From NCBI GenBank assembly GCA_016235045.1, contig JACRME010000016.1:62001-126000 (forward strand): DNA of 64,000 bases. Reading direction: 5' to 3'. Shown piece by piece: positions 1 through 64,000 of the stretch. How positions within the stretch are numbered: the first letter of the stretch is position 1; every line of letters begins with the position of its first letter. The notes below the pieces were generated by a model. That model had not been told where the DNA came from and searched no databases. It worked only from the letters and a program-made list of their open reading frames with translations. The position numbers were made by a program, and so were the translations under genes. Source of the DNA: Nitrosomonadales bacterium. Its GTDB lineage: Bacteria; Pseudomonadota; Gammaproteobacteria; Burkholderiales; Gallionellaceae.

Positions 1-2
1 TG

Positions 3-128
3 GGCGGCCCCAACGCCATGATCGCGGTCGAGCAAAGCGTGGCAGACATGCGCAAAGTGATAGCCGGTCTTACGCTGGCAGACACGGGCAAGTTCATCGG
101 CAATGATGGGCTGGTGATTCCGTGGTGA
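3..128 (+). CDS. C-terminal fragment of a CDS entering from the left edge (…GGPNAMIAVEQSVADMRKVIAGLTLADTGKFIGNDGLVIPW*)
   Basis: Frame 3 is open from the window edge to TGA at 126-128; family not recognised. Confidence 0.5.
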   Translation, partial: GGPNAMIAVEQSVADMRKVIAGLTLADTGKFIGNDGLVIPW

Positions 129-192
129 CTTCGCTTGCTGGATCGCGTGATATGGACTAACATTAGTCCACTTGATCCATGCGAGGTGTGTC

Positions 193-435
193 ATGTCAAC
201 AGTCAATATCCATGAAGCCAAAACCCAGTTCTCACGCATCGTCGAGCAGGCGGAGGCGGGCGAGGAGATCGTGATCGCGCGTGGCGGAAAGCCGGTGGCG
301 CGCCTGGTGTCTCTGGCTTCTGCCGCGCCCAAACCCCGCAAGCTCGGTCTGGGCAAGAAACGTTTCACTTTTCCGGCAAACTTCGACAACCTGAATGCGG
401 GTGAAATAACGTCCATGTTCGAGCAGGGCAAATAA
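193..435 (+). CDS. Type II toxin-antitoxin antitoxin, Phd/YefM (VapB-like)
   Basis: MSTVNIHEAKTQFSRIVEQAEAGEEIVIARGGKPVARLV is typical of Phd/YefM antitoxins; the stop overlaps the start of the PIN gene. Confidence 0.88.
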   Translation: MSTVNIHEAKTQFSRIVEQAEAGEEIVIARGGKPVARLVSLASAAPKPRKLGLGKKRFTFPANFDNLNAGEITSMFEQGK

Positions 436-842
436 TGGCCCGGCACGTGTACTTGCTGGATACCAATGTACTACTGGCGGCATTGCTTGCCCCCGAACGC
501 TTGCCTCAAGAGGTGGTCGCGGGGCTGTCCGATTCATCCAACACTGTCTATTTCAGCTCGGCCAGCATTTGGGAAATCGCGATCAAGCGGTCTTTGAACC
601 GTGCGGATTTTGATTTTTCTCCGGAGGATATTCACCGCCTTGCGAAGGACACCGGGTTCACCGAACTGACGGTGAAAGGTGAGGATTGCTATCCCCTGGT
701 GGATTTGCCCTGGCATCACCGAGACCCGTTTGATCGATTACTGATTGCGCAGGCGCAATCGTTGCCAGCCTATTTGCTCACAACCGATGGCGTGCTGAGC
801 CAATATTCAGAGCTGGTCGTGCATCTGACTTTGAGGCCATGA
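435..842 (+). CDS. PIN-domain toxin (VapC-like)
   Basis: LLDTNVLLAAL… SASIWEIAIKRSL… DPFDRLLIAQA PIN signatures; overlaps the antitoxin by 1 nt. Confidence 0.9.
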   Translation: MARHVYLLDTNVLLAALLAPERLPQEVVAGLSDSSNTVYFSSASIWEIAIKRSLNRADFDFSPEDIHRLAKDTGFTELTVKGEDCYPLVDLPWHHRDPFDRLLIAQAQSLPAYLLTTDGVLSQYSELVVHLTLRP

Positions 843-860
843 ATGATTAAGGAGATAGTC

Positions 861-1187
861 ATGGACAAATTAAAGAACATTCACCCCGGCGAAATCCTCC
901 GCGAAGAGTTCTTGCTCCCGATGGAGATCAGCCAAACCAGACTCGCCAACTCCATCGGAGTGCCACCGCGTCGCATCAACGAGATCGTGCTGGGCAAGCG
1001 CGGCATCACGGCGGATACCGCCTTGCGCCTTGCCAAAGTGTTCGGAACCTCCGTGCAATTCTGGATGGGATTGCAGGACGAATACGAACTGCGCGAGGCA
1101 CGCAGCGCGATCAAGGATCAACTGGAACAGATGATGCCGATTGCGGGTAGAAAGTATTTCGAGCCAGGCCACTTTAATTCGTGGTGA
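861..1187 (+). CDS. HigA family addiction-module antidote (HTH/XRE)
   Basis: IHPGEILREEFLLPMEISQTRLANSIGVPPRRINEIVLGKRGITADTALRLAKVFGTSVQFWMGLQ; AAGGAG RBS upstream of ATG 861. Confidence 0.88.
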   Translation: MDKLKNIHPGEILREEFLLPMEISQTRLANSIGVPPRRINEIVLGKRGITADTALRLAKVFGTSVQFWMGLQDEYELREARSAIKDQLEQMMPIAGRKYFEPGHFNSW

Positions 1188-1329
1188 TGCTGCGGCCTTG
1201 GTGAAGGTCTATATCTTTTGGCATATAGGCGAGCAGGGGATTTGCTGCTAGGCTTCGGTGCGTTGGGTTGTAGGGCATGGAAAAGAATTTCGAGAGTAGG
1301 CTTCTTTAACTCATCTGCTTCGGTAAAAC

Positions 1330-1677
1330 ATGAAACTACCCAATGGCGGCAGTGCAGTCGTTGACATCGAAAAGTTGCGGGGATACTGTCTATCCGCACA
1401 GCACCCGGAAGGTCGACATAAGGCACGAGTGTTCTTGGCAACGCTGGGAATGTCGGTTACCGATGCAGACAAGTTGCGTGAGTTATTGCTGTCTGCAGCC
1501 GAGTCAAATGATAAAGTTTCCATGACCGGCGCTGATGAATATGGTAGCCGCTACACAATGGATGCGCATGTCGTCTGGGGTAGTCGTGGGGCGATTGTCA
1601 GAAGCGCATGGATTATCAAGATTGGTGAGGATTTTCCGCGCTTAGTCAGTTGTTATGTATTGAGAGGTGACGCATGA
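1330..1677 (+). CDS. DUF6883-like protein
   Basis: ORF KLPNGGSAVVDIEKLRGYCLSAQHPEGRHKARVFLATLG…; coupled to the next ORF. Confidence 0.6.
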   Translation: MKLPNGGSAVVDIEKLRGYCLSAQHPEGRHKARVFLATLGMSVTDADKLRELLLSAAESNDKVSMTGADEYGSRYTMDAHVVWGSRGAIVRSAWIIKIGEDFPRLVSCYVLRGDA

Positions 1678-1883
1678 AAACATTAGAAGTGGTCGCACTG
1701 ACTAACGATGTTCCGGAAAAACATCTTCGCCGTGGTCAGGTAGGGACGATTGTAGAGCTACTCGCACACGGCATGGTGGAAGTTGAATTCTCCGATTTGG
1801 AGGGGGTGCCTTACGCCATGTGCGCGATACCGGAAAACAGCTTGATGGTATTGCATCACATCCCGGATGCGATTGCGGCATAG
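1674..1883 (+). CDS. DUF4926-like protein
   Basis: EVVALTNDVPEKHLRRGQVGTIVELLAHGMVEVEFSDLEG pattern; start overlaps the previous stop (ATGA). Confidence 0.65.
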   Translation: MKTLEVVALTNDVPEKHLRRGQVGTIVELLAHGMVEVEFSDLEGVPYAMCAIPENSLMVLHHIPDAIAA

Positions 1884-1917
1884 GTTTTTGCAGAGGTTGG
1901 TGTCGTAATGCAAGACC

Positions 1918-1968
1918 TGACCCCGTGCTTGCTTTCCGTGCTTGCTTTTGACCCCGTGCTTGCTTTCT
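1918..1968. repeat. Short direct repeats (CGTGCTTGCTTT x3, TGACCCCGTGCTTGCTTTC x2)
   Basis: Read directly at 1918-1968. Confidence 0.8.
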
Positions 1969-2041
1969 GCAAAGACCCCGCGCGGAAGGCTAAAGAGCCT
2001 GATCAGCCACCGTCTCCACCTCAACCCACAGGGCCGCAAGC

Positions 2042-2554
2042 ATGGATGGCTCGATAATGTCCATTCATAGAATGAGAAGTACTTACGAAATTCTTGAGAC
2101 GACGCGGAGCGAATTCAACAAATTCGACAGCAGTGTCGTGTGTCCGTTAATCGGGCTAACACAAGAGGAAATGGAGAAGCTTGGCTTTGCTGAGATTGCG
2201 CGGCTCATCAATGATCTTGATATTCGTAAGCGCTATTGCGATCTAGCCATTGCGATGCTCAACGCGAATATTTCCCACTACCGCTCTGACGCAACCCCTA
2301 TCTTGGTTCGTAGAGCTGACAATACAGCGGTAGTTGTTTCAACACTCCTTGCGGCGGCTTTTGTTCAATACCTAAATGGCATTGTAGCTGCTCTATTTGC
2401 ATCGGCAGCTTGGTACTGGCTAGCCGCCGAAATATCTCGTCGTAGGCTGGAGCAACTAAATAAAGATGCTGAGGCACATAACGAACTTGTTGCTGGTTGG
2501 GCCGAAACACTACGAGGGTGGGAGGTTGAGCGTGTCGCACTACAGTCTTTATAG
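2042..2554 (+). CDS. Hypothetical protein with a central hydrophobic hairpin
   Basis: 170-aa ORF; AVVVSTLLAAAFVQYLNGIVAALFASAAWYWLAAE hydrophobic segment. Confidence 0.55.
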   Translation: MDGSIMSIHRMRSTYEILETTRSEFNKFDSSVVCPLIGLTQEEMEKLGFAEIARLINDLDIRKRYCDLAIAMLNANISHYRSDATPILVRRADNTAVVVSTLLAAAFVQYLNGIVAALFASAAWYWLAAEISRRRLEQLNKDAEAHNELVAGWAETLRGWEVERVALQSL

Positions 2555-2709
2555 ATTAACGAATAGCAATAAAACGGGTCAGTACCGAGTCAAATTGCTT
2601 TTGGAGAAATGATGAAAATGAAATCGACTCCAGTACCTTCGGATCCCGCCTCCTTTCGGCCCCCCCATCGATTCGATGCCATCGATTCTCGTTTTGTGTT
2701 GGGGGCTTA

Positions 2710-3567
2710 ATGGCTAGAAGAAAAAGCTGGGAGTGGATTGATAAGGGCAATGGCTATGCTGAGGTTAAGCTTCTATCGTGGAAATATTTCACCGATTTTG
2801 TATATAAAGAAATGCTTAACTATGAGACCTATGTTTGGAGGGGGCAAAGGTGTGACGACTGGGCGCTTGAATCTACATTAGATAGGCTGGTTAACAAAGC
2901 GAAGGTCGCCAAAACAAAGCGGCATGGGTTTGTTAAATCACATCTAGAGCAATTTCAATATGCTGTAAGAGGAAGGCGGGGTATGCATCCGCCATTAATT
3001 GAAGATGAGAATGAGTGGTGGGCGCTTGGTCAGCATCATGGGTTAGCTACTCCTTTGCTTGATTGGACGACCTCTCCATTTGTTGCGGCATATTTTGCCT
3101 TCATCGGCGAAGGTGAAATTCAAACGCGCCATCGCGCTATTTTTGCGCTTCATCGACCAACCGTGGAAAGGTTGGTTCGGGAAAAAGTGAAGGCGAAAGA
3201 GGAAGAAAATAAACGAGATAAGGAAGATAAGAAGCCAATGAATGCGCTGGCGGCTCTACTCATGGATGCGCCAGTAAGGCCGGACGTGGAATTTATTCGC
3301 CCCTTCTCAGACGAAAATATGCGTCTTGTAAATCAAGGTGGGCTGTTTACTCGTGCACCACGCGATAAGCCGCTTGATATTTGGATACAAGAAAATCCTG
3401 ATGGGAACGTTGGATATACGCTTATCAAAATCATCCTTCCTGATGTGGATAGGGCTGAGTGTCTGAAGATGCTAAATCGAATGAATATTAATCATCTAAC
3501 TCTGTTCCCCGATTTATATGGAGCCTCTAAGTTTTGCAATCTCTTTGGTGAAATTGAGAAGTATTAA
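2710..3567 (+). CDS. FRG domain-containing protein
   Basis: YVWRGQRCDDWALESTLDRL … ALGQHHGLATPLLDWTTSPFVAAYFAF is the FRG-domain signature. Confidence 0.85.
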   Translation: MARRKSWEWIDKGNGYAEVKLLSWKYFTDFVYKEMLNYETYVWRGQRCDDWALESTLDRLVNKAKVAKTKRHGFVKSHLEQFQYAVRGRRGMHPPLIEDENEWWALGQHHGLATPLLDWTTSPFVAAYFAFIGEGEIQTRHRAIFALHRPTVERLVREKVKAKEEENKRDKEDKKPMNALAALLMDAPVRPDVEFIRPFSDENMRLVNQGGLFTRAPRDKPLDIWIQENPDGNVGYTLIKIILPDVDRAECLKMLNRMNINHLTLFPDLYGASKFCNLFGEIEKY

Positions 3568-3734
3568 ACGCGAAACATCGTTTGAAAACTATTGGGGGCA
3601 CCAAGAATAGTTTTGTATTTCTAAATACTCTTTCGGCCTTACTCCTATCTTGGCATAATCCGCCCCTCGCAAATTTCACCCATAGACCTCTCCCCGCAGA
3701 GGTCTATTTAATCCAGTAACTCGTAAACCAATCT

Positions 3735-6236
3735 ATGCTTCCATCAATCGAACAACGCCTTGCCGCCGAGATCGCGGCCAAACCTGCTCAAATCGCTGCT
3801 GCCATTGCCTTGCTGGACGAGGGGGCGACGGTGCCATTCATCTCGCGCTATCGCAAAGAGGCGACGGGCGGGCTGGACGATACGCAGTTGCGCTTGCTGG
3901 AAGACCGGCTGCGTTATCTGCGCGAGCTGGAAGAGCGCCGCGAGGCCATCATTGCCTCGATCACCGAGCAGGGCAAGATGACGCCGGAGCTGTTGAAGGC
4001 GGTGTCGCTGGCCACCGACAAGACGCATCTGGAAGACTTGTATCTGCCGTACAAGCCGAAGCGCCGCACCAAGGCGCAGATCGCGCTGGAGGCGGGGCTG
4101 GAGCCGTTGGCGGATATGCTGCTGGCGAATCCGACGTTGAATCCGGAAGAGGAGGCGGCCAAGTATCTGCGCGAGCCATTCACCAGCGAGGCGGGCGATG
4201 CCAACCCCGGCGTGGCGGATGCCAAGGCGGCGCTGGATGGCGCGCGGCAGATATTGATGGAGCGCTTTGCCGAAGATGCGGGCCTGCTGCAATCGCTGCG
4301 CGAATATGTGCAGCAGCACGGCGTGGTGCAATCGAAAGTCATCGAAGGCAAGAATGACGCGGCGGAGAAGTACGCCGACTATTTCGATTATTCCGAATCC
4401 ATCAACACCATTCCTTCGCACCGCGCGCTGGCGGTGTTCCGTGGCCGCCGCGAAGAGATGCTGGATGTGCAACTGCGTCTGGATAGCGAAGAAGAGAAAC
4501 CGACCTGGGCCTCGCCGCACAACCCGTGCGAGATGCGCATCGCCAGCCGCTTCAACATCAAGGACATGAACCGCCCGGCCGACCGCTGGCTGATGGATAC
4601 CGCGCGCTGGACCTGGCGCGTGAAGAGCTTTATGCATCTGGAATCGGAACTGATGGGCGCGCTGCGAAGCCGTGCCGAGACCGAGGCCATCAACGTGTTC
4701 GCGCGCAACCTGAAAGCGCTGCTGCTGGCCGCACCCGCCGGGCCGCGCGTGACCATGGGGCTGGACCCCGGCATCCGCACCGGCGTGAAAGTGGCGGTGG
4801 TGGACGAGACCGGCAAGGTGGTGGATACCGCTACCGTTTATCCGCACCAGCCAAGGAATGATTGGGATGGGGCGTTGCATACGCTGGTGCAGTTGGCGAA
4901 GAAACATAGGGTGACGTTGATTGCGATTGGGAATGGGACGGCTTCGCGGGAGACGGATAGGTTGGCGCAGGAGTTGATCAAGTTGTGCGGGAGCGCCGAC
5001 GTGCTCCTTCCCCCTGCCAAGGGGAAGGCTAGGATGAGGGTAGAGTCGAGAGACACTAACGCTTCTACCCCCTCCCTAACCCTCCCCCTGCAAGGAGGGG
5101 ATGTCGCAGCTACCGATGGAAGATCCGGGTTGAAGATGACCAGCATCGTCGTTTCCGAGGCCGGCGCATCGGTGTATTCCGCTTCCGAATTCGCTTCGCG
5201 CGAATTGCCGGAGCTGGATGTCTCGCTGCGCGGTGCGGTGTCCATCGCACGCCGCCTGCAAGACCCGCTGGCCGAGCTGGTGAAGATCGATCCCAAGTCG
5301 ATTGGTGTTGGCCAATACCAGCACGACGTGAGCCAGTTCCAGTTGGCGCGTTCGCTGGATGCAGTGGTGGAAGATTGCGTCAATGCGGTGGGCGTGGATG
5401 TGAACACGGCGTCGGTGCCTTTGCTGGCGCGGGTTTCCGGCTTGAGCAGCAGCGTGGCTCAGGCCATCGTAAACCAGCGCGACCTGAAAGGAAAATTCAA
5501 CAGCCGCGCCGAACTGCGCGAGGTGCCGCGCCTGGGCGACAAGACCTTCGAGCAGGCGGCGGGCTTTTTGCGCATCATGGGCGGCAACGATCCGCTCGAT
5601 GCTTCCGCCGTCCACCCCGAATCGTATCCGCTGGTGCAGCGCATCCTCGAAGACATCAAGCAGGACATCAAGGGCGTGATCGGCAACAGCAACCTGCTGA
5701 AGTCGCTCAGTCCTTCCAAATATCAGGACGAGAAATTCGGCATCCCGACCATCAGCGATATTTTGAAAGAACTGGAAAAACCCGGCCGCGATCCGCGTCC
5801 CGAGTTCACCACGGCAACGTTCAAGGAAGGCGTGGAATCCCTGTCCGACCTGCAGCCGGACATGATCCTCGAAGGCGTGGTCACCAACGTGGCCGCGTTC
5901 GGTGCCTTCGTGGATATCGGCGTGCATCAGGATGGGCTGGTGCACATCTCCGCGCTTGCCGACAAATTCGTCAAAGACCCGCACACCGTGGTGAAGGCGG
6001 GGCAGGTGGTGAAGGTGAAGGTGCTGGAGGTGGACGAGAAGCGCAAGAGGATCGCGCTGACGATGCGACTCACCGATTCGGCAGCGCAGGCGGGCGGGGG
6101 CAAGCACGTGAATAGACACGAACCGCGCGAGCATCGCGGGCAGGGCAAGCCGGCGGGGAAACCTGCCAACCGTGCTCCTACCCAACCCGCAACGGGTGGC
6201 GCGATGGCGGCGGCGTTTGCGAAGCTGAAGGGGTGA
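3735..6236 (+). CDS. tex: RNA-binding transcriptional accessory protein Tex (with internal repeat-derived insert)
   Basis: [80 protein letters not shown] and S1 domain [29 protein letters not shown]. Confidence 0.95.
4989..5125. repeat. Palindromic REP/MITE-like repeat inserted in frame in tex
   Basis: CCTTCCCC…GGGGAAGG and ACCCCCTCCCTAACCCTCCCCCTGCAAGG match the element at 19567-19671; the left edge GGGAGCGCCGACGT matches the repeat at 6245/9592. Confidence 0.75.
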
Positions 6237-6244
6237 AGGTGTTT

Positions 6245-6292
6245 GGGAGCGCCGTCGTCCCGTCGGCGCTGTCTTAAAATCAGCCGACGAGA
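6245..6292. repeat. REP-like palindromic repeat downstream of tex
   Basis: GGGAGCGCCGTCGTCCCGTCGGCGCTGTCTTAAAATCAGCCGACGAGAC; shares the core CCGTCGGCGCTGTCTTAAAATCAGCCGACGAGAC with 9592-9652. Confidence 0.85.
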
Positions 6293-6419
6293 CACATCCG
6301 ACCGGAGCTTTGCCATGAATAACCTCATTCTGAGAAAGGTTACATAGGTGTTCTTTTTGGTGGCATGGCCATTCCTGTTTATTATGCAAAAAAAATAGCA
6401 TTACAGAACAGAGGAGCTT

Positions 6420-7214
6420 ATGCCGGGAGAAATAGGGGAAGTCGTATCCACAAGTTTGTCCAGTTCAGAGCGTGCCGATTTTGTGGAGATTGTCGAGTCG
6501 GGCATGCATATCAAGACCAGGGACGAGTTCTTCAAATGGACGCAAGCTGAACTGCAGCTCATTTTTCCCCACGGCATGCTGGTGTGCGGTGTCGGGCGGC
6601 TTGGGAAGGATGTGGTGCAGATTCAGAATGTCATGGGGTGTAATTTTCCGGATGAATATATCCAGGCCTTGCAGCGACCAGACGGGTTGACTCACAGCCC
6701 CATCATTCAGCGCTGGTTGAAAGAGCAACAACCCATTCTGTTCGAACCGGATTGTGAGGTGACGCAAAAGCTGGCACCGCCCGGCTGGCTGGATAATTTC
6801 CACCGCTACGGATTGGTCAACCTCGCCGCGCATGGACAGCGCGATGCCGACAGTCACTCTGCTAGTTACTTCAGCTTTTCCCGAATTCCCGGTTCACTGA
6901 ACCAGCGCCACGCTTACTTGCTGAAATTGCTGGTGCCGCATCTGCACACGGCGTTGATGCGGGTGTTATCCAATCCGCGGTTCAATGGTCGGCTGTCTCC
7001 GACGCAACAAATCAATTTGAGCGCCCGTGAAAAAGAGGTGCTGAAATGGATGTCCGACGGCAAGAGCAATTGGGAGATCGCACAGGTGATCGGACTGAGC
7101 GAATCCACAGTCAAGAATCATGTGCACCATATATTGGGCAAATTGCATGTCGGCACCCGCGCCCAGGCGGTTGCCAAGGCCATCAAACTCAAGTTTATCA
7201 GTGCGAAGCATTGA
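6420..7214 (+). CDS. LuxR-family transcriptional regulator, EpsA-like (XrtB/PEP-CTERM-associated type)
   Basis: C-terminal LSAREKEVLKWMSDGKSNWEIAQVIGLSESTVKNHVHHILGKLHVGTRAQAVAKA; N-terminal domain resembles EpsA-type regulators. Confidence 0.7.
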   Translation: MPGEIGEVVSTSLSSSERADFVEIVESGMHIKTRDEFFKWTQAELQLIFPHGMLVCGVGRLGKDVVQIQNVMGCNFPDEYIQALQRPDGLTHSPIIQRWLKEQQPILFEPDCEVTQKLAPPGWLDNFHRYGLVNLAAHGQRDADSHSASYFSFSRIPGSLNQRHAYLLKLLVPHLHTALMRVLSNPRFNGRLSPTQQINLSAREKEVLKWMSDGKSNWEIAQVIGLSESTVKNHVHHILGKLHVGTRAQAVAKAIKLKFISAKH

Positions 7215-7318
7215 TGTTTGCTGCAACCCGCGAGCTGAAGTCAGGCCCATATCACTGGGTTCACTTCTGCCTGAATCCGCTCCAACTCACTGATGCATAT
7301 GGTAAATGTGCAGAACCG

Positions 7319-7338
7319 TATAGACCGAACGGTCTATA
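7319..7338. promoter_or_regulatory. 20-bp perfect palindrome TATAGACCGAACGGTCTATA, putative TetR-type operator
   Basis: Read directly; lies about 60 bp upstream of the NHL-repeat lipoprotein gene. Confidence 0.55.
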
Positions 7339-7400
7339 TATAAGTCCCGAGCCTTCGTGTAGTTTTCGCGCACTACTACTTAATTGAGAGGGATGGTCAT

Positions 7401-9554
7401 ATGGTCGTTTTCAGCATGCGTATCCGTGCAGCGGTACCGGGGTTCTTGCTGCTGCTTCTGCTGGCATCTTGCGGGGGCGGAGGCGGCGGCACCGGTGCTA
7501 CGCCTGCAGGAGGAACGCCCACACCTGACCCGACACCGACTCCGTCTTCAAGAATGGTTTCGACTATTGCCGGCGGGTCTTTTTTCGATGGTTCTGCCGC
7601 AACGGCCAAATTCTATAACCCCTCATCCATTGTCAGCGACGGGGTAAACATCTATGTGGCGGATACCGGAAACCACAAGATACGCAAAATTGATTCGGCC
7701 ACGGGTGCAGTCACGACGTTGGCCGGAGGTGGCGGAAATGGTTCTGCATACTTTCCAAGCACTGATGGTAGCGGCGCCCTGGATGGAACTGGCGGCACTG
7801 CCAGCTTCTATCGTCCGACCGGTATCACGACTGACGGTACAAATCTGTATGTGTCCGACACATGGAACCATGTCATTCGCAAGGTCGTCATTTCAACCGG
7901 TGTGGTGACTACGCTGGCAGGAGGAAAGAACGTAAGCGGCGCACTGGATGGAACGGGAACAGCGGCAAGGTTTAGCAATCCGGAGGCGATCACTACCGAT
8001 GGCGTGAATTTGTATGTCGCAGATACCGTCAATTTCACTATCCGCAAGATCGTCATTGCCACCGGGGCGGTTACCACGCTGGCCGGTGGGGCGGCGGGCT
8101 ATGCCGTGGACGGCACGGGTACGGCAGCATCTTTTGGCTACGCCGCGGGCATTGCCACCGATGGCACCAATTTGTATGTGGCCGATGCTGGCAGTCACAC
8201 GATCCGCAAAGTTGTGATTTCTACCGCTGTTGTAACAACTGTGGCGGGCGGGGCGGGCGGCGGCGGTTGGGGATGTACTACGGTTGGCGCTACCTGCGGC
8301 ACGCTGGATGGAACAGGGGCGGCTGCAAGTTTCAACTCGCCGCACGGGATCGCCACGGATGGAACGAACCTTTATGTGGCCGATACCAGCAACGATACCA
8401 TTCGCAAAGTTGTGATCGCCACCGGTGCCGTGACAACCCTGGCAGGAAATAGCAGTTCGAATGCCGGCTCGGTGGATGGGAGCGGCACGGCGGCAGGATT
8501 TTTCTGGCCCTCGGGCATCATTGTTCAGGGTTCCGATTTGTACGTGTCTGAGACCGGCAGCCACAAGATCCGCAAGATTGCGATCAATACCGCCGCTGTC
8601 ACGACTTTCGCAGGCAGCGGTACGATCGGTGCGATCGACGGCGTCGGGCTTGCGGCCAGTTTCAGCGGTTTGAATGGCGATATGGCTACGGACGGCACCA
8701 ACCTGTATCTGGCGGATACAAACAGCCACGTGATCCGCAAACTCGTAATCGCCACCGGGGTGGTGAGTACCATTGCAGGCGGTGGCGGGGGCGGCAGCGG
8801 GTGTGGAGTCGGTTCCGGCTGTGGCGCGCTGGATGGCGTCGGTGCGGCGGCAAGCTTTTATATGCCAATGGCCATCGCAACGGATGGCACGAACTTGTAC
8901 GTGATTGATGGCGGAAACGGGACGATCCGCCAGATCGTGATAGCTACCGGCACAGTCAGCACGATTGCCGGGAACATCGTTGCCGGCGCAGTGGACGGGA
9001 CCGGAACTGCCGCAAGTTTCAATGGCCCACGCGGCATGACGACGGACGGTACCAACCTGTATGTGGCGGACTCCATGAATGGCAAAATCCGCAAAGTCGC
9101 GATTGCCTCTGGCGTTGTAACCACCCTGGCCGGCAGCGGCGTATTTGGCTCACTGGATGGAACCGGTACTGGCGCGACTTTCGGCTTCCCGCGTGGTATC
9201 ACCACCGACGGCACCAATTTGTATGTGGCTGACAGCAGCAATAACAGTATTCGCAAAATCGTCATCAGCACGGGTGTCGTGACCACGTACATGACGGGTA
9301 TAGATCAACCCTACGATATCGATACCTTCGACGGCAAGAATTTGTATGTAACGGAATACGGCAAAGACTTTGTCCGCCTGATTTCGACGGATACCAATGG
9401 ACAGCTATCGATGTCTCTCTTTGCCGGCAGTGGTGATCATAGCTCACTGGATGGTACGGGAGCTACAGCGAGCTTTTACTATCCGCAGGGCATCACAACG
9501 GATGGGGTCAATGTCTTTGTGTCGGAATTCGACCGCATCCGCAAGATTTTCTAG
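7401..9554 (+). CDS. NHL-repeat (beta-propeller) lipoprotein
   Basis: Signal peptide with lipobox-like LLLASC; about 12 units of (V)TTLAGG…GALDGTGTAASFNGPxGITTDGTNLYVADTxNxTIRKVVIATGAV. Confidence 0.85.
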   Translation: MVVFSMRIRAAVPGFLLLLLLASCGGGGGGTGATPAGGTPTPDPTPTPSSRMVSTIAGGSFFDGSAATAKFYNPSSIVSDGVNIYVADTGNHKIRKIDSATGAVTTLAGGGGNGSAYFPSTDGSGALDGTGGTASFYRPTGITTDGTNLYVSDTWNHVIRKVVISTGVVTTLAGGKNVSGALDGTGTAARFSNPEAITTDGVNLYVADTVNFTIRKIVIATGAVTTLAGGAAGYAVDGTGTAASFGYAAGIATDGTNLYVADAGSHTIRKVVISTAVVTTVAGGAGGGGWGCTTVGATCGTLDGTGAAASFNSPHGIATDGTNLYVADTSNDTIRKVVIATGAVTTLAGNSSSNAGSVDGSGTAAGFFWPSGIIVQGSDLYVSETGSHKIRKIAINTAAVTTFAGSGTIGAIDGVGLAASFSGLNGDMATDGTNLYLADTNSHVIRKLVIATGVVSTIAGGGGGGSGCGVGSGCGALDGVGAAASFYMPMAIATDGTNLYVIDGGNGTIRQIVIATGTVSTIAGNIVAGAVDGTGTAASFNGPRGMTTDGTNLYVADSMNGKIRKVAIASGVVTTLAGSGVFGSLDGTGTGATFGFPRGITTDGTNLYVADSSNNSIRKIVISTGVVTTYMTGIDQPYDIDTFDGKNLYVTEYGKDFVRLISTDTNGQLSMSLFAGSGDHSSLDGTGATASFYYPQGITTDGVNVFVSEFDRIRKIF

Positions 9555-9591
9555 CCGGTACCAACTTTTAACGTGAAGTTGAGGGAGTATT

Positions 9592-9655
9592 CGGGAACGC
9601 CGACATTCCGTCGGCGCTGTCTTAAAATCAGCCGACGAGACGTCGGCGCTCCCAC
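9592..9655. repeat. REP-like palindromic repeat, same family as 6245-6292
   Basis: GGGAACGCCGACATTCCGTCGGCGCTGTCTTAAAATCAGCCGACGAGACGTCGGCGCTCCC. Confidence 0.85.
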
Positions 9656-9698
9656 AAACCCCGTAGGTAACGCAGGGTGCGCCTGCGCACCAATCGCT

Positions 9699-10220
9699 TT
9701 AGCCGACTGCGGCGTCGCCGTAACGGAAGCCGAGCCGTTTGAAGGTGATCGTCGGAGCTGGATCGGCGTTCATCGGTGCCGGATCGGCTTTCGCCGGTGC
9801 CGGATCGGTTTTCAAGTATTCGCTGGTCATGTCTTGTTCCGCAACGATGTTATTTTCACTGCGCCAGTGGCGCCACGCGATCTCGCCGAGATCGTTGGAG
9901 TTGCCGGGCTGCCCGACCAGGATATAAGTTTTGCCGCTGCGAGTCTTGACGGTCATGGCGACCGGATCGAACGCTTGAATGGAGCTGGTCGAGACACCGA
10001 CGGTGTTGTTGGCATCCTGTGCGCAAACGTGGCGAGTGCGGATATCCTCCGGCCACACAGCCTCCATCACGCGCCAGCGGTGCAACGACAGCGTGGAATC
10101 GGGAGGAAGAGTGTTTGGCAACATTACCAAGTCAGTCGGAGCGGGATAACAAGTGGCACGCAAGATACATCCATCGTTCGACAGGGTCAATGCGATCGCG
10201 AAGTGTTGCAGGGCGGGCAC
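9699..10220 (-). CDS. Hypothetical protein with a DPAPxxA repeat tail
   Basis: 173-aa ORF in the intergenic space, ending …KTDPAPAKADPAPMNADPAPTITFKRLGFRYGDAAVG. Confidence 0.45.
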   Translation of the reverse strand: MPALQHFAIALTLSNDGCILRATCYPAPTDLVMLPNTLPPDSTLSLHRWRVMEAVWPEDIRTRHVCAQDANNTVGVSTSSIQAFDPVAMTVKTRSGKTYILVGQPGNSNDLGEIAWRHWRSENNIVAEQDMTSEYLKTDPAPAKADPAPMNADPAPTITFKRLGFRYGDAAVG

Positions 10221-10301
10221 GTGTCTTGTGCCCGCTCTACCAAGCCATATATTCCCTCTTCCGCAGGCGCGAGAATGGAGCCAGGCCAGGCTCCTCCGCC
10301 A

Positions 10302-12770
10302 TCATTGCCTTGCCAGCACCACAAATCCGTTCGCCGGAATTTTCGTATTGATGCATCCGTGCGACGAAAGGATGGTGGTTCCGCCGTTCCCCATGTTGTG
10401 CCCGCCATAGACTGAGGCATCGCTGTTGAAAATCTCCTTCCATGCGCCGTCGGGAATGGCCAGCGGGTCTTTGGCGACTACGTAGCCGTTGGCGAAGGGG
10501 GCGTTGTTGAGGCTCGCAACGACGATGACTTCTTCATCTCCGCTCCAGCGCTTGAAGGCGATGACGCGATTGGCGTTGGACTGGTGCAGGATGTCGATGT
10601 TGTGGCTGCGGATCGAGCGCTGGCGGCGGCCGAGCGTGATGATGTCCTGATAATAGCGGAACAGCGACTTGCCGCTGTTGAGCCGTTCGCCGAGGATGTC
10701 TTCGCGCTCGTTCTTGAAGTTGTTGTAAGTGAAATTCTTCTTCGCGCCTATCTCTTCGCCCATGAAGAACATCGGTGTGCCCGCCGACAGCAAGGAGAGG
10801 CCGAAGCTCACGCGGGAGCGTGCCTCCGCCCAGGGGCGGGTGGCATCGTCCAGCGCAGCGCCGTTGATGGCGGTTTCGATTGTCCGTTCCGTGCCTTCGG
10901 CGTTGCCGGCCTCGTCATGCGATTCGTGATAGACAACCTGGTTGTGGCTGCTGCCGGAGAGGGCGCCGGCAAACCTGTCCATTTCCAGCGGTTCGTTGCC
11001 GCCGTAGCCGGCCTGTTTCAGCAGCCGCGCCTTGCCATCGGCAGACTTCGCGTCGCCGATCAGGTTGTGATAGAACTCCGCCGCCCATCTTGCCTCGAAG
11101 CCCAGCCCGCCGTTGGCGGGCAGTTTGGTGACTGCATCCCATCCGGTGTGGTCTTCCGCGATGAGCATGACGTTGGGATGGATCATGCGCAGCGCGCGGC
11201 TCCATTCGCGCAGGAACTTCTGCCCGAAGCTGTTGGCGGTGCCAACGGAGCGCCCGTCCGCATGCAGCACGTTGTCGCGATGCAGCGCCTGGGTCAGGTC
11301 CACGCGCAGTCCATCGACATGCATTTCCTCGATAAGGAAGGCGGCGCTGCTGATGAACTGCTGGCGCACGACTTCTTCGCAGAAGCGCGGGCAGTACCCG
11401 GTGGAACCGTTGTCGAGATAGCCGCCGTGTCCTGAGATCGGTCTGGCGGGATCTGTGGAATGGTTTTGCACGGCAAGCTCGGCTGCCGCTTCGAAGGCCG
11501 GGTAGTCGCCCGGCATGCCTTCGTACCAGTAGTAGATGTTCTGTTCGGGCGCGTTGGAGTCGTACGCCCATTGGGCGCGCCCCGAGTTGGGGTCGTAGTG
11601 GTTGTAGACGACGTCCTGGATGACGGCGATGCCGCGCCGGTGGCACTCGCGCACGAAATGGCGGTATTTGTCGCGGCCGCCGGCGCTGGCTTCGATGCAG
11701 AAGTGGTGCGTGTCGCCATAGCCCCAGGCGACATTGCCAGAGAACTCGGCCATGGGCAGCAGTTCGACTGCGTTTACGCCGAGATCGACCAGGTGATCGA
11801 GGAACGCGATGGCATCGCCCAGGTCGCCGGGGCCGGGTTTGCCGAAGCCGAGCGAGCCGATGTGCAGTTCGTAGATGACGAGGTCATCGAGCCGCGTGGG
11901 CAGCGGCAGGCCAAAGGTGAATTCGCAGGCCCAGAATTCCGTGGCGGGGATGAGTGGCGGTTGTTTGCCCGCGGGCGTGGACGCAAAGTCCCGGCGTATC
12001 ACATCGGGATCGATGACCACGCTGCAGCTCACCGTGCCGTCCAGCGTGTCCACCGTTCCCGGCCAGTTGCCCTTGGCCGGATCGATGCTGCCCTTGCCGA
12101 TCTGGCTGCGCGAGAAGATGTCGGTGCGATAAACGGTTTCGCCCTGTGCGTTGCTGATGCGGTACATGTAGGGGTGGCTCTTGAACGATTCGAAACTTCC
12201 CTGTGGTGCGCCTTCCCAGATTCCGTCCGCTGCGCGCGTTAGCGCAACCACGGGGTGTTTTGGATCTATTCCTTTGCCGTCGTCGGCGATGTAACCGGCG
12301 GGAGTGCCAAAGACGACATCCACCTTTTGCGCATTGGGCGCCCACACGGCAAAACGCAGGCCGGGAGCGCCATTTGCGGTGAAATATTTATTGGCGCCCA
12401 GGCGGCGGCCATAAGTAAAGTAATAGCGTTCCACCTGGGTTGGTGCATTGACGGCCAGTTGAAACTGGCGATAGCGGTCGGTGGAATCGGCGTCCTGCAA
12501 TTCGGTCGGGACGCCCCAGAAATTGGCCCCCTGCGGGCCGTCGAGCAGCACGCCCCATTTGAATGTCTTGTCCTTGTCGGCAAGGTCAAGCGACACCGTT
12601 GCCTTGAACATCGGGCAACCGTCGGTGCCGGTGTCCTCGCGCATGGGGGACTCGGACCAGATGTCCGAATAGCGGCCATTGCCATCCCAACTGCCGCACA
12701 AGCGGGCATTGCGGAAGATTTTCCGCTTCAGCCCCGTATTGAATTGAAGTTCCACTGTCTGCATTGCCAT
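10302..12770 (-). CDS. GH13 alpha-amylase-family protein (branching-enzyme / trehalohydrolase-like)
   Basis: YELHIGSLGFG…, DVVYNHYDPNS, VDGLRVDLTQAL, AEDHTGWDAV, VVYHESHDEAGN GH13 motifs. Confidence 0.85.
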   Translation of the reverse strand: MAMQTVELQFNTGLKRKIFRNARLCGSWDGNGRYSDIWSESPMREDTGTDGCPMFKATVSLDLADKDKTFKWGVLLDGPQGANFWGVPTELQDADSTDRYRQFQLAVNAPTQVERYYFTYGRRLGANKYFTANGAPGLRFAVWAPNAQKVDVVFGTPAGYIADDGKGIDPKHPVVALTRAADGIWEGAPQGSFESFKSHPYMYRISNAQGETVYRTDIFSRSQIGKGSIDPAKGNWPGTVDTLDGTVSCSVVIDPDVIRRDFASTPAGKQPPLIPATEFWACEFTFGLPLPTRLDDLVIYELHIGSLGFGKPGPGDLGDAIAFLDHLVDLGVNAVELLPMAEFSGNVAWGYGDTHHFCIEASAGGRDKYRHFVRECHRRGIAVIQDVVYNHYDPNSGRAQWAYDSNAPEQNIYYWYEGMPGDYPAFEAAAELAVQNHSTDPARPISGHGGYLDNGSTGYCPRFCEEVVRQQFISSAAFLIEEMHVDGLRVDLTQALHRDNVLHADGRSVGTANSFGQKFLREWSRALRMIHPNVMLIAEDHTGWDAVTKLPANGGLGFEARWAAEFYHNLIGDAKSADGKARLLKQAGYGGNEPLEMDRFAGALSGSSHNQVVYHESHDEAGNAEGTERTIETAINGAALDDATRPWAEARSRVSFGLSLLSAGTPMFFMGEEIGAKKNFTYNNFKNEREDILGERLNSGKSLFRYYQDIITLGRRQRSIRSHNIDILHQSNANRVIAFKRWSGDEEVIVVASLNNAPFANGYVVAKDPLAIPDGAWKEIFNSDASVYGGHNMGNGGTTILSSHGCINTKIPANGFVVLARQ

Positions 12771-12861
12771 GTTCGTCTCCTTCCGGTTGAAGCCGTTTGT
12801 TTACGTATAGGCACGGCTGATTCGAATCTCGTTGACCGAAAACGATTGGGAAAGCCAGAAA

Positions 12862-12877
12862 ATTTACCGCGGTAAAT
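12862..12877. promoter_or_regulatory. 16-bp perfect palindrome ATTTACCGCGGTAAAT upstream of the GH13 gene
   Basis: Read directly; about 92 bp upstream of the minus-strand start at 12770. Confidence 0.45.
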
Positions 12878-13131
12878 CGGGTGGAAAGTGCAATGTGCGG
12901 AACACATGCCGGTGGAGGCAGACGCCCCGGTTGCGCGTCGAAACGCATCGTGACCCAGCGCAATTCAAAATGCAAGCCCGCCTGATTGGCTGCCGCACTT
13001 TTGGGCGAATTCGGAGCGCCGACGCCCCATCGGCTTTTTCAGGCACCTGTGCTGACGAGGACGTCGGTGTTCCCGCAAGTCTGGTTGCCCGAAGCGTTTT
13101 CTCTAAATTGGCCAATTCGCGCAGTCGTGTA

Positions 13132-13150
13132 ATAGACAAATCTTGTCTAT
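13132..13150 (+). promoter_or_regulatory. Inverted repeat ATAGACAA-ATC-TTGTCTAT overlapping a TATAAT -10-like box
   Basis: Read directly; about 130 bp upstream of the epimerase start. Confidence 0.5.
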
Positions 13151-13279
13151 AATTCATCAATCTATTAATGCTTTCAGGTCAATCTTGTGCGCAAACCCAG
13201 TGTTGGCGGGCCTTTCAGCGGTTTTTACTGTTCTGGTCCTGGACCTTCTGGCAGTCCATCACGACAAAGGGAAAGATCA

Positions 13280-14203
13280 ATGACACAAATGCATGTTCTG
13301 GTTACGGGCGGCGCGGGGTTTATCGGTTCGCACAGCGTTGAAGCGTTGCTGGCGGACGGGGCGCAAGTCAGCGTGCTGGACAATTTCACTTCCGGCAAGC
13401 GCACCAACCTGCCGGAGCATCCGCGGTTGAATGTGATCGAGGGCGACATTCGCGACGTGTCTGCGGTCGATGCGGCGCTGGTCGGCGTCAGTCACGTGCT
13501 GCATCTGGCGGCGCAGGTTTCGGTGCCGGCTTCGGTGACCGATCCGCTCGGTTCCAGCCGCCACAATCTCAGCGGCTTCCTGAATGTGCTGGACGGGGCG
13601 CGCCGCGCCAAGGTTGGCCGCGTCGTTTATGCGTCCAGCGCGGCGGTGTACGGCATTCCCGAAGTGCTGCCGCTGACGGAAGAATCTCCGGTCATGCCGC
13701 TGTCGCCTTACGGCCTGGAGAAGTACATCAACGACCAGTACGCGGCGCTGTATCGCCAGCTTTACCAGTTGTCTTCGCTCGGTCTGCGCTACTTCAATGT
13801 CTACGGGCCGCGCCAGGATCCGGCTTCTCCCTATGCGGGCGTGATCAGCCGCTTTGCCTCGGCGATGACGAAGAGCGAAACGCTGCGCGTGTTCGGCGAC
13901 GGCGGGCAGACGCGGGACTTTATTTTTGTGAAGGACGTGGCGCTGCTGAATCTGCATGCGCTGAAAGGCTCTGCCGGCGGCGTGTGCAATATCGCCACCG
14001 GCCATAGCGTGACGTTGCTGCAGTTGATCGACACGCTGGCGAAGTGCGCGAACTGCACGCCGGATATCCGGCATGAGCCGCCCGCAACCGGCGACATCCG
14101 CCATTCCAGCGCAACGCCGCGCAAGATGATCGAGCAGCTTGAACCGCCGGTCATGACGACGCTTTCCGACGGTTTGAAGCAACTTCTGGAAACACTAACG
14201 TAA
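13280..14203 (+). CDS. NAD-dependent epimerase/dehydratase (UDP-glucose 4-epimerase-like SDR)
   Basis: VTGGAGFIGSH, YASSAAVYG, SPYGLEKYINDQY. Confidence 0.9.
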   Translation: MTQMHVLVTGGAGFIGSHSVEALLADGAQVSVLDNFTSGKRTNLPEHPRLNVIEGDIRDVSAVDAALVGVSHVLHLAAQVSVPASVTDPLGSSRHNLSGFLNVLDGARRAKVGRVVYASSAAVYGIPEVLPLTEESPVMPLSPYGLEKYINDQYAALYRQLYQLSSLGLRYFNVYGPRQDPASPYAGVISRFASAMTKSETLRVFGDGGQTRDFIFVKDVALLNLHALKGSAGGVCNIATGHSVTLLQLIDTLAKCANCTPDIRHEPPATGDIRHSSATPRKMIEQLEPPVMTTLSDGLKQLLETLT

Positions 14204-14250
14204 GACGTTTTGTTTCAATTGAGCCGTTGTGCCGGAAAGTCGCTTCGTGA

Positions 14251-14778
14251 TCAGAATTTCACGTACGGACTGCCCCACAGCATCTTGGTCAATTCCGCCA
14301 GTTCGGTGGAAGATTGCTTGGCGGTATCCTGCAGGCGCAGGTTTTCATTCCTCATGTAATCCATGACAAACTTGATTTTGAGATGCGTCTTGACGCGGGC
14401 GGCGACGATGGGCGCGTTGATGGGTTTGTGGATGAAGTCCGCTGCGCCCACGGAAAATCCCATTTCTTCGTATTCGTCTTCATTTTTCGAAGTGAGGAAA
14501 ATTACCGGGATATCCCTGAGTTTTGGATTGGCCTTGAGCCGGCGGCAGGTTTCGAAGCCGTCGATGTCCGGCATCATGACATCAAGCAGGATCAGGTCGG
14601 GCGGGTTGGACGATGCGTACTCAAGCGCCTTTTGGGGCTGGCTGTACAATTTCAGCGAGTAGTCTTTTGACAGGATCGATTCCATGATCATCAGGATTTC
14701 TTCGGTGTCATCCACAACCAATACTGTCGGACGCACCAGCACGGTAGGGTGTTTTCCGGTCTCTTCCATATTGTCCAT
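14251..14778 (-). CDS. Response regulator (REC)
   Basis: TVLVVDDTEEILMIMESIL… DLILLDVMMPDIDGFETCRRLK… VIFLTSKNE. Confidence 0.9.
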   Translation of the reverse strand: MDNMEETGKHPTVLVRPTVLVVDDTEEILMIMESILSKDYSLKLYSQPQKALEYASSNPPDLILLDVMMPDIDGFETCRRLKANPKLRDIPVIFLTSKNEDEYEEMGFSVGAADFIHKPINAPIVAARVKTHLKIKFVMDYMRNENLRLQDTAKQSSTELAELTKMLWGSPYVKF

Positions 14779-15078
14779 TCTGTTCTCCTTTTTGGTATGG
14801 GTTATGATCAAGCCCGTTGTGGGACAGCACTGCTCGGCCAGCGTTCCAAGCAGTATCGTTGCGGATTCTGGCATATTTCAGGCCGAAACGAGCAAAATAC
14901 TTGCTGCAACATAATGATTTAACATGCCAAAATAACAACAAATGCAACTCTTCGGATATTTTGTTGAATTAGTTTCGAGAATCGCAAGTCCAACATGCGT
15001 TTGTTCCGGCTCATCGTTTCGGGAATTCGAAAACGAATGATGCGATGAAGCATGTTTTTTGATATTAAGGTGAACCTT

Positions 15079-16275
15079 ATGCACCAAAAATATTTCCTCG
15101 CGACGCTTCTCCTGATTGTTGCGGGCATTCCCGTAGCGGAGGCAGAGCCGTTGGATAATTCGACTGCCGTTCCGGTGAAGAATGCTCCCGAACCGGTGAA
15201 GGCTCCCGCGACTCCGGTCTTAACCGATCAACCGATGTTCAAATTCGGCGGATTCGGATCGGTGGGGGTTTCCCATTCCAGCCAGAATCAGGGGGATTAC
15301 GTGCTGGAGAGCTCCATGCCCAAAGGGGCGGGCCGCAGCAGCGATTGGTGGTTTGGCAACAATACCCGCGCCGCTGCACACGTTACGGCCAAATTTACGC
15401 CTGAAGTTTCGGCCGTATTCCAGGTCGATTCGGAATATCGCAGCGATGGATCCTACAGTCCCGAAGTCGAATGGCTGTACGTGAAATATGCGTTCACTCC
15501 GAATGTCTTTATGCGGGTCGGCCGCATTGCCCTGCCGACTTTTATCGATTCCGAAAATCACGATGTCGGTTATAGCTATGTATGGGTCAATCCGCCAGTC
15601 GATCTTTACCGCCAACTGCCCATTTCGAGCAGCGATGGTGTCGATGTTGTGTTCCGCTCCGAAATCGGCGAGGTCGGCAATTCCTTCAAGGCAATTTACG
15701 GCACGAGCACTCACGACCGGCCCGGTAGCGTTGCGACATCGGAAGACATGTGGGGAATTTTCGATACGGTTGAATTCGGCCAGGCTTCATTTCACGTTTC
15801 CTACCAGCAGCGCAGGGAATCCACCCGGAATCTTCAGACAGGCGTAACCGGTCCGTGGACCAGAAATACGGATTTGTCAGTCGGGGCAAGTTACGATCCG
15901 GGAGATTGGTTTGTTATTTCGGAGTGGATACAACGCCGGTCCACTTACAAGATAGGTGCGATGTATGTCAGCGGCGGTTACCGCATCGATAAATTCACCC
16001 CTTATCTTGCATACAGCCAGAATAGCCCCGGCTCCTTTTTCCCGGACGCGCCCGCGCCAACCGCCGCGGCCATCGAGCGCGCCAATCGGGCCCAGAGCAC
16101 AACCAGCCTGGGGATGCGCTGGGACTTCATGAGGAATTACGATTTCAAGATACAGTATGACCAGGTGAAACTCAGCGACACCTCGAACGGCTATCTCATC
16201 AATGTGCCGGCGGGAGTCACCCTCCATGGAAGCAAGTTCTATGTAATTTCCGCCGTTGTCGATTTTGTGTTTTAG
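15079..16275 (+). CDS. Outer-membrane porin-like beta-barrel protein
   Basis: Signal peptide; FKFGGFGSVGVSHSSQNQGDYVLE…; alternating barrel-like strands ending …YVISAVVDFVF. Confidence 0.7.
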   Translation: MHQKYFLATLLLIVAGIPVAEAEPLDNSTAVPVKNAPEPVKAPATPVLTDQPMFKFGGFGSVGVSHSSQNQGDYVLESSMPKGAGRSSDWWFGNNTRAAAHVTAKFTPEVSAVFQVDSEYRSDGSYSPEVEWLYVKYAFTPNVFMRVGRIALPTFIDSENHDVGYSYVWVNPPVDLYRQLPISSSDGVDVVFRSEIGEVGNSFKAIYGTSTHDRPGSVATSEDMWGIFDTVEFGQASFHVSYQQRRESTRNLQTGVTGPWTRNTDLSVGASYDPGDWFVISEWIQRRSTYKIGAMYVSGGYRIDKFTPYLAYSQNSPGSFFPDAPAPTAAAIERANRAQSTTSLGMRWDFMRNYDFKIQYDQVKLSDTSNGYLINVPAGVTLHGSKFYVISAVVDFVF

Positions 16276-16303
16276 ACGCGAAAGCAATGAGAGATCGCCG
16301 CTA

Positions 16304-16729
16304 ATGTCCCGCCATCGCCTGACACTTTCGCTGTTCCTTTCCCTGGCAATGTTTGCCGCGGGTGCGCGCGCCGGTGTGGTCGTTGTCGTTTCATCCAAGA
16401 GTACCGTCAAAAGCCTGACGGCAGAACAGACCACAAAGATATTCCTCGGCAAGGTCGTCACCTTTCCGGATGGACAAGCGGCGTTGCCGATCGACCAGCC
16501 CGAAGGCAGTGCGGCCAGGGATGAGTTCTATACCAAAGTTGTGCGCAAGAATCCGTCGCAGCTCACCGCCTATTGGGCGAAGATAATTTTCACCGGCGAC
16601 GGCCGTCCGCCGATGCTGCTGGTGGACAATATCGCGGTCAGGAAAGCCATTGCCAAGAATCCGAATGCCATCGGCTATATCGACAAGACTGCCGTGAACC
16701 GCAGCGTCAGGGTAGTCCTGGAGCCCTGA
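16304..16729 (+). CDS. Periplasmic phosphate-binding-like (PstS-type) protein
   Basis: Signal peptide; VVVSSKSTVKSLTAEQTTKIFLGKVVTFPDGQAALPIDQPEGSAARDEFYTKVVRKNPSQLTAYWAKIIFTG…IGYIDK. Confidence 0.75.
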   Translation: MSRHRLTLSLFLSLAMFAAGARAGVVVVVSSKSTVKSLTAEQTTKIFLGKVVTFPDGQAALPIDQPEGSAARDEFYTKVVRKNPSQLTAYWAKIIFTGDGRPPMLLVDNIAVRKAIAKNPNAIGYIDKTAVNRSVRVVLEP

Positions 16730-16746
16730 ACGGGTTGCCCGTGCCG

Positions 16747-19470
16747 ATGATCAAATTCAGCAATTACCCGTTGAAGTTGAAGTTGTTGCTGGTGCCTGCC
16801 GTTGCCACGTTGAGTTTTGCCGCCTATTTGATTTATTCCTCCCAGGTCTTGTCCGGCGGAAATGCCCTGCTCAAGGAAATCCGCGATACGCAATTCCCGA
16901 TCCTGTATGCGGCCGGGGAGAACATCAAGAGTTTCGAAGGCGTCGTGGAATCGCTGAATACGGCGGCTGCGACCGGAGACATGGATTTTCTGGAGGCAGC
17001 CAAGGCCAAGGCATTTGAAATCCAGAGCCGTTACGAAACGTTGCAGCAGATTGACGCAAACCACCGGGGCGATATCGCAAGGCTGAAAGCCGGGTTTAAT
17101 GCGTTCTATGCGCTGGCGTTTGAAATGTCGCAGAAAATGTCGGCCAGGACGGACATGCCCAGTCTGCAACAGATCAAGGAATTGCGGATATTGCGGGATG
17201 CCTATTCGTCCGCCGCGATTTCATACAGGGATAAGGCCGGGAATGAATTCCAGGAGACGATCAGAAAGGCGATAGAGAGGTCGGAAGGCGCGCAGGACTC
17301 CGGTGCGATCATCGGTTCGCTCATGCTGTTCGTCATTGCGGTGCTGACGCTGCTGGTCAACCGCGGCATCGTGGTGCTGGAAGACGAAGTGGAAAACCGG
17401 AACCGGATGCTGGTGGCGGCCAATAACGAGTTGGTGCAGGACATACTCAAGCTGAAAGAGGCGGAGGAAGCCAGGAGCCAGGCCGAAGCGGTCAGCCAGA
17501 TCAAGGATGCCTTCCTGGCCAACATGAGCCATGAGCTGCGTACCCCGATGAATGCGGTCATCGGCTTGAGCCACCTGTGTCTGCAGACGGACTTGTCCGG
17601 GAAACAGCACGACTATCTGCAGAAAATCCACGGGTCGGCAAAATCGCTGCTGGGCATCCTCAACGATATTCTGGATGTCTCGAAAATCGAGGCCGGCAAA
17701 ATGGAGATGGATCGAATGCCCTTCGATCTTGGGGAGGTCATGGGCAACCTGGCCACCATCGTGGGCCTTAAGTCCCAGGAAAAGAATCTCGAGTTCCTGA
17801 TGGAGAAAGCCCCCGGTGTTCCCGCCATGCTGGTCGGCGATCCCTTGCGGCTGGGACAGGTGCTGATCAATTTTGCCGGGAACGCCGTCAAGTTCACCGA
17901 GAAGGGCGAGGTGATCATCCGGACCGAACTGGAGCAGGATGAGGGCGATCAGGTCGTTTTGCGCTTCACCGTGCAGGATACGGGAATCGGCATGTCGCAG
18001 AAGGACATCGACAAATTGTTTCGTCCTTTCGTGCAGGCCGACACCAGTATCACGCGCAAGTTCGGCGGCACCGGTCTGGGCCTGACCATCAGCAAGCGCC
18101 TGATCGAGATGATGGGCGGGAGTGTCTGGGTGGAGAGCACGCCGGGAAAAGGTTCTAGATTCATCTTCACCGCGCGCTTCGACAAGGCAGCCGGGCAGGC
18201 GAGCCAGAAACAATCCGAGTTCAAATCGTTGCGCGACCTGCGCGTTCTCGCAGTTGACGACAACGAGAGTGTTCTGATTTTCATCCGAACCCATCTTGAG
18301 ACGATCACGCTCGGCGTCGATGTTGCCGACAATGCCCTGGATGCCCTGAACGCGGTACGCAGAGCGAACGACGAGGGAAACCCGTTCGGGCTGGTCATCC
18401 TCGACTGGAAGATGCCGCATATGAACGGTATCGAGTTGGCCAGAAAGCTGCGCGGAATGGCCGAATTGCGCCTCCAGCCGAAAATCCTGCTGATCACCGG
18501 CTACGGCCAAAACGAGATTCCGCTTCGGGAGGCGGAGCGGATTGTGGACGGCATATTGGAAAAGCCTTTCCAGCAGGGGCAATTGCTCGATGCCGTCACC
18601 ACAATATATGGCTGGAATAGTTTGACCACCGGCAAATTCAGGTTGGCCGACGCGCAGTTCAACCCGGTGCTCGTTTCCCACTTCCGCGGGGCTCGCGTTC
18701 TTCTGGTCGAGGACGACGAAATCAACCAGCAGGTGGCAAAAGAAATGCTCGAGAACTACGGGATAAATGTGACTGTCGCCATCAATGGCGAGGAGGCGAT
18801 TGCCGCGCTGGCGGATGCCCGATTCGACGGCGTGCTGATGGATATGCAGATGCCGGTGATGGACGGATTCAGCACCACGCGGGAAATAAGGAGGAATCCG
18901 CAGTATGCCAATCTGCCCATCATCGCGCTGACCGCGAATGTCATGGTGAGCGAACAGAAGGCAATTCTGGCGGGGGGGATGAACGACCACATCGGCAAAC
19001 CGATAGACCCGGATCGCCTGGTTGCCACGCTCGCAAAATGGGTGCACCCGAGGCGGACTGCAGAGACCGTTTCGCCCGAGCTAACCGTTCCGAAAGCGGC
19101 TTCGGCAGAGCCGCTCCCGGATTTGCCGGGCGTAAAAGTGGCGGCGAGCGTGCGCCGGATCGGCGGGAATATCGCGTTATATTATTCGCTGCTGGAAAAG
19201 TTCAGGGTAAATCAGGCGCACGTCGCTGCCGATATCCGGAAAGCGCTGGCAGCCAATGATGCAAACACTGCCGAACGGCTGGCGCACACGCTCAAGGGTA
19301 TTGCCGGCACCCTCGGTGCGGAAGCCCTGCAAGGATTGGCTGGTCAAGCGGAAAACGACATCAAGAACGGGTCGTTCGGCAACCTTGAACCGCTGCTCGC
19401 ACAAATCGAGGGAGAGCTCGCGAACCTGATCGCTCGCATTGATCACGCCATTGAGGAGCGCATCGGCTGA
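16747..19470 (+). CDS. Hybrid sensor histidine kinase (2 REC domains, C-terminal HPt)
   Basis: MSHELRTPMNAVIGLSHLC, GTGLGLTISKRLIEMMGG, two REC domains, HPt LAHTLKGIAGTLGA. Confidence 0.93.
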   Translation: MIKFSNYPLKLKLLLVPAVATLSFAAYLIYSSQVLSGGNALLKEIRDTQFPILYAAGENIKSFEGVVESLNTAAATGDMDFLEAAKAKAFEIQSRYETLQQIDANHRGDIARLKAGFNAFYALAFEMSQKMSARTDMPSLQQIKELRILRDAYSSAAISYRDKAGNEFQETIRKAIERSEGAQDSGAIIGSLMLFVIAVLTLLVNRGIVVLEDEVENRNRMLVAANNELVQDILKLKEAEEARSQAEAVSQIKDAFLANMSHELRTPMNAVIGLSHLCLQTDLSGKQHDYLQKIHGSAKSLLGILNDILDVSKIEAGKMEMDRMPFDLGEVMGNLATIVGLKSQEKNLEFLMEKAPGVPAMLVGDPLRLGQVLINFAGNAVKFTEKGEVIIRTELEQDEGDQVVLRFTVQDTGIGMSQKDIDKLFRPFVQADTSITRKFGGTGLGLTISKRLIEMMGGSVWVESTPGKGSRFIFTARFDKAAGQASQKQSEFKSLRDLRVLAVDDNESVLIFIRTHLETITLGVDVADNALDALNAVRRANDEGNPFGLVILDWKMPHMNGIELARKLRGMAELRLQPKILLITGYGQNEIPLREAERIVDGILEKPFQQGQLLDAVTTIYGWNSLTTGKFRLADAQFNPVLVSHFRGARVLLVEDDEINQQVAKEMLENYGINVTVAINGEEAIAALADARFDGVLMDMQMPVMDGFSTTREIRRNPQYANLPIIALTANVMVSEQKAILAGGMNDHIGKPIDPDRLVATLAKWVHPRRTAETVSPELTVPKAASAEPLPDLPGVKVAASVRRIGGNIALYYSLLEKFRVNQAHVAADIRKALAANDANTAERLAHTLKGIAGTLGAEALQGLAGQAENDIKNGSFGNLEPLLAQIEGELANLIARIDHAIEERIG

Positions 19471-19479
19471 ATTAAATGA

Positions 19480-19705
19480 CCTCCGGCAAAGCCGGAGGCT
19501 TATTGGGTGAGCCCCTCAAAGGGGCCGATAAAACCGTGAGCCGCCTGAAGGCGGCTGAGTCTCGCTCCTTCCCCCTCTCAGGGGGAAGGCTGGGATGGGG
19601 GTACAAACGATTGACTGCGCACATATTCAATTTCTACCCCCTCCCTAACCCTCCCCCTGCAAGGGGGAGGGACAAACCCTTTAAGTCCCCCGGCATAGCC
19701 GGGGG
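19480..19705. repeat. Array of six consecutive short-loop hairpins in a convergent intergenic region
   Basis: CCTCCGGC-aaa-GCCGGAGG; GCCCC-tcaaa-GGGGC; AGCCGCC-tgaa-GGCGGCT; CCTTCCCCCT-ctc-AGGGGGAAGG; CCCTCCCCCT-gca-AGGGGGAGGG; CCCCCGGC-ata-GCCGGGGG. Confidence 0.9.
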
Positions 19706-19777
19706 TTTACCTCACTGAATTATTCGGGCTGAACCGCAACCGTCCGGAAATCGGCGTGCGGTATTCCGCCATCGGAA

Positions 19778-22480
19778 TCACTTGGCCAGCAATGTCCTGC
19801 TTACCTTCATCACTGCAGCGTCGTCTTCGCTGCTCTTGATGGCGAAGCCCAACCGGGACATCAGTTTCAGCATGCGGTGGTTGTTGTTGAGCACTTCGCC
19901 TTCGATGATCGAAAGTCCCTTGGAACGCGCCGCTTCCATCAGCGAGACCATGAGTTTCTGACCCAGCCCCTTGCCTGCGACGCTGTCCGCCACCACCAGC
20001 GCGAATTCGCAGGTGTCGCCGTCGGGGTTGATGGCGTAGCGCGCAACACCCAACTCGACTTCGTGTCCTTCTTCCTCGACCACGGCGATCAGCGCCATTT
20101 CGCGGCTGTAATCGATCTGCGTCAGGCGCGCCAGCATGTCTTCGGTCAGTTCCTGCACGCTGTTCATGAAGCGGAAGTACTTGGATTCGTTCGACAGGTC
20201 GTGCACGAATTTTTTTACCAGCGCCGCGTCTTCCGGGCGGATGGGGCGGATGGTGATGTCGGTGCCGTCGGCCAGTTGCCATTCGCCGACCAGGTGTGTG
20301 GGGTAGGGGTAGATCGCCATGTGCGCATAACGGTCGGCGCTGGGCTGGCGGTATTCCACCACCACGCGCGCATCGGCGGCCAAAGCGCCGCTCTCGTCGA
20401 GGATGAGCGGGTTGATGTCCATCTCCTTGAGCAGCGGCAGTTCGCACACCATTTCCGACACGCGCAGCAGCACGTCTTCCAGCGCTTCGATTTTGGCGGG
20501 CAGCATGTTGCGGAAATGCCCGAGCATTCTGGCGATGTGCGTGCCCTGGATCAGGTCCTTCACCAGGAAATGGTTGAGCGGCGGCAGCGCCACGGCGCGG
20601 TCGCCCATGATTTCGACCGTGGTGCCGCCTGCGCCGAAAGTGATTACCGGGCCGAACACCGGATCGCTGGTGACGCCGATCATCAGTTCGCGTCCGTTCG
20701 GTTTGACGATCATCGGTTCGATTGAAATTCCGTTCATCGCGGCATTGGGGCGGTTGTGGTGCACGTTATCGATGATGTGCTGGTACGCGGCGCGCACCTC
20801 GTGCGCGTTGTTCAGGTTGAGTATGACGCCGCCGGCATCGCTCTTGTGGGTGATGTCGGGCGAGTTGACCTTCATCGCCACCGGGAAGCCGAGTTGTTGC
20901 CCGATCAGCAGCGCTTCGGCGGGCGAGTGCGCGACCATGGTGCGCGCGACCGGGATGTGGAAGGCGGACAGTAGCGCTTTCGATTCCATCTCGGTCAGCA
21001 CCTTGCGGTGTTCCAGCATCGCGCCTTCGATGATCAGGCGCGCGCTTTCCACATCGGGTTCGATGTGGTGCGCGAGCGGGCCGGGCATCTGCATCAGCAG
21101 CTTCTGGTTGCGGTAGTAGGCGGAGAGGTGCGAGAACACTTCCACCGCCGGTTCGGGCGTGCGGAAGTGGGGCAAATGCGCCTTGGTGAATGCATCACGC
21201 GAACTGGCGACCTGGGTTTCGCCCATCCAGCAGGTCAGCAGCGGCTTGCTGTTGCTGGTGCTGGCATTGCTCTTGGCGATGTCGATCAGGACCTGGGCCG
21301 ACTCCAGCGGCTTGGTCATCGCCTGCGGGGTGAGGATGGCCAGCACGCCGTCGACGTTCTCGTCGTCCAGGCAGGCTTTGACCGCATGGAAATAGCGGTC
21401 GGCCTGCGCGTCGCCGATGATGTCCACCGGGTTGCAATGCGGCCAGTTCGGCGGCAGGTACTGGTTGAGGTATTCGACCGTGCTGTCGGACAGCGTGGCC
21501 ATGACCACGCCGAGGTCGGAGGCGCGGTCGGCCGCCATCACGCCGGGGCCGCCGCCGTTGGTGACGAGGGCGAGGCGGTTGCCGGTCGGGCGGAAACCGA
21601 ACGACAGCGCGCGCGCGGCGGTGAACAATTGCGTGACGGTCTGCACGCGCACCACGCCGACGCGGCTGAAGGCGGCGTCGAACACGTCGTCGGCGCCGAC
21701 CAGCGAGGCGGTATGCGACATCGCGGCTTTCGACCCGGCGGGATGGCGGCCGACCTTGACCAGGATCACCGGCTTGATGCGCGCGGCGGCACGCAGAGCG
21801 CTCATGAAGCTGCGCGCATTGCGGATGCCTTCGATATACATGAGGATGCTATGGGTGTTGGAATCGGACACCAGGTAGTCGAGGATCTCGCCGAAATCCA
21901 CGTCGGTGGAGGAACCCATCGAGACCACGCTGGAGAAGCCGACGTCGTTGCGGTTGGCCCAGTCGAGGATGGCGGTGCACAGCGCGCCGGACTGCGAGAT
22001 GAGCGCGATGTTGCCGACGTTGGCCTGGCCTTTGTTGAAGGTGGCGTTGAGCCCGATGGAGGGGCGCATGATGCCGAGGCAGTTGGGGCCGATCAGGCGG
22101 ATGTTGTAGCGGTGCGCGGCTTCCAGCAACTGGCGTTCCAGCGCAGCGCCTTCCGTTCCTACTTCGCCGAACCCGGCGGTGATGATCACCGCCGCCTTGA
22201 CGCCGTGGATGCCGCATTCCTCGATGATGCCGGGCACGGTCTGCGGCGGGGTGGCGATCACGACCAGTTCGACCGGCTTGCCGATCTCGCCGATCGATTT
22301 GTACGCGCGCTGGCCTTGTACCTCGGGATTTTTGGCGTTGATCGGGTAGAGCGCGCCCTTGAAGCCGCATTGCAACATGTTCTGGAAAACGATCTGGCCG
22401 ACCGAGTCGGGACGGTCGCTGGCGCCGAATACAGCCACGGATTTTGGTGCGAAAAGGGTATTAAGGTAGTGTTTGCCCAT
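19778..22480 (-). CDS. Bifunctional acyl-CoA synthetase (NDP-forming)-like / GNAT acetyltransferase (PatZ/Pka-like)
   Basis: SVAVFGASDRPDSVGQIVFQNM, GPNCLGI, ISQSGALCTAILDW, ATP-grasp region, C-terminal GNAT domain. Confidence 0.92.
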   Translation of the reverse strand: MGKHYLNTLFAPKSVAVFGASDRPDSVGQIVFQNMLQCGFKGALYPINAKNPEVQGQRAYKSIGEIGKPVELVVIATPPQTVPGIIEECGIHGVKAAVIITAGFGEVGTEGAALERQLLEAAHRYNIRLIGPNCLGIMRPSIGLNATFNKGQANVGNIALISQSGALCTAILDWANRNDVGFSSVVSMGSSTDVDFGEILDYLVSDSNTHSILMYIEGIRNARSFMSALRAAARIKPVILVKVGRHPAGSKAAMSHTASLVGADDVFDAAFSRVGVVRVQTVTQLFTAARALSFGFRPTGNRLALVTNGGGPGVMAADRASDLGVVMATLSDSTVEYLNQYLPPNWPHCNPVDIIGDAQADRYFHAVKACLDDENVDGVLAILTPQAMTKPLESAQVLIDIAKSNASTSNSKPLLTCWMGETQVASSRDAFTKAHLPHFRTPEPAVEVFSHLSAYYRNQKLLMQMPGPLAHHIEPDVESARLIIEGAMLEHRKVLTEMESKALLSAFHIPVARTMVAHSPAEALLIGQQLGFPVAMKVNSPDITHKSDAGGVILNLNNAHEVRAAYQHIIDNVHHNRPNAAMNGISIEPMIVKPNGRELMIGVTSDPVFGPVITFGAGGTTVEIMGDRAVALPPLNHFLVKDLIQGTHIARMLGHFRNMLPAKIEALEDVLLRVSEMVCELPLLKEMDINPLILDESGALAADARVVVEYRQPSADRYAHMAIYPYPTHLVGEWQLADGTDITIRPIRPEDAALVKKFVHDLSNESKYFRFMNSVQELTEDMLARLTQIDYSREMALIAVVEEEGHEVELGVARYAINPDGDTCEFALVVADSVAGKGLGQKLMVSLMEAARSKGLSIIEGEVLNNNHRMLKLMSRLGFAIKSSEDDAAVMKVSRTLLAK

Positions 22481-22547
22481 GATTTTTCGCTTTCGGTGAT
22501 GGATTCGTTCGGTATGATAGCACCGTAAGCATTACAGTTCAGATGCC

Positions 22548-23471
22548 ATGCAGACTGCCTATATTACTCATTCGCTCTGTCTCAAGCACGACATGGGCGC
22601 GCATCATCCGGAATGCCCGGCGCGCATCCATGCGATCGAGGATCAATTGATCGCTTCCGGATTGTTCGGCTACCTGCAGCATCACGAAGCACCCGCGGCG
22701 ACGCGTGAGCAATTGTTGCGCGTGCACGACGCCGGCTATGTCGACGCCATCGCCGCCGCCGCGCCGCAGCAGGGCATGGTGGAACTCGACGCCGATACGG
22801 CGATGAATCCGTTCAGCCACCCCGCCGCGTTGCGCGCCGCAGGCGCCGTGGCGATGGGCGTCGACCTGGTGATGGCGGGCAAGGTCGAGAATGCCTTCTG
22901 CAACGTCCGTCCGCCCGGACACCATGCGGAAAGAGCGCGGTCGATGGGATTCTGCATTTTCAACAACGTCGCCGTCGGCGTGGCGCACGCTTTGGCCGCG
23001 CACGGTTTGAGCCGGGTGGCGATTGCGGATTTCGATGTGCATCACGGCAACGGCACCGAGAACATCTTCCACGACGATGCGCGCGTGATGCTGTGCTCGA
23101 CCTTCCAGCATCCGTTTTATCCCTACAAGGGGGCGGACAGCGGCAACGATCACATCATCAACGTACCCCTGGCCGCCGGTGCCGGCAGCGAAGAATTCCG
23201 CGCAGCGGTTAACGACCGCTGGCTGCCTGCACTGGATGCGTTCAAGCCGGAGTTGTTGCTGGTCTCGGCCGGGTTCGATGCCCACCGGGAAGACGACATG
23301 GCCATGCTCAAGCTGGTGGATGCGGATTACGCGTGGGTGACGGTGAAGCTGAAGGAACTGGCGTACAGGCATTGCCGCAGGCGCATCGTCTCGACGCTGG
23401 AGGGCGGATACGAACTGCATGCCCTGGGGCGCAGCGCAACGGCGCATATCAAGGTGCTGAGCGGGCTTTAG
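22548..23471 (+). CDS. Histone deacetylase family protein (AcuC/HDAC-like)
   Basis: RPPGHHAERARSMGFCIFNNVAVG, IADFDVHHGNGTENIF, LLVSAGFDAHREDDMA. Confidence 0.93.
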   Translation: MQTAYITHSLCLKHDMGAHHPECPARIHAIEDQLIASGLFGYLQHHEAPAATREQLLRVHDAGYVDAIAAAAPQQGMVELDADTAMNPFSHPAALRAAGAVAMGVDLVMAGKVENAFCNVRPPGHHAERARSMGFCIFNNVAVGVAHALAAHGLSRVAIADFDVHHGNGTENIFHDDARVMLCSTFQHPFYPYKGADSGNDHIINVPLAAGAGSEEFRAAVNDRWLPALDAFKPELLLVSAGFDAHREDDMAMLKLVDADYAWVTVKLKELAYRHCRRRIVSTLEGGYELHALGRSATAHIKVLSGL

Positions 23472-23542
23472 TCCGGCCTGTTGACGCCGGGCGATGGATG
23501 TCATGTTAGAGTATCGATACTCTTGAATGGTTGGAGGCCAGT

Positions 23543-25345
23543 GTGGATCGCACTTTACTATTGGTTGACGATGAGGAAAGCGTTACTGCCGCATTGGAGC
23601 GCCTGCTCAGACACGACGGTTACAGGATTCTGCGCGCGAACAGCGGACAAGAGGGGTTGGATGTCCTGGCCCAGCACAAGGTCGGTGTGGTGATTTCGGA
23701 TCAGCGCATGCCCGGGATGTCCGGCGCGGAGTTCCTGACCCAGGTCAAGGAACTGTATCCGCAGACGATACGCATCGTGTTGACCGGCACCGCCGATCTC
23801 GACATGGCGAAAGAGGCCATTAACCGCGGCGCCATCTACAAGTTCTTCAGCAAGCCGTGGGATAACGAAACCATGCGCATCGATGTGCTGGAGGCGTTCT
23901 GGCGTTCCGAACTGGCACAGGAGAAGGAACAGCTATTGCAGCAAATCCAGTCGGCCAACGAATTGCTGGCGCAAGTGAATCTGGAGCTGGCGGCGGCAAT
24001 GGAGCGCAAGGACAGCCAGATCGACCATATCGCCCATTACGACTCGCTGACCAACCTGCCGAACCGCGTGTTGTTCATCGACCGGCTGGAGCAGGAATTG
24101 ACCCGCGCCCATCGCGACAACAACATGGTGGGGGTGCTGTCCATCGACCTGGACCGCTTCAAGCAAGTCAACGATTCCTTCGGTTATCCGGTCGGGGACC
24201 AGTTGTTGCAGGCTGTGGCCGGGAGGCTAACCAGCCATCTGCGCGCCTGCGATACCGTGGCGCGCATCGCGGGCGATGAATTCGGCCTGGTGCTGACGGG
24301 GATGAAGGCTGCCCACGCCGCCGGCGAAGTGGCGCAGAAGGTTCTCGATTCCTTCGCGCATGATCCCATCTCGATAGGCGAGAGCGAGATTTTCATCACG
24401 CTCAGCATCGGGATCGGCATCTACCCGGTCGACGGTCTGAATACGTCGACGCTGCTCAAGAATGCGGAAGCGGCGTTGCATCACTCCAAATCCGAAGGCC
24501 GCAACAATTTCCAGTATTACGCCGAGCAGATGAATGCCACGTCATGGCAGCGCCTCAAGATGGAGACAGAGTTGCGCCGGGCCCTGGAGCGCGACGAGTT
24601 TGTGCTGCATTACCAGCCCAAGGTCGATCTGGAAAGCGGAAAGATCGTCGGCATGGAGGCCTTGCTGCGCTGGCAGAACAAGGAGCGCGGTCTGGTGGCT
24701 CCCGGCGAATTCATTCCGCTGATGGAGGAAACCGGCCTCATCCTGCCGGTGGGAGAGTGGGTGCTGCGGGCGGCCTGTGCACAGGCGCGTGCCTGGCAAG
24801 CAGCGGGTTTCAAGGATATGCGCATTGCAGTCAACTTGTCGGCGCTTCAATTCAGGCAGCCCGATTTTGCCGGGTTGGTGCTGGATATCCTGAAAGACAA
24901 CGGCCTGGATCCTGCCCTGAAGACAATCGAACTGGAGTTGACGGAAACCCTGCTGATGAACAATGTGGCGGGAACGGTCGAAACCCTGATCAAGCTGCAT
25001 GAAGCGGGGATTCAGTTCTCCATCGACGATTTCGGCACCGGCTATTCGAGTCTGAGCTATTTGAAGCGGTTTCCGATCAGCAGCCTCAAGATCGACAAGT
25101 CTTTTGTCCAAGACCTTTCGCGCGACAGCGACGATGAGGCAATCGTGGCGGCGATCATTGCGCTGGGCAAGAGCCTCGGCTTAAGCGTCATCGCCGAGGG
25201 CGTGGAAACGACGGAACAGCTCGCCCAATTGCGCCGGATGGGTTGCAACGAAATGCAGGGATTCCTGTTCAGCCGCCCGATTCCTGCTGCCGACATGACC
25301 GGGTTGCTGCAAAACGGAGATCCGCTGATTCCTTCGGGGGAATGA
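23543..25345 (+). CDS. Response regulator with GGDEF and EAL domains
   Basis: REC; GGDEF-region IAGDEFG (degenerate); EAL-region MEALLRW and IDDFGTGYSSLSYLKRFPISSLKIDKSFV. Confidence 0.93.
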   Translation: MDRTLLLVDDEESVTAALERLLRHDGYRILRANSGQEGLDVLAQHKVGVVISDQRMPGMSGAEFLTQVKELYPQTIRIVLTGTADLDMAKEAINRGAIYKFFSKPWDNETMRIDVLEAFWRSELAQEKEQLLQQIQSANELLAQVNLELAAAMERKDSQIDHIAHYDSLTNLPNRVLFIDRLEQELTRAHRDNNMVGVLSIDLDRFKQVNDSFGYPVGDQLLQAVAGRLTSHLRACDTVARIAGDEFGLVLTGMKAAHAAGEVAQKVLDSFAHDPISIGESEIFITLSIGIGIYPVDGLNTSTLLKNAEAALHHSKSEGRNNFQYYAEQMNATSWQRLKMETELRRALERDEFVLHYQPKVDLESGKIVGMEALLRWQNKERGLVAPGEFIPLMEETGLILPVGEWVLRAACAQARAWQAAGFKDMRIAVNLSALQFRQPDFAGLVLDILKDNGLDPALKTIELELTETLLMNNVAGTVETLIKLHEAGIQFSIDDFGTGYSSLSYLKRFPISSLKIDKSFVQDLSRDSDDEAIVAAIIALGKSLGLSVIAEGVETTEQLAQLRRMGCNEMQGFLFSRPIPAADMTGLLQNGDPLIPSGE

Positions 25346-26163
25346 TGGAACGCACACTGCTGCTGGTCGACGACGAAGAGAACATTACCGCTGCCCTGGT
25401 GCGCCTGTTGCGCCGCGACGGCTACCACATCCTGCGCGCCAACAGCGGCGATGAGGGGTTGGCGTTGCTGGCGCAAAACGAGGTCGGGGTGATCATTTCC
25501 GACCAGCGCATGCCGGGGATGACGGGGGTGGAATTCCTGGGCAAGGTGAAAGAGCAGTATCCGAATACCGTGCGCATCGTGTTAAGCGGATATACCGAAC
25601 TGAACTCGGTGACCGACGCGATCAACCGCGGGGCAATCTACAAATTCCTCACCAAGCCCTGGGAAGACGATCTGCTGCGAGCGAATGTGGAAGAGGCGTT
25701 CCAGCGCTACGAAATGAAGATGGAGAACGCCCGGTTGGCGCAGGAGTTGCTGAAGGCAAACGACGATCTCTTGCAGATCAACCGCGACCTCGAGCAACGC
25801 GTGCAGGAAAAGACGCGCGAAGTCGTGCGCAACCTGAATGTCCTGCAGGTGTCGCAGGAAGTGCTGGAACATCTGCCGGTGGCGGTAGTCGGCATCGGCG
25901 ACGACGGCGTGATCGCCATCGCCAACCGCAATGCGCATCGCCTGCTCGTGGCGGATGGATCGCGCCCCTTGCTGGGCGAGGCATCGGGCGATGTCATCCC
26001 GGCGGCTTTATTGAACTGCATTACCGCGGAAAATTGCCGCAAGTTCGGAAGCAAGCATCAGTGCATTCTGGCGGATGGAAAGCAGGCCAATTGCTGGTGC
26101 AGCCCCATGGGTGAAATTTCGTCGTCCAAGGGTGTGGTGCTGGTGATAGATGCCGATATGTAA
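25345..26163 (+). CDS. Response regulator with coiled coil and PAS-like C-terminal domain
   Basis: MERTLLLVDDEENITAALVRLLRRDGYHIL… PDGA-type REC; coiled coil; C-terminal PAS-like region. Confidence 0.85.
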   Translation: MERTLLLVDDEENITAALVRLLRRDGYHILRANSGDEGLALLAQNEVGVIISDQRMPGMTGVEFLGKVKEQYPNTVRIVLSGYTELNSVTDAINRGAIYKFLTKPWEDDLLRANVEEAFQRYEMKMENARLAQELLKANDDLLQINRDLEQRVQEKTREVVRNLNVLQVSQEVLEHLPVAVVGIGDDGVIAIANRNAHRLLVADGSRPLLGEASGDVIPAALLNCITAENCRKFGSKHQCILADGKQANCWCSPMGEISSSKGVVLVIDADM

Positions 26164-26189
26164 TCCGGGGACAGTATTTCCAGTCAGGG

Positions 26190-27035
26190 ATGAAAAATAA
26201 TATACCTGTGGCCATGGATAAAAACGCAGTTCTGGACAAGTTGCACCAACTTCCCGCGATGCCGCTGGCGGTACGGGAGGTATTGTCCAGCTTCAGGGAC
26301 CCCAACGTGGGCAGCGCCACCATGGCGCACAAGATCGAGATCGATCAGGGGTTGAGCGCCAGAGTGTTGCGGGTCGCCAATTCCTCTTTTTACGGACTGT
26401 CGCGCGAAGTCGGGTCGATCCGGGATGCGGTCACCGTGCTGGGTTTCGACACGATCCGTTCCCTGGTGGTGTCGGCAGGGTTCACCCACGCTTTTCCCGC
26501 AACCGCGGATGGCTTGTTTGACCGCCATGCCTATTGGATGCGCAGCATCCGGGTGGCAACTTACACGGAAGCGCTGACGCAATGCCTGGGGGGCATGCGC
26601 AAATTCTCGTTCACTTCCGGCCTGTTTCACGATGTCGGCCAGCTCGTGCTGAGTGTCTGCATTCCGGAAAAGTTTGCCGAAGTGCTGGCGCAGCAAAAGG
26701 CTTCCGGGGTGAACCTGATCGAGGTCGAGCACGCCATGCTCGGCTTCGACCACGGCGAGATCGGCGCGGAAATGGTCAAGCGCTGGAATTTTCCGCCGCA
26801 GATCGAACGCGGCATCCGGTATTGGCGCAAACCGGAGCACGAGCCGTTCGAGCCGCTTGCCGGCACGGTGTTCGTGGCCGTATTGCTCGAACAAGGGCTG
26901 GTGGGCGAGGACTTGATCGGCCGTATCCCCGGAAAGTTGCGCGAAGGCTTGCAGATAAGTTGGGAGCGCATCGAACCATCCATGCCGCAGCCGGAGCAAC
27001 TGGATGCCGTGGCCAAACTGCTGCTGGATATATAG
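26190..27035 (+). CDS. HDOD domain protein
   Basis: LDKLHQLPAMPLAVREVLSSFRDPNVGSATMAHKIEIDQGLSARVLRVANSSFYGLSREVGSIRDAVTVLG. Confidence 0.9.
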   Translation: MKNNIPVAMDKNAVLDKLHQLPAMPLAVREVLSSFRDPNVGSATMAHKIEIDQGLSARVLRVANSSFYGLSREVGSIRDAVTVLGFDTIRSLVVSAGFTHAFPATADGLFDRHAYWMRSIRVATYTEALTQCLGGMRKFSFTSGLFHDVGQLVLSVCIPEKFAEVLAQQKASGVNLIEVEHAMLGFDHGEIGAEMVKRWNFPPQIERGIRYWRKPEHEPFEPLAGTVFVAVLLEQGLVGEDLIGRIPGKLREGLQISWERIEPSMPQPEQLDAVAKLLLDI

Positions 27036-27065
27036 GTCAAGTGTGGACAACCATCGGTGGAAATC

Positions 27066-28391
27066 ATGAGTGAAGGACAGGAAATGCAGCCGTCAACAGA
27101 ACCAGCGAATGCGACCTTGCTGTTCGTGGACGATGAATCAAATGTGTTGTCGTCGCTGAAGCGCTTGTTCCGTCCTTGCGGTTACCGCATCTTCACCGCG
27201 GAAGGTGGGGCGCAGGGATTGGAAATCCTGCAGCGCGAGAACATCGATCTGGTGATTTCGGACATGCGCATGCCGGAAATGAACGGGGCGCAATTTCTGG
27301 AGCAGGTCAACAAGCGCTGGCCTGAGACGATACGCATCCTGCTCACCGGTTATGCCGAGATCGAGGCGACCATCGACGCCATCAACAAGGGGCATATCTA
27401 TCGCTATATCTCCAAACCCTGGGAAGACAACGATATCGTCCTGTCCATCCAGCATGCCCTGCGCCAGAAACAACTGGAACAGGCCAACCAGGGGCTGGAA
27501 GAGTTGACGCGCAAGCAAAACGAGGAACTCAAGGACCTGAATGCCAATCTCGAACAGAAGGTCAAGGCGCGCACCGAGGAACTGCGCCAGACCATGGGCT
27601 TCCTGGAAGTTGCGCACGAAAAGCTGAAGAAGGGTTTCATCACTTCGATCCGGGTCTTTTCGAACCTGATCGAGATGCGCGAAGGGATCATGGCGGGCCA
27701 TTCGCACCGGGTGGCGGAACTATCCAGGGCGATTGCGCAGTTGATGGGGATGAAGGAAGCGGAAGTGCAGGATGTGTTTCTTGCTGCGCTGCTGCACGAT
27801 GTTGGCAAGATCGGCTTGCCCGATTATCTGCTGGAAAAGCCGTTCACGAGCCTTACCGGCGAAGAGCGCTCCGAGGTGATCAAACACCCGGTCAAGGGGC
27901 AGACGGCGCTGATGGCGCTGGAGCAGTTGCAGGGCGCGGCAAAATTGATCCGCAGCCACCATGAGCATTTCGACGGCCTGGGCTATCCGGACAAGCTGCA
28001 CGGCCTTGAAATTCCGCTGGGCGCACGAATCATCGCGCTGGCGAACGAATACGACGCCGTGCAACTCGGGACGGTGTTGAACAAGCGCCTGAAGCAGTCC
28101 GACGCGGTGCTGTATATCCAGGAGGGCCGCGGAAAGCGCTACGATCCGGCCGTGGTGGACGCTTTCATGAAGGTGATGGGCGCAAGCGGTGCTGCGCAGG
28201 CAGTTCAGGAGATGGCTGTCCGTATGGACCAGGCCAAACCCGGCATGGTGTTGTCGCGCGACTTGATGAGCAGCCACGGCGAGTTGTTGTTGTCGAAGGA
28301 TTACATGCTGGACAAGGCGCTGATCGATCAGATCAGGGGTTTCGAACATCTCGGAAGCAATTTGACCATTTACGTGTATGTCAGGAAGTGA
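27066..28391 (+). CDS. Response regulator with HD-GYP domain
   Basis: REC; AALLHDVGKIGLPDYLL… HHEHFDGLGYPDKL. Confidence 0.92.
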   Translation: MSEGQEMQPSTEPANATLLFVDDESNVLSSLKRLFRPCGYRIFTAEGGAQGLEILQRENIDLVISDMRMPEMNGAQFLEQVNKRWPETIRILLTGYAEIEATIDAINKGHIYRYISKPWEDNDIVLSIQHALRQKQLEQANQGLEELTRKQNEELKDLNANLEQKVKARTEELRQTMGFLEVAHEKLKKGFITSIRVFSNLIEMREGIMAGHSHRVAELSRAIAQLMGMKEAEVQDVFLAALLHDVGKIGLPDYLLEKPFTSLTGEERSEVIKHPVKGQTALMALEQLQGAAKLIRSHHEHFDGLGYPDKLHGLEIPLGARIIALANEYDAVQLGTVLNKRLKQSDAVLYIQEGRGKRYDPAVVDAFMKVMGASGAAQAVQEMAVRMDQAKPGMVLSRDLMSSHGELLLSKDYMLDKALIDQIRGFEHLGSNLTIYVYVRK

Positions 28392-28421
28392 CTGTTCATC
28401 AACCGCACCGGACCATTTCTA

Positions 28422-29558
28422 ATGAAAATCGAACAGCAATACTGGACTGCCGACTCGGGCTGGCAAAGGGAATCGCCACCGTCGCTCGATGGCAAGGCTT
28501 CGTTGGTGCTGGTTTTCGGGGCGACCCCGGTGATGGGCGACGCCGAACGAATAAAAGAGATTCGCGCGCAATATCCCGGCGCGCACCTGGTTGGTTGTTC
28601 CACATCGGGCGAAATATGCGGCACTCGCGTGCGCGACGGTTCGCTTGCGGTGACGGCGGTACGATTCGAGCATACCTCCATCCGGCTGGCACATGCGGAC
28701 ATCGGCGATGGCGGCGACAGTCTGGCGGCGGGGGTGCGCCTGGCAAAGGCGCTTCCCCCGCAACAACTGGTGCATGTGCTGGTGCTTTCGGACGGATTGA
28801 AAGTGAACGGCAGCGATCTGGCGCGGGGGTTGCGCGAGAACCTGCCCACGGGGGTGGCGGTCACCGGCGGGTTGGCGGGCGATGGCACGAATTTTCAGAA
28901 TACCCTGGTGTGCGCCGACAGCACGCCATGCGAAGGCGTGATTGCCGCGCTGGGTTTCTACGGCGAGCGTCTCAAGGTCGGCTACGGCTCGCTGGGCGGC
29001 TGGGATTCTTTCGGGGCAGAGCGCCTGATCACGCGTTCCAAAGGCAACGTCCTGTATGAATTGGACGGGCATTCCGCGCTTGAACTTTACAAAAAATACC
29101 TGGGCGAAAACAATGCCGGGCCGGCCGAAGCGTTGTTGTTTCCGCTGGCATTGCGCACCAGCGAAGTGGGCTACGGCCTCGTGCGGTCCGTGATGTCGAT
29201 CGACGAAGACGGGCAAAGCATGACCTTCGCCGGCGATATGCCCGAAGGCGGATATGCACGGTTGATGAAGGCCAATTTTGACCGGCTGATCGATGGGGCG
29301 GAGGGCGCGGCACGGGCGAGCTACGAGATGCTCGGCTCCAGGGAGCCGGATCTGGCTTTGCTCATCAGTTGCGTGGGCCGCAAGCTGGTGCTGAAGCAGC
29401 GCATCGAGGAGGAAGTCGAAGGCGTGCGCGAGGTGCTGGGCAAGAGCACGGTGTTGACCGGGTTTTATTCCTACGGTGAAATCTGTCCTTACGGCGCCAT
29501 CACCGGGTGCGAGTTGCACAACCAGACCATGACGATAACCACTTTTTCGGAGCGATGA
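28422..29558 (+). CDS. FIST signal-transduction domain protein
   Basis: LVFGATPVMGDAERIKEIRAQYPGAHLVGCSTSGEI… GLAGDGTNF… GFYSYGEICPYG. Confidence 0.9.
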   Translation: MKIEQQYWTADSGWQRESPPSLDGKASLVLVFGATPVMGDAERIKEIRAQYPGAHLVGCSTSGEICGTRVRDGSLAVTAVRFEHTSIRLAHADIGDGGDSLAAGVRLAKALPPQQLVHVLVLSDGLKVNGSDLARGLRENLPTGVAVTGGLAGDGTNFQNTLVCADSTPCEGVIAALGFYGERLKVGYGSLGGWDSFGAERLITRSKGNVLYELDGHSALELYKKYLGENNAGPAEALLFPLALRTSEVGYGLVRSVMSIDEDGQSMTFAGDMPEGGYARLMKANFDRLIDGAEGAARASYEMLGSREPDLALLISCVGRKLVLKQRIEEEVEGVREVLGKSTVLTGFYSYGEICPYGAITGCELHNQTMTITTFSER

Positions 29559-29561
29559 ACG

Positions 29562-30638
29562 GTGCACAGGCTGCTCGAACGCCAGATCAAACGGCACCTT
29601 GGCGACCACGCAACGCTGCCACCCGAATTGGCAGCGTTCATCGCTGCGGTGGATGAGGCATATGGCAGCGCGGACGCAGACCGCCTGCTGATCGAGCGTT
29701 CCCTCGACCTGATGTCGAAGGAGCTGACCGAAGCCAATGCCGGGCTGCGCAAGGAATTGGCCGAGCGCAAGCTCACGGAGTTGGCGCTGCACCAGGAAAA
29801 GGAGGAGCAGCGCGTCCTGATCAGGAAGCTGGAAGACGTACACAGCCAGTTGCTGCAATCGGAGAAGATGGCGTCGATTGGCCAACTGGCGGCGGGAGTC
29901 GCGCACGAGATCAACAACCCGATCGGCTATGTCTATTCAAACCTGGGCACACTGGAAAAATACGTGCAGGATGCCTTCAGCATGATCGAACTGTATGAGC
30001 AGGCGGAGAGCGCGATTGCGGAGCCGGAAGTGCGCAGCCGGTTGCAGCAGGCCAGGAAGAAGCTGGATATCGAATTCCTGAAAGCGGATTTGCGCGCATT
30101 GATGGTGGAGTCGAAGGATGGCATCACCCGCGTCAAAAAGATTGTGCAGAACCTGAAGGATTTTTCCCATGCAGACGACTCCGACGAATGGAGTTTATCC
30201 GACCTGCGCAACGGTCTGGAGAGCACGCTGAGCATTGTCAACAACGAGATCAAATACAAGGCGGAAGTGGTCAAGGAGTACGCCAGGATACCCGAAGTGG
30301 AATGCCTGCCGTCGCAACTCAATCAGGTATTCATGAACCTGCTGGTGAACGCGGCCCATGCGATCAAGGAGCATGGCACCATCACCATTCGTACCGGGGT
30401 GGAAGGAAGCGAGGTCTGGGTGGATATTGCCGACACCGGGCAAGGCATTCCTCCGGAAAACATGCAAAAGATATTCGACCCGTTCTTCACCACCAAACCG
30501 GTTGGCAAGGGAACGGGGTTGGGATTATCCTTATCTTACGGGATAGTACAGAAGCATCGGGGACGGATGGAAGTACATAGCGAGGTGGGCAAGGGATCGG
30601 CGTTCAGGGTATGGTTGCCGGTAAAACATTCCCAATAG
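29562..30638 (+). CDS. Sensor histidine kinase
   Basis: [33 protein letters not shown]… [45 protein letters not shown] start. Confidence 0.92.
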
Positions 30639-30704
30639 TTTTATTGTTCTTGCGGAGTCTTGCATGACATCCGCCCATGGGATTTGCACTGTTCGAAGGA
30701 GTTT

Positions 30705-32255
30705 ATGATGCATGCAGCGACTGAAGAAAAAATCGAAGCGTTTATCTGGGACAACAAATTCAACACCGGCGTCGATGTGGTGGACGAGCAACATCGCAAG
30801 CTGGTGGATCTGATCAATCGCCTGGGTTCGATCAGTGCGCATCTGGCCAGTACCGAAGAGCTGGGTGCCATTCTGACCGAGTTGGCGAATTACACCGTGT
30901 ACCACTTCAATACCGAAGAGGAATTGATGAGGAAGTATGTCGTCGATGCAGGACATCAGGATATCCACGTCAAGGCGCACCAGCATTTCACCAATCAGGT
31001 TACGGTTGCCGCGAAGATATTGATGGGCAGCACGGATGTGACCAACCAGCTTGTCGCCCCGCTGCTGAAATACCTGACCAACTGGCTGGTGCAGCATATT
31101 CTGGGGTCGGACACGCGCATGGGAAAGGAAATCCTGGCGCTGCAAGCCGGCGATAGCCACGAGGACGCAGTCCGGAAAGCAAACGCCTTCATGACCCAGT
31201 CGGCTAATGTGCTGATGGAAGCATTGAACGAGATGTACGGCAAGTTGGGAGACAAAACCCTTGAAGTCATGCAGAAGAACCAGGAGTTGGAGGCCGACCA
31301 GGAGGCGTTGCATGTCCTGAACGAGCAGTTGGAAGAGCGCGTAAAGCAACGGACGGCTGCCGTGGAGTCAGCGAACCAGAAGCTGCTGGCCAACAATCTC
31401 GAACTGAAGCAGTTGAATGAACGGCTGGAATCGGCGCATACGCAGTTGCTGCAATCGGAAAAAATGGCCTCCATCGGCCAGCTCGCGGCCGGCGTCGCGC
31501 ATGAAATCAACAACCCGGTCGGTTTCGTCAATTCCAATCTGGGCACACTGGGCAAATACATGACGAGCATGTTCGACGTAATCTCGGCTTACGAGGCTGT
31601 GGAAGCCAAGGGCGGAGGCAATGCATTTCCGGAAGTGTCGCAGGTCAAGAAGAAGGTCGACTTCGCTTACCTGAAGGAAGACATTCCCAGCCTGATGAAA
31701 GAATCGCAGGACGGCCTGGCCAGGGTCAAACGCATCGTGCAGGATCTCAAGGATTTTTCCCATGTTGACGAATCCAACTGGCAGTTTGCCAATCTCGAGG
31801 CGGGACTGGATAGTACCCTCAACGTCGTGGCCAACGAAATCAAGTACAAAGCCAATGTGGTCAAGCAGTATGCCGGATTGCCGGACGTGGAATGCATGCC
31901 GTCGCAGGTCAACCAGGTGTTCATGAACCTGCTGGTGAATGCTGCTCAGGCAATCGAAAAGAACGGCGTCATTACTGTTCGCAGCGGCGTCAACGGCAAC
32001 GAGGTCTGGGTGGAAGTGGAGGATACCGGAAAGGGGATATCGCCCGAAAACATCAGCCGGATTTTCGATCCTTTCTTCACCACCAAGCCGGTAGGCAAGG
32101 GCACCGGCCTTGGGTTGTCCCTGTCATACGGGATCGTCAATAAACACAACGGCCGCATCGAGGTGAAAAGCGAAGTGGGCAAGGGTTCGACATTCAGGGT
32201 GTGCCTGCCGGTACGGCACACCGATAAAAATGAGGGGGCGACTGGCAACGCCTGA
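30705..32255 (+). CDS. Hemerythrin domain-histidine kinase fusion
   Basis: GVDVVDEQHRKLVDLINRL… YHFNTEEELM… HVKAHQHF… VQHILGSDTRMG hemerythrin ligand pattern, then HK domain. Confidence 0.92.
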   Translation: MMHAATEEKIEAFIWDNKFNTGVDVVDEQHRKLVDLINRLGSISAHLASTEELGAILTELANYTVYHFNTEEELMRKYVVDAGHQDIHVKAHQHFTNQVTVAAKILMGSTDVTNQLVAPLLKYLTNWLVQHILGSDTRMGKEILALQAGDSHEDAVRKANAFMTQSANVLMEALNEMYGKLGDKTLEVMQKNQELEADQEALHVLNEQLEERVKQRTAAVESANQKLLANNLELKQLNERLESAHTQLLQSEKMASIGQLAAGVAHEINNPVGFVNSNLGTLGKYMTSMFDVISAYEAVEAKGGGNAFPEVSQVKKKVDFAYLKEDIPSLMKESQDGLARVKRIVQDLKDFSHVDESNWQFANLEAGLDSTLNVVANEIKYKANVVKQYAGLPDVECMPSQVNQVFMNLLVNAAQAIEKNGVITVRSGVNGNEVWVEVEDTGKGISPENISRIFDPFFTTKPVGKGTGLGLSLSYGIVNKHNGRIEVKSEVGKGSTFRVCLPVRHTDKNEGATGNA

Positions 32256-32276
32256 ACAAAATGCGTCGCACAAATG

Positions 32277-32300
32277 AAAAAAGCCCGAAAGGGCTTTTTT
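32277..32300 (+). terminator. Rho-independent terminator after the hemerythrin-HK gene
   Basis: AAAAAAGCCCGAAAGGGCTTTTTT. Confidence 0.85.
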
Positions 32301-32351
32301 CGTTGGGTGTCGTTTCATGCGGGCCGCGGTGAATCAACGCGCAAAGTAATC

Positions 32352-32427
32352 TGGCGTCCCCTACGAGATTCGAACTCGTGTTATCGCCGTGAAAGGGCGG
32401 TGTCCTAGGCCTCTAGACGAAGGGGAC
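32352..32427 (-). tRNA. tRNA-Glu (TTC)
   Basis: GTCCCCTTCGTCTAGAGGCCTAGGACACCGCCCTTTCACGGCGATAACACGAGTTCGAATCTCGTAGGGGACGCCA on the minus strand. Confidence 0.96.
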
Positions 32428-32447
32428 TGCGGTGCTACTGTTCTTTT

Positions 32448-32523
<76 letters not shown>

Positions 32524-32580
32524 GGGGTGCCCCGAAAAGAGCGCGCATTATAGAGACGGCACCCGGCCTTGTAAAGCAAG

Positions 32581-33987
32581 TCAGGCAGATTTTTTCGCCA
32601 GGTTCTTCTCGATGCGTTCCAGCACCATCGCGCGCGGGAACAGCGCCACCAAAGCATCCACAGAAGGCGTCTGGGTTTGTCCGGTGAGCATCACGCGCAA
32701 AGGCATGGCGAGCTTGGGCATCTTCAGGCCGTGTTTGGCAATGACTTCCTTGATGGCTGCGCTGATCGCCGGGATTTCCCATGCGACGGAGGAGAATAGT
32801 TGCGCCAGGTCGCGCAGGGCAGGGATGGCCTCGGCGGAAAGCTGGGCGTCGAGCAGCGCCGCATCCGGGTGCAGGTCGATGTAGAACACCTCTGCCGCAT
32901 CGGCCAGTTCGTTCAGGGTGGCGACGCGTTCCTTGTATAAGCCGGCAATGGCGGCCAGATCGGGCGTCGTGCCGGTCTTGATGCCGCGCGCTTCGAGGCG
33001 GGGGCGCACCATCCCGGCCAGTTTGGCATTGTCGGTCTGCTTGAGGTAATGGTTGTTCAGCCAATTCAGTTTTTCGGTGTTGAACTGGGCGGCGGAAGGC
33101 GTGATGTGGTCGAGGTCGAACCACTGGCAGAACTGCTCGACCGAGAACACTTCGTCGTCGCCATGCGACCAGCCGAGGCGGGCGAGGTAATTGATGACTG
33201 CCTCGGGCAGGTAGCCGTCCTCGTCGTATTGCATCACGCTGACCGCGCCGTGGCGCTTGGACAATTTGGTGCCGTCGTCGCCGAGGATCATCGACAGGTG
33301 GGCATAGCCGGGGACGGTCGCGCCCAGGGCTTTGAGGATGTTGATCTGGCGCGGGGTGTTGTTGACGTGGTCGTCGCCGCGGATCACCTGGGTGATGCCC
33401 ATGTCCCAGTCGTCCACCACGACGCAGAAGTTGTAGGTCGGCGTGCCATCGGAGCGGGCAATGATGAGGTCGTCCAGTTCGCTGTTGCTGAATTCGATAT
33501 GGCCTTTGACCATGTCTTTCCAAGCGACCACGCCCTCAGTCGGGTTCCTGAAGCGCACCACCGGCTTCACGCCGACGGGAACGGGCGGCAGGGTCTTGCC
33601 CGGTTCGGGCCGCCAAGTGCCGTCATAACGGGGCTTCTCGCCGCGCGCGCGCTGTGCTTCGCGCAGGGCGTCCAGTTCGGACGGGGAGGTATAGCAGTTA
33701 TAGGCTTGACCCGAGGCCAGCATCTGCTGGATGACCTCCTTGTAACGCGGCATGCGCTGCATCTGGTAGAACGGGCCCTCGTCGTAGTTGAGTTTGAGCC
33801 AGTTCATGCCGTCCAGGATGGCTTGTACCGCTTCCGGGGTGGAACGTTCCACGTCGGTGTCCTCGATGCGCAGGATGAAGACGCCCCCATGCTTGCGCGC
33901 ATAGGCCCAGGAGAACAGCGCAGTGCGGGCGCCGCCGATGTGCAGGTAGCCGGTCGGACTGGGGGCGAAACGGGTGCGGACGGTCAT
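32581..33987 (-). CDS. gltX: Glutamyl-tRNA synthetase
   Basis: [42 protein letters not shown]. Confidence 0.97.
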
Positions 33988-34104
33988 GTTGCTTTCCTGT
34001 TGTATTGGCATGAAATGAAGGCGCGCATTCTACGACAGATGGATATGCCCGATAAAGAAATTGACCCGAATGTGTTTGCCATGATTAAATGCGCGCCCTC
34101 GACC

Positions 34105-34179
34105 GGGCGGTTAGCTCAGCGGTAGAGCACTGCCTTCACACGGCAGGGGTCACTGGTTCGAACCCAGTACCGCCCACCA
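34105..34179 (+). tRNA. tRNA-Val (CAC)
   Basis: GGGCGGTTAGCTCAGCGGTAGAGCACTGCCTTCACACGGCAGGGGTCACTGGTTCGAACCCAGTACCGCCCACCA. Confidence 0.96.
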
Positions 34180-34196
34180 AATCAAAGTATTGCAGT

Positions 34197-34226
34197 AAAA
34201 AAAGCCCCGTATTCCGGGGCTTTTTT
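34197..34226 (+). terminator. Rho-independent terminator after tRNA-Val (may serve both strands)
   Basis: AAAAAAAGCCCCGTATTCCGGGGCTTTTTT. Confidence 0.85.
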
Positions 34227-34244
34227 ACTTGCGTTAGACCGCTG

Positions 34245-35516
34245 CTATTTCAGTTTTTCGATGCCCAGCATCTTCATGATGCTGCCTTCGTAGAACGGTT
34301 CGGACGTGCCTTTTTTCATCTTGCGGATGAAGTACTTCTCGAACGCGACTTTGGCGAGGTGCACCCATTTGCCTTCGGAGAACCAGTTCACGTTGCGCGG
34401 CGGGATTTGCGGGATGGCGACGAAGGCGACGCCGCTTTCGCCGAAGTCGGCCAGGCACACGGCGTTCCAGGTGGCTTCCTTGTCTGCGGGTTCGCCCACC
34501 AGATCGGCATGGATGTTATGCACGGTGGCGGTCACCATGGATTCGATCATGTAGCCGGTCTTGGGCGTGCCGACCGGAACCGGAGTCGCTTCCACCGACG
34601 GAATGGCGACGCACACGCCAACGGCGAAGACGTTCTTGTATTTCTGGTTGCGTTGGTGTTTGTCCACCGTGACGAAGCCGCGCGCCTGCACCAGTCCATC
34701 GAGGCCGAATACCGCATCCACGCCCTTGAAGGCCGGCAGCATCATGCTGTAGTTGAAGGGCAGCTCGTGCTTCTTTTTCTCGTTGCCCAAGTCGTCGTGT
34801 TCCGTGACGTACATCTTGCCGGCTTCGACTTTGGTGACCTTGGCATTGCAGATCCACTTGATGTGCTTGTCGCGCATGCCGGACTCGAGAATACCGTTGG
34901 AGTCGCCCACGCCGCCCAGGCCGAGGTGGCCGATGTAGGGCTCGGAGGTAACGAAAGTCATCGGTACCTTGTCGCGAATCTTGCGTTTGCGCAGGTCGGT
35001 TTCCATGATGAAGGCATATTCATAAGCCGGGCCGAAGCAGGAGGCGCCTTGTACCGCACCGACCACGATGGGGCCGGGCTTCTTGCAGAATTCGTCCCAA
35101 ACTTCGTGCGACTTCATCGCGTGGTCGATATGGCACACAGAGTAGGTGTGGCCGCCATGCGGTCCAAGTCCTTCGACTTCTTCAAAGGCCAGTTTGGGGC
35201 CGGTGGCGATCACCAGATAGTCGTAGTCGACATGCTTGCCATCGTTCAGTTCGAGCTTGTTCTGGTCCGGATGTACGCGCTTGACGCCCGTGGAGATGAA
35301 TTCGATGCCTTTGCGTTCCAGATAGCTGCGCACCGGGAATTCGATCTGCTTGCGCTCGCGCCACTTCACACCCACCCAGGGATTGGATGGAACGAACTGG
35401 AAGTTCTCGCTGTTCGAGATGACCGTGACTTTATGCTCCTTGTCCAACTTGTCGCGCATTTCGTATGCTGCCGGCATGCCACCCAGACCTGCTCCCATGA
35501 TGACTACATGTGCCAT
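34245..35516 (-). CDS. Sulfide:quinone oxidoreductase-like FAD-dependent oxidoreductase
   Basis: HVVIMGAGLGGMPAAYEMRDKL; VPSNPWVGVKWRERKQIEFPVRSYLERKGIEF; VAIPSVEATPVPVGTPKTGYMIESM. Confidence 0.85.
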   Translation of the reverse strand: MAHVVIMGAGLGGMPAAYEMRDKLDKEHKVTVISNSENFQFVPSNPWVGVKWRERKQIEFPVRSYLERKGIEFISTGVKRVHPDQNKLELNDGKHVDYDYLVIATGPKLAFEEVEGLGPHGGHTYSVCHIDHAMKSHEVWDEFCKKPGPIVVGAVQGASCFGPAYEYAFIMETDLRKRKIRDKVPMTFVTSEPYIGHLGLGGVGDSNGILESGMRDKHIKWICNAKVTKVEAGKMYVTEHDDLGNEKKKHELPFNYSMMLPAFKGVDAVFGLDGLVQARGFVTVDKHQRNQKYKNVFAVGVCVAIPSVEATPVPVGTPKTGYMIESMVTATVHNIHADLVGEPADKEATWNAVCLADFGESGVAFVAIPQIPPRNVNWFSEGKWVHLAKVAFEKYFIRKMKKGTSEPFYEGSIMKMLGIEKLK

Positions 35517-35563
35517 GTTTTCTCCTCTTTAGTTATTGGTCGATTGATAAAACTACTGCTGAT

Positions 35564-36277
35564 TCATCTGCTGCCTTGTTGCTTTGATCCGGCTTGCGTG
35601 CCCGATGAGGGCGTTGCGTCACTGTCTTCAGGCATTCCCTGTTCCTTGGCAAACAGCACGGCTGCCTTTACGCGCGAGGACAGATTGAGCTTGTTCAGGA
35701 TGTGCCGCACATGCTGTTTTACCGTGTCGTAACTGATCGACAGGGTTAGCGCGATGGCTTTGTTGCTTTCGCCGCGAGACAGCAACTGCAATATCTCGCG
35801 CTCGCGCTCGGTCAACAATTTGAGCGAGTTCTTTGGCTCCTGTCCGGCCTGGTCGCCGCGCAGCATGTCGATCATTTTCACCGTCATGGTCGGCGCAACG
35901 ACCAGTTCGCCGGCCGCAACCCGGCGAATGGCGTCCACCACCTCTTCCGGTGCCATGTCCTTGAGCAAATAGCCGCGCACCCCGGCCCGTATCGCATTGC
36001 CCAGATCAACCTCGGAATCGCTCATGGTCAGCAATACGGCGGGGATGAGGCAGCCTTCCTTGCGGATCTGCTCCAGCATGGCCAAACCGTCCATTGGCTT
36101 CATCCGCAAGTCCATAATCAGCAAATCGGGTTTGTCCTTGATCAGTTCGCGCAGATCCTCGATGCTGCCAACGGCGCCAAGCACATTGAAACCGTAGCAA
36201 CGGGCAAGCAGTTCGCCCAGTCCGCGCCGGCACAGACTCTGGTCATCCACCAGTGCAATCTTTAATTCCTCAGCCAT
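35564..36277 (-). CDS. NarL/FixJ-family response regulator
   Basis: REC plus LTEREREILQLLSRGESNKAIALTLSISYDTVKQHVRHILNKLNLSSRVKAAV. Confidence 0.93.
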   Translation of the reverse strand: MAEELKIALVDDQSLCRRGLGELLARCYGFNVLGAVGSIEDLRELIKDKPDLLIMDLRMKPMDGLAMLEQIRKEGCLIPAVLLTMSDSEVDLGNAIRAGVRGYLLKDMAPEEVVDAIRRVAAGELVVAPTMTVKMIDMLRGDQAGQEPKNSLKLLTEREREILQLLSRGESNKAIALTLSISYDTVKQHVRHILNKLNLSSRVKAAVLFAKEQGMPEDSDATPSSGTQAGSKQQGSR

Positions 36278-37490
36278 GCGTCGTTCTCCAATTCGTCCCG
36301 GGTTCCGGGAAGAATAATTGTACGCATGTTCCCAGGCCTTTGGTACTTTCTACCTTGATTTCGCCGCCGATACGCTGCGCGCGCTCGCGCATGATGATGA
36401 TTCCATAGTGTCCTTCCACCGGGGAGAAAGTGCCGATTCCGTTGTCTTCTACGGTGAACACGTAGTATCCGCAGAGATGATCGACGATCAGCCGCGCATG
36501 GCTCGCGTTGGAATGCTTGACGATGTTGGAAAGCGCCTCGCGCACGATATTGAAGGTTTGAATCTCGTGCTCCAGCGGCAGGTCGAGATCGGCGACGCGG
36601 ATGGAGCAATCGAGCACGATATTGTGCCGGTCGCGGAACTGCTCGGTCAGCGTCTGCAACGCGTGCAGCAGGCCCGCCGGGTTCATGTCGCTGCGGAAAT
36701 CGGAAATCAGGGTGCGGACCGCTTTTTGGCCGATTTCCAGTGCTTCGTCGATGTCGCGCACGTACTTGGTTGCCATCACTTCGTTGTTGTTGCGCACGGC
36801 GTCGCTCAGCAGGGTGGTGTTCATGCGCGCATAGTTCAGCGTTTGCGCCAGCGAATCGTGGATTTCGTTGGCTATCGTCTGGCGCTCCATCAATAGTTCC
36901 TCGCGCTTGGCTTCACGGTTGGATTTGATGTGATCGATCAGGGTTCCCAGCAGTTCGGCATAGCTGATCGCCATGTTGGCGGTACTGCCTGAAGACGATT
37001 GCGGGGTATCGAAGAAGAGGGTGAACACGCCGAGCATGGTTTCGGGGGAGTTGCGGCTTTCCAGCGGGATGGAAATCACCGATCGAAAATGCTGGTTGGG
37101 CTGGTCGTCGTGTCGCGTCATGCAGGATTCGACGTTGGTTGCGCACAGGCCGTGTTTGAACGCATCCTTGCCGCAATCTTCGCAAGCCAGTTCCACGATG
37201 CGCTCGGCTTCCAGTTCCTCGCCGGTAAGCCCCACTGCGCTGATTACTTGCAGCGTTTGTTCGTCCGGCAGCAGGACGCGAATCACACCTGCCTTGGCCT
37301 TGATGAAGTTGAGGGCGGTTTCGAGAAAGGTGTTCAGCAGTGTCTTCAGGTCGCTGGTGCGCGAAGCGAATTCCTGTTCGACACAGATATCCAGCCCGCC
37401 ATTTTTGCCGGGAAGCACGAACTCCGGGTCGCGCGTCCAAAAGAACGCGACGTTGTCCTGCTCATCCACTGACTTCATCTTTCTGGTCAT
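36270..37490 (-). CDS. Cytosolic NarX-type sensor histidine kinase with GAF-like domain
   Basis: RQTIANEIHDSLAQTLNYARMNTTLL HisKA_3 motif; no obvious TM segment; ACEDCGKDAFKHGLCATNVESC. Confidence 0.9.
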   Translation of the reverse strand: MTRKMKSVDEQDNVAFFWTRDPEFVLPGKNGGLDICVEQEFASRTSDLKTLLNTFLETALNFIKAKAGVIRVLLPDEQTLQVISAVGLTGEELEAERIVELACEDCGKDAFKHGLCATNVESCMTRHDDQPNQHFRSVISIPLESRNSPETMLGVFTLFFDTPQSSSGSTANMAISYAELLGTLIDHIKSNREAKREELLMERQTIANEIHDSLAQTLNYARMNTTLLSDAVRNNNEVMATKYVRDIDEALEIGQKAVRTLISDFRSDMNPAGLLHALQTLTEQFRDRHNIVLDCSIRVADLDLPLEHEIQTFNIVREALSNIVKHSNASHARLIVDHLCGYYVFTVEDNGIGTFSPVEGHYGIIIMRERAQRIGGEIKVESTKGLGTCVQLFFPEPGTNWRTTHG

Positions 37491-37736
37491 ATCTCGCTAT
37501 CAAAAGCATTTGCCGACTGTCTGAAAATCCCGAACGGGCACATGGAATTGAAGCGCATCAAACAGTACTAAAGCTGCGCGCTAGGGTATGCTGCTTTCTC
37601 CCAAATATCAATAAAACGCAACCGGTTTTTCCTCTGTTACCCCATCAGTGTTATAGCCCCACCACCCGATGTGGTTATAGACACTACATGCGTGAATTCC
37701 GCCTAATGCGCCGGACTCCCGCGACACGAAATTGGT

Positions 37737-38282
37737 ATGAAGATTTGCATCGTTTCAGACAGTCATGACCGCTCCGACCCGTTGGTGGAAGCGATCGTCG
37801 AAGCCCGGGCCGCCGGGGCGCAGACGGTGATCCACTGCGGCGACCTGATCGGTGTGAATACCATGCGTGCTTCCCTCAAGCTGGGCATACCCATCCACGC
37901 CGTGCATGGCAACAACATCGGCGATGTCGATTCGCTGTACCGCACGATGGCGAAGTCCAACGGTATGTTCATTTACCACGGACAGGAAGCGGTGCTGGAA
38001 CTTGGCGGGCGCAAGATTTTCGTCACCCACATGCCGCACCATGCCCAGGCGTTTGCCTGTACCGGCGACTACGATCTGGTCTGCCATGGACATAGCCATA
38101 AAGCGCATGTTGGTATGCAGGCCGATGTCAGAGGCGGAAAATGCTGGTTGGTCAATCCGGGTTCGGTCGCAGGCATCGATGCGCCAAACGTGAAAGCGAT
38201 CCCGACCTGGATACTGGGCGACCTGGAACAGATGAATTTTGAAATACGTACATTGCAGTATTCTGACAAGCGAATTTCATGA
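37737..38282 (+). CDS. YfcE/MJ0936-type metallophosphoesterase
   Basis: MKICIVSDSHDRSDPLVEAI… VIHCGDL… HGNN… GHSHKA… LVNPGSV. Confidence 0.9.
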   Translation: MKICIVSDSHDRSDPLVEAIVEARAAGAQTVIHCGDLIGVNTMRASLKLGIPIHAVHGNNIGDVDSLYRTMAKSNGMFIYHGQEAVLELGGRKIFVTHMPHHAQAFACTGDYDLVCHGHSHKAHVGMQADVRGGKCWLVNPGSVAGIDAPNVKAIPTWILGDLEQMNFEIRTLQYSDKRIS

Positions 38283-38310
38283 CCAGACTGAACGAGGGCA
38301 TTTTCGTGCG

Positions 38311-38354
38311 GAGACCCTCTCCCCAACCCTCTCCCGTCTGCGGGCGAGGGAGCG
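38311..38354. repeat. Short palindromic repeat related to the CCCTCTCCCC…GGGCGAGGG family
   Basis: GAGACCCTCTCCCCAACCCTCTCCCGTCTGCGGGCGAGGGAGCG. Confidence 0.65.
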
Positions 38355-38434
38355 GATTAAAAGGGCTTTGAACATCATTCCGAACTGGGCGCTATAATCC
38401 GGCTGTCCAAAATAGAACCAGCAGGGATGTGCCC

Positions 38435-38821
38435 ATGAAACACCTCGAACCCAAGGAAGCATTCGACTTCCTGCAAGCCAATCCGGAAGCGGTATTCGTC
38501 GACGTGCGCAGCGAGATGGAGCACATGTTCGTCGGTCATCCGCGCGGCTCCATCCTCATTCCCTGGGTGGACGGGCCGGATTGGGAAATCGACCCGCAGT
38601 TCGTGTCGCACGTGCGCAAGGCTGCCAGCGCCAACCGCCCCGTCGTGCTGATCTGCCGTTCCGGCCGCCGCTCTGCAGATGCAGGCGAGGCGCTGGAAAA
38701 GGCCGGGATGAAAGAAATCTACAACGTGGCGCACGGTTTCGAGGGCGACCTCGACGACAGCCATCACCGCAACTCGCATAACGGCTGGCGCTTCGACGGC
38801 CTGCCTTGGGCACAGACTTGA
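38435..38821 (+). CDS. Rhodanese-like domain protein
   Basis: EAVFVDVRSEMEHMFVGHPRGSILIPW… VVLICRSGRRSADAGEALEKAG. Confidence 0.92.
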   Translation: MKHLEPKEAFDFLQANPEAVFVDVRSEMEHMFVGHPRGSILIPWVDGPDWEIDPQFVSHVRKAASANRPVVLICRSGRRSADAGEALEKAGMKEIYNVAHGFEGDLDDSHHRNSHNGWRFDGLPWAQT

Positions 38822-38954
38822 TCCGGAAACATAATCGCCATCCCCGACTTTCGAGACAGCAATAAAACCACAGTAATGTTTGCCTGGCACAGTTAACTAT
38901 GGGAGGATTCTTCCCCCACGCCTTATTTCAACAACCGTAATTCGGGAGAACCCA

Positions 38955-39416
38955 ATGTCAAACTTGCGCAACTTGGTTTTACCAGCAGTTCTGCTTATTT
39001 CCGCACTTGCCCTGTCGGCTTGCGCATCCAAACCGCAGGAGGCTCCTGTTGCCGAACCGGCCCCGGTTGCAGCCGCTCCCGAAACGTCACCTGCTCCCGA
39101 AGCTGTGCCGGAAGCGGCACCCGCTCCGGCGCCGGCAGCCGCGGAAGAGCAGCCCGCGCCCAAGCCGGTAGTTAAACCCAGGAAAAAGGCAAAAAAGGCC
39201 AAGGTGGTGGCGCCTGTAGCGGCTCCAGAACCGGCACCGGCTCCGGTTGTGCAGGAGGCTCCAGCGGTTAAACAGCCTGAGCCTGTCATGCCTGCCGCAG
39301 TCGCTCCTATAGCTGAAAAGCCGGCCACAAAGGGTTTTCTGGAACAATACTGGATGTGGCTGCTCGGCATTGTGGTTGCCGGGATAGTATTCTGGTTGTT
39401 CAAGAAGAAAGATTAA
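38955..39416 (+). CDS. Pro/Ala/Glu-rich lipoprotein-like protein with C-terminal TM anchor
   Basis: LALSACASKPQEAPVAEPAP…; C-terminal YWMWLLGIVVAGIVFWLFKKKD. Confidence 0.7.
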   Translation: MSNLRNLVLPAVLLISALALSACASKPQEAPVAEPAPVAAAPETSPAPEAVPEAAPAPAPAAAEEQPAPKPVVKPRKKAKKAKVVAPVAAPEPAPAPVVQEAPAVKQPEPVMPAAVAPIAEKPATKGFLEQYWMWLLGIVVAGIVFWLFKKKD

Positions 39417-39428
39417 ACGAAAAAAACA

Positions 39429-39491
39429 GGATGCGCCGGTACACGGCGCATCCTGGTATCAGGACAAGCAGCCGACAGGCTGCTTTTTTTT
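39429..39491 (+). terminator. Two consecutive hairpins, the second followed by T8
   Basis: GGATGCGCCggtacacGGCGCATCC and GCAGCCgacaGGCTGCTTTTTTTT. Confidence 0.75.
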
Positions 39492-39703
39492 GCCGTGGCC
39501 ACACTGAACAAATGTCCTTTTCGACGCCGTCACCGTTCCTTGTCCCAAGATATGGTATGACGACAACTTTTCACCCCAAAATCCTTCAGGCCGATGGCGA
39601 ACAGCAGCTTGGGGTAATCCCGGGTACCGCAAAATAACTCCAAAACGAAATGCCGCGCGACCATACAGGCTCACGCGGCAGAGTTATTCTTTGCTGATTT
39701 ACT

Positions 39704-39874
39704 TCAGGGCTTCTTGGGAGTGGTGTAAGGCACTTCTTTCTGGTGCGGTTCCCAGATAGTTTCGTAACCTACAAAAAACTGCCCCGGTACGATTTCTTTT
39801 TGACGGGTCGTTACGTGAAATGCATGGCCATCCGGAATCTTGGGACGGCAAAAAGGCTTCTTTTCATCACTCAT
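39704..39874 (-). CDS. Small 56-aa protein (absent from the supplied ORF track)
   Basis: MSDEKKPFCRPKIPDGHAFHVTTRQKEIVPGQFFVGYETIWEPHQKEVPYTTPKKP*; strong RBS CCGAAGGAGATAGCAGC-ATG. Confidence 0.7.
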   Translation of the reverse strand: MSDEKKPFCRPKIPDGHAFHVTTRQKEIVPGQFFVGYETIWEPHQKEVPYTTPKKP

Positions 39875-39972
39875 GCTGCTATCTCCTTCGGTTAAAAAAA
39901 GTGGTGTTTGAAAACGGGAAGTATGAAAACAGGCATCTCCACCCCTCCATTTTGCTGCTGAAATTATACTAT

Positions 39973-40386
39973 TTAGCGCGTGTAATGTGCCTTCTTTGGA
40001 ATCACATGCCGCACGCCGCCTTGGGGATTTTCAACGTCCCCTTTGTAGCGGGGGATGATGTGAATATGGACATGGAAAATGCTTTGCCCGGCCGCCGGTC
40101 CGACATTGACGCCGATATTGTAGCCATCCGGATTGAATTCCTGGTCAATGAGGTTTTTTTCCTCTTTGATGAGGCCCATGCAGGCAGCCACTTCTTCCGG
40201 CGTCAGGTCGAAAAAGCTGGCGACATGCCGACGCGGGATGACCAGGGTGTGCCCCGGACTGGTCGGGTAGGTGTCACGGGCGCTGAAAGCAAGTTCATGC
40301 TGTATCGATACCCCGCGCGGATCCTTGCAAAACAGGCATGGATCATTGGGGTCTCTTTTCTTTTCTTGTGTGGCTTCAGACGACAA
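39973..40386 (-). CDS. HIT family protein
   Basis: CLFCKDPRG… GHTLVIPRRHVASFFDLTPEE… GQSIFHVHIHIIPRYKGD. Confidence 0.95.
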   Translation of the reverse strand: MSSEATQEKKRDPNDPCLFCKDPRGVSIQHELAFSARDTYPTSPGHTLVIPRRHVASFFDLTPEEVAACMGLIKEEKNLIDQEFNPDGYNIGVNVGPAAGQSIFHVHIHIIPRYKGDVENPQGGVRHVIPKKAHYTR

Positions 40387-40453
40387 CAGAACACCTCCGG
40401 TTCAAACTATAATTCACACTTCGACACAAAATCTTGTTAACGAGGAAACTATC

Positions 40454-40870
40454 TTGGCATCGAATAAAGGACGGGCTTACTTTGCACTGCTTGGTTATCA
40501 TTTCAACCCCGACGACATCACACGCCTGCTTGGGATAGAACCCACCACTGTCAATGCTGCCGGCGCATACAGCAGCCTGGATAAACCCGTCATCAGTTCC
40601 TGGGAGTTATCCACGGAGACCCTTTCCGGAGAGCTGGACGTCTTCGCCTTGACGGATACGCTCGTCAAGCAACTGGAACCCATCAAGGAAAAAATCGTTG
40701 AAGTCTGTAAAAGCCACAATTTGTCTCCAAGGTTGGGCGTGGTGCTGACTTTATCAATCGATAAAACAGAATCAAGCCCGGAAATCGGTTTCGGTACCAG
40801 AACGATCCGTTTCCTGGCGGATACCGGCTCTTTCATTGAGGTGGAAAATAAACTTTCCGAGCGGATTTGA
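40454..40870 (+). CDS. DUF4279-like protein
   Basis: RAYFALLGYHFNPDDITRLLGIEPTTVNAAGA… ISSWELSTE; TTG start with GAGGAAA upstream. Confidence 0.6.
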   Translation: MASNKGRAYFALLGYHFNPDDITRLLGIEPTTVNAAGAYSSLDKPVISSWELSTETLSGELDVFALTDTLVKQLEPIKEKIVEVCKSHNLSPRLGVVLTLSIDKTESSPEIGFGTRTIRFLADTGSFIEVENKLSERI

Positions 40871-40883
40871 TTCCAGTCCTCTC

Positions 40884-41951
40884 TCAACCTGCCTGGCTGT
40901 TAATCGCCTCTAGCTGTGCCTGCGCCATTTTCAGTTGTTCCTCGCAATGCTTCAAACAGAGTGGTTGTAGCGCGTGCGGAAAACATTCCATGATCACCTC
41001 GAATTCATCAGCGACCTCTTGTGCAAGCACAGCGTCGTTGGTCAGTTGAGCCAGTACATTTTGTGCTGTCGCCTTGTTCACCCGGCAGATGACTGCCACA
41101 TGGATGGGCAACTGCTGCTCCATGCTGACCGTCAATGCCAATTCGTAGGAATTGATCGCTTCTTTTAAGCGATCGGGATTTTCTTCCGACTCGCCGAGGT
41201 GATGCAAAGTGACGGCACGATTGTTGTGTGTGGCCGTCAGCTCCAATGCGTAATCATCTGCGTCGAGTGCGGCGAGGGCATTCTTGTAGGCAACAACGGA
41301 CTTTTGAAATTGACGGTTGCCTTTAAGCAGTTTGCCGAACGTATGCAAGGTGGCCCCCAGTTGATGCAGGGTGTACATCCAGTCTTCCGGAGACTTTTCT
41401 CGTGTCCAGACCAGCAAAGCATTGGTGTAAGCATCTACAGCGATCTTTAAGGGCTGTGTCGCTTCAAGCAACCGGCCAAGCGCCTGGTTGGCTGTGCCCA
41501 GGTTGTATTGCGTTGCTGCCCATTCCTGGGGAGAGTTTTCCTGACTGTACTCCTCCAATGCCTTGCTGAAACACAGGATGGCCCGTTCAAACAATGTTGC
41601 ATCTCTGCGTTGCTGCCCCAGTGCGGCAAGAATATTTCCGAGGTTGTTTTGCGCCTCTGCCCAGGCCAATGGCTCCTGCGCGCGACTGATCTTTGCTGCT
41701 GTTCCACCGGTATCGCCGGTATCCGCCAGCGCTGTCTCTAGCGCCTCGCGCAAACTCTCATAGATCCTGGCGCTGAAACGGTGCTGCTCATAATTTCCCC
41801 GTGCGTAGCGAAAATTATCCGCTACGGCAACCGTGGTATCCGGTGCAGCCGCTGCGGCCATCTCCGCACTCAGCATGCCGATGGAGTCCGCGATTGCACG
41901 TTCCAGAACCCTGTTCGGCGGGAAAATGATGTAAGAGGTCGAGAAATTCAT
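40884..41951 (-). CDS. Tetratricopeptide-like repeat protein
   Basis: Repeated …WAEAQNNLGNILAALGQQ… WAATQYNLGTANQALGRLL… LTATHNNRAVTLHHLGE; ATGA overlap with the upstream FKBP gene. Confidence 0.8.
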   Translation of the reverse strand: MNFSTSYIIFPPNRVLERAIADSIGMLSAEMAAAAAPDTTVAVADNFRYARGNYEQHRFSARIYESLREALETALADTGDTGGTAAKISRAQEPLAWAEAQNNLGNILAALGQQRRDATLFERAILCFSKALEEYSQENSPQEWAATQYNLGTANQALGRLLEATQPLKIAVDAYTNALLVWTREKSPEDWMYTLHQLGATLHTFGKLLKGNRQFQKSVVAYKNALAALDADDYALELTATHNNRAVTLHHLGESEENPDRLKEAINSYELALTVSMEQQLPIHVAVICRVNKATAQNVLAQLTNDAVLAQEVADEFEVIMECFPHALQPLCLKHCEEQLKMAQAQLEAINSQAG

Positions 41952-42457
41952 TTTGCCCGGTCGAGTATCTCATTCAGGTCGGGATCGGCACCGACCGCTC
42001 CGCCAAGCTCGATCTCTTCCTCAGTCGCTTCACGTATGGACAGAACTTCCAGCATGAAAGTGACTTCTCTGCCGCAAAGGGGGTTATTGCCGTCGACAGT
42101 CAGTGTCTTGTCGTCGAATCGGGTAACGATGAAGTTTCTGGGCTCGCCCTTTTCATTTTCCATGGTGATGGTCATGCCGATCTCGCGATATTCTTCCGGG
42201 ACATTTTCTATACGATCGGTGAATACCAGCGATTCATCCCGCTCGCCATACAACTTTGTCGTGTCTATCGGCACTTCGATGATGTCGCCGACTTTTTTAC
42301 CATACAGTTCTTTTGTCACTTCTTCGGACATCACATCATTCACGCCGTGAACATAAGCCAGCGGATAATCCACAGTGACCAATACGTCACCGGTTTTGTT
42401 ATCGATGATCTTGTAATTCAGTTCAACGAATTTCTCGTCTTCAATCGTATCTGACAT
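41948..42457 (-). CDS. FKBP/SlyD-like peptidyl-prolyl isomerase
   Basis: VELNYKIIDNKTGDVLVTVDYPLAYVHGVN… VDGNNPLCGREVTFMLEVLSIREAT. Confidence 0.8.
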   Translation of the reverse strand: MSDTIEDEKFVELNYKIIDNKTGDVLVTVDYPLAYVHGVNDVMSEEVTKELYGKKVGDIIEVPIDTTKLYGERDESLVFTDRIENVPEEYREIGMTITMENEKGEPRNFIVTRFDDKTLTVDGNNPLCGREVTFMLEVLSIREATEEEIELGGAVGADPDLNEILDRAK

Positions 42458-42489
42458 GACTAGAGCGCCCTGATATTGATGATAAATTC

Positions 42490-42840
42490 TTAGAACAGCG
42501 TAGCGCCGAAGATTCTCACCTTGTCTTTTTCATAACCCAGCACAAGTCTTCCCAGCCATTCACTGTTATTTTTCTTGTTTATCACTTTATATAAAACAGT
42601 GACATATTCTCCGCGGCGTATCATGCCGAGATAGGAATAATCTTCCGACAGGTTTTTTGCAAGGTCGCTTCTCGCAAACTGCTTGCCCATTTCAACCTCA
42701 TTTGCGCCCGCAATAAACGAGCTTGAAAAATTACGCGTGAAGGCACCGTAGTTTCCTTCATTGGAGTACTTGATCAGATCGGCCCACATCGGGTGCGCCA
42801 ACTCCAGAATCTCTTCGTCTGTTTTTTCAATGATGTTCAT
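42490..42840 (-). CDS. Conserved-looking hypothetical protein
   Basis: MNIIEKTDEEILELAHPMWADLIKYSNEGNYGAFTRNFSSSFI…; 32-nt gap to the FKBP gene. Confidence 0.6.
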   Translation of the reverse strand: MNIIEKTDEEILELAHPMWADLIKYSNEGNYGAFTRNFSSSFIAGANEVEMGKQFARSDLAKNLSEDYSYLGMIRRGEYVTVLYKVINKKNNSEWLGRLVLGYEKDKVRIFGATLF

Positions 42841-42978
42841 AAAATATCTCGCCTGCACAGTGATTCATGATTTTATCTATAGCGATGTCGCTCTACTAGC
42901 TGAATAGATAAAAAAAGGACCAACAAAAATATGCCGGTCCTTTCTAACAGACTAACAAGTTATCGCAAATGTATCTTC

Positions 42979-43016
42979 GCAGGCCTGATTTTGCAAAACT
43001 GGCAAATCAGGCCTGC
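42979..43016. repeat. 13-bp perfect-stem hairpin just downstream of aprA
   Basis: GCAGGCCTGATTT…AAATCAGGCCTGC; no U-tract on the minus strand. Confidence 0.8.
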
Positions 43017-43022
43017 ATTTGC

Positions 43023-44915
43023 TTAGTGGTGGTCTACTGGCGCCGCTTTTTCCACATCGCCTACCAGGTGGTAGAGCGGTGCCTTTTCCATCGTGTACTC
43101 GCCCGTCTTGGGATCACGGCGGGAAACTGTCAGCACGTGCCAGTTCTTGTCATCCAGCTTCATCACATCGCCACGGTAGTAGTAACCCGGCCAACGTGTC
43201 TCCTTGCGGAACAGCGTATGGTGGAACACGCTTTCAGAAGTCAGGAAGCGATGCTTCAGTTCCCATGCACGCAGCAGTTCATGGATATCGGAAGCGGCAA
43301 CCTTTTCCAGATCTTCACCCAGAATCGACATCTTCTTCAGACCGATGTTCAGGAGCTTGTCGTTGGTCATGTAGTTGACACCAAAACCGCCGCAGTACTC
43401 ATCCATCATCTTCTGCAAACGATCAAGGCCCTGTCTCGGGTTGATGAAGTTGGGGTTGACGGTACCGGCAACCACTTCATTGCTGAAAACACGGTAAGTT
43501 TCCAGAGGCTTGTAGACCTGTTCCCTGCGACGATTGATCTGCGCGTCGGAAACACGGATGCCTTCCGCTTTGCCGTCATCGATGTATTTGCAGGCAGCCT
43601 TGGCAGCCAGACGACCTTCGGTGAAGGAGCCCGACGAGAAGGCGTGAGGCGTACCGCCTACCGCATCGCCTGCGCCGAACAGACCTTCGATGGTGGTCAT
43701 GCGGTTATAGCCCCAGAAGTATTCCTTCGGAGAGAGATCTTCCGGACCGGAACACCATGCGCCGCAACCGGTGGCGTGCGAACCCATGACATAAGGCTCG
43801 GAGGTGGTCAGCTCGGGGTTCTCGTACTTGGGGTCCACGTCGGTGGCAGCCCACAGCACGGCCTGACCGACGGTCATGCCCAGGAAGTTGTGCCAGCCGA
43901 TCTCCTCGAGGTGCGGATCCTGGAACGCTTCCATGGTGACCATGTGGATCGGGCCGCGACCGGCATTCACCTCGTTGATGATCGCGTGGTTGCGCAGGCA
44001 AGTCGGAATAGGGCGGTGAGTCCGGTGCGAAACTTCCGGGTCCAGATATTCCTTGCCCACCATTTGCTGCAGTGCCGGGAACCACTTGGACTCGTACTCT
44101 TCACCGTAGCCGTTCTGGGTGTAGGTCTTGAGGTGCAGGAAGTAGGCGCCGACCGGACCGTAACCGTCCTTGAAGCGGGCCAGCACGATACGGTTTTCCA
44201 TCTGGGTCATCTTGGCACCGGCTTCGATCATCAGACCGTAGGCAGAGCCGGAAGACCATGGTGCGTACCAGACGCGGCCCGCACCTTCGCCAACGGAACG
44301 CGGCTTGAAGATGTTGGAAGCGCCACCGGCGCCGCAGACAACGGTCTTGGACTTGAACACGTGGTAGTTGCCCGTGCGGACATTGAAGCCCACGGCACCG
44401 GCGACACGGTTCTCCTTGGACTCGTCCATCAGCAGGTGAGTCACGCAGATGCGGTTGAACACCTTGTCCGCCGACTTCTTGGCGGCTTCGGCAACGATAG
44501 GCTTGTAGGATTCACCGTGAATCATGATCTGCCAACGTCCTTCACGCAGATACGAACCCTTCTTCTCGTTGCGCATGATGGGGAGGCCCCATTCTTCGAA
44601 GTTATGCACAGCGGAGTCCACGTGGCGTGCCATGTCAAACAGCAGGTCTTCACGCACCATGCCCATCAGGTCGATACGCGCATAGCGCACATGATCTTCC
44701 GGGTTGTTCTCGCCAAAGCGGGTGCCCATGTAGCAGTTGATCGCATACAGGCCCTGGGCGACCGCGCCGGAACGCATGATGTTCGCTTTTTCGGCGATCA
44801 CGATCTTCTTGTCCTGCCCCCAATATCTTGCCTCGAATGCCGCACCCGTACCGCCCAGGCCCGCACCGACAACCAGGATGTCGATATTGTCTTCGATAAT
44901 CGTCGAGTAGCTCAT
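43023..44915 (-). CDS. aprA: Adenylylsulfate (APS) reductase alpha subunit
   Basis: DILVVGAGLGGTGAAFEARYWGQDKKIVIAEKANIMRSGAVAQGLYAINCYMG. Confidence 0.97.
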   Translation of the reverse strand: MSYSTIIEDNIDILVVGAGLGGTGAAFEARYWGQDKKIVIAEKANIMRSGAVAQGLYAINCYMGTRFGENNPEDHVRYARIDLMGMVREDLLFDMARHVDSAVHNFEEWGLPIMRNEKKGSYLREGRWQIMIHGESYKPIVAEAAKKSADKVFNRICVTHLLMDESKENRVAGAVGFNVRTGNYHVFKSKTVVCGAGGASNIFKPRSVGEGAGRVWYAPWSSGSAYGLMIEAGAKMTQMENRIVLARFKDGYGPVGAYFLHLKTYTQNGYGEEYESKWFPALQQMVGKEYLDPEVSHRTHRPIPTCLRNHAIINEVNAGRGPIHMVTMEAFQDPHLEEIGWHNFLGMTVGQAVLWAATDVDPKYENPELTTSEPYVMGSHATGCGAWCSGPEDLSPKEYFWGYNRMTTIEGLFGAGDAVGGTPHAFSSGSFTEGRLAAKAACKYIDDGKAEGIRVSDAQINRRREQVYKPLETYRVFSNEVVAGTVNPNFINPRQGLDRLQKMMDEYCGGFGVNYMTNDKLLNIGLKKMSILGEDLEKVAASDIHELLRAWELKHRFLTSESVFHHTLFRKETRWPGYYYRGDVMKLDDKNWHVLTVSRRDPKTGEYTMEKAPLYHLVGDVEKAAPVDHH

Positions 44916-45397
44916 CAGTATTGCACTCCCTCTTTGATTTCCAGACCATTGGATTGCAGTGTGTGCAATCCGCCGTCATCCATACGAATGTATTTAGGTT
45001 CATTGAACAGCAGTTGGCTGTCGCGCATTTCCTTGCTGGGGGCGGGCACCTTGGCGAGATCCGGTGTCGCCGAGCCCCAGGGCTTGGTCGTGATCGGCGC
45101 CAGCAGTTCCATGTCCTTCTTGCCGTTGCGGAACTTGATGCGCCACGCAATCGTGCCTTTCTCTTCGTCACGGATCACGCGAACACTGTGTCCCAGCGGT
45201 GCAAAGTCGGCATAACCGCGCACATCAATCGCGTGATGCGGGCATGCTTTCACGCAGGAATAGCATTCCCAGCACATGCTGGGCTCGATGTTGTAAGCAC
45301 GACGCAATTTCTTGTCCATGTGCATGATGTCGGACGGGCAGATGTCAACGCACTCTCCGCAACCATCACAACGCGTCATATATACAAAGGTTGGCAT
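44915..45397 (-). CDS. aprB: Adenylylsulfate (APS) reductase beta subunit
   Basis: MPTFVYMTRCDGCGECVDICPSDIMHMDKKLRRAYNIEPSMCWECYSCVKACPHHAIDVRGYADFAPLG. Confidence 0.97.
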   Translation of the reverse strand: MPTFVYMTRCDGCGECVDICPSDIMHMDKKLRRAYNIEPSMCWECYSCVKACPHHAIDVRGYADFAPLGHSVRVIRDEEKGTIAWRIKFRNGKKDMELLAPITTKPWGSATPDLAKVPAPSKEMRDSQLLFNEPKYIRMDDGGLHTLQSNGLEIKEGVQY

Positions 45398-45440
45398 AAA
45401 TTACTCCTCTATTTCTTATCGAAAATTAGTCAAGACAGCA

Positions 45441-46265
45441 TTAGTAATGGTTGGCTCTTTCAGCCTTGATGCACAGTCCCATGTTGGGCGGGTTCTTGCC
45501 CATATACTGGGGCACATCCGGGAACTTGGCGTGCACTTCGGGATCGGTCAGGTCATAGTCGGGCGGCAGATTCTCGCGTCCACCATCGGCCATGATGATT
45601 TTTTTCTGGTAGGCCGCAGCGGGCTTGAAGAACATGTGGGCGAACTTGGACCAGTACACACCGCCGAACAGCACCGTGCTGGACAGGACGAACAAGGCAA
45701 AGAACACAGTCACGCCACCACCGGTGAACGACCAGATCAATGCGAAGGTCGAGGTAGCCAGCAGCGAGAGAATGAACAAGTCGGCACGCTCGAGACGGAA
45801 GCTGGAAAGGCCTTCCGCAGCCACGTCAGCGCGGATAAAGAACCAGAACCAGTATCCGCCCACGGCCAGCATCAGCGCGCCGATGTGCCACAGTTGCGGC
45901 AGCAGGGTAGAGGTGGACTCCGGCGAGAAGATCATGATCGCGGTCGTCACGATGAAGATGATGGTGCCCCACATGGTCAACAGATGGGAAATCCTGCGGC
46001 GCGGATTGTCGAATTCGCCGGAGGTCAGCACTTCCTTGACCAGCACGGAAGTGGCAATCGCCACCTTTTCACCGCCAGTCACAGAGCGTTTTGCGCTCTT
46101 CTGTGCTTTTTTCGCATTTTCGAAAAAGTACTGCGCGCTTTTCTTGTGCAGCATGTCAAGTATTGTCCCGCCCATGACCAGCAGGATCATCACGACGATA
46201 TATCCCTGCATGTAGACGGTTGGAATCGATGCCGAAAGATCGACAAAGGGATTGCTCGTGAACAT
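45441..46265 (-). CDS. aprM: APS reductase membrane anchor
   Basis: Multi-TM protein between aprB and sat; FDNPRRRISHLLTMWGTIIFIVTTAIMIFSP. Confidence 0.88.
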   Translation of the reverse strand: MFTSNPFVDLSASIPTVYMQGYIVVMILLVMGGTILDMLHKKSAQYFFENAKKAQKSAKRSVTGGEKVAIATSVLVKEVLTSGEFDNPRRRISHLLTMWGTIIFIVTTAIMIFSPESTSTLLPQLWHIGALMLAVGGYWFWFFIRADVAAEGLSSFRLERADLFILSLLATSTFALIWSFTGGGVTVFFALFVLSSTVLFGGVYWSKFAHMFFKPAAAYQKKIIMADGGRENLPPDYDLTDPEVHAKFPDVPQYMGKNPPNMGLCIKAERANHY

Positions 46266-46365
46266 TAGTTTCTCCTCATTAATTACAGACGAATGACCAT
46301 CCTTAAACCGGTTGGCTGTTGAGCATGGAAAAAGTCACCTCCAGTACTCAACGAACCTACCGCTA

Positions 46366-47541
46366 TTACTTTTCACCTTCTTGCAAACTCGCGTAATAGG
46401 CACGCAAAATCTCCAGCACCTCGGGGCGGCTGAACTCTGCGGGCACATTCTCACCCTTGGAGAGTGAGTTGCGCAACTGCGTGCCGGATACCTGCAAACG
46501 GTCGGCGTCGTCGTGCGGGCAGGTCTTGGCCGAGGCCATGCCGCCGCATTTATAACACCAAAACGAGATGTCGATCTTCAATGCTTCGGTTTCCAGCGCG
46601 CCCTTGGGCACCTGGTCGAAGATATGATGCGCGTCGAACGGGCCATAGTAGCTGCCGACGCCGGCGTGGTCGCGACCGACGATCTGGTGCGAGCAGCCGT
46701 AGTTCTGGCGGAACACCGCATGCAACAAGGCCTCGCGCGGACCGGCATAACGCATGTCGAGCGGATAGCCCGCCTGCACCACGGTTTTCTTGACGAAGTA
46801 TTTCTCGGTCAGCGTGCCGATGGCCTTGGCGCGCACTTCGGCGGGAATATCGCCCGGCTTGAGGTTGCCCAGCAGCGAGTGGATCAGCACGCCGTCGCAG
46901 ACTTCGATGGCGATCTTGGCGAGATATTCGTGCGAGCGGTGCATCGGGTTGCGCGTCTGGAAGCAGGCGATCTTGGACCAGCCCATCTGGCTGAAGATTG
47001 CGCGGGTCTGCGCGGGGGTCTTGAACAGCTCGGGATATTTTTCCGGGAAGCCGCCTTGCGACAGCACCTTGATGGAGCCGGCCAGGTTGACCTCGCCCTG
47101 TTCCATGACCATCTTGACGCCGGGGTGTTTAGGGTCGGTGGTCTTGAACACCATGGCGCATTCGTGCGCCTTGTCGATGGTGTATTTCTCGGTGATCGAC
47201 ATGGTGGCCAGCGTTTCGCCGTTCTCGGTCAGCGCGATTTCCTGGCCCGTCTTGATCGTGTCGGCGACCGACTGGCTGACGGACAGCGTGATCGGGATGG
47301 GCCAGAACAGGCCGTTGGCCATTTTCATGCCGTCGCACACGCCTTGCCAGTCGGCATGGGTCATGAAACCGTCCAGCGGGGTGAAGCCGCCAATGCCGAA
47401 CATGATGATGTCGCCCTTTTCGCGCGAACTAACCTTCACTTGCGGCAGTTTTTTTGCTTTTTCGAGTTCGGACTTAAGGGCAGAACCTTCAAGCAATAAC
47501 GGATTGAGACTGCCACCCCCATGCGGGTTTACCAATGCCAT
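46366..47541 (-). CDS. sat: ATP sulfurylase (sulfate adenylyltransferase)
   Basis: [50 protein letters not shown]-type [14 protein letters not shown]. Confidence 0.97.
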
Positions 47542-47801
47542 TCATGTCTCCTTTGGGTTATATTCTACTAATTCAGTCTGATACTTACGAAATCTCAGGT
47601 TCGGCACACTAGTGCAAGCTTACCAAGAGGGCGATACCCCTCATGGGTTGAGACACGCACCCCCCTTACGGGTTATGTCTTAATCCCTCATCACAGCTAT
47701 GGCAGTACTGGCGTGGGATACGCATACTTGCGGGCCTGAAAGTCTGAGCAATTTTGTAGGGCTGCGCGCCTCGATAACTGCATAAAACCACACACCAGCC
47801 T

Positions 47802-50714
47802 ATGTCATCGACTCCATTGCACGACCCCCTCGCTCCCCCGGTTGCGGATGCGAAAACCGAGGTTAAAAACACCACTTGTTATATGTGCGCCTGCCGCTGC
47901 GGCATCCGCGTACACCTGCGCAACGGCGAAGTGCGCTATATCGATGGCAATCCCGACCATCCGTTGAACAACGGCGTGATCTGCGCCAAGGGTTCGTCCG
48001 GCATCATGAAACAGTATTCCCCCGCGCGACTGACCCAGCCGTTGCGCCGCAAGCAGGGCAGCGAGCGCGGTACAGGCGAATTCGAGGCGATTAGCTGGGA
48101 AGAGACTTTCTCCATCCTCGCCGAACGTCTTGGCAAGTTGCGCGCAACCGACCCGAAGAAGTTTGCGCTGTTCACCGGCCGCGACCAGATGCAGGCGCTG
48201 ACCGGCCTGTTTGCGCGCCAGTTTGGCACGCCCAACTATGCCGCGCACGGCGGTTTCTGCTCGGTGAACCTGGCCGCGGGCATGATCTACACCATCGGCG
48301 GCTCGTTCTGGGAATTCGGCGGCCCCGATCTGGAGCGCTCCAAGCTGTTCGTCATGATCGGCACGGCGGAAGACCATCACTCCAACCCGATGAAGATATC
48401 GCTGGCGAAATTCAAGCGCGAAGGCGGCCGCTTCATCTCCATCAACCCGGTGCGCACCGGCTATTCGGCCATTGCCGACGAATGGGTGCCCATCCGTCCG
48501 GGTACGGATGGCGCGCTGATGCTGGCGCTGATCCACGAAATCATCGCGCTCGGCCTGTACGATCGCGAATTCCTGGTGCGTTACACCAACTCCGGGCAAC
48601 TGGTGAACCTCGATGCCGAGCACGATGAATTCGGCATGTTTGTGCGCACCGAAGTAGCCAAGGAAGAAGGCTGTTACGACCCACAGAACAAACTGTGGTG
48701 GGATCGCAACAGCAACAAGGCCGTGGTCACGCACAGTGAAGGCGCCGACCCGTTCCTGCTGGGCGAATTCAAGTTGTCCGACGGCACGCCGGTCAAGCCC
48801 GCGTTCCAGATGCTGCAGGATCGCGTCAAGGATTACACGCCGGAATGGGCGGAGCAGATCACCGGCATTCCAGCCGATACCATCAAGCGCCTGGCGCACG
48901 AGATGGGCATCACCGCACGCGACCAGAAAATCGAGCTGCCGATCGCGTGGACGGACACCTGGGGCAAGGAACACGACACCATCACCGGCAACCCGGTCTC
49001 GTTCCATGCCATGCGCGGACTGGCAGCGCACTCCAACGGTTTCCAGACCATACGCGCATTATCGATACTGATGACGCTGCTGGGCACCATCGACCGACCG
49101 GGCGGTTTCCGCCACAAGCCGCCGTTCCCGCGTCCGATCCCGCCGTGCGCACGCACGCCCAACCATCCCAAGGCAGTGCAGCCGAATACGCCGCTGGACG
49201 GCATGGCGCTGGGCTGGCCGTCCGATCCGGACGACTTGTTCGTCAACGAGGACGGCAGTCCGGTGCGCATCGACAAGGGCTTTTCGTGGGAATACCCGCT
49301 GTCGGTGCACGGCCTGATGCACAACGTCATCACCAATGCCTGGCGCGGCGATCCGTACAAGATCGACACGCTGCTGCTGTTCATGGCCAACATGGCATGG
49401 AACTCCTCCATGAACACCAGCGAAGTGCGCAAGATGCTGGTCGACAAGGAGGAGGACGGCGAATACAAGATTCCGTTCATCGTGGTGTGCGACGCCTTCC
49501 ATTCCGAGACCACCGCGTTCGCCGACCTGATCCTGCCGGACACGACCTATCTCGAACGCCACGACGTGATGTCCATGCTCGATCGTCCGATCTCCGAATT
49601 CGACGGCCCGGTGGATTCGGTGCGCATCCCGGTGCTGCCGCCGACGGGCGAATGCAAGCCGTTCCAGGAAGTGCTGATCGAACTGGGCACGCGTCTCAAG
49701 CTGCCCGCCTTCGTCGACAAGGAAGGCAAGCGCAAGTACCGCGACTATCCCGACTTCATCGTCAACTGGGAGACCGCGCCGGGTTCCGGCATCGGCTTTC
49801 TGTCCGGCTGGCGCGGCAAGGGCGGCGAGAAATCCATCAAGGGCGAACCGAACCCGAACCAGTGGGAAATGTATGCCAAGAACGATTGCGTGCACCACCA
49901 TGTGCTGCCGCGTTCCTACCAGTACATGCGCAACTGGAACAAGGGCTACCTCGAATGGTCGCAGCGCAGCGGCATCACGCGCTATGCGGAACCGATCCTG
50001 ATCCACCTGTATTCGGAAGTGCTGCAGAAATTCCGCCTCGCCGCCCAGGGCAAAAGCATCACGCGCCAGCCGCCCAAGCACCTGGCGAAACGCATCGAGA
50101 CCTTCTTCGATCCGCTGCCGTTCTACTACGAGCCGCTGGAGACGCAGACTACCGACAAGCTCAAATACCCGCTCACTGCATTGACGCAACGCCCGATGGC
50201 GATGTACCACTCGTGGGATTCGCAAAATGCGTGGTTGCGCCAGATTCACGCGCACAACTACCTCTATGTGAATGCAGGCACCGCCAGGGTCGCGGGTATT
50301 GGCGACGGCGACTGGATCTGGTGCGAATCGCAATGGGGCAAGGTGCGTTGCATGGCGCGCTACAGCGAGTCGGTCGAACCCGGCACGGTGTGGACCTGGA
50401 ACGCAGTCGGCAAGGCGGCTGGGGCGTGGAATCTGTCGCCCGAAGCCAACGAGTCGCAGCAGGGTTTCCTGCTCAACCATGTGATCTCGGAAGAGTTGCC
50501 AGCGCAAGCGGACGGCAAACGCTTTTCCAATTCCGATCCGATCACCGGACAGGCGGCCTGGTACGACGTGCGCGTGCGCATCTACAAGGCGGAAGAGGGC
50601 GAACCCGAACAGACCTCGCCGCAATTCGAACCCATGAAGAAATATCCCGGCATGAAAGAACACCCGAACTGGCTGGCCTACTTCGGCGGCAAGAAGAAGG
50701 GCGGTGCGAAATGA
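47802..50714 (+). CDS. soeA: Molybdopterin oxidoreductase, sulfite dehydrogenase SoeA-like
   Basis: CYMCACRCGIRVHLRNGEVRYIDGNPDHPLNNGVICAKGSSG; followed by B and C subunits and next to apr/sat. Confidence 0.85.
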   Translation: MSSTPLHDPLAPPVADAKTEVKNTTCYMCACRCGIRVHLRNGEVRYIDGNPDHPLNNGVICAKGSSGIMKQYSPARLTQPLRRKQGSERGTGEFEAISWEETFSILAERLGKLRATDPKKFALFTGRDQMQALTGLFARQFGTPNYAAHGGFCSVNLAAGMIYTIGGSFWEFGGPDLERSKLFVMIGTAEDHHSNPMKISLAKFKREGGRFISINPVRTGYSAIADEWVPIRPGTDGALMLALIHEIIALGLYDREFLVRYTNSGQLVNLDAEHDEFGMFVRTEVAKEEGCYDPQNKLWWDRNSNKAVVTHSEGADPFLLGEFKLSDGTPVKPAFQMLQDRVKDYTPEWAEQITGIPADTIKRLAHEMGITARDQKIELPIAWTDTWGKEHDTITGNPVSFHAMRGLAAHSNGFQTIRALSILMTLLGTIDRPGGFRHKPPFPRPIPPCARTPNHPKAVQPNTPLDGMALGWPSDPDDLFVNEDGSPVRIDKGFSWEYPLSVHGLMHNVITNAWRGDPYKIDTLLLFMANMAWNSSMNTSEVRKMLVDKEEDGEYKIPFIVVCDAFHSETTAFADLILPDTTYLERHDVMSMLDRPISEFDGPVDSVRIPVLPPTGECKPFQEVLIELGTRLKLPAFVDKEGKRKYRDYPDFIVNWETAPGSGIGFLSGWRGKGGEKSIKGEPNPNQWEMYAKNDCVHHHVLPRSYQYMRNWNKGYLEWSQRSGITRYAEPILIHLYSEVLQKFRLAAQGKSITRQPPKHLAKRIETFFDPLPFYYEPLETQTTDKLKYPLTALTQRPMAMYHSWDSQNAWLRQIHAHNYLYVNAGTARVAGIGDGDWIWCESQWGKVRCMARYSESVEPGTVWTWNAVGKAAGAWNLSPEANESQQGFLLNHVISEELPAQADGKRFSNSDPITGQAAWYDVRVRIYKAEEGEPEQTSPQFEPMKKYPGMKEHPNWLAYFGGKKKGGAK

Positions 50715-51442
50715 CCCAGTTAGCGCTCGTCATCGACCTCAACGTCTGTGTCGGCTGCCACGCCTGCGTGACCAGTTGCAAGGAATGGAACACTTCCGGT
50801 TCCGCCGGGCCGCTGTGCGACGAACGTCCCTATGAGGCCAACCCGACCGGCACCTTCTTCAACCGCGTGCAGACTTTCGAGATCGGCCAGTATCCGCACA
50901 GCGAGACGCTGCATTTCCCCAAATCCTGCCTGCATTGCGAAGATCCTCCCTGCGTGCCGGTGTGCCCGACGGGCGCATCGTACAAGCGCAAGGAAGACGG
51001 CATCGTGCTGGTGGATTACGACAAGTGCATCGGCTGCAAGTATTGCACCTGGGCCTGTCCGTATGGTGCTCGCGAGATCGACGAGAAGCAGCAGGTGATG
51101 AAGAAATGCACCCTGTGCGTGGACCGCATCTACGACATGTCCATGCCGGAGAATGACCGCAAGCCTTCGTGCGTGAAAGCCTGTCCGACCAGCGCGCGCC
51201 TGTTCGGCGATATCCACGATCCTGAATCGGCGGTATCGCTGGCGATACGCGAAGAGGGCGGCTATGCGCTGATGCCGGAGTGGGGCACGCAACCTTCCAA
51301 CCATTATCTGCCGCGGCGCAAGACCAAGCTCAAAATCCACAAGGACGAGTTGGAGCGCGCGGACAATCCGCTCAAGGTCGACGGACAGTTGCCCAAACCG
51401 GGCAAGGGCGAATCGACGATGGACGATGTATCTGCGTGGTAA
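50711..51442 (+). CDS. soeB: 4Fe-4S ferredoxin-type subunit SoeB-like
   Basis: MTQLALVIDLNVCVGCHACVTSCKEWN… CLHCEDPPCVPVCPTGASYKRKEDGIVLVDYDKCIGCKYCTWACPYGAREID; ATGA overlap with soeA. Confidence 0.87.
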   Translation: MTQLALVIDLNVCVGCHACVTSCKEWNTSGSAGPLCDERPYEANPTGTFFNRVQTFEIGQYPHSETLHFPKSCLHCEDPPCVPVCPTGASYKRKEDGIVLVDYDKCIGCKYCTWACPYGAREIDEKQQVMKKCTLCVDRIYDMSMPENDRKPSCVKACPTSARLFGDIHDPESAVSLAIREEGGYALMPEWGTQPSNHYLPRRKTKLKIHKDELERADNPLKVDGQLPKPGKGESTMDDVSAW

Positions 51443-51463
51443 TTCCCTGCGAAGGAAACTGAG

Positions 51464-51528
51464 GTAGGAGCGCAATTTATTGCGCGATTGCGTTCAGGCA
51501 CAATCGCCCGATCAATCGGGCTCCTACA
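51464..51528. repeat. REP-like palindrome between soeB and soeC
   Basis: GTAGGAGCGCAATTTATTGCGCGATTGCGTTCAGGCACAATCGCCCGATCAATCGGGCTCCTAC. Confidence 0.85.
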
Positions 51529-51584
51529 GGACGCAGATGGTTTTTATTCTTTTTGGAAAGACAACCTGTTTACAAAGAAATACT

Positions 51585-52556
51585 ATGAAACCTGCATTCT
51601 CCGTGATTTTCCTGACCACCCTGCTCGGCGCCGGACAGGGCCTTTTCCTGGCGCTGTTTACGCACCAGACCTATGCCTTGTTCGGCCTGCTGCCCATGCA
51701 ATCTGACGCCTACTACGGCTTCGGCAGCGCGCTGGCCATGCTGTTTCTGGGGGGCGGTCTGATCGCTTCGTTCTTCCATCTTGGTCGCCCCGAGCGCGCC
51801 TGGCGTTCCGCCACGCAGTGGCGCACCTCGTGGCTGTCGCGCGAAGTCATCGTGCTGCCCGCGTTCATGGGCGTGGTGTTCCTGTACGGCGTCGTGCATG
51901 TGTTCGGCTACCTGCCCGTGATCGTGACCTTGCCCAGTGGCTTGGTCATCGACCTGTCAATCGTGATCGGTACGCTTGGCACTTTGCTGGCGTTTGCGCT
52001 GTTCGTCTGCACCGGCATGATCTACGCCTGCATTCGTTTCCTGCGCGAATGGAATTCCCCGCTGACGGTGATCAACTATATCCTGATGGGCGGCTCTTCC
52101 GGTTTCATCCTGGCGGCGTTTTTCTCTGCGACCTACGCACCGAGCGAGACGGACTTCTTCGTCGGCTGGGCCATCATCATCACCGTGCTGGCGCTGGCCG
52201 GGCGCGCCGCCTCGCTGCTGCGCAACGCGCGCCTGAAACCGAAATCGACCATGCAGACCGCCATCGGCGTAAAGCACCCCTACATCGTGCAGCGCTCGAT
52301 GGGCTCCATGGGCGGTTCGTTCAACACGCGCGAATATTTCCACGGCAAGAGTGCCGTGTTCCTGCGTGTAATCAAGCCGGCCTTCCTGTTGCTGGGATTC
52401 ATCGTTCCGCTGGCACTGCTGGCACTGGGACTGTTCTCGCCCGCCTTGCTCGGCGTTGCGTTTATACTCCAGTACCTCGGGCTGATGGCGGAGCGCTGGT
52501 TCTTCTTTGCGCAAGCCAACCACCCGCAGAATCTTTACTACCAGACCATAGGCTGA
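51585..52556 (+). CDS. soeC: Membrane anchor SoeC-like (DmsC family)
   Basis: MKPAFSVIFLTTLLGAGQGLFLALFTHQTYALFG… HLGRPERAWRSATQWRTSWLSREV. Confidence 0.87.
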   Translation: MKPAFSVIFLTTLLGAGQGLFLALFTHQTYALFGLLPMQSDAYYGFGSALAMLFLGGGLIASFFHLGRPERAWRSATQWRTSWLSREVIVLPAFMGVVFLYGVVHVFGYLPVIVTLPSGLVIDLSIVIGTLGTLLAFALFVCTGMIYACIRFLREWNSPLTVINYILMGGSSGFILAAFFSATYAPSETDFFVGWAIIITVLALAGRAASLLRNARLKPKSTMQTAIGVKHPYIVQRSMGSMGGSFNTREYFHGKSAVFLRVIKPAFLLLGFIVPLALLALGLFSPALLGVAFILQYLGLMAERWFFFAQANHPQNLYYQTIG

Positions 52557-52566
52557 CAGCGACATT

Positions 52567-54354
52567 TTGAAAATCGCACACTCGCGCAATTACTGGCTAA
52601 ACCGTCTGCTGCCGTTCCTGCAGTGGAAACACATGGTGGACAAGCAGTCCACCAGTGCCGATCTGATCGCGGGCATCACCGGAGCGCTGATCGTATTGCC
52701 GCAGGGTGTGGCTTTTGCCACTATCGCCGGGATGCCGCCGGAATACGGCCTGTATGCAGCGATGATTCCGGCGATCATCGCCGCCCTGTTCGGTTCGAGC
52801 TGGCACCTGGTTTCCGGTCCGACCACCGCCATCTCCATCGCCGTGTTCGCGGCCATGAGCCCGCTGGCCGATCCCGGTTCGCCGCAGTTCATCAGCATGG
52901 TGCTCACGCTGACCTTCCTGACCGGCCTGTTCCAGTTGATCCTCGGCTTGGCGCGCATGGGGGTGCTGGTCAATTTCATCTCGCACACGGTGGTCATCGG
53001 TTTCACGGCGGGCGCGGCGCTGCTCATTGCGGCCAGCCAGGTGAAGAACTTCTTCGGCATCGCCATCGAACGCGGCGCGCATTTCCATATCGTTATCGAG
53101 CGCTTCATCGAGCAGTTCGGCAACATCAATCCCTGGGTGACGCTGGTCGGTGCGGTCACGCTGGCATCGGGAATCCTGGCCAAGCGCTTCATCCCCAAGC
53201 TGCCCTACATGATCGTCGCCATGGTGATCGGCAGCGTGGTCGCCTATCTGCTCAATCTGGAGATCGGCGTCGAGACCACGCTGATCAAGACTGTGGGCGC
53301 CTTGCCTGCGCACCTGCCGCCGCTGTCGCTGCCGGACTTTTCCTATGCGACCATCCACAAGGTGATATTCCCCGCGCTGATCGTGACCATGCTGGCATTG
53401 ACCGAGGCGGTCTCCATTTCGCGTTCCATCGCGGTGAAATCCGAGCAGCGCATCGACGGCAACCAGGAATTCGTCGGCCAGGGTCTGTCGAATCTGGTCG
53501 GCAGTTTCTTCTCCAGCTATGCCTCGTGCGGCTCGTTCAACCGCAGCGGGGTGAACTACGCGGCGGGCGCGAAAACGCCGCTGGCGACGGTGTATGCCTC
53601 GATCTTTTTGGTGCTGGTGCTGCTGCTGGTCGCGCCGCTGGCTTCCTACCTGCCGACGGCGGCGATGGCGGGGATATTGTTCCTGGTCGCCTGGGGGCTG
53701 ATCGACTTCCACCACATCGCCAGCATCGGCAAGACCAGCCGCTCCGAGACGGTGATCCTGTGGGTGACGCTGCTGGGCACGCTGGTCGACCTGGAGAAGG
53801 GCATCTTCTTCGGCATCCTGCTCTCGCTGACCATCTACCTGTTCCGCGTCTCGCGTCCCAACATCGTGCCGGTGGTGCCAGCCAAGGAGGAGGGCGCCTA
53901 TCATTTCGTTACCGCCGAAGACCAGCCGCAATGCCCGCAACTGAGCATGGTGCGTCTCAACGGCGCGATTTTCTTCGGTGCGGTGGATCATGTGCAGAGC
54001 AGTCTGCAAAAAATAGATGAGATCGACCCGCAGAAAAAATCCGTGCTCGTCGTCGCCCGCGGCATCACATTCGTCGATGTGGCCGGCGCCGAGATGCTGG
54101 CACAGGAAGCGCGCCGCCGCCGCAAGCTGGGCGGCGGGCTGTATTTCTACCGTTGCAAGGAAGACATCTACAAGTTCCTGCGCAAGGCCGACAAACTGGA
54201 CGATATCGGCGCGGGCGGTTTCTTCCCGACCATGTCGAACTGGATCAAGCCGGTGTACGCCACGCTCGATTCGGAGATATGCCGCAACTGCACGGCGCGC
54301 ATCTTTCCCGAATGCCATGTCAATCTGCCTAACGGCGAACCAAGGGTCAAATAA
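52567..54354 (+). CDS. SulP family anion transporter with STAS domain (1)
   Basis: DLIAGITGALIVLPQGVAFATIAGMPPEYGLYAAMIPAIIAALFGSSWHLVSGPTTA; STAS-type C-terminus. Confidence 0.95.
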   Translation: MKIAHSRNYWLNRLLPFLQWKHMVDKQSTSADLIAGITGALIVLPQGVAFATIAGMPPEYGLYAAMIPAIIAALFGSSWHLVSGPTTAISIAVFAAMSPLADPGSPQFISMVLTLTFLTGLFQLILGLARMGVLVNFISHTVVIGFTAGAALLIAASQVKNFFGIAIERGAHFHIVIERFIEQFGNINPWVTLVGAVTLASGILAKRFIPKLPYMIVAMVIGSVVAYLLNLEIGVETTLIKTVGALPAHLPPLSLPDFSYATIHKVIFPALIVTMLALTEAVSISRSIAVKSEQRIDGNQEFVGQGLSNLVGSFFSSYASCGSFNRSGVNYAAGAKTPLATVYASIFLVLVLLLVAPLASYLPTAAMAGILFLVAWGLIDFHHIASIGKTSRSETVILWVTLLGTLVDLEKGIFFGILLSLTIYLFRVSRPNIVPVVPAKEEGAYHFVTAEDQPQCPQLSMVRLNGAIFFGAVDHVQSSLQKIDEIDPQKKSVLVVARGITFVDVAGAEMLAQEARRRRKLGGGLYFYRCKEDIYKFLRKADKLDDIGAGGFFPTMSNWIKPVYATLDSEICRNCTARIFPECHVNLPNGEPRVK

Positions 54355-56504
54355 TGAATAATCGTCTCGCTCGTTTCCTGCCGTTCCTTTCCTGGTGGCC
54401 AATACGCGGGCAGACGATCAGGGCCGACCTGATCGCGGGCATCACCGTGGCGCTGGTGCTGATCCCGCAATCCATGGCGTATGCGCAACTGGCCGGTCTG
54501 CCCGCCTATTACGGCCTGTATGCGGCCTTCCTGCCCGGCATCATTGCCGCGATGTGGGGCTCGTCCGCGCAGCTCGCCACCGGCCCGGTGGCGGTCGCCT
54601 CGCTGCTGACGGCTTCCGCGCTGGCGCCGCTGGCCGCCACCGGTTCCGAACAGTTCGTCGCCTTGGCCATCCTGCTGGCGCTGCTGGTCGGCCTGATCCA
54701 GCTTGGCCTGGGTATCTTCAAGCTCGGCGTGGTGGTGAACTTCCTGTCGCATCCGGTGATCGCCGGCTTCACCAATGCCGCCGCCATCATCATCGGTTTG
54801 TCGCAACTCAACAAATTGTTCGGCGTGTCCATGGGGCGCAGCGAGCATTTCATCAACGACATCTGGGGCGTGCTGATGCAGATCGGCGAGACGCACGTGC
54901 CTACCCTGCTCATGGGCGTGTCGGCATTCGCCATCATGTGGTTGCTGAAGAGATATGCCCCAAAGCTGCCCGGGGTGCTGATCGCGGTCGTCATTACCAC
55001 GGTAGCCAGCTTTTCGATCGGGTTCGAGCACAACAGCAAGGGCATGATCGAGGAGATCATGGATGCCGACGTCAAGAACCTCGCCAACGACTTCTCCCGC
55101 GGCGAGATCAAAATCGAGGAATTGAGCGCTGCATCCAGCGCCAAGAAAGCCGAACTCAAGCAACTGCAGAAAGCGCAGGACGGCAGCAGACAACATATCG
55201 CCGCGTTGAAATACGAACTCGAACTGCTCAATCTGGAGATTCAGCATCTGGAAGGCGAAAACCGCAAGGCCGCGCGTTCGCTGCGCAAGTTCATCTTCGA
55301 GCAGCTTCCCGCGACCGATACGCAACCGGCCAGACTGTACCTGACCGGTCAACTGCCGCAGGGCGAAACATCGGACGGTTACCGCTGGCGCATCAAGAAA
55401 GTGAGCAAGGGTGAATTGAAGCTGGTCGGCGGCGGCGAAGTGGTGGGCAGCATCCCGTCCGGCCTGCCCGGCATCGGCCTGCCGAAAATGAGCTGGGAGA
55501 CCATCATGGCGCTGCTCTCCAGCGCGCTGGTGATCTCGCTGGTGGGCTTCATGGAGGCCATCTCCATCGCCAAGGCGATGGCAGCCAAGACCAAGCAACG
55601 TATCGACCCCAACCAGGAATTGCTGGGGCAGGGCATCTCCAACATCGTCGGCAGTCTGAGCCAGTCTTTCCCAGTCAGCGGTTCGTTCTCGCGCTCGGCG
55701 GTGAACCTCAATGCGGGCGCCGTCACCGGCTTGTCCAACGTTTTCGCCGGGCTCATCGTGCTGGTCGCGCTGCTGTTCCTCACGCCGCTGTTGTACCACC
55801 TGCCGCAGGCGGTGCTGGCCGCGGTGATCATGATGGCAGTGATCGGGCTGGTGAACTTCAAGGCCATCGCGCATGCCTGGCACACGCACAAGCATGACGG
55901 CATCGCCGCCATCGTGACCTTCGTCGCCACGCTGGCCTTCGCGCCGCATCTGGACAACGGCATCATGGTCGGCGCCGGACTGGCGATCCTCCTCTATCTG
56001 TACCGCACCATGAAACCGCGCGTGGCCATCCTGGGCCGCCACCCGGACGGCACGCTGCGCGACGTGAAGGTGCACAACCTGCCGGTGAGCGAGAACATCA
56101 TTGCCATGCGCTACGACGGCTCGCTGTATTTCGCCAACGTGCCGTATTTCGAGGACACCGTGCTGGAGGCGGTGTCCAACAACCCGCAAGCCAAGCATCT
56201 GCTGATCGTGGCGGACGGCATCAACCAGCTCGATGCTTCCGGCGACGAGGTCATTCATCACGTGGTGGAGCGCCTGTGCTCGAACGGTATCCGCGTGGTG
56301 TTCAGCGGGTTGAAAAAACAGGTGCTCGATATCATGCGCCATTCCGGCCTGCTGGTTTACATCGGCGAAGAGAACATCTTCCCGGATGAGGAAAAGGCGC
56401 TGGAGGCTATCTACGCGGAAGTGGTCAAGGTCAGGCCGGATGCAAAACGCCGTTTGCTGAAGCAGCACATCGGCGGCGACGACGGCGTCAAGACCTGGTT
56501 ATAA
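54354..56504 (+). CDS. SulP family anion transporter with STAS domain and internal coiled-coil insertion (2)
   Basis: SulP N-terminus and STAS C-terminus; an insert at about 55030-55440 splits the membrane domain. Confidence 0.93.
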   Translation: MNNRLARFLPFLSWWPIRGQTIRADLIAGITVALVLIPQSMAYAQLAGLPAYYGLYAAFLPGIIAAMWGSSAQLATGPVAVASLLTASALAPLAATGSEQFVALAILLALLVGLIQLGLGIFKLGVVVNFLSHPVIAGFTNAAAIIIGLSQLNKLFGVSMGRSEHFINDIWGVLMQIGETHVPTLLMGVSAFAIMWLLKRYAPKLPGVLIAVVITTVASFSIGFEHNSKGMIEEIMDADVKNLANDFSRGEIKIEELSAASSAKKAELKQLQKAQDGSRQHIAALKYELELLNLEIQHLEGENRKAARSLRKFIFEQLPATDTQPARLYLTGQLPQGETSDGYRWRIKKVSKGELKLVGGGEVVGSIPSGLPGIGLPKMSWETIMALLSSALVISLVGFMEAISIAKAMAAKTKQRIDPNQELLGQGISNIVGSLSQSFPVSGSFSRSAVNLNAGAVTGLSNVFAGLIVLVALLFLTPLLYHLPQAVLAAVIMMAVIGLVNFKAIAHAWHTHKHDGIAAIVTFVATLAFAPHLDNGIMVGAGLAILLYLYRTMKPRVAILGRHPDGTLRDVKVHNLPVSENIIAMRYDGSLYFANVPYFEDTVLEAVSNNPQAKHLLIVADGINQLDASGDEVIHHVVERLCSNGIRVVFSGLKKQVLDIMRHSGLLVYIGEENIFPDEEKALEAIYAEVVKVRPDAKRRLLKQHIGGDDGVKTWL

Positions 56505-56532
56505 GAACGATTCATTATTGGGGTTTTCTGGA

Positions 56533-58116
56533 ATGTCGCACTCGGTTCCCGGCAGCAAGGCAGTACAAGGTTTTCGCGCAACGATAGGCAAGGATGCACT
56601 GGCTTCGGTAGTCGTCTTTCTGGTGGCATTGCCGCTGTGCATGGGCGTGGCAATCGCTTCCGGCGTGTCGCCGATGGCGGGTCTGGTCACCGGCATCGTC
56701 GGCGGTCTGGTGGTCGGATTGATCGCCGGTTCGCCCCTGCAGGTCAGCGGCCCGGCGGCGGGTCTGACCGTGCTGGTGTGGCAACTGGTGCAGCATCACG
56801 GCATCGCGATGCTGGGCGTGATCGTGCTGCTGGCCGGTCTGATGCAACTGGCCGCCGGGGTGTTCAAGCTCGGGCAGTGGTTCCGTGCCGTGTCGCCCGC
56901 CGTCATCCACGGCATGCTGGCCGGTATCGGCGTGCTCATCCTCGCTTCGCAGTTCCATGTCATGCTCGACAAGAAGCCGATCGGTTCGGGAATCGATAAT
57001 TTCGGCGGTATCGTGCCGGCGCTGATGGATACTTTCTCCTCGGGCAGCACCTCGGTGCAGGCGTTCTACATCGGCTTGCTGACCATCGCGCTGATCGTGC
57101 TGTGGAGCTTGTACGCACCGAAACGCCTGAAGGTATTGCCGGGGCCGCTGGTGGCGGTGGTGGTGGCGGTGATCGTCGCCGCCGCGATGGAACTGAAGAT
57201 CAAATACATCCCCGATCTGCTCGCCAACCCGGAAGACATCAACAACTTCTGGGCGGCCATCCAGTACCCCTCGCTGGAAAATCTGTATCACGCCTTCGAC
57301 AAGGACATCCTCATCGCCGCCGTGTCGGTCGCTTTCATCGCCAGCGCGGAGACGCTGTTGAGCGCGAGCGCGGTGGATCAGTTGCACCAGGGGCCGCGCA
57401 CCAAATACGACAAGGAACTGGTTGCGCAGGGCGTGGGCAATTCCATCTGCGGCGTGCTGGGTGCGCTGCCGATGACCGGCGTGATCGTGCGCTCCACCGC
57501 CAACGTCGAGGCGGGCGGCAAGACGCGCGCTTCCGCTTTCCTGCACGGCGTATGGCTGCTGATGTTTGCGGCAGTGCTGCCGTTCACCCTGAGTTTCATC
57601 CCGGTCGCCAGCCTGGCGGCGGTGCTGGTGTTCACCGGTTACAAGCTGGCCTACCCCAAGGCAGTGCCCGGTCTGCTCAGATTCGGCAAGAGCGAGGTGG
57701 CGATCTACCTCATCACCATCGTCATGATCGTCGCCAGCAATCTGCTGGAAGGCGTGCTGATCGGTCTCGGCCTGTCCATCCTCAAGCTGCTGCAGGCGTT
57801 CTCGCATCTGGAGATCAAGTGGGACGAGGATATCGTGCGTAATCGCGTGCAACTGCACCTGAAAGGCGCCGCCACCCTGATCCGTCTGCCCAAGCTGGCT
57901 GCCGCACTGGAGGAAGTGCGCCCCGGCTCCGAGGTGCATGTTCATTTTGAGCATCTGGATTACATCGACCATGCCTGTCTCGATCTGCTGTCCAACTGGG
58001 AGAGGCAGCATGAAGTCACCGGCGGTACGCTGGTGATCGAATGGGAAGAACTTTCCACGAAATATCATCAGCGACGCGCCGGGGTGCGTAAAAGCTTCGT
58101 GCGCGTAGTGACTTAG
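56533..58116 (+). CDS. SulP family anion transporter (3)
   Basis: KDALASVVVFLVALPLCMGVAIASGVSPMAGLVTGIVGGLVVGLIAGSPLQVSGPAAGL; STAS C-terminus. Confidence 0.93.
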   Translation: MSHSVPGSKAVQGFRATIGKDALASVVVFLVALPLCMGVAIASGVSPMAGLVTGIVGGLVVGLIAGSPLQVSGPAAGLTVLVWQLVQHHGIAMLGVIVLLAGLMQLAAGVFKLGQWFRAVSPAVIHGMLAGIGVLILASQFHVMLDKKPIGSGIDNFGGIVPALMDTFSSGSTSVQAFYIGLLTIALIVLWSLYAPKRLKVLPGPLVAVVVAVIVAAAMELKIKYIPDLLANPEDINNFWAAIQYPSLENLYHAFDKDILIAAVSVAFIASAETLLSASAVDQLHQGPRTKYDKELVAQGVGNSICGVLGALPMTGVIVRSTANVEAGGKTRASAFLHGVWLLMFAAVLPFTLSFIPVASLAAVLVFTGYKLAYPKAVPGLLRFGKSEVAIYLITIVMIVASNLLEGVLIGLGLSILKLLQAFSHLEIKWDEDIVRNRVQLHLKGAATLIRLPKLAAALEEVRPGSEVHVHFEHLDYIDHACLDLLSNWERQHEVTGGTLVIEWEELSTKYHQRRAGVRKSFVRVVT

Positions 58117-58270
58117 CGCTGTCGCATGGCAATGCCATAGCGATTTGCTCAGTTAATTGATAACTCCTAAGGGTTATCAAATCTACCCCCGTGCTGGTTA
58201 TGGACGCAGTTGCGGGGGTAAGATCAAATCCCCTCCGTTAGTGTCATATTGCCTAAGTAAGGGATACTGG

Positions 58271-58753
58271 ATGAAAGTGCAAGTTCGCAACACGGTAGAC
58301 ATGGAGCGCCGCCGGGCGCTCAAAGCAAGTGGGGGTCTGGGTCTGCTGGGCTTGTTTGCCGTGCTGGGACTGATGCCGACATCGGCCTTGGCCGGTGTGG
58401 ACAGGAAAGTCTTCGAAGCCAAGTCGCTGAGCGAGGCATTCAAGGCGATGGGCGGACTGGCGCCCGCGGACAGCAACCTCATCAATCTCGACGTGCCGGA
58501 AACCGCCGAAAACGGCGCCATGGTGCCCGTCATCGTGGAATGCAAGTTCCCCCGCACCGAGCAGATCGCCATCCTGGTCGACAAGAATCCGACCGCACTG
58601 GTTGAAAACTGGACGATAGCCGAAGGGACGGAAGGCTACATCTCCACCCGCATCAAGATGGCGCAGACATCGACCGTCATCGCGCTGGTCAAGGCGGACG
58701 GGAAATTCTACAAGGCAGTCAAAGAAGTCAAAGTCACTGCGGGGGGATGCTGA
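58271..58753 (+). CDS. soxY: Thiosulfate-oxidation carrier protein SoxY
   Basis: Tat-like ERRRALKASGGLGLLGLFAVLGL; C-terminus VKVTAGGC*. Confidence 0.93.
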   Translation: MKVQVRNTVDMERRRALKASGGLGLLGLFAVLGLMPTSALAGVDRKVFEAKSLSEAFKAMGGLAPADSNLINLDVPETAENGAMVPVIVECKFPRTEQIAILVDKNPTALVENWTIAEGTEGYISTRIKMAQTSTVIALVKADGKFYKAVKEVKVTAGGC

Positions 58754-59064
58754 TGTCCAACCCGACCAAAATTCGCGCCTCTGCCGCCAATGGCATCACC
58801 GAAGTGCGTGCGCTGATGCAGCACGAAATGGAAACCGGCCGCCGCAAGGATGAATCCGGCAATCTCGTACCCGCATGGTATATCACCGATATCAAGGTTC
58901 AGCATAACGGCAGGACTGTGCTGGAAGGCCAGTTCGGCACTTCCGTTTCCAAGAATCCCTTCCTGGTGTTCCGTTTCAAGGGCGGCACGGCAGGAGACAA
59001 GCTCGCGATCTCCTGGGCGGACAACCGCGGCGAAAAACGTTCGGACGAGGTGGCCATTAGCTGA
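58753..59064 (+). CDS. soxZ: SoxZ
   Basis: EVRALMQHEMETGRRKDESGNLVPAWYITDIKVQHNGRTVLEGQFGTSVSKNPFLVFRFKGG; TGATG overlap with soxY. Confidence 0.95.
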   Translation: MSNPTKIRASAANGITEVRALMQHEMETGRRKDESGNLVPAWYITDIKVQHNGRTVLEGQFGTSVSKNPFLVFRFKGGTAGDKLAISWADNRGEKRSDEVAIS

Positions 59065-59163
59065 TACGACACTCTTAAAAAATCTGTACCTGCCCGGATT
59101 GCTCACGGACAGGTTCTGCATCATTCGAATTTACCAATAATTATTATATGGAGATCGGGAGAA

Positions 59164-59799
59164 ATGGTAGAAGAAGCGCAGAAGGAGAAGCAAGCATCAC
59201 CCAAAGAGAGCATTTGGACGAAACTGAGGCGGCCGCCGAAGTGTTCATTCCTGCTGCTCCTCGTCATCGGCATGTCGTTGGGCATCGCGGTCTGGGGCGG
59301 ACTCAACACCGCCATGGAATGGACTAACCGTTCCGAGTTTTGCATCTCGTGCCACGAGATGACCATTCCCTATGAAGAACTTAAGCAGACGGTTCACTTC
59401 AAGAACCGCAGCGGCACCACCGTCAATTGCTCCGACTGTCACGTCGCCAGCAGCAAGACGCCGACGGACTACATGTTCAAGTCGTTCCAGAAACTGATGG
59501 CTGCCCGCGATGTGATCGGCAAGATCACCGGTGTGGTGGATACGCCCGAGAAGTTCGAGGCGCACCGTCTGGAGATGGCCAAGCGCGTGTGGGCACGGAT
59601 GGAGAGCCGCGATTCGAAGGAGTGCCGCAACTGCCACAACTTTGCCACCATGGATCCGGACAAGCAGAAAGCACGCTCGCAGATCAAGCATGAGGAAGCG
59701 CAGGAAGACAAGATAACGTGTATCGAGTGCCACAAAGGCATCGCGCACAAGCCGATCCAGCATCTGCTGGAAGAGGAAGCCGCCCAGGCGGAAAAATGA
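59164..59799 (+). CDS. NapC/NirT-type tetraheme c-type cytochrome
   Basis: N-terminal TM; four CxxCH: CISCH, CSDCH, CRNCH, CIECH. Confidence 0.93.
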   Translation: MVEEAQKEKQASPKESIWTKLRRPPKCSFLLLLVIGMSLGIAVWGGLNTAMEWTNRSEFCISCHEMTIPYEELKQTVHFKNRSGTTVNCSDCHVASSKTPTDYMFKSFQKLMAARDVIGKITGVVDTPEKFEAHRLEMAKRVWARMESRDSKECRNCHNFATMDPDKQKARSQIKHEEAQEDKITCIECHKGIAHKPIQHLLEEEAAQAEK

Positions 59800-59806
59800 T
59801 CGAACG

Positions 59807-59840
59807 ACGGGATGGTCGCAAGGCCCATCCCGTTTTTTTT
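59807..59840 (+). terminator. Rho-independent terminator
   Basis: ACGGGATGG…CCATCCCGTTTTTTTT. Confidence 0.85.
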
Positions 59841-59863
59841 AATACATGAACGGGAGCTGTTCA

Positions 59864-60865
59864 ATGAAAAAGATCGCAGTGTTGGTAATCAGTGCAGTGT
59901 TGTCCGCGCCGGCGTTCGCCGCGCCGAACTGGAGCAAGGTGCCTTCCAAGAAGGTGCCCGTATTTTATCCCGGCCAGTCCGGCCTCGAGTGGGTGTTGAC
60001 CAAGAAGGATCACTCCGCATCCAACCAGATCCTGGACAAAAAACGCGCCTGTACCAAATGTCACGACACCGATGCCGTGGAGATCGGCGACAAGATCGCG
60101 GCAGGCAAGCCGGTCGGCAATCTGCGCCAGCCGCTGGACGGTGCCGTGCCAAAGGGCAAGGCCGGTTCCATTCCGGTCACCGTGCAGGCAGCGCATGACG
60201 GCAACAAGATTTATCTGCGCTTCGAGTGGGACACACCCAAGAGCGGCGGCGACAAGAAAATGGACCCGAAGAACGACACCAAGCTGACCGTCATGTTCGA
60301 CGACAGCAAGGTCGAGTACGCCGACCGCGGCGGCTGCTGGGCGACCTGCCACGAAGACTTGCGCGGCATGCCCGATGCCAACGATGCAGCCAAGAGCCAT
60401 GCCAAGGCCAAGGCGCTGGGCTGGGGCGAAGGCGCCACCAAGTACATCAGGGAGTCGCGCACCGACCTGACCATGACCGGCAATGCGCGCGGCGGCTGGG
60501 ACAAGCTCAAGTCCGACGCCGAGATCGAGGCCGCGCTCAAGGAGGGCAAGTTCATGGACCTGATGCAGTTCCGCAGCAAGGAAAAAGCGGCTGACGGTTA
60601 TGTGCTGGAGACGCGCCACATGGACGGCGGCAAGAGCCTGATCAAGGCCGAAGGCAAGAAGAGCGGCAAACACTGGACGGTGATATTCGAGCGCACGCTG
60701 GCCGCCGGCGGCAAGGGCGACCACGCCATTGCGGCGGGCAAGCTTTACAACATCGGTTTCGCCATCCACGACGACAACGCCGACGGACGTTTCCACCAGG
60801 TGTCGCTGGGTTACACGCTCGGGCTGGATAACGATGCGGCAGATTTCAACGCGGTGAAACAGTGA
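59864..60865 (+). CDS. Ethylbenzene-dehydrogenase-like haem-binding domain protein with N-terminal c-haem motif
   Basis: Signal peptide; KRACTKCHDTD; GGCWATCHEDLRG; IPVTVQAAHDGNKIYLRFEWDTP…. Confidence 0.75.
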   Translation: MKKIAVLVISAVLSAPAFAAPNWSKVPSKKVPVFYPGQSGLEWVLTKKDHSASNQILDKKRACTKCHDTDAVEIGDKIAAGKPVGNLRQPLDGAVPKGKAGSIPVTVQAAHDGNKIYLRFEWDTPKSGGDKKMDPKNDTKLTVMFDDSKVEYADRGGCWATCHEDLRGMPDANDAAKSHAKAKALGWGEGATKYIRESRTDLTMTGNARGGWDKLKSDAEIEAALKEGKFMDLMQFRSKEKAADGYVLETRHMDGGKSLIKAEGKKSGKHWTVIFERTLAAGGKGDHAIAAGKLYNIGFAIHDDNADGRFHQVSLGYTLGLDNDAADFNAVKQ

Positions 60866-60987
60866 CGAACAGGATCAAGCATTACGGCAACAACGTAATA
60901 AGCAGCAAGCAATAAAAAGCATTAAAGGCAGTGGGAGCGGCCGCCTTCGTTTGAAGGTGTGTTATTCACAGAGAGAGGAGTCGAAAA

Positions 60988-61566
60988 ATGAGAAGAAAGT
61001 TGAGTGTAATGACCCTGGCGCTTGGAGCCATGGTTGTATCGGCTGCGGCGTATGCAATTCCGCCAACCGCAGAGATACTGTCTTATGCTTGCGCCGGATG
61101 CCACGGTACCAGCGGCGCCAGCGCGGGGCCGAGCATGCCCAGTCTGGCCGGGCAAAACAAGGCCTTCTTTGTCGATGCGATGAAGAAGTTCAAGAGCGGC
61201 GAGCGCACCGGCACCGTCATGGCGCGGCTGGCCAAGGGCTACAGCGACGAGCAGATCGTCGCCATGGCCGACTTTTTCGCCAAGCAGAAACGCGCTTCCC
61301 AGACCACGGAAATCGATCCGGCACTGGTCGCCCAGGGCAAGGTCGTCTATGACAACGCCTGCAAGCGTTGCCACCTGGAAAGCGGCAAGGAGTTCGAGGA
61401 AGACACTCCGGTCGTTGCAGGCCAGTGGCTGAAGTACCTGCAAATCCAGATGGGCGAATTCCGCGACGGCAAGCGCAAGATCTCGGACAAGAAGGCGGAG
61501 AAAGTGAAGTCGCTGACCGCCGCCGACTGGGAAGCTGCGGCGCATTTCTATGCCAGCCAGAAATAA
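60988..61566 (+). CDS. Diheme cytochrome c (c4/FccA-like)
   Basis: Signal peptide; CAGCHGTSGASAGPSMPSLAGQ and CKRCHLESGKEF; directly upstream of fccB. Confidence 0.87.
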   Translation: MRRKLSVMTLALGAMVVSAAAYAIPPTAEILSYACAGCHGTSGASAGPSMPSLAGQNKAFFVDAMKKFKSGERTGTVMARLAKGYSDEQIVAMADFFAKQKRASQTTEIDPALVAQGKVVYDNACKRCHLESGKEFEEDTPVVAGQWLKYLQIQMGEFRDGKRKISDKKAEKVKSLTAADWEAAAHFYASQK

Positions 61567-61582
61567 CAAGGAGACAGACAAC

Positions 61583-62848
61583 ATGACTATGGAACGCAGA
61601 AATTTCCTCAAGCTCCTCGGCGCCGGCGCCGGTGCTGCCACGCTGGGCCTGGCCGGTTGTGCCACGACCAACAAGGCGGGCGCACGCAAGGTGGTGGTGG
61701 TCGGCGGCGGCTACGGCGGCACGATCGCGGCCAAGTACATCCGCATGCAGGATCCCACCCTCGAGGTGACCCTGATCGAGCGCAACGACCATTTCATTTC
61801 CTGCCCGTTCAGCAACCTGTATATCGGCGGCCTGATGCCGGACCTGTCTTCGCTGACCATCAAGTATGATCAGCTCGCGACCAACCATGGCATCAAGGTG
61901 GTGCAGGCCGAAGTCACCGCCATCGATGCCAAGGCGCATGTCGTGAAGACCAGCAAAGGCGACTTCCCTTACGAGAAGTGCGTGGTGTCTCCCGGTATCG
62001 ATTTCCGCACCAACGAGATCAAGGGCTATGACCCGGAGATCATGCCGCACGCCTGGAAGGCCGGTCCGCAGACCGTGCTGCTGCGCAAGCAGCTCGAGGC
62101 GATGAAGCCGGGCGGCACCGTCATCCTGTCCATCCCGCTGGCGCCGTTCCGCTGCCCGCCCGGACCGTACGAGCGTACCAGCATGATCGCGATGTACCTC
62201 AAGCAGAACAAGCCCGGCTCCAAGATCATCGTGCTGGATGCCAATCCGGATATCGTCTCCAAGAAGGGCCTGTTCCTGAAGGGCTGGAAGAAGCACTACG
62301 AGGGCATCATCGACTACCGTCCCGCCAAGAAGGTCACCGAAGTGGACAACAAGAACATGTCGGTGCTGGTCGAGGGTATCGAAGAGATCAAGGGCGATGT
62401 CATCAACATCATTCCGCCGCAAAAAGCGGGCGCCATTGCGCACACCGCCGGTCTGGTCGGTGCCGACGGCAAATGGTGCCCGGTGCGCTCCTTCGACTTC
62501 GAGTCGAGGAACCATCCGGACATCCATGTCATCGGCGATTCCTCCATCGCGGGTGCGATGCCCAAGTCCGGCTACTCCGCCAACTCGGAAGCCAAAGTCT
62601 GCGCCACCAACATCGTGGCGATGATGAACGGCCGCAAGATGACGGAGATGTCCGCGATCAACACCTGCTACAGCTACCTGTCGGCCAAGGAAGCGGTCAG
62701 CGTGACCGGCGTGTATCGCGTGAATGCGAGTACACAGGCCATCGAGGCGGTGCCTGGCTCGGTCGGCGTTTCTGCTGATTTGTCAGAGACCGAAGCGATG
62801 TACGCGGAAAGCTGGATCAGGAATATCCTGCACGAGATGTCGACCTGA
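61583..62848 (+). CDS. fccB: Flavocytochrome c sulfide dehydrogenase flavoprotein subunit
   Basis: MERRNFLKLLGAGAGAATLGLAGC; KVVVVGGGYGGTIAAKYIRMQDPTLEVTLIERNDHFISCPFSNLYIGG. Confidence 0.93.
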   Translation: MTMERRNFLKLLGAGAGAATLGLAGCATTNKAGARKVVVVGGGYGGTIAAKYIRMQDPTLEVTLIERNDHFISCPFSNLYIGGLMPDLSSLTIKYDQLATNHGIKVVQAEVTAIDAKAHVVKTSKGDFPYEKCVVSPGIDFRTNEIKGYDPEIMPHAWKAGPQTVLLRKQLEAMKPGGTVILSIPLAPFRCPPGPYERTSMIAMYLKQNKPGSKIIVLDANPDIVSKKGLFLKGWKKHYEGIIDYRPAKKVTEVDNKNMSVLVEGIEEIKGDVINIIPPQKAGAIAHTAGLVGADGKWCPVRSFDFESRNHPDIHVIGDSSIAGAMPKSGYSANSEAKVCATNIVAMMNGRKMTEMSAINTCYSYLSAKEAVSVTGVYRVNASTQAIEAVPGSVGVSADLSETEAMYAESWIRNILHEMST

Positions 62849-62873
62849 TTCGGAAATGTAGTTGTCGATCAAA

Positions 62874-62908
62874 CCCTGTCTGGAAGTCTGCCAGGCAGGG
62901 TTTTTTTA
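62874..62908 (+). terminator. Rho-independent terminator after fccB
   Basis: CCCTGTCTGGAAGTCTGCCAGGCAGGGTTTTTTT. Confidence 0.8.
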
Positions 62909-62930
62909 GTTGTATAGGGAGATCAAATTC

Positions 62931-64000
62931 ATGGATGCATCAAACTTAACCACATTCGTTGTCTGGTGTGGATTCGGGCTGGGAGTCGCGTTCGGCTTCA
63001 TTGCTAACAAAACCAATTTCTGCACGATGGGCGCCATCTCGGATGTCGTCAACATGGAACACTGGGGGCGTATGCGCGCATGGCTGCTCGCCATGGCGGT
63101 CGCCATGATCGGCGTCAGCGCGCTGGCCTATGTCAATGCCGTGAATTTTTCCGAAACTCTGTATGCCAGCAAGAATTTCTACTGGTTGAGTTATATTTTC
63201 GGGGGCTTGTGCTTCGGCGTCGGTATGACACTGGCCGGCGGGTGCGCCAACAAGAACCTGGTGCGCTTGGGCGGCGGCAATCTGAGATCGCTTGTGGTCA
63301 TCTTCTTCATGGGCTTTGCCGCGATCGTCACCCTGAAAGGGGTGCTGGGCACTTTCCGCATCAATGTGCTGCAATCGCCTTTCGGCACGCTCTATTTCGA
63401 GAACGGCCAGCTTCTGCCCGCGCTGCTTTCCGGAACCGGCGGCATCACCGCGCAAACCCTGCAGTTGGCGATGACCGGCGCAGTGGCACTGACCATCATC
63501 CTTTTTGTGTACAAGGACGAGAAGTTCCGCAAGAGTTTCAATAATAACCTGTCGGCTTTGATCATCGGCGTAATCGTGGCGGGGAGCTGGTATGTCACCG
63601 GTCATCTCGGTCTGGCGGAAAATCCCGAGACGCTGGAAATGACCTATTTCGGCACCAGTTCCAACCGGCCCGAATCGATGTCGTTCGTCGCCCCATCGGC
63701 TTACAGCCTGGAGTATCTGGCCTATTCGACTGATGTCTCGAAGATCGTCACCTTCGGCATCGCCACCGTCCTGGGTGTCGCCTTCGGCTCGTTCATCTAC
63801 GCGCTGGTCAGCAAGTCCTTTCGCTGGGAAGCTTTTTCTTCCGTGCAGGACATGTTCTTCCACATCGGCGGTGCGGTATTGATGGGCTTCGGTGCGGTCT
63901 GTGCGGCGGGATGCACCATCGGGCAAGGTATCACCGGCATCTCGACGCTCTCGCTGGGGTCTTTGCTGGCGCTTCTGTCCATCATCGCGGGTTCCGCCAT
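62931..64000 (+). CDS. YeeE/YedE family (sulfur-transport-like) membrane protein, truncated by the window edge
   Basis: Open frame from ATG 62931 to the end: CGFGLGVAFGFIANKTNFCTMGAISD… GGLCFGVGMTLAGGCANKNLVRLGGGNLRS… GAVCAAGCTIGQGITGIS; absent from the ORF track because it has no stop. Confidence 0.92.
   Translation, partial: MDASNLTTFVVWCGFGLGVAFGFIANKTNFCTMGAISDVVNMEHWGRMRAWLLAMAVAMIGVSALAYVNAVNFSETLYASKNFYWLSYIFGGLCFGVGMTLAGGCANKNLVRLGGGNLRSLVVIFFMGFAAIVTLKGVLGTFRINVLQSPFGTLYFENGQLLPALLSGTGGITAQTLQLAMTGAVALTIILFVYKDEKFRKSFNNNLSALIIGVIVAGSWYVTGHLGLAENPETLEMTYFGTSSNRPESMSFVAPSAYSLEYLAYSTDVSKIVTFGIATVLGVAFGSFIYALVSKSFRWEAFSSVQDMFFHIGGAVLMGFGAVCAAGCTIGQGITGISTLSLGSLLALLSIIAGSA

Follow-up and report, generated by a model that had tools for sequence, protein, structure and literature searches.

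Flavocytochrome c sulfide dehydrogenase (FCSD) consists of the diheme subunit FccA and the flavoprotein subunit FccB, and its usual electron acceptor is a soluble cytochrome c. Electrons delivered in this way enter after the quinone pool, which makes the enzyme less useful to an autotroph than a sulfide:quinone reductase (SQR). We know of no FCSD with a NapC or EB_dh (ethylbenzene dehydrogenase gamma-like) partner, and no description of FccAB paired with NapC/EBDH was found among the open-access papers searched. For other enzymes such partners are described. In Azospira suillum PS, NapC/NirT tetraheme cytochromes stand beside periplasmic EBDH-gamma homologues, the diheme c-type proteins PcrO and NapO, and it was shown by deletion analysis that PcrQ/PcrO and NapC/NapO link quinone with perchlorate and nitrate reductase, respectively (PMC5845722). 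The characterised NapC-type relatives oxidise quinol (PMC5845722). ImoA, a NapC/NirT membrane tetraheme protein of Sideroxydans lithotrophicus ES-1 (Gallionellaceae), was proposed to reduce quinone with electrons that come from an Fe(II) pathway through PmcA, whereas in Shewanella it was shown to oxidise quinol (PMC13390432).

Here we describe a locus in which such a cytochrome pair is joined to FccAB. The window, i.e., the whole stretch of 64,000 nucleotides that was analysed, covers contig positions 62001-126000 of a genome of 3.15 Mb that is 95% complete; judged by the EB_dh protein, its nearest named relatives are Gallionellaceae/Nitrosomonadales genomes (Sideroxyarcus, Sideroxydans, Gallionella). 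Six genes run on the plus strand at 58271-62848 of the window (soxY1, soxZ1, NapC/NirT tetraheme, EB_dh, fccA and fccB), and these and the adjoining features are as follows:

58271 or 58301 (alternative starts) to 58753, plus strand: soxY1 (PF13501; TIGR04488), with an arm that ends …KVTAGGC
58753 to 59064, plus strand: soxZ1 (PF08770, TIGR04490), its start codon overlapping the soxY1 stop codon
59164 to 59799, plus strand: NapC/NirT-family membrane tetraheme cytochrome (PF03264, four CXXCH), first gene of the four-gene unit
59807 to 59841, plus strand: terminator-like hairpin between NapC and EB_dh, with a 9-bp stem and T8, from the sequence
59864 to 60865, plus strand: EB_dh, periplasmic cytochrome with the EBDH-gamma fold, probably a NapO/PcrO-like carrier (PF09459, CXXCH and CX3CH motifs, fold, tree)
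60988 to 61566, plus strand: fccA, FCSD diheme subunit (solved-structure matches 3vrd_A, 1fcd_C)
61583 to 62848, plus strand: fccB, FCSD flavoprotein subunit with a Tat signal (PF21706, PF09242; 5n1t_A, 1fcd_A)
62871 to 62909, plus strand: terminator-like hairpin of 13 pairs, 3' of fccB, from the sequence
62928 to 64000, continuing beyond the window end, plus strand: YeeE/TsuA-like sulfur transporter (PF04143), a neighbour outside the unit

Upstream of soxY1 the window encodes aprAB, sat, a SoeABC-like set (47883-52556) and SulP-type permeases, and an SQR-like gene is located at 34245-35516.

The identities and placement of the six genes, as proposed in an earlier sequence-only reading of this DNA, are borne out by family profiles and structure matches. 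SoxY1 passes TIGR04488 with 146.9 bits against a cut-off of 125. The diheme cytochrome, which carries two CXXCH motifs, matches FCSD haem subunits nearly end to end, with residues 26-191 aligned to 3vrd_A (E 2e-41) and 1fcd_C (E 5e-40). It is thus FccA and the fccAB pair is complete; the diheme protein and FccB had both been recognised correctly, but the former is no separate, independent carrier. FccB matches 5n1t_A (E 3e-118) and 1fcd_A (E 2e-110), its flavin and central domains score above the cut-offs of PF21706 and PF09242, and the three key FCSD cysteine columns are all occupied by cysteine in the alignment; we take these residues to be those of the FAD site and of the redox pair, as in the family. 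With domains and key cysteines in common with the FccAB proteins of 1fcd, 3vrd and 5n1t, the pair is by homology a flavocytochrome c sulfide dehydrogenase and would oxidise sulfide.

The membrane tetraheme protein belongs to the NapC/NirT family (PF03264, 215.7 bits against a cut-off of 24.1), and it stays below the NCBIfam cut-offs for napC_nirT (222.8 against 310.6 bits) and for NapC proper, the nitrate reduction equivalog (208 against 349 bits). EB_dh, the product of the only gene of its kind in the genome, scores 131 bits with PF09459. The nearest solved folds to its AlphaFold model are EBDH gamma (2ivf_C, the best match, E 1.3e-8) and NXR-C (7b04_C); at a pLDDT of 61 the model gives the fold and is too weak to place haem ligands. 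Its sequence offers two potential attachment sites for c-type haem, a CXXCH motif and an atypical CX3CH motif that is assumed to be a haem site, and both recur in all full-length relatives scanned from the two clades described below. The fold is shared with EbdC (2ivf_C) and the gamma subunits of type II DMSO reductases. However, EB_dh lies far under the cut-off for type II gamma subunits (TIGR03477, 28.4 against 169.85 bits), has extra c-haem motifs and is encoded in a conserved unit that contains no molybdenum alpha or beta subunit, and it does not qualify as an EbdC-type subunit. That it serves a molybdoenzyme encoded nearby as gamma subunit was likewise ruled out, as the SoeABC-like genes are located outside the conserved unit. 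With its EB_dh fold, its NapC-type neighbour and its two c-haem motifs (CX3CH assumed), the protein resembles the NapO/PcrO-type carriers in description and architecture and is probably one of them. The term unassigned carrier, used in the sequence-only reading, can be dropped insofar as functional counterparts are described in PcrO and NapO (PMC5845722). The pairs of A. suillum serve perchlorate and nitrate reductases, whereas the partner here is FccAB.

To assess conservation, 85,462 species genomes were scanned with profiles of fcc-linked EB_dh proteins and 80 named betaproteobacterial loci were retained, spanning Gallionellaceae, Rhodocyclaceae, Sulfuritalea, Thiobacillus, Comamonadaceae and related MAGs. 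NapC, EB_dh, fccA and fccB are found together and co-oriented in 75 of these 80 loci, a number that describes the fcc-linked clade and not EB_dh proteins at large, since the loci were selected by similarity to fcc-linked proteins; in the remaining five the absent gene was lost to a contig end. At 18 of the 80 loci a single fused polypeptide combines NapC and EB_dh. The co-occurrence of the EB_dh gene with napC-like and fccAB genes, for which the sequence-only reading had called, is complete in 75 of the 80, and the four genes constitute a conserved operon, a new arrangement of known parts. Among 398 genomes sampled from the order, FccB is encoded in 184, an EB_dh relative in 28 and the four-gene unit in nine (G000, which is the host, G020, G024, G067, G083, G150, G167, G170 and G187). 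Most FccAB-bearing genomes of the order thus lack the NapC/EB_dh pair, which shows that it is not required for FCSD. As controls for context and trees, 40 further FccB loci were picked outside known units; all 40 are without NapC or EB_dh, which follows from their choice as unlinked loci and gives no rate.

The phylogenetic trees, quick builds with aLRT support only, separate the linked proteins from their relatives. In the EB_dh tree the fcc-linked proteins form one side of a branch with 100% aLRT, corresponding to one change of linkage against a mean of 20 after shuffling, and in the NapC tree they are likewise set apart (99%). The linked FccBs are located in one deep clade (99%) that includes two unlinked members, and in this they differ from the known FCSDs. 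The other EB_dh relatives of the order are encoded beside a NapC-type gene and a protein of 540-565 amino acids; of eight such neighbours tested, seven are NirS (PF02239) and one, adjoining the pair of L045, is CcmH-like. Several of these non-fcc loci have nap-type genes near. On two annotated plasmids nirS is followed by a NapC-EB_dh fusion gene, and such nir-linked fusions occur in alphaproteobacteria. The NirS-linked pairs and fusions comprise the same two proteins in the same order with both haem motifs, but they form a separate clade in the EB_dh and NapC trees and their acceptor is cytochrome cd1. Several genomes carry both a nir-linked and an fcc-linked pair.

We regard it as an evenly balanced proposition that NapC, EB_dh, FccA and FccB form one functional unit that couples FCSD to the quinone pool. 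FccB would oxidise sulfide (or persulfide) in the periplasm and pass the electrons to FccA, a step established for FCSD and predicted here by homology. FccA would reduce EB_dh, the putative counterpart of NapO/PcrO, which would exchange electrons with the membrane tetraheme NapC and this in turn with the quinone pool, so that the net flow would most likely be from sulfide to quinone and the four proteins would together behave as a multi-protein sulfide:quinone reductase. Contact between EB_dh and NapC is supported by their adjacency and fusion, and contact between FccA and EB_dh by the steady linkage to one FccAB clade; the gene identities, the conservation of the operon and the single-clade linkage are observed here, whereas the physical electron transfer, its direction and the hand-over of sulfur are inferred. 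Quinone couples lie 100-300 mV above S0/H2S, which renders the transfer from sulfide to quinone downhill and the reverse unfavourable (PMC5358917). ImoA is likewise a Gallionellaceae membrane tetraheme proposed to feed donor electrons to quinone, although its electrons stem from Fe(II) and would stem here from FccAB (PMC13390432). A periplasmic electron path that connects FccAB with the quinone pool, already suggested in the sequence-only reading, is the best reading of the locus, backed by the conservation of the four genes. Several points count against it: the quinol-oxidising activity of the characterised NapC-type relatives and of ImoA in Shewanella, the soluble cytochrome c that FCSD usually reduces, the absence of the pair from most FccAB-bearing genomes of the order, and the SQR-like gene, which would make a second route from sulfide to quinone redundant. 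The terminator-like hairpin separating NapC from EB_dh was counted against a single unit. Hairpins fold at this position also in the Gallionellaceae-type loci L068-L075, with a T-tract following in only some of them, and the structure may act as an attenuator, so that the genes on either side are expressed at different levels, or may mark where one transcript ends and another begins; a promoter scan matched no consensus sites and is uninformative. The conserved operon links one clade of FCSD with a membrane cytochrome of the NapC type and offers a concrete, testable route of FCSD electrons to quinone; if the coupling holds, the EBDH-like cytochrome, placed among the NapO/PcrO-type carriers, would represent a relay reused with an electron-donating enzyme.

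The main rival, which we consider unlikely but well worth keeping in view, dispenses with quinone reduction: EB_dh would collect the electrons of sulfide through FccAB and those of quinol through NapC and deliver them to a periplasmic acceptor, for example NirS or a cytochrome c that serves an oxidase. It draws on the sister clade of NapC-EB_dh pairs that adjoins nirS, on a NirS encoded in this very genome and on several carrier organisms named as denitrifiers. Yet the NirS of this genome is encoded on another contig, far from the unit, the conserved unit itself contains no terminal reductase, and the separate nir-linked pairs that several genomes keep beside the fcc-linked one suggest a division of labour. 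The quinol oxidation of characterised NapC-type proteins (PMC5845722) would also fit a flow in the reverse direction, from quinol via NapC and EB_dh to FccAB, with sulfur, polysulfide or persulfide being reduced. This we consider very improbable, as such a flow would have to run uphill against the 100-300 mV noted above (PMC5358917) and as the genome, with soxXAB, dsr, apr, sat and soe, is arranged for sulfur oxidation.

The sequence-only reading itself had envisaged an organism poor in sox genes, with SoxYZ, NapC, EB_dh and FccAB joined in a single route within which SoxYZ would exchange sulfane sulfur or electrons. The absence of soxB, soxXA and soxCD on which it was built was read from the window, and for soxB and soxXA it holds only there. 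The genome search for soxXAB that it proposed reveals, on the same contig at about 128624-132930 and starting 2.6 kb past the window end, soxY2-soxZ2-soxA-soxX-soxB, each above its NCBIfam cut-off, so that a lack of soxXAB in the organism is ruled out. Only soxC gave no match in the 95%-complete genome, and the Sox system thus comprises soxXA, soxB and soxYZ without soxCD, as judged by the SoxC search. The two SoxY genes are about 8 kb apart, and 3' of soxB follow a DUF302 gene, tusA, a dsrE2-type gene and then dsrAB, accompanied by small genes resembling dsr. Branched Sox-Dsr systems are commonly laid out in this way, and the premise therefore fails except for soxC. A complete sox cluster elsewhere, co-regulated with this soxYZ, and independent transcription of the cytochromes had been named as the findings that would overturn the proposal, and the cluster close by supplies half of this, largely refuting the proposal as worded. 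In its favour, soxYZ directly precedes the unit here, as it does at eight loci of the Gallionellaceae type (L068-L075), and the SoxY adjacent to fcc has a distinct arm ending. However, soxY occurs within 4 kb upstream of the unit in only nine of the 80 loci, mostly the Gallionellaceae-type ones, and the family, and even the genus, also contains L157 (G280) and L161 (G071), where the place between soxYZ and tusA is taken by an ordinary fccAB, 46-49% identical and without NapC or EB_dh. In this family the FccAB slot holds either the four-gene unit or an ordinary fccAB without the cytochrome pair, which therefore belongs to FccAB and not to SoxYZ. SoxYZ moreover is not known to carry a redox cofactor. 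A general role of SoxYZ in the electron module is ruled out, and we consider the one-route proposal very improbable; that soxYZ stands next to the unit belongs to the sulfur island of the Gallionellaceae.

For the preferred reading, in which FccAB is coupled to quinone, the neighbouring SoxYZ would be a sulfur carrier that may accept the sulfane product, associated with FccAB and not with NapC/EB_dh. Tentatively, and with less confidence than in the coupling itself, we propose that FccAB, its dedicated EB_dh carrier and NapC make up a four-protein periplasmic sulfide:quinone reductase, which would give sulfide a second enzymatic route to quinone beside SQR and in the Gallionellaceae would pass its sulfur to a special SoxYZ whose SoxY ends in cysteine.

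The SoxY proteins of these genomes differ at their C-termini. The last residue of SoxY1 is cysteine (…KVTAGGC) and its arm departs from the canonical GGCGG, with which SoxY2 ends. Ten further distinct Gallionellaceae-type SoxY proteins encoded beside fccAB end in GGC, irrespective of the presence of NapC/EB_dh. By contrast, 14 distinct SoxY proteins encoded beside soxA, soxX or soxB end in GGCG or GGCGG. Outside the Gallionellaceae-type group, SoxY proteins encoded beside fccB end otherwise (GGCGA, SGCGM and others), and the GGC ending is therefore lineage-specific. The terminal-cysteine SoxY offers a separate handle on the exit of sulfane sulfur from FCSD.

FccAB is probably not the sole sulfide-oxidising enzyme, because the window also encodes an SQR-like protein:
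34245-35516, minus strand, SQR-like flavoprotein gene; its top NCBIfam match, below the cut-off, is a type III sulfide:quinone reductase model.

The SoxY encoded next to fccAB ends in a Cys residue (…GGC), both in the window (58271-58753) and in the Gallionellaceae-type loci with soxYZ upstream of the NapC-EB_dh-FccA-FccB unit (L068-L075) or with soxYZ-fccAB only (L157, L161), and in the same genomes the SoxY of the soxYZAXB operon ends in GGCGG. Between the YeeE gene and soxYZAXB lies a regulatory gene pair:
126115-128509 of contig C30, which carries the window (115-2509 of locus L004), two-component system composed of a kinase with a phosphonate-binding-type sensor domain and a LuxR-type regulator.

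Within the unit, the gap between the NapC and EB_dh genes contains a recurrent hairpin (window 59807-59841 and L068-L075), which is followed by a T-tract in some genomes. NapC and EB_dh are fused into a single five-CXXCH protein in 18 of the 80 betaproteobacterial loci, among them L104, L106, L112, L115, L125, L131 and L135. At a few loci (L068, L110, L132) a protein of approximately 490-520 residues with eight CXXCH motifs is encoded near the unit, and four more NapC/NirT-family tetraheme genes are found on contigs C7, C23 and C32 of the same genome as the window (G000).
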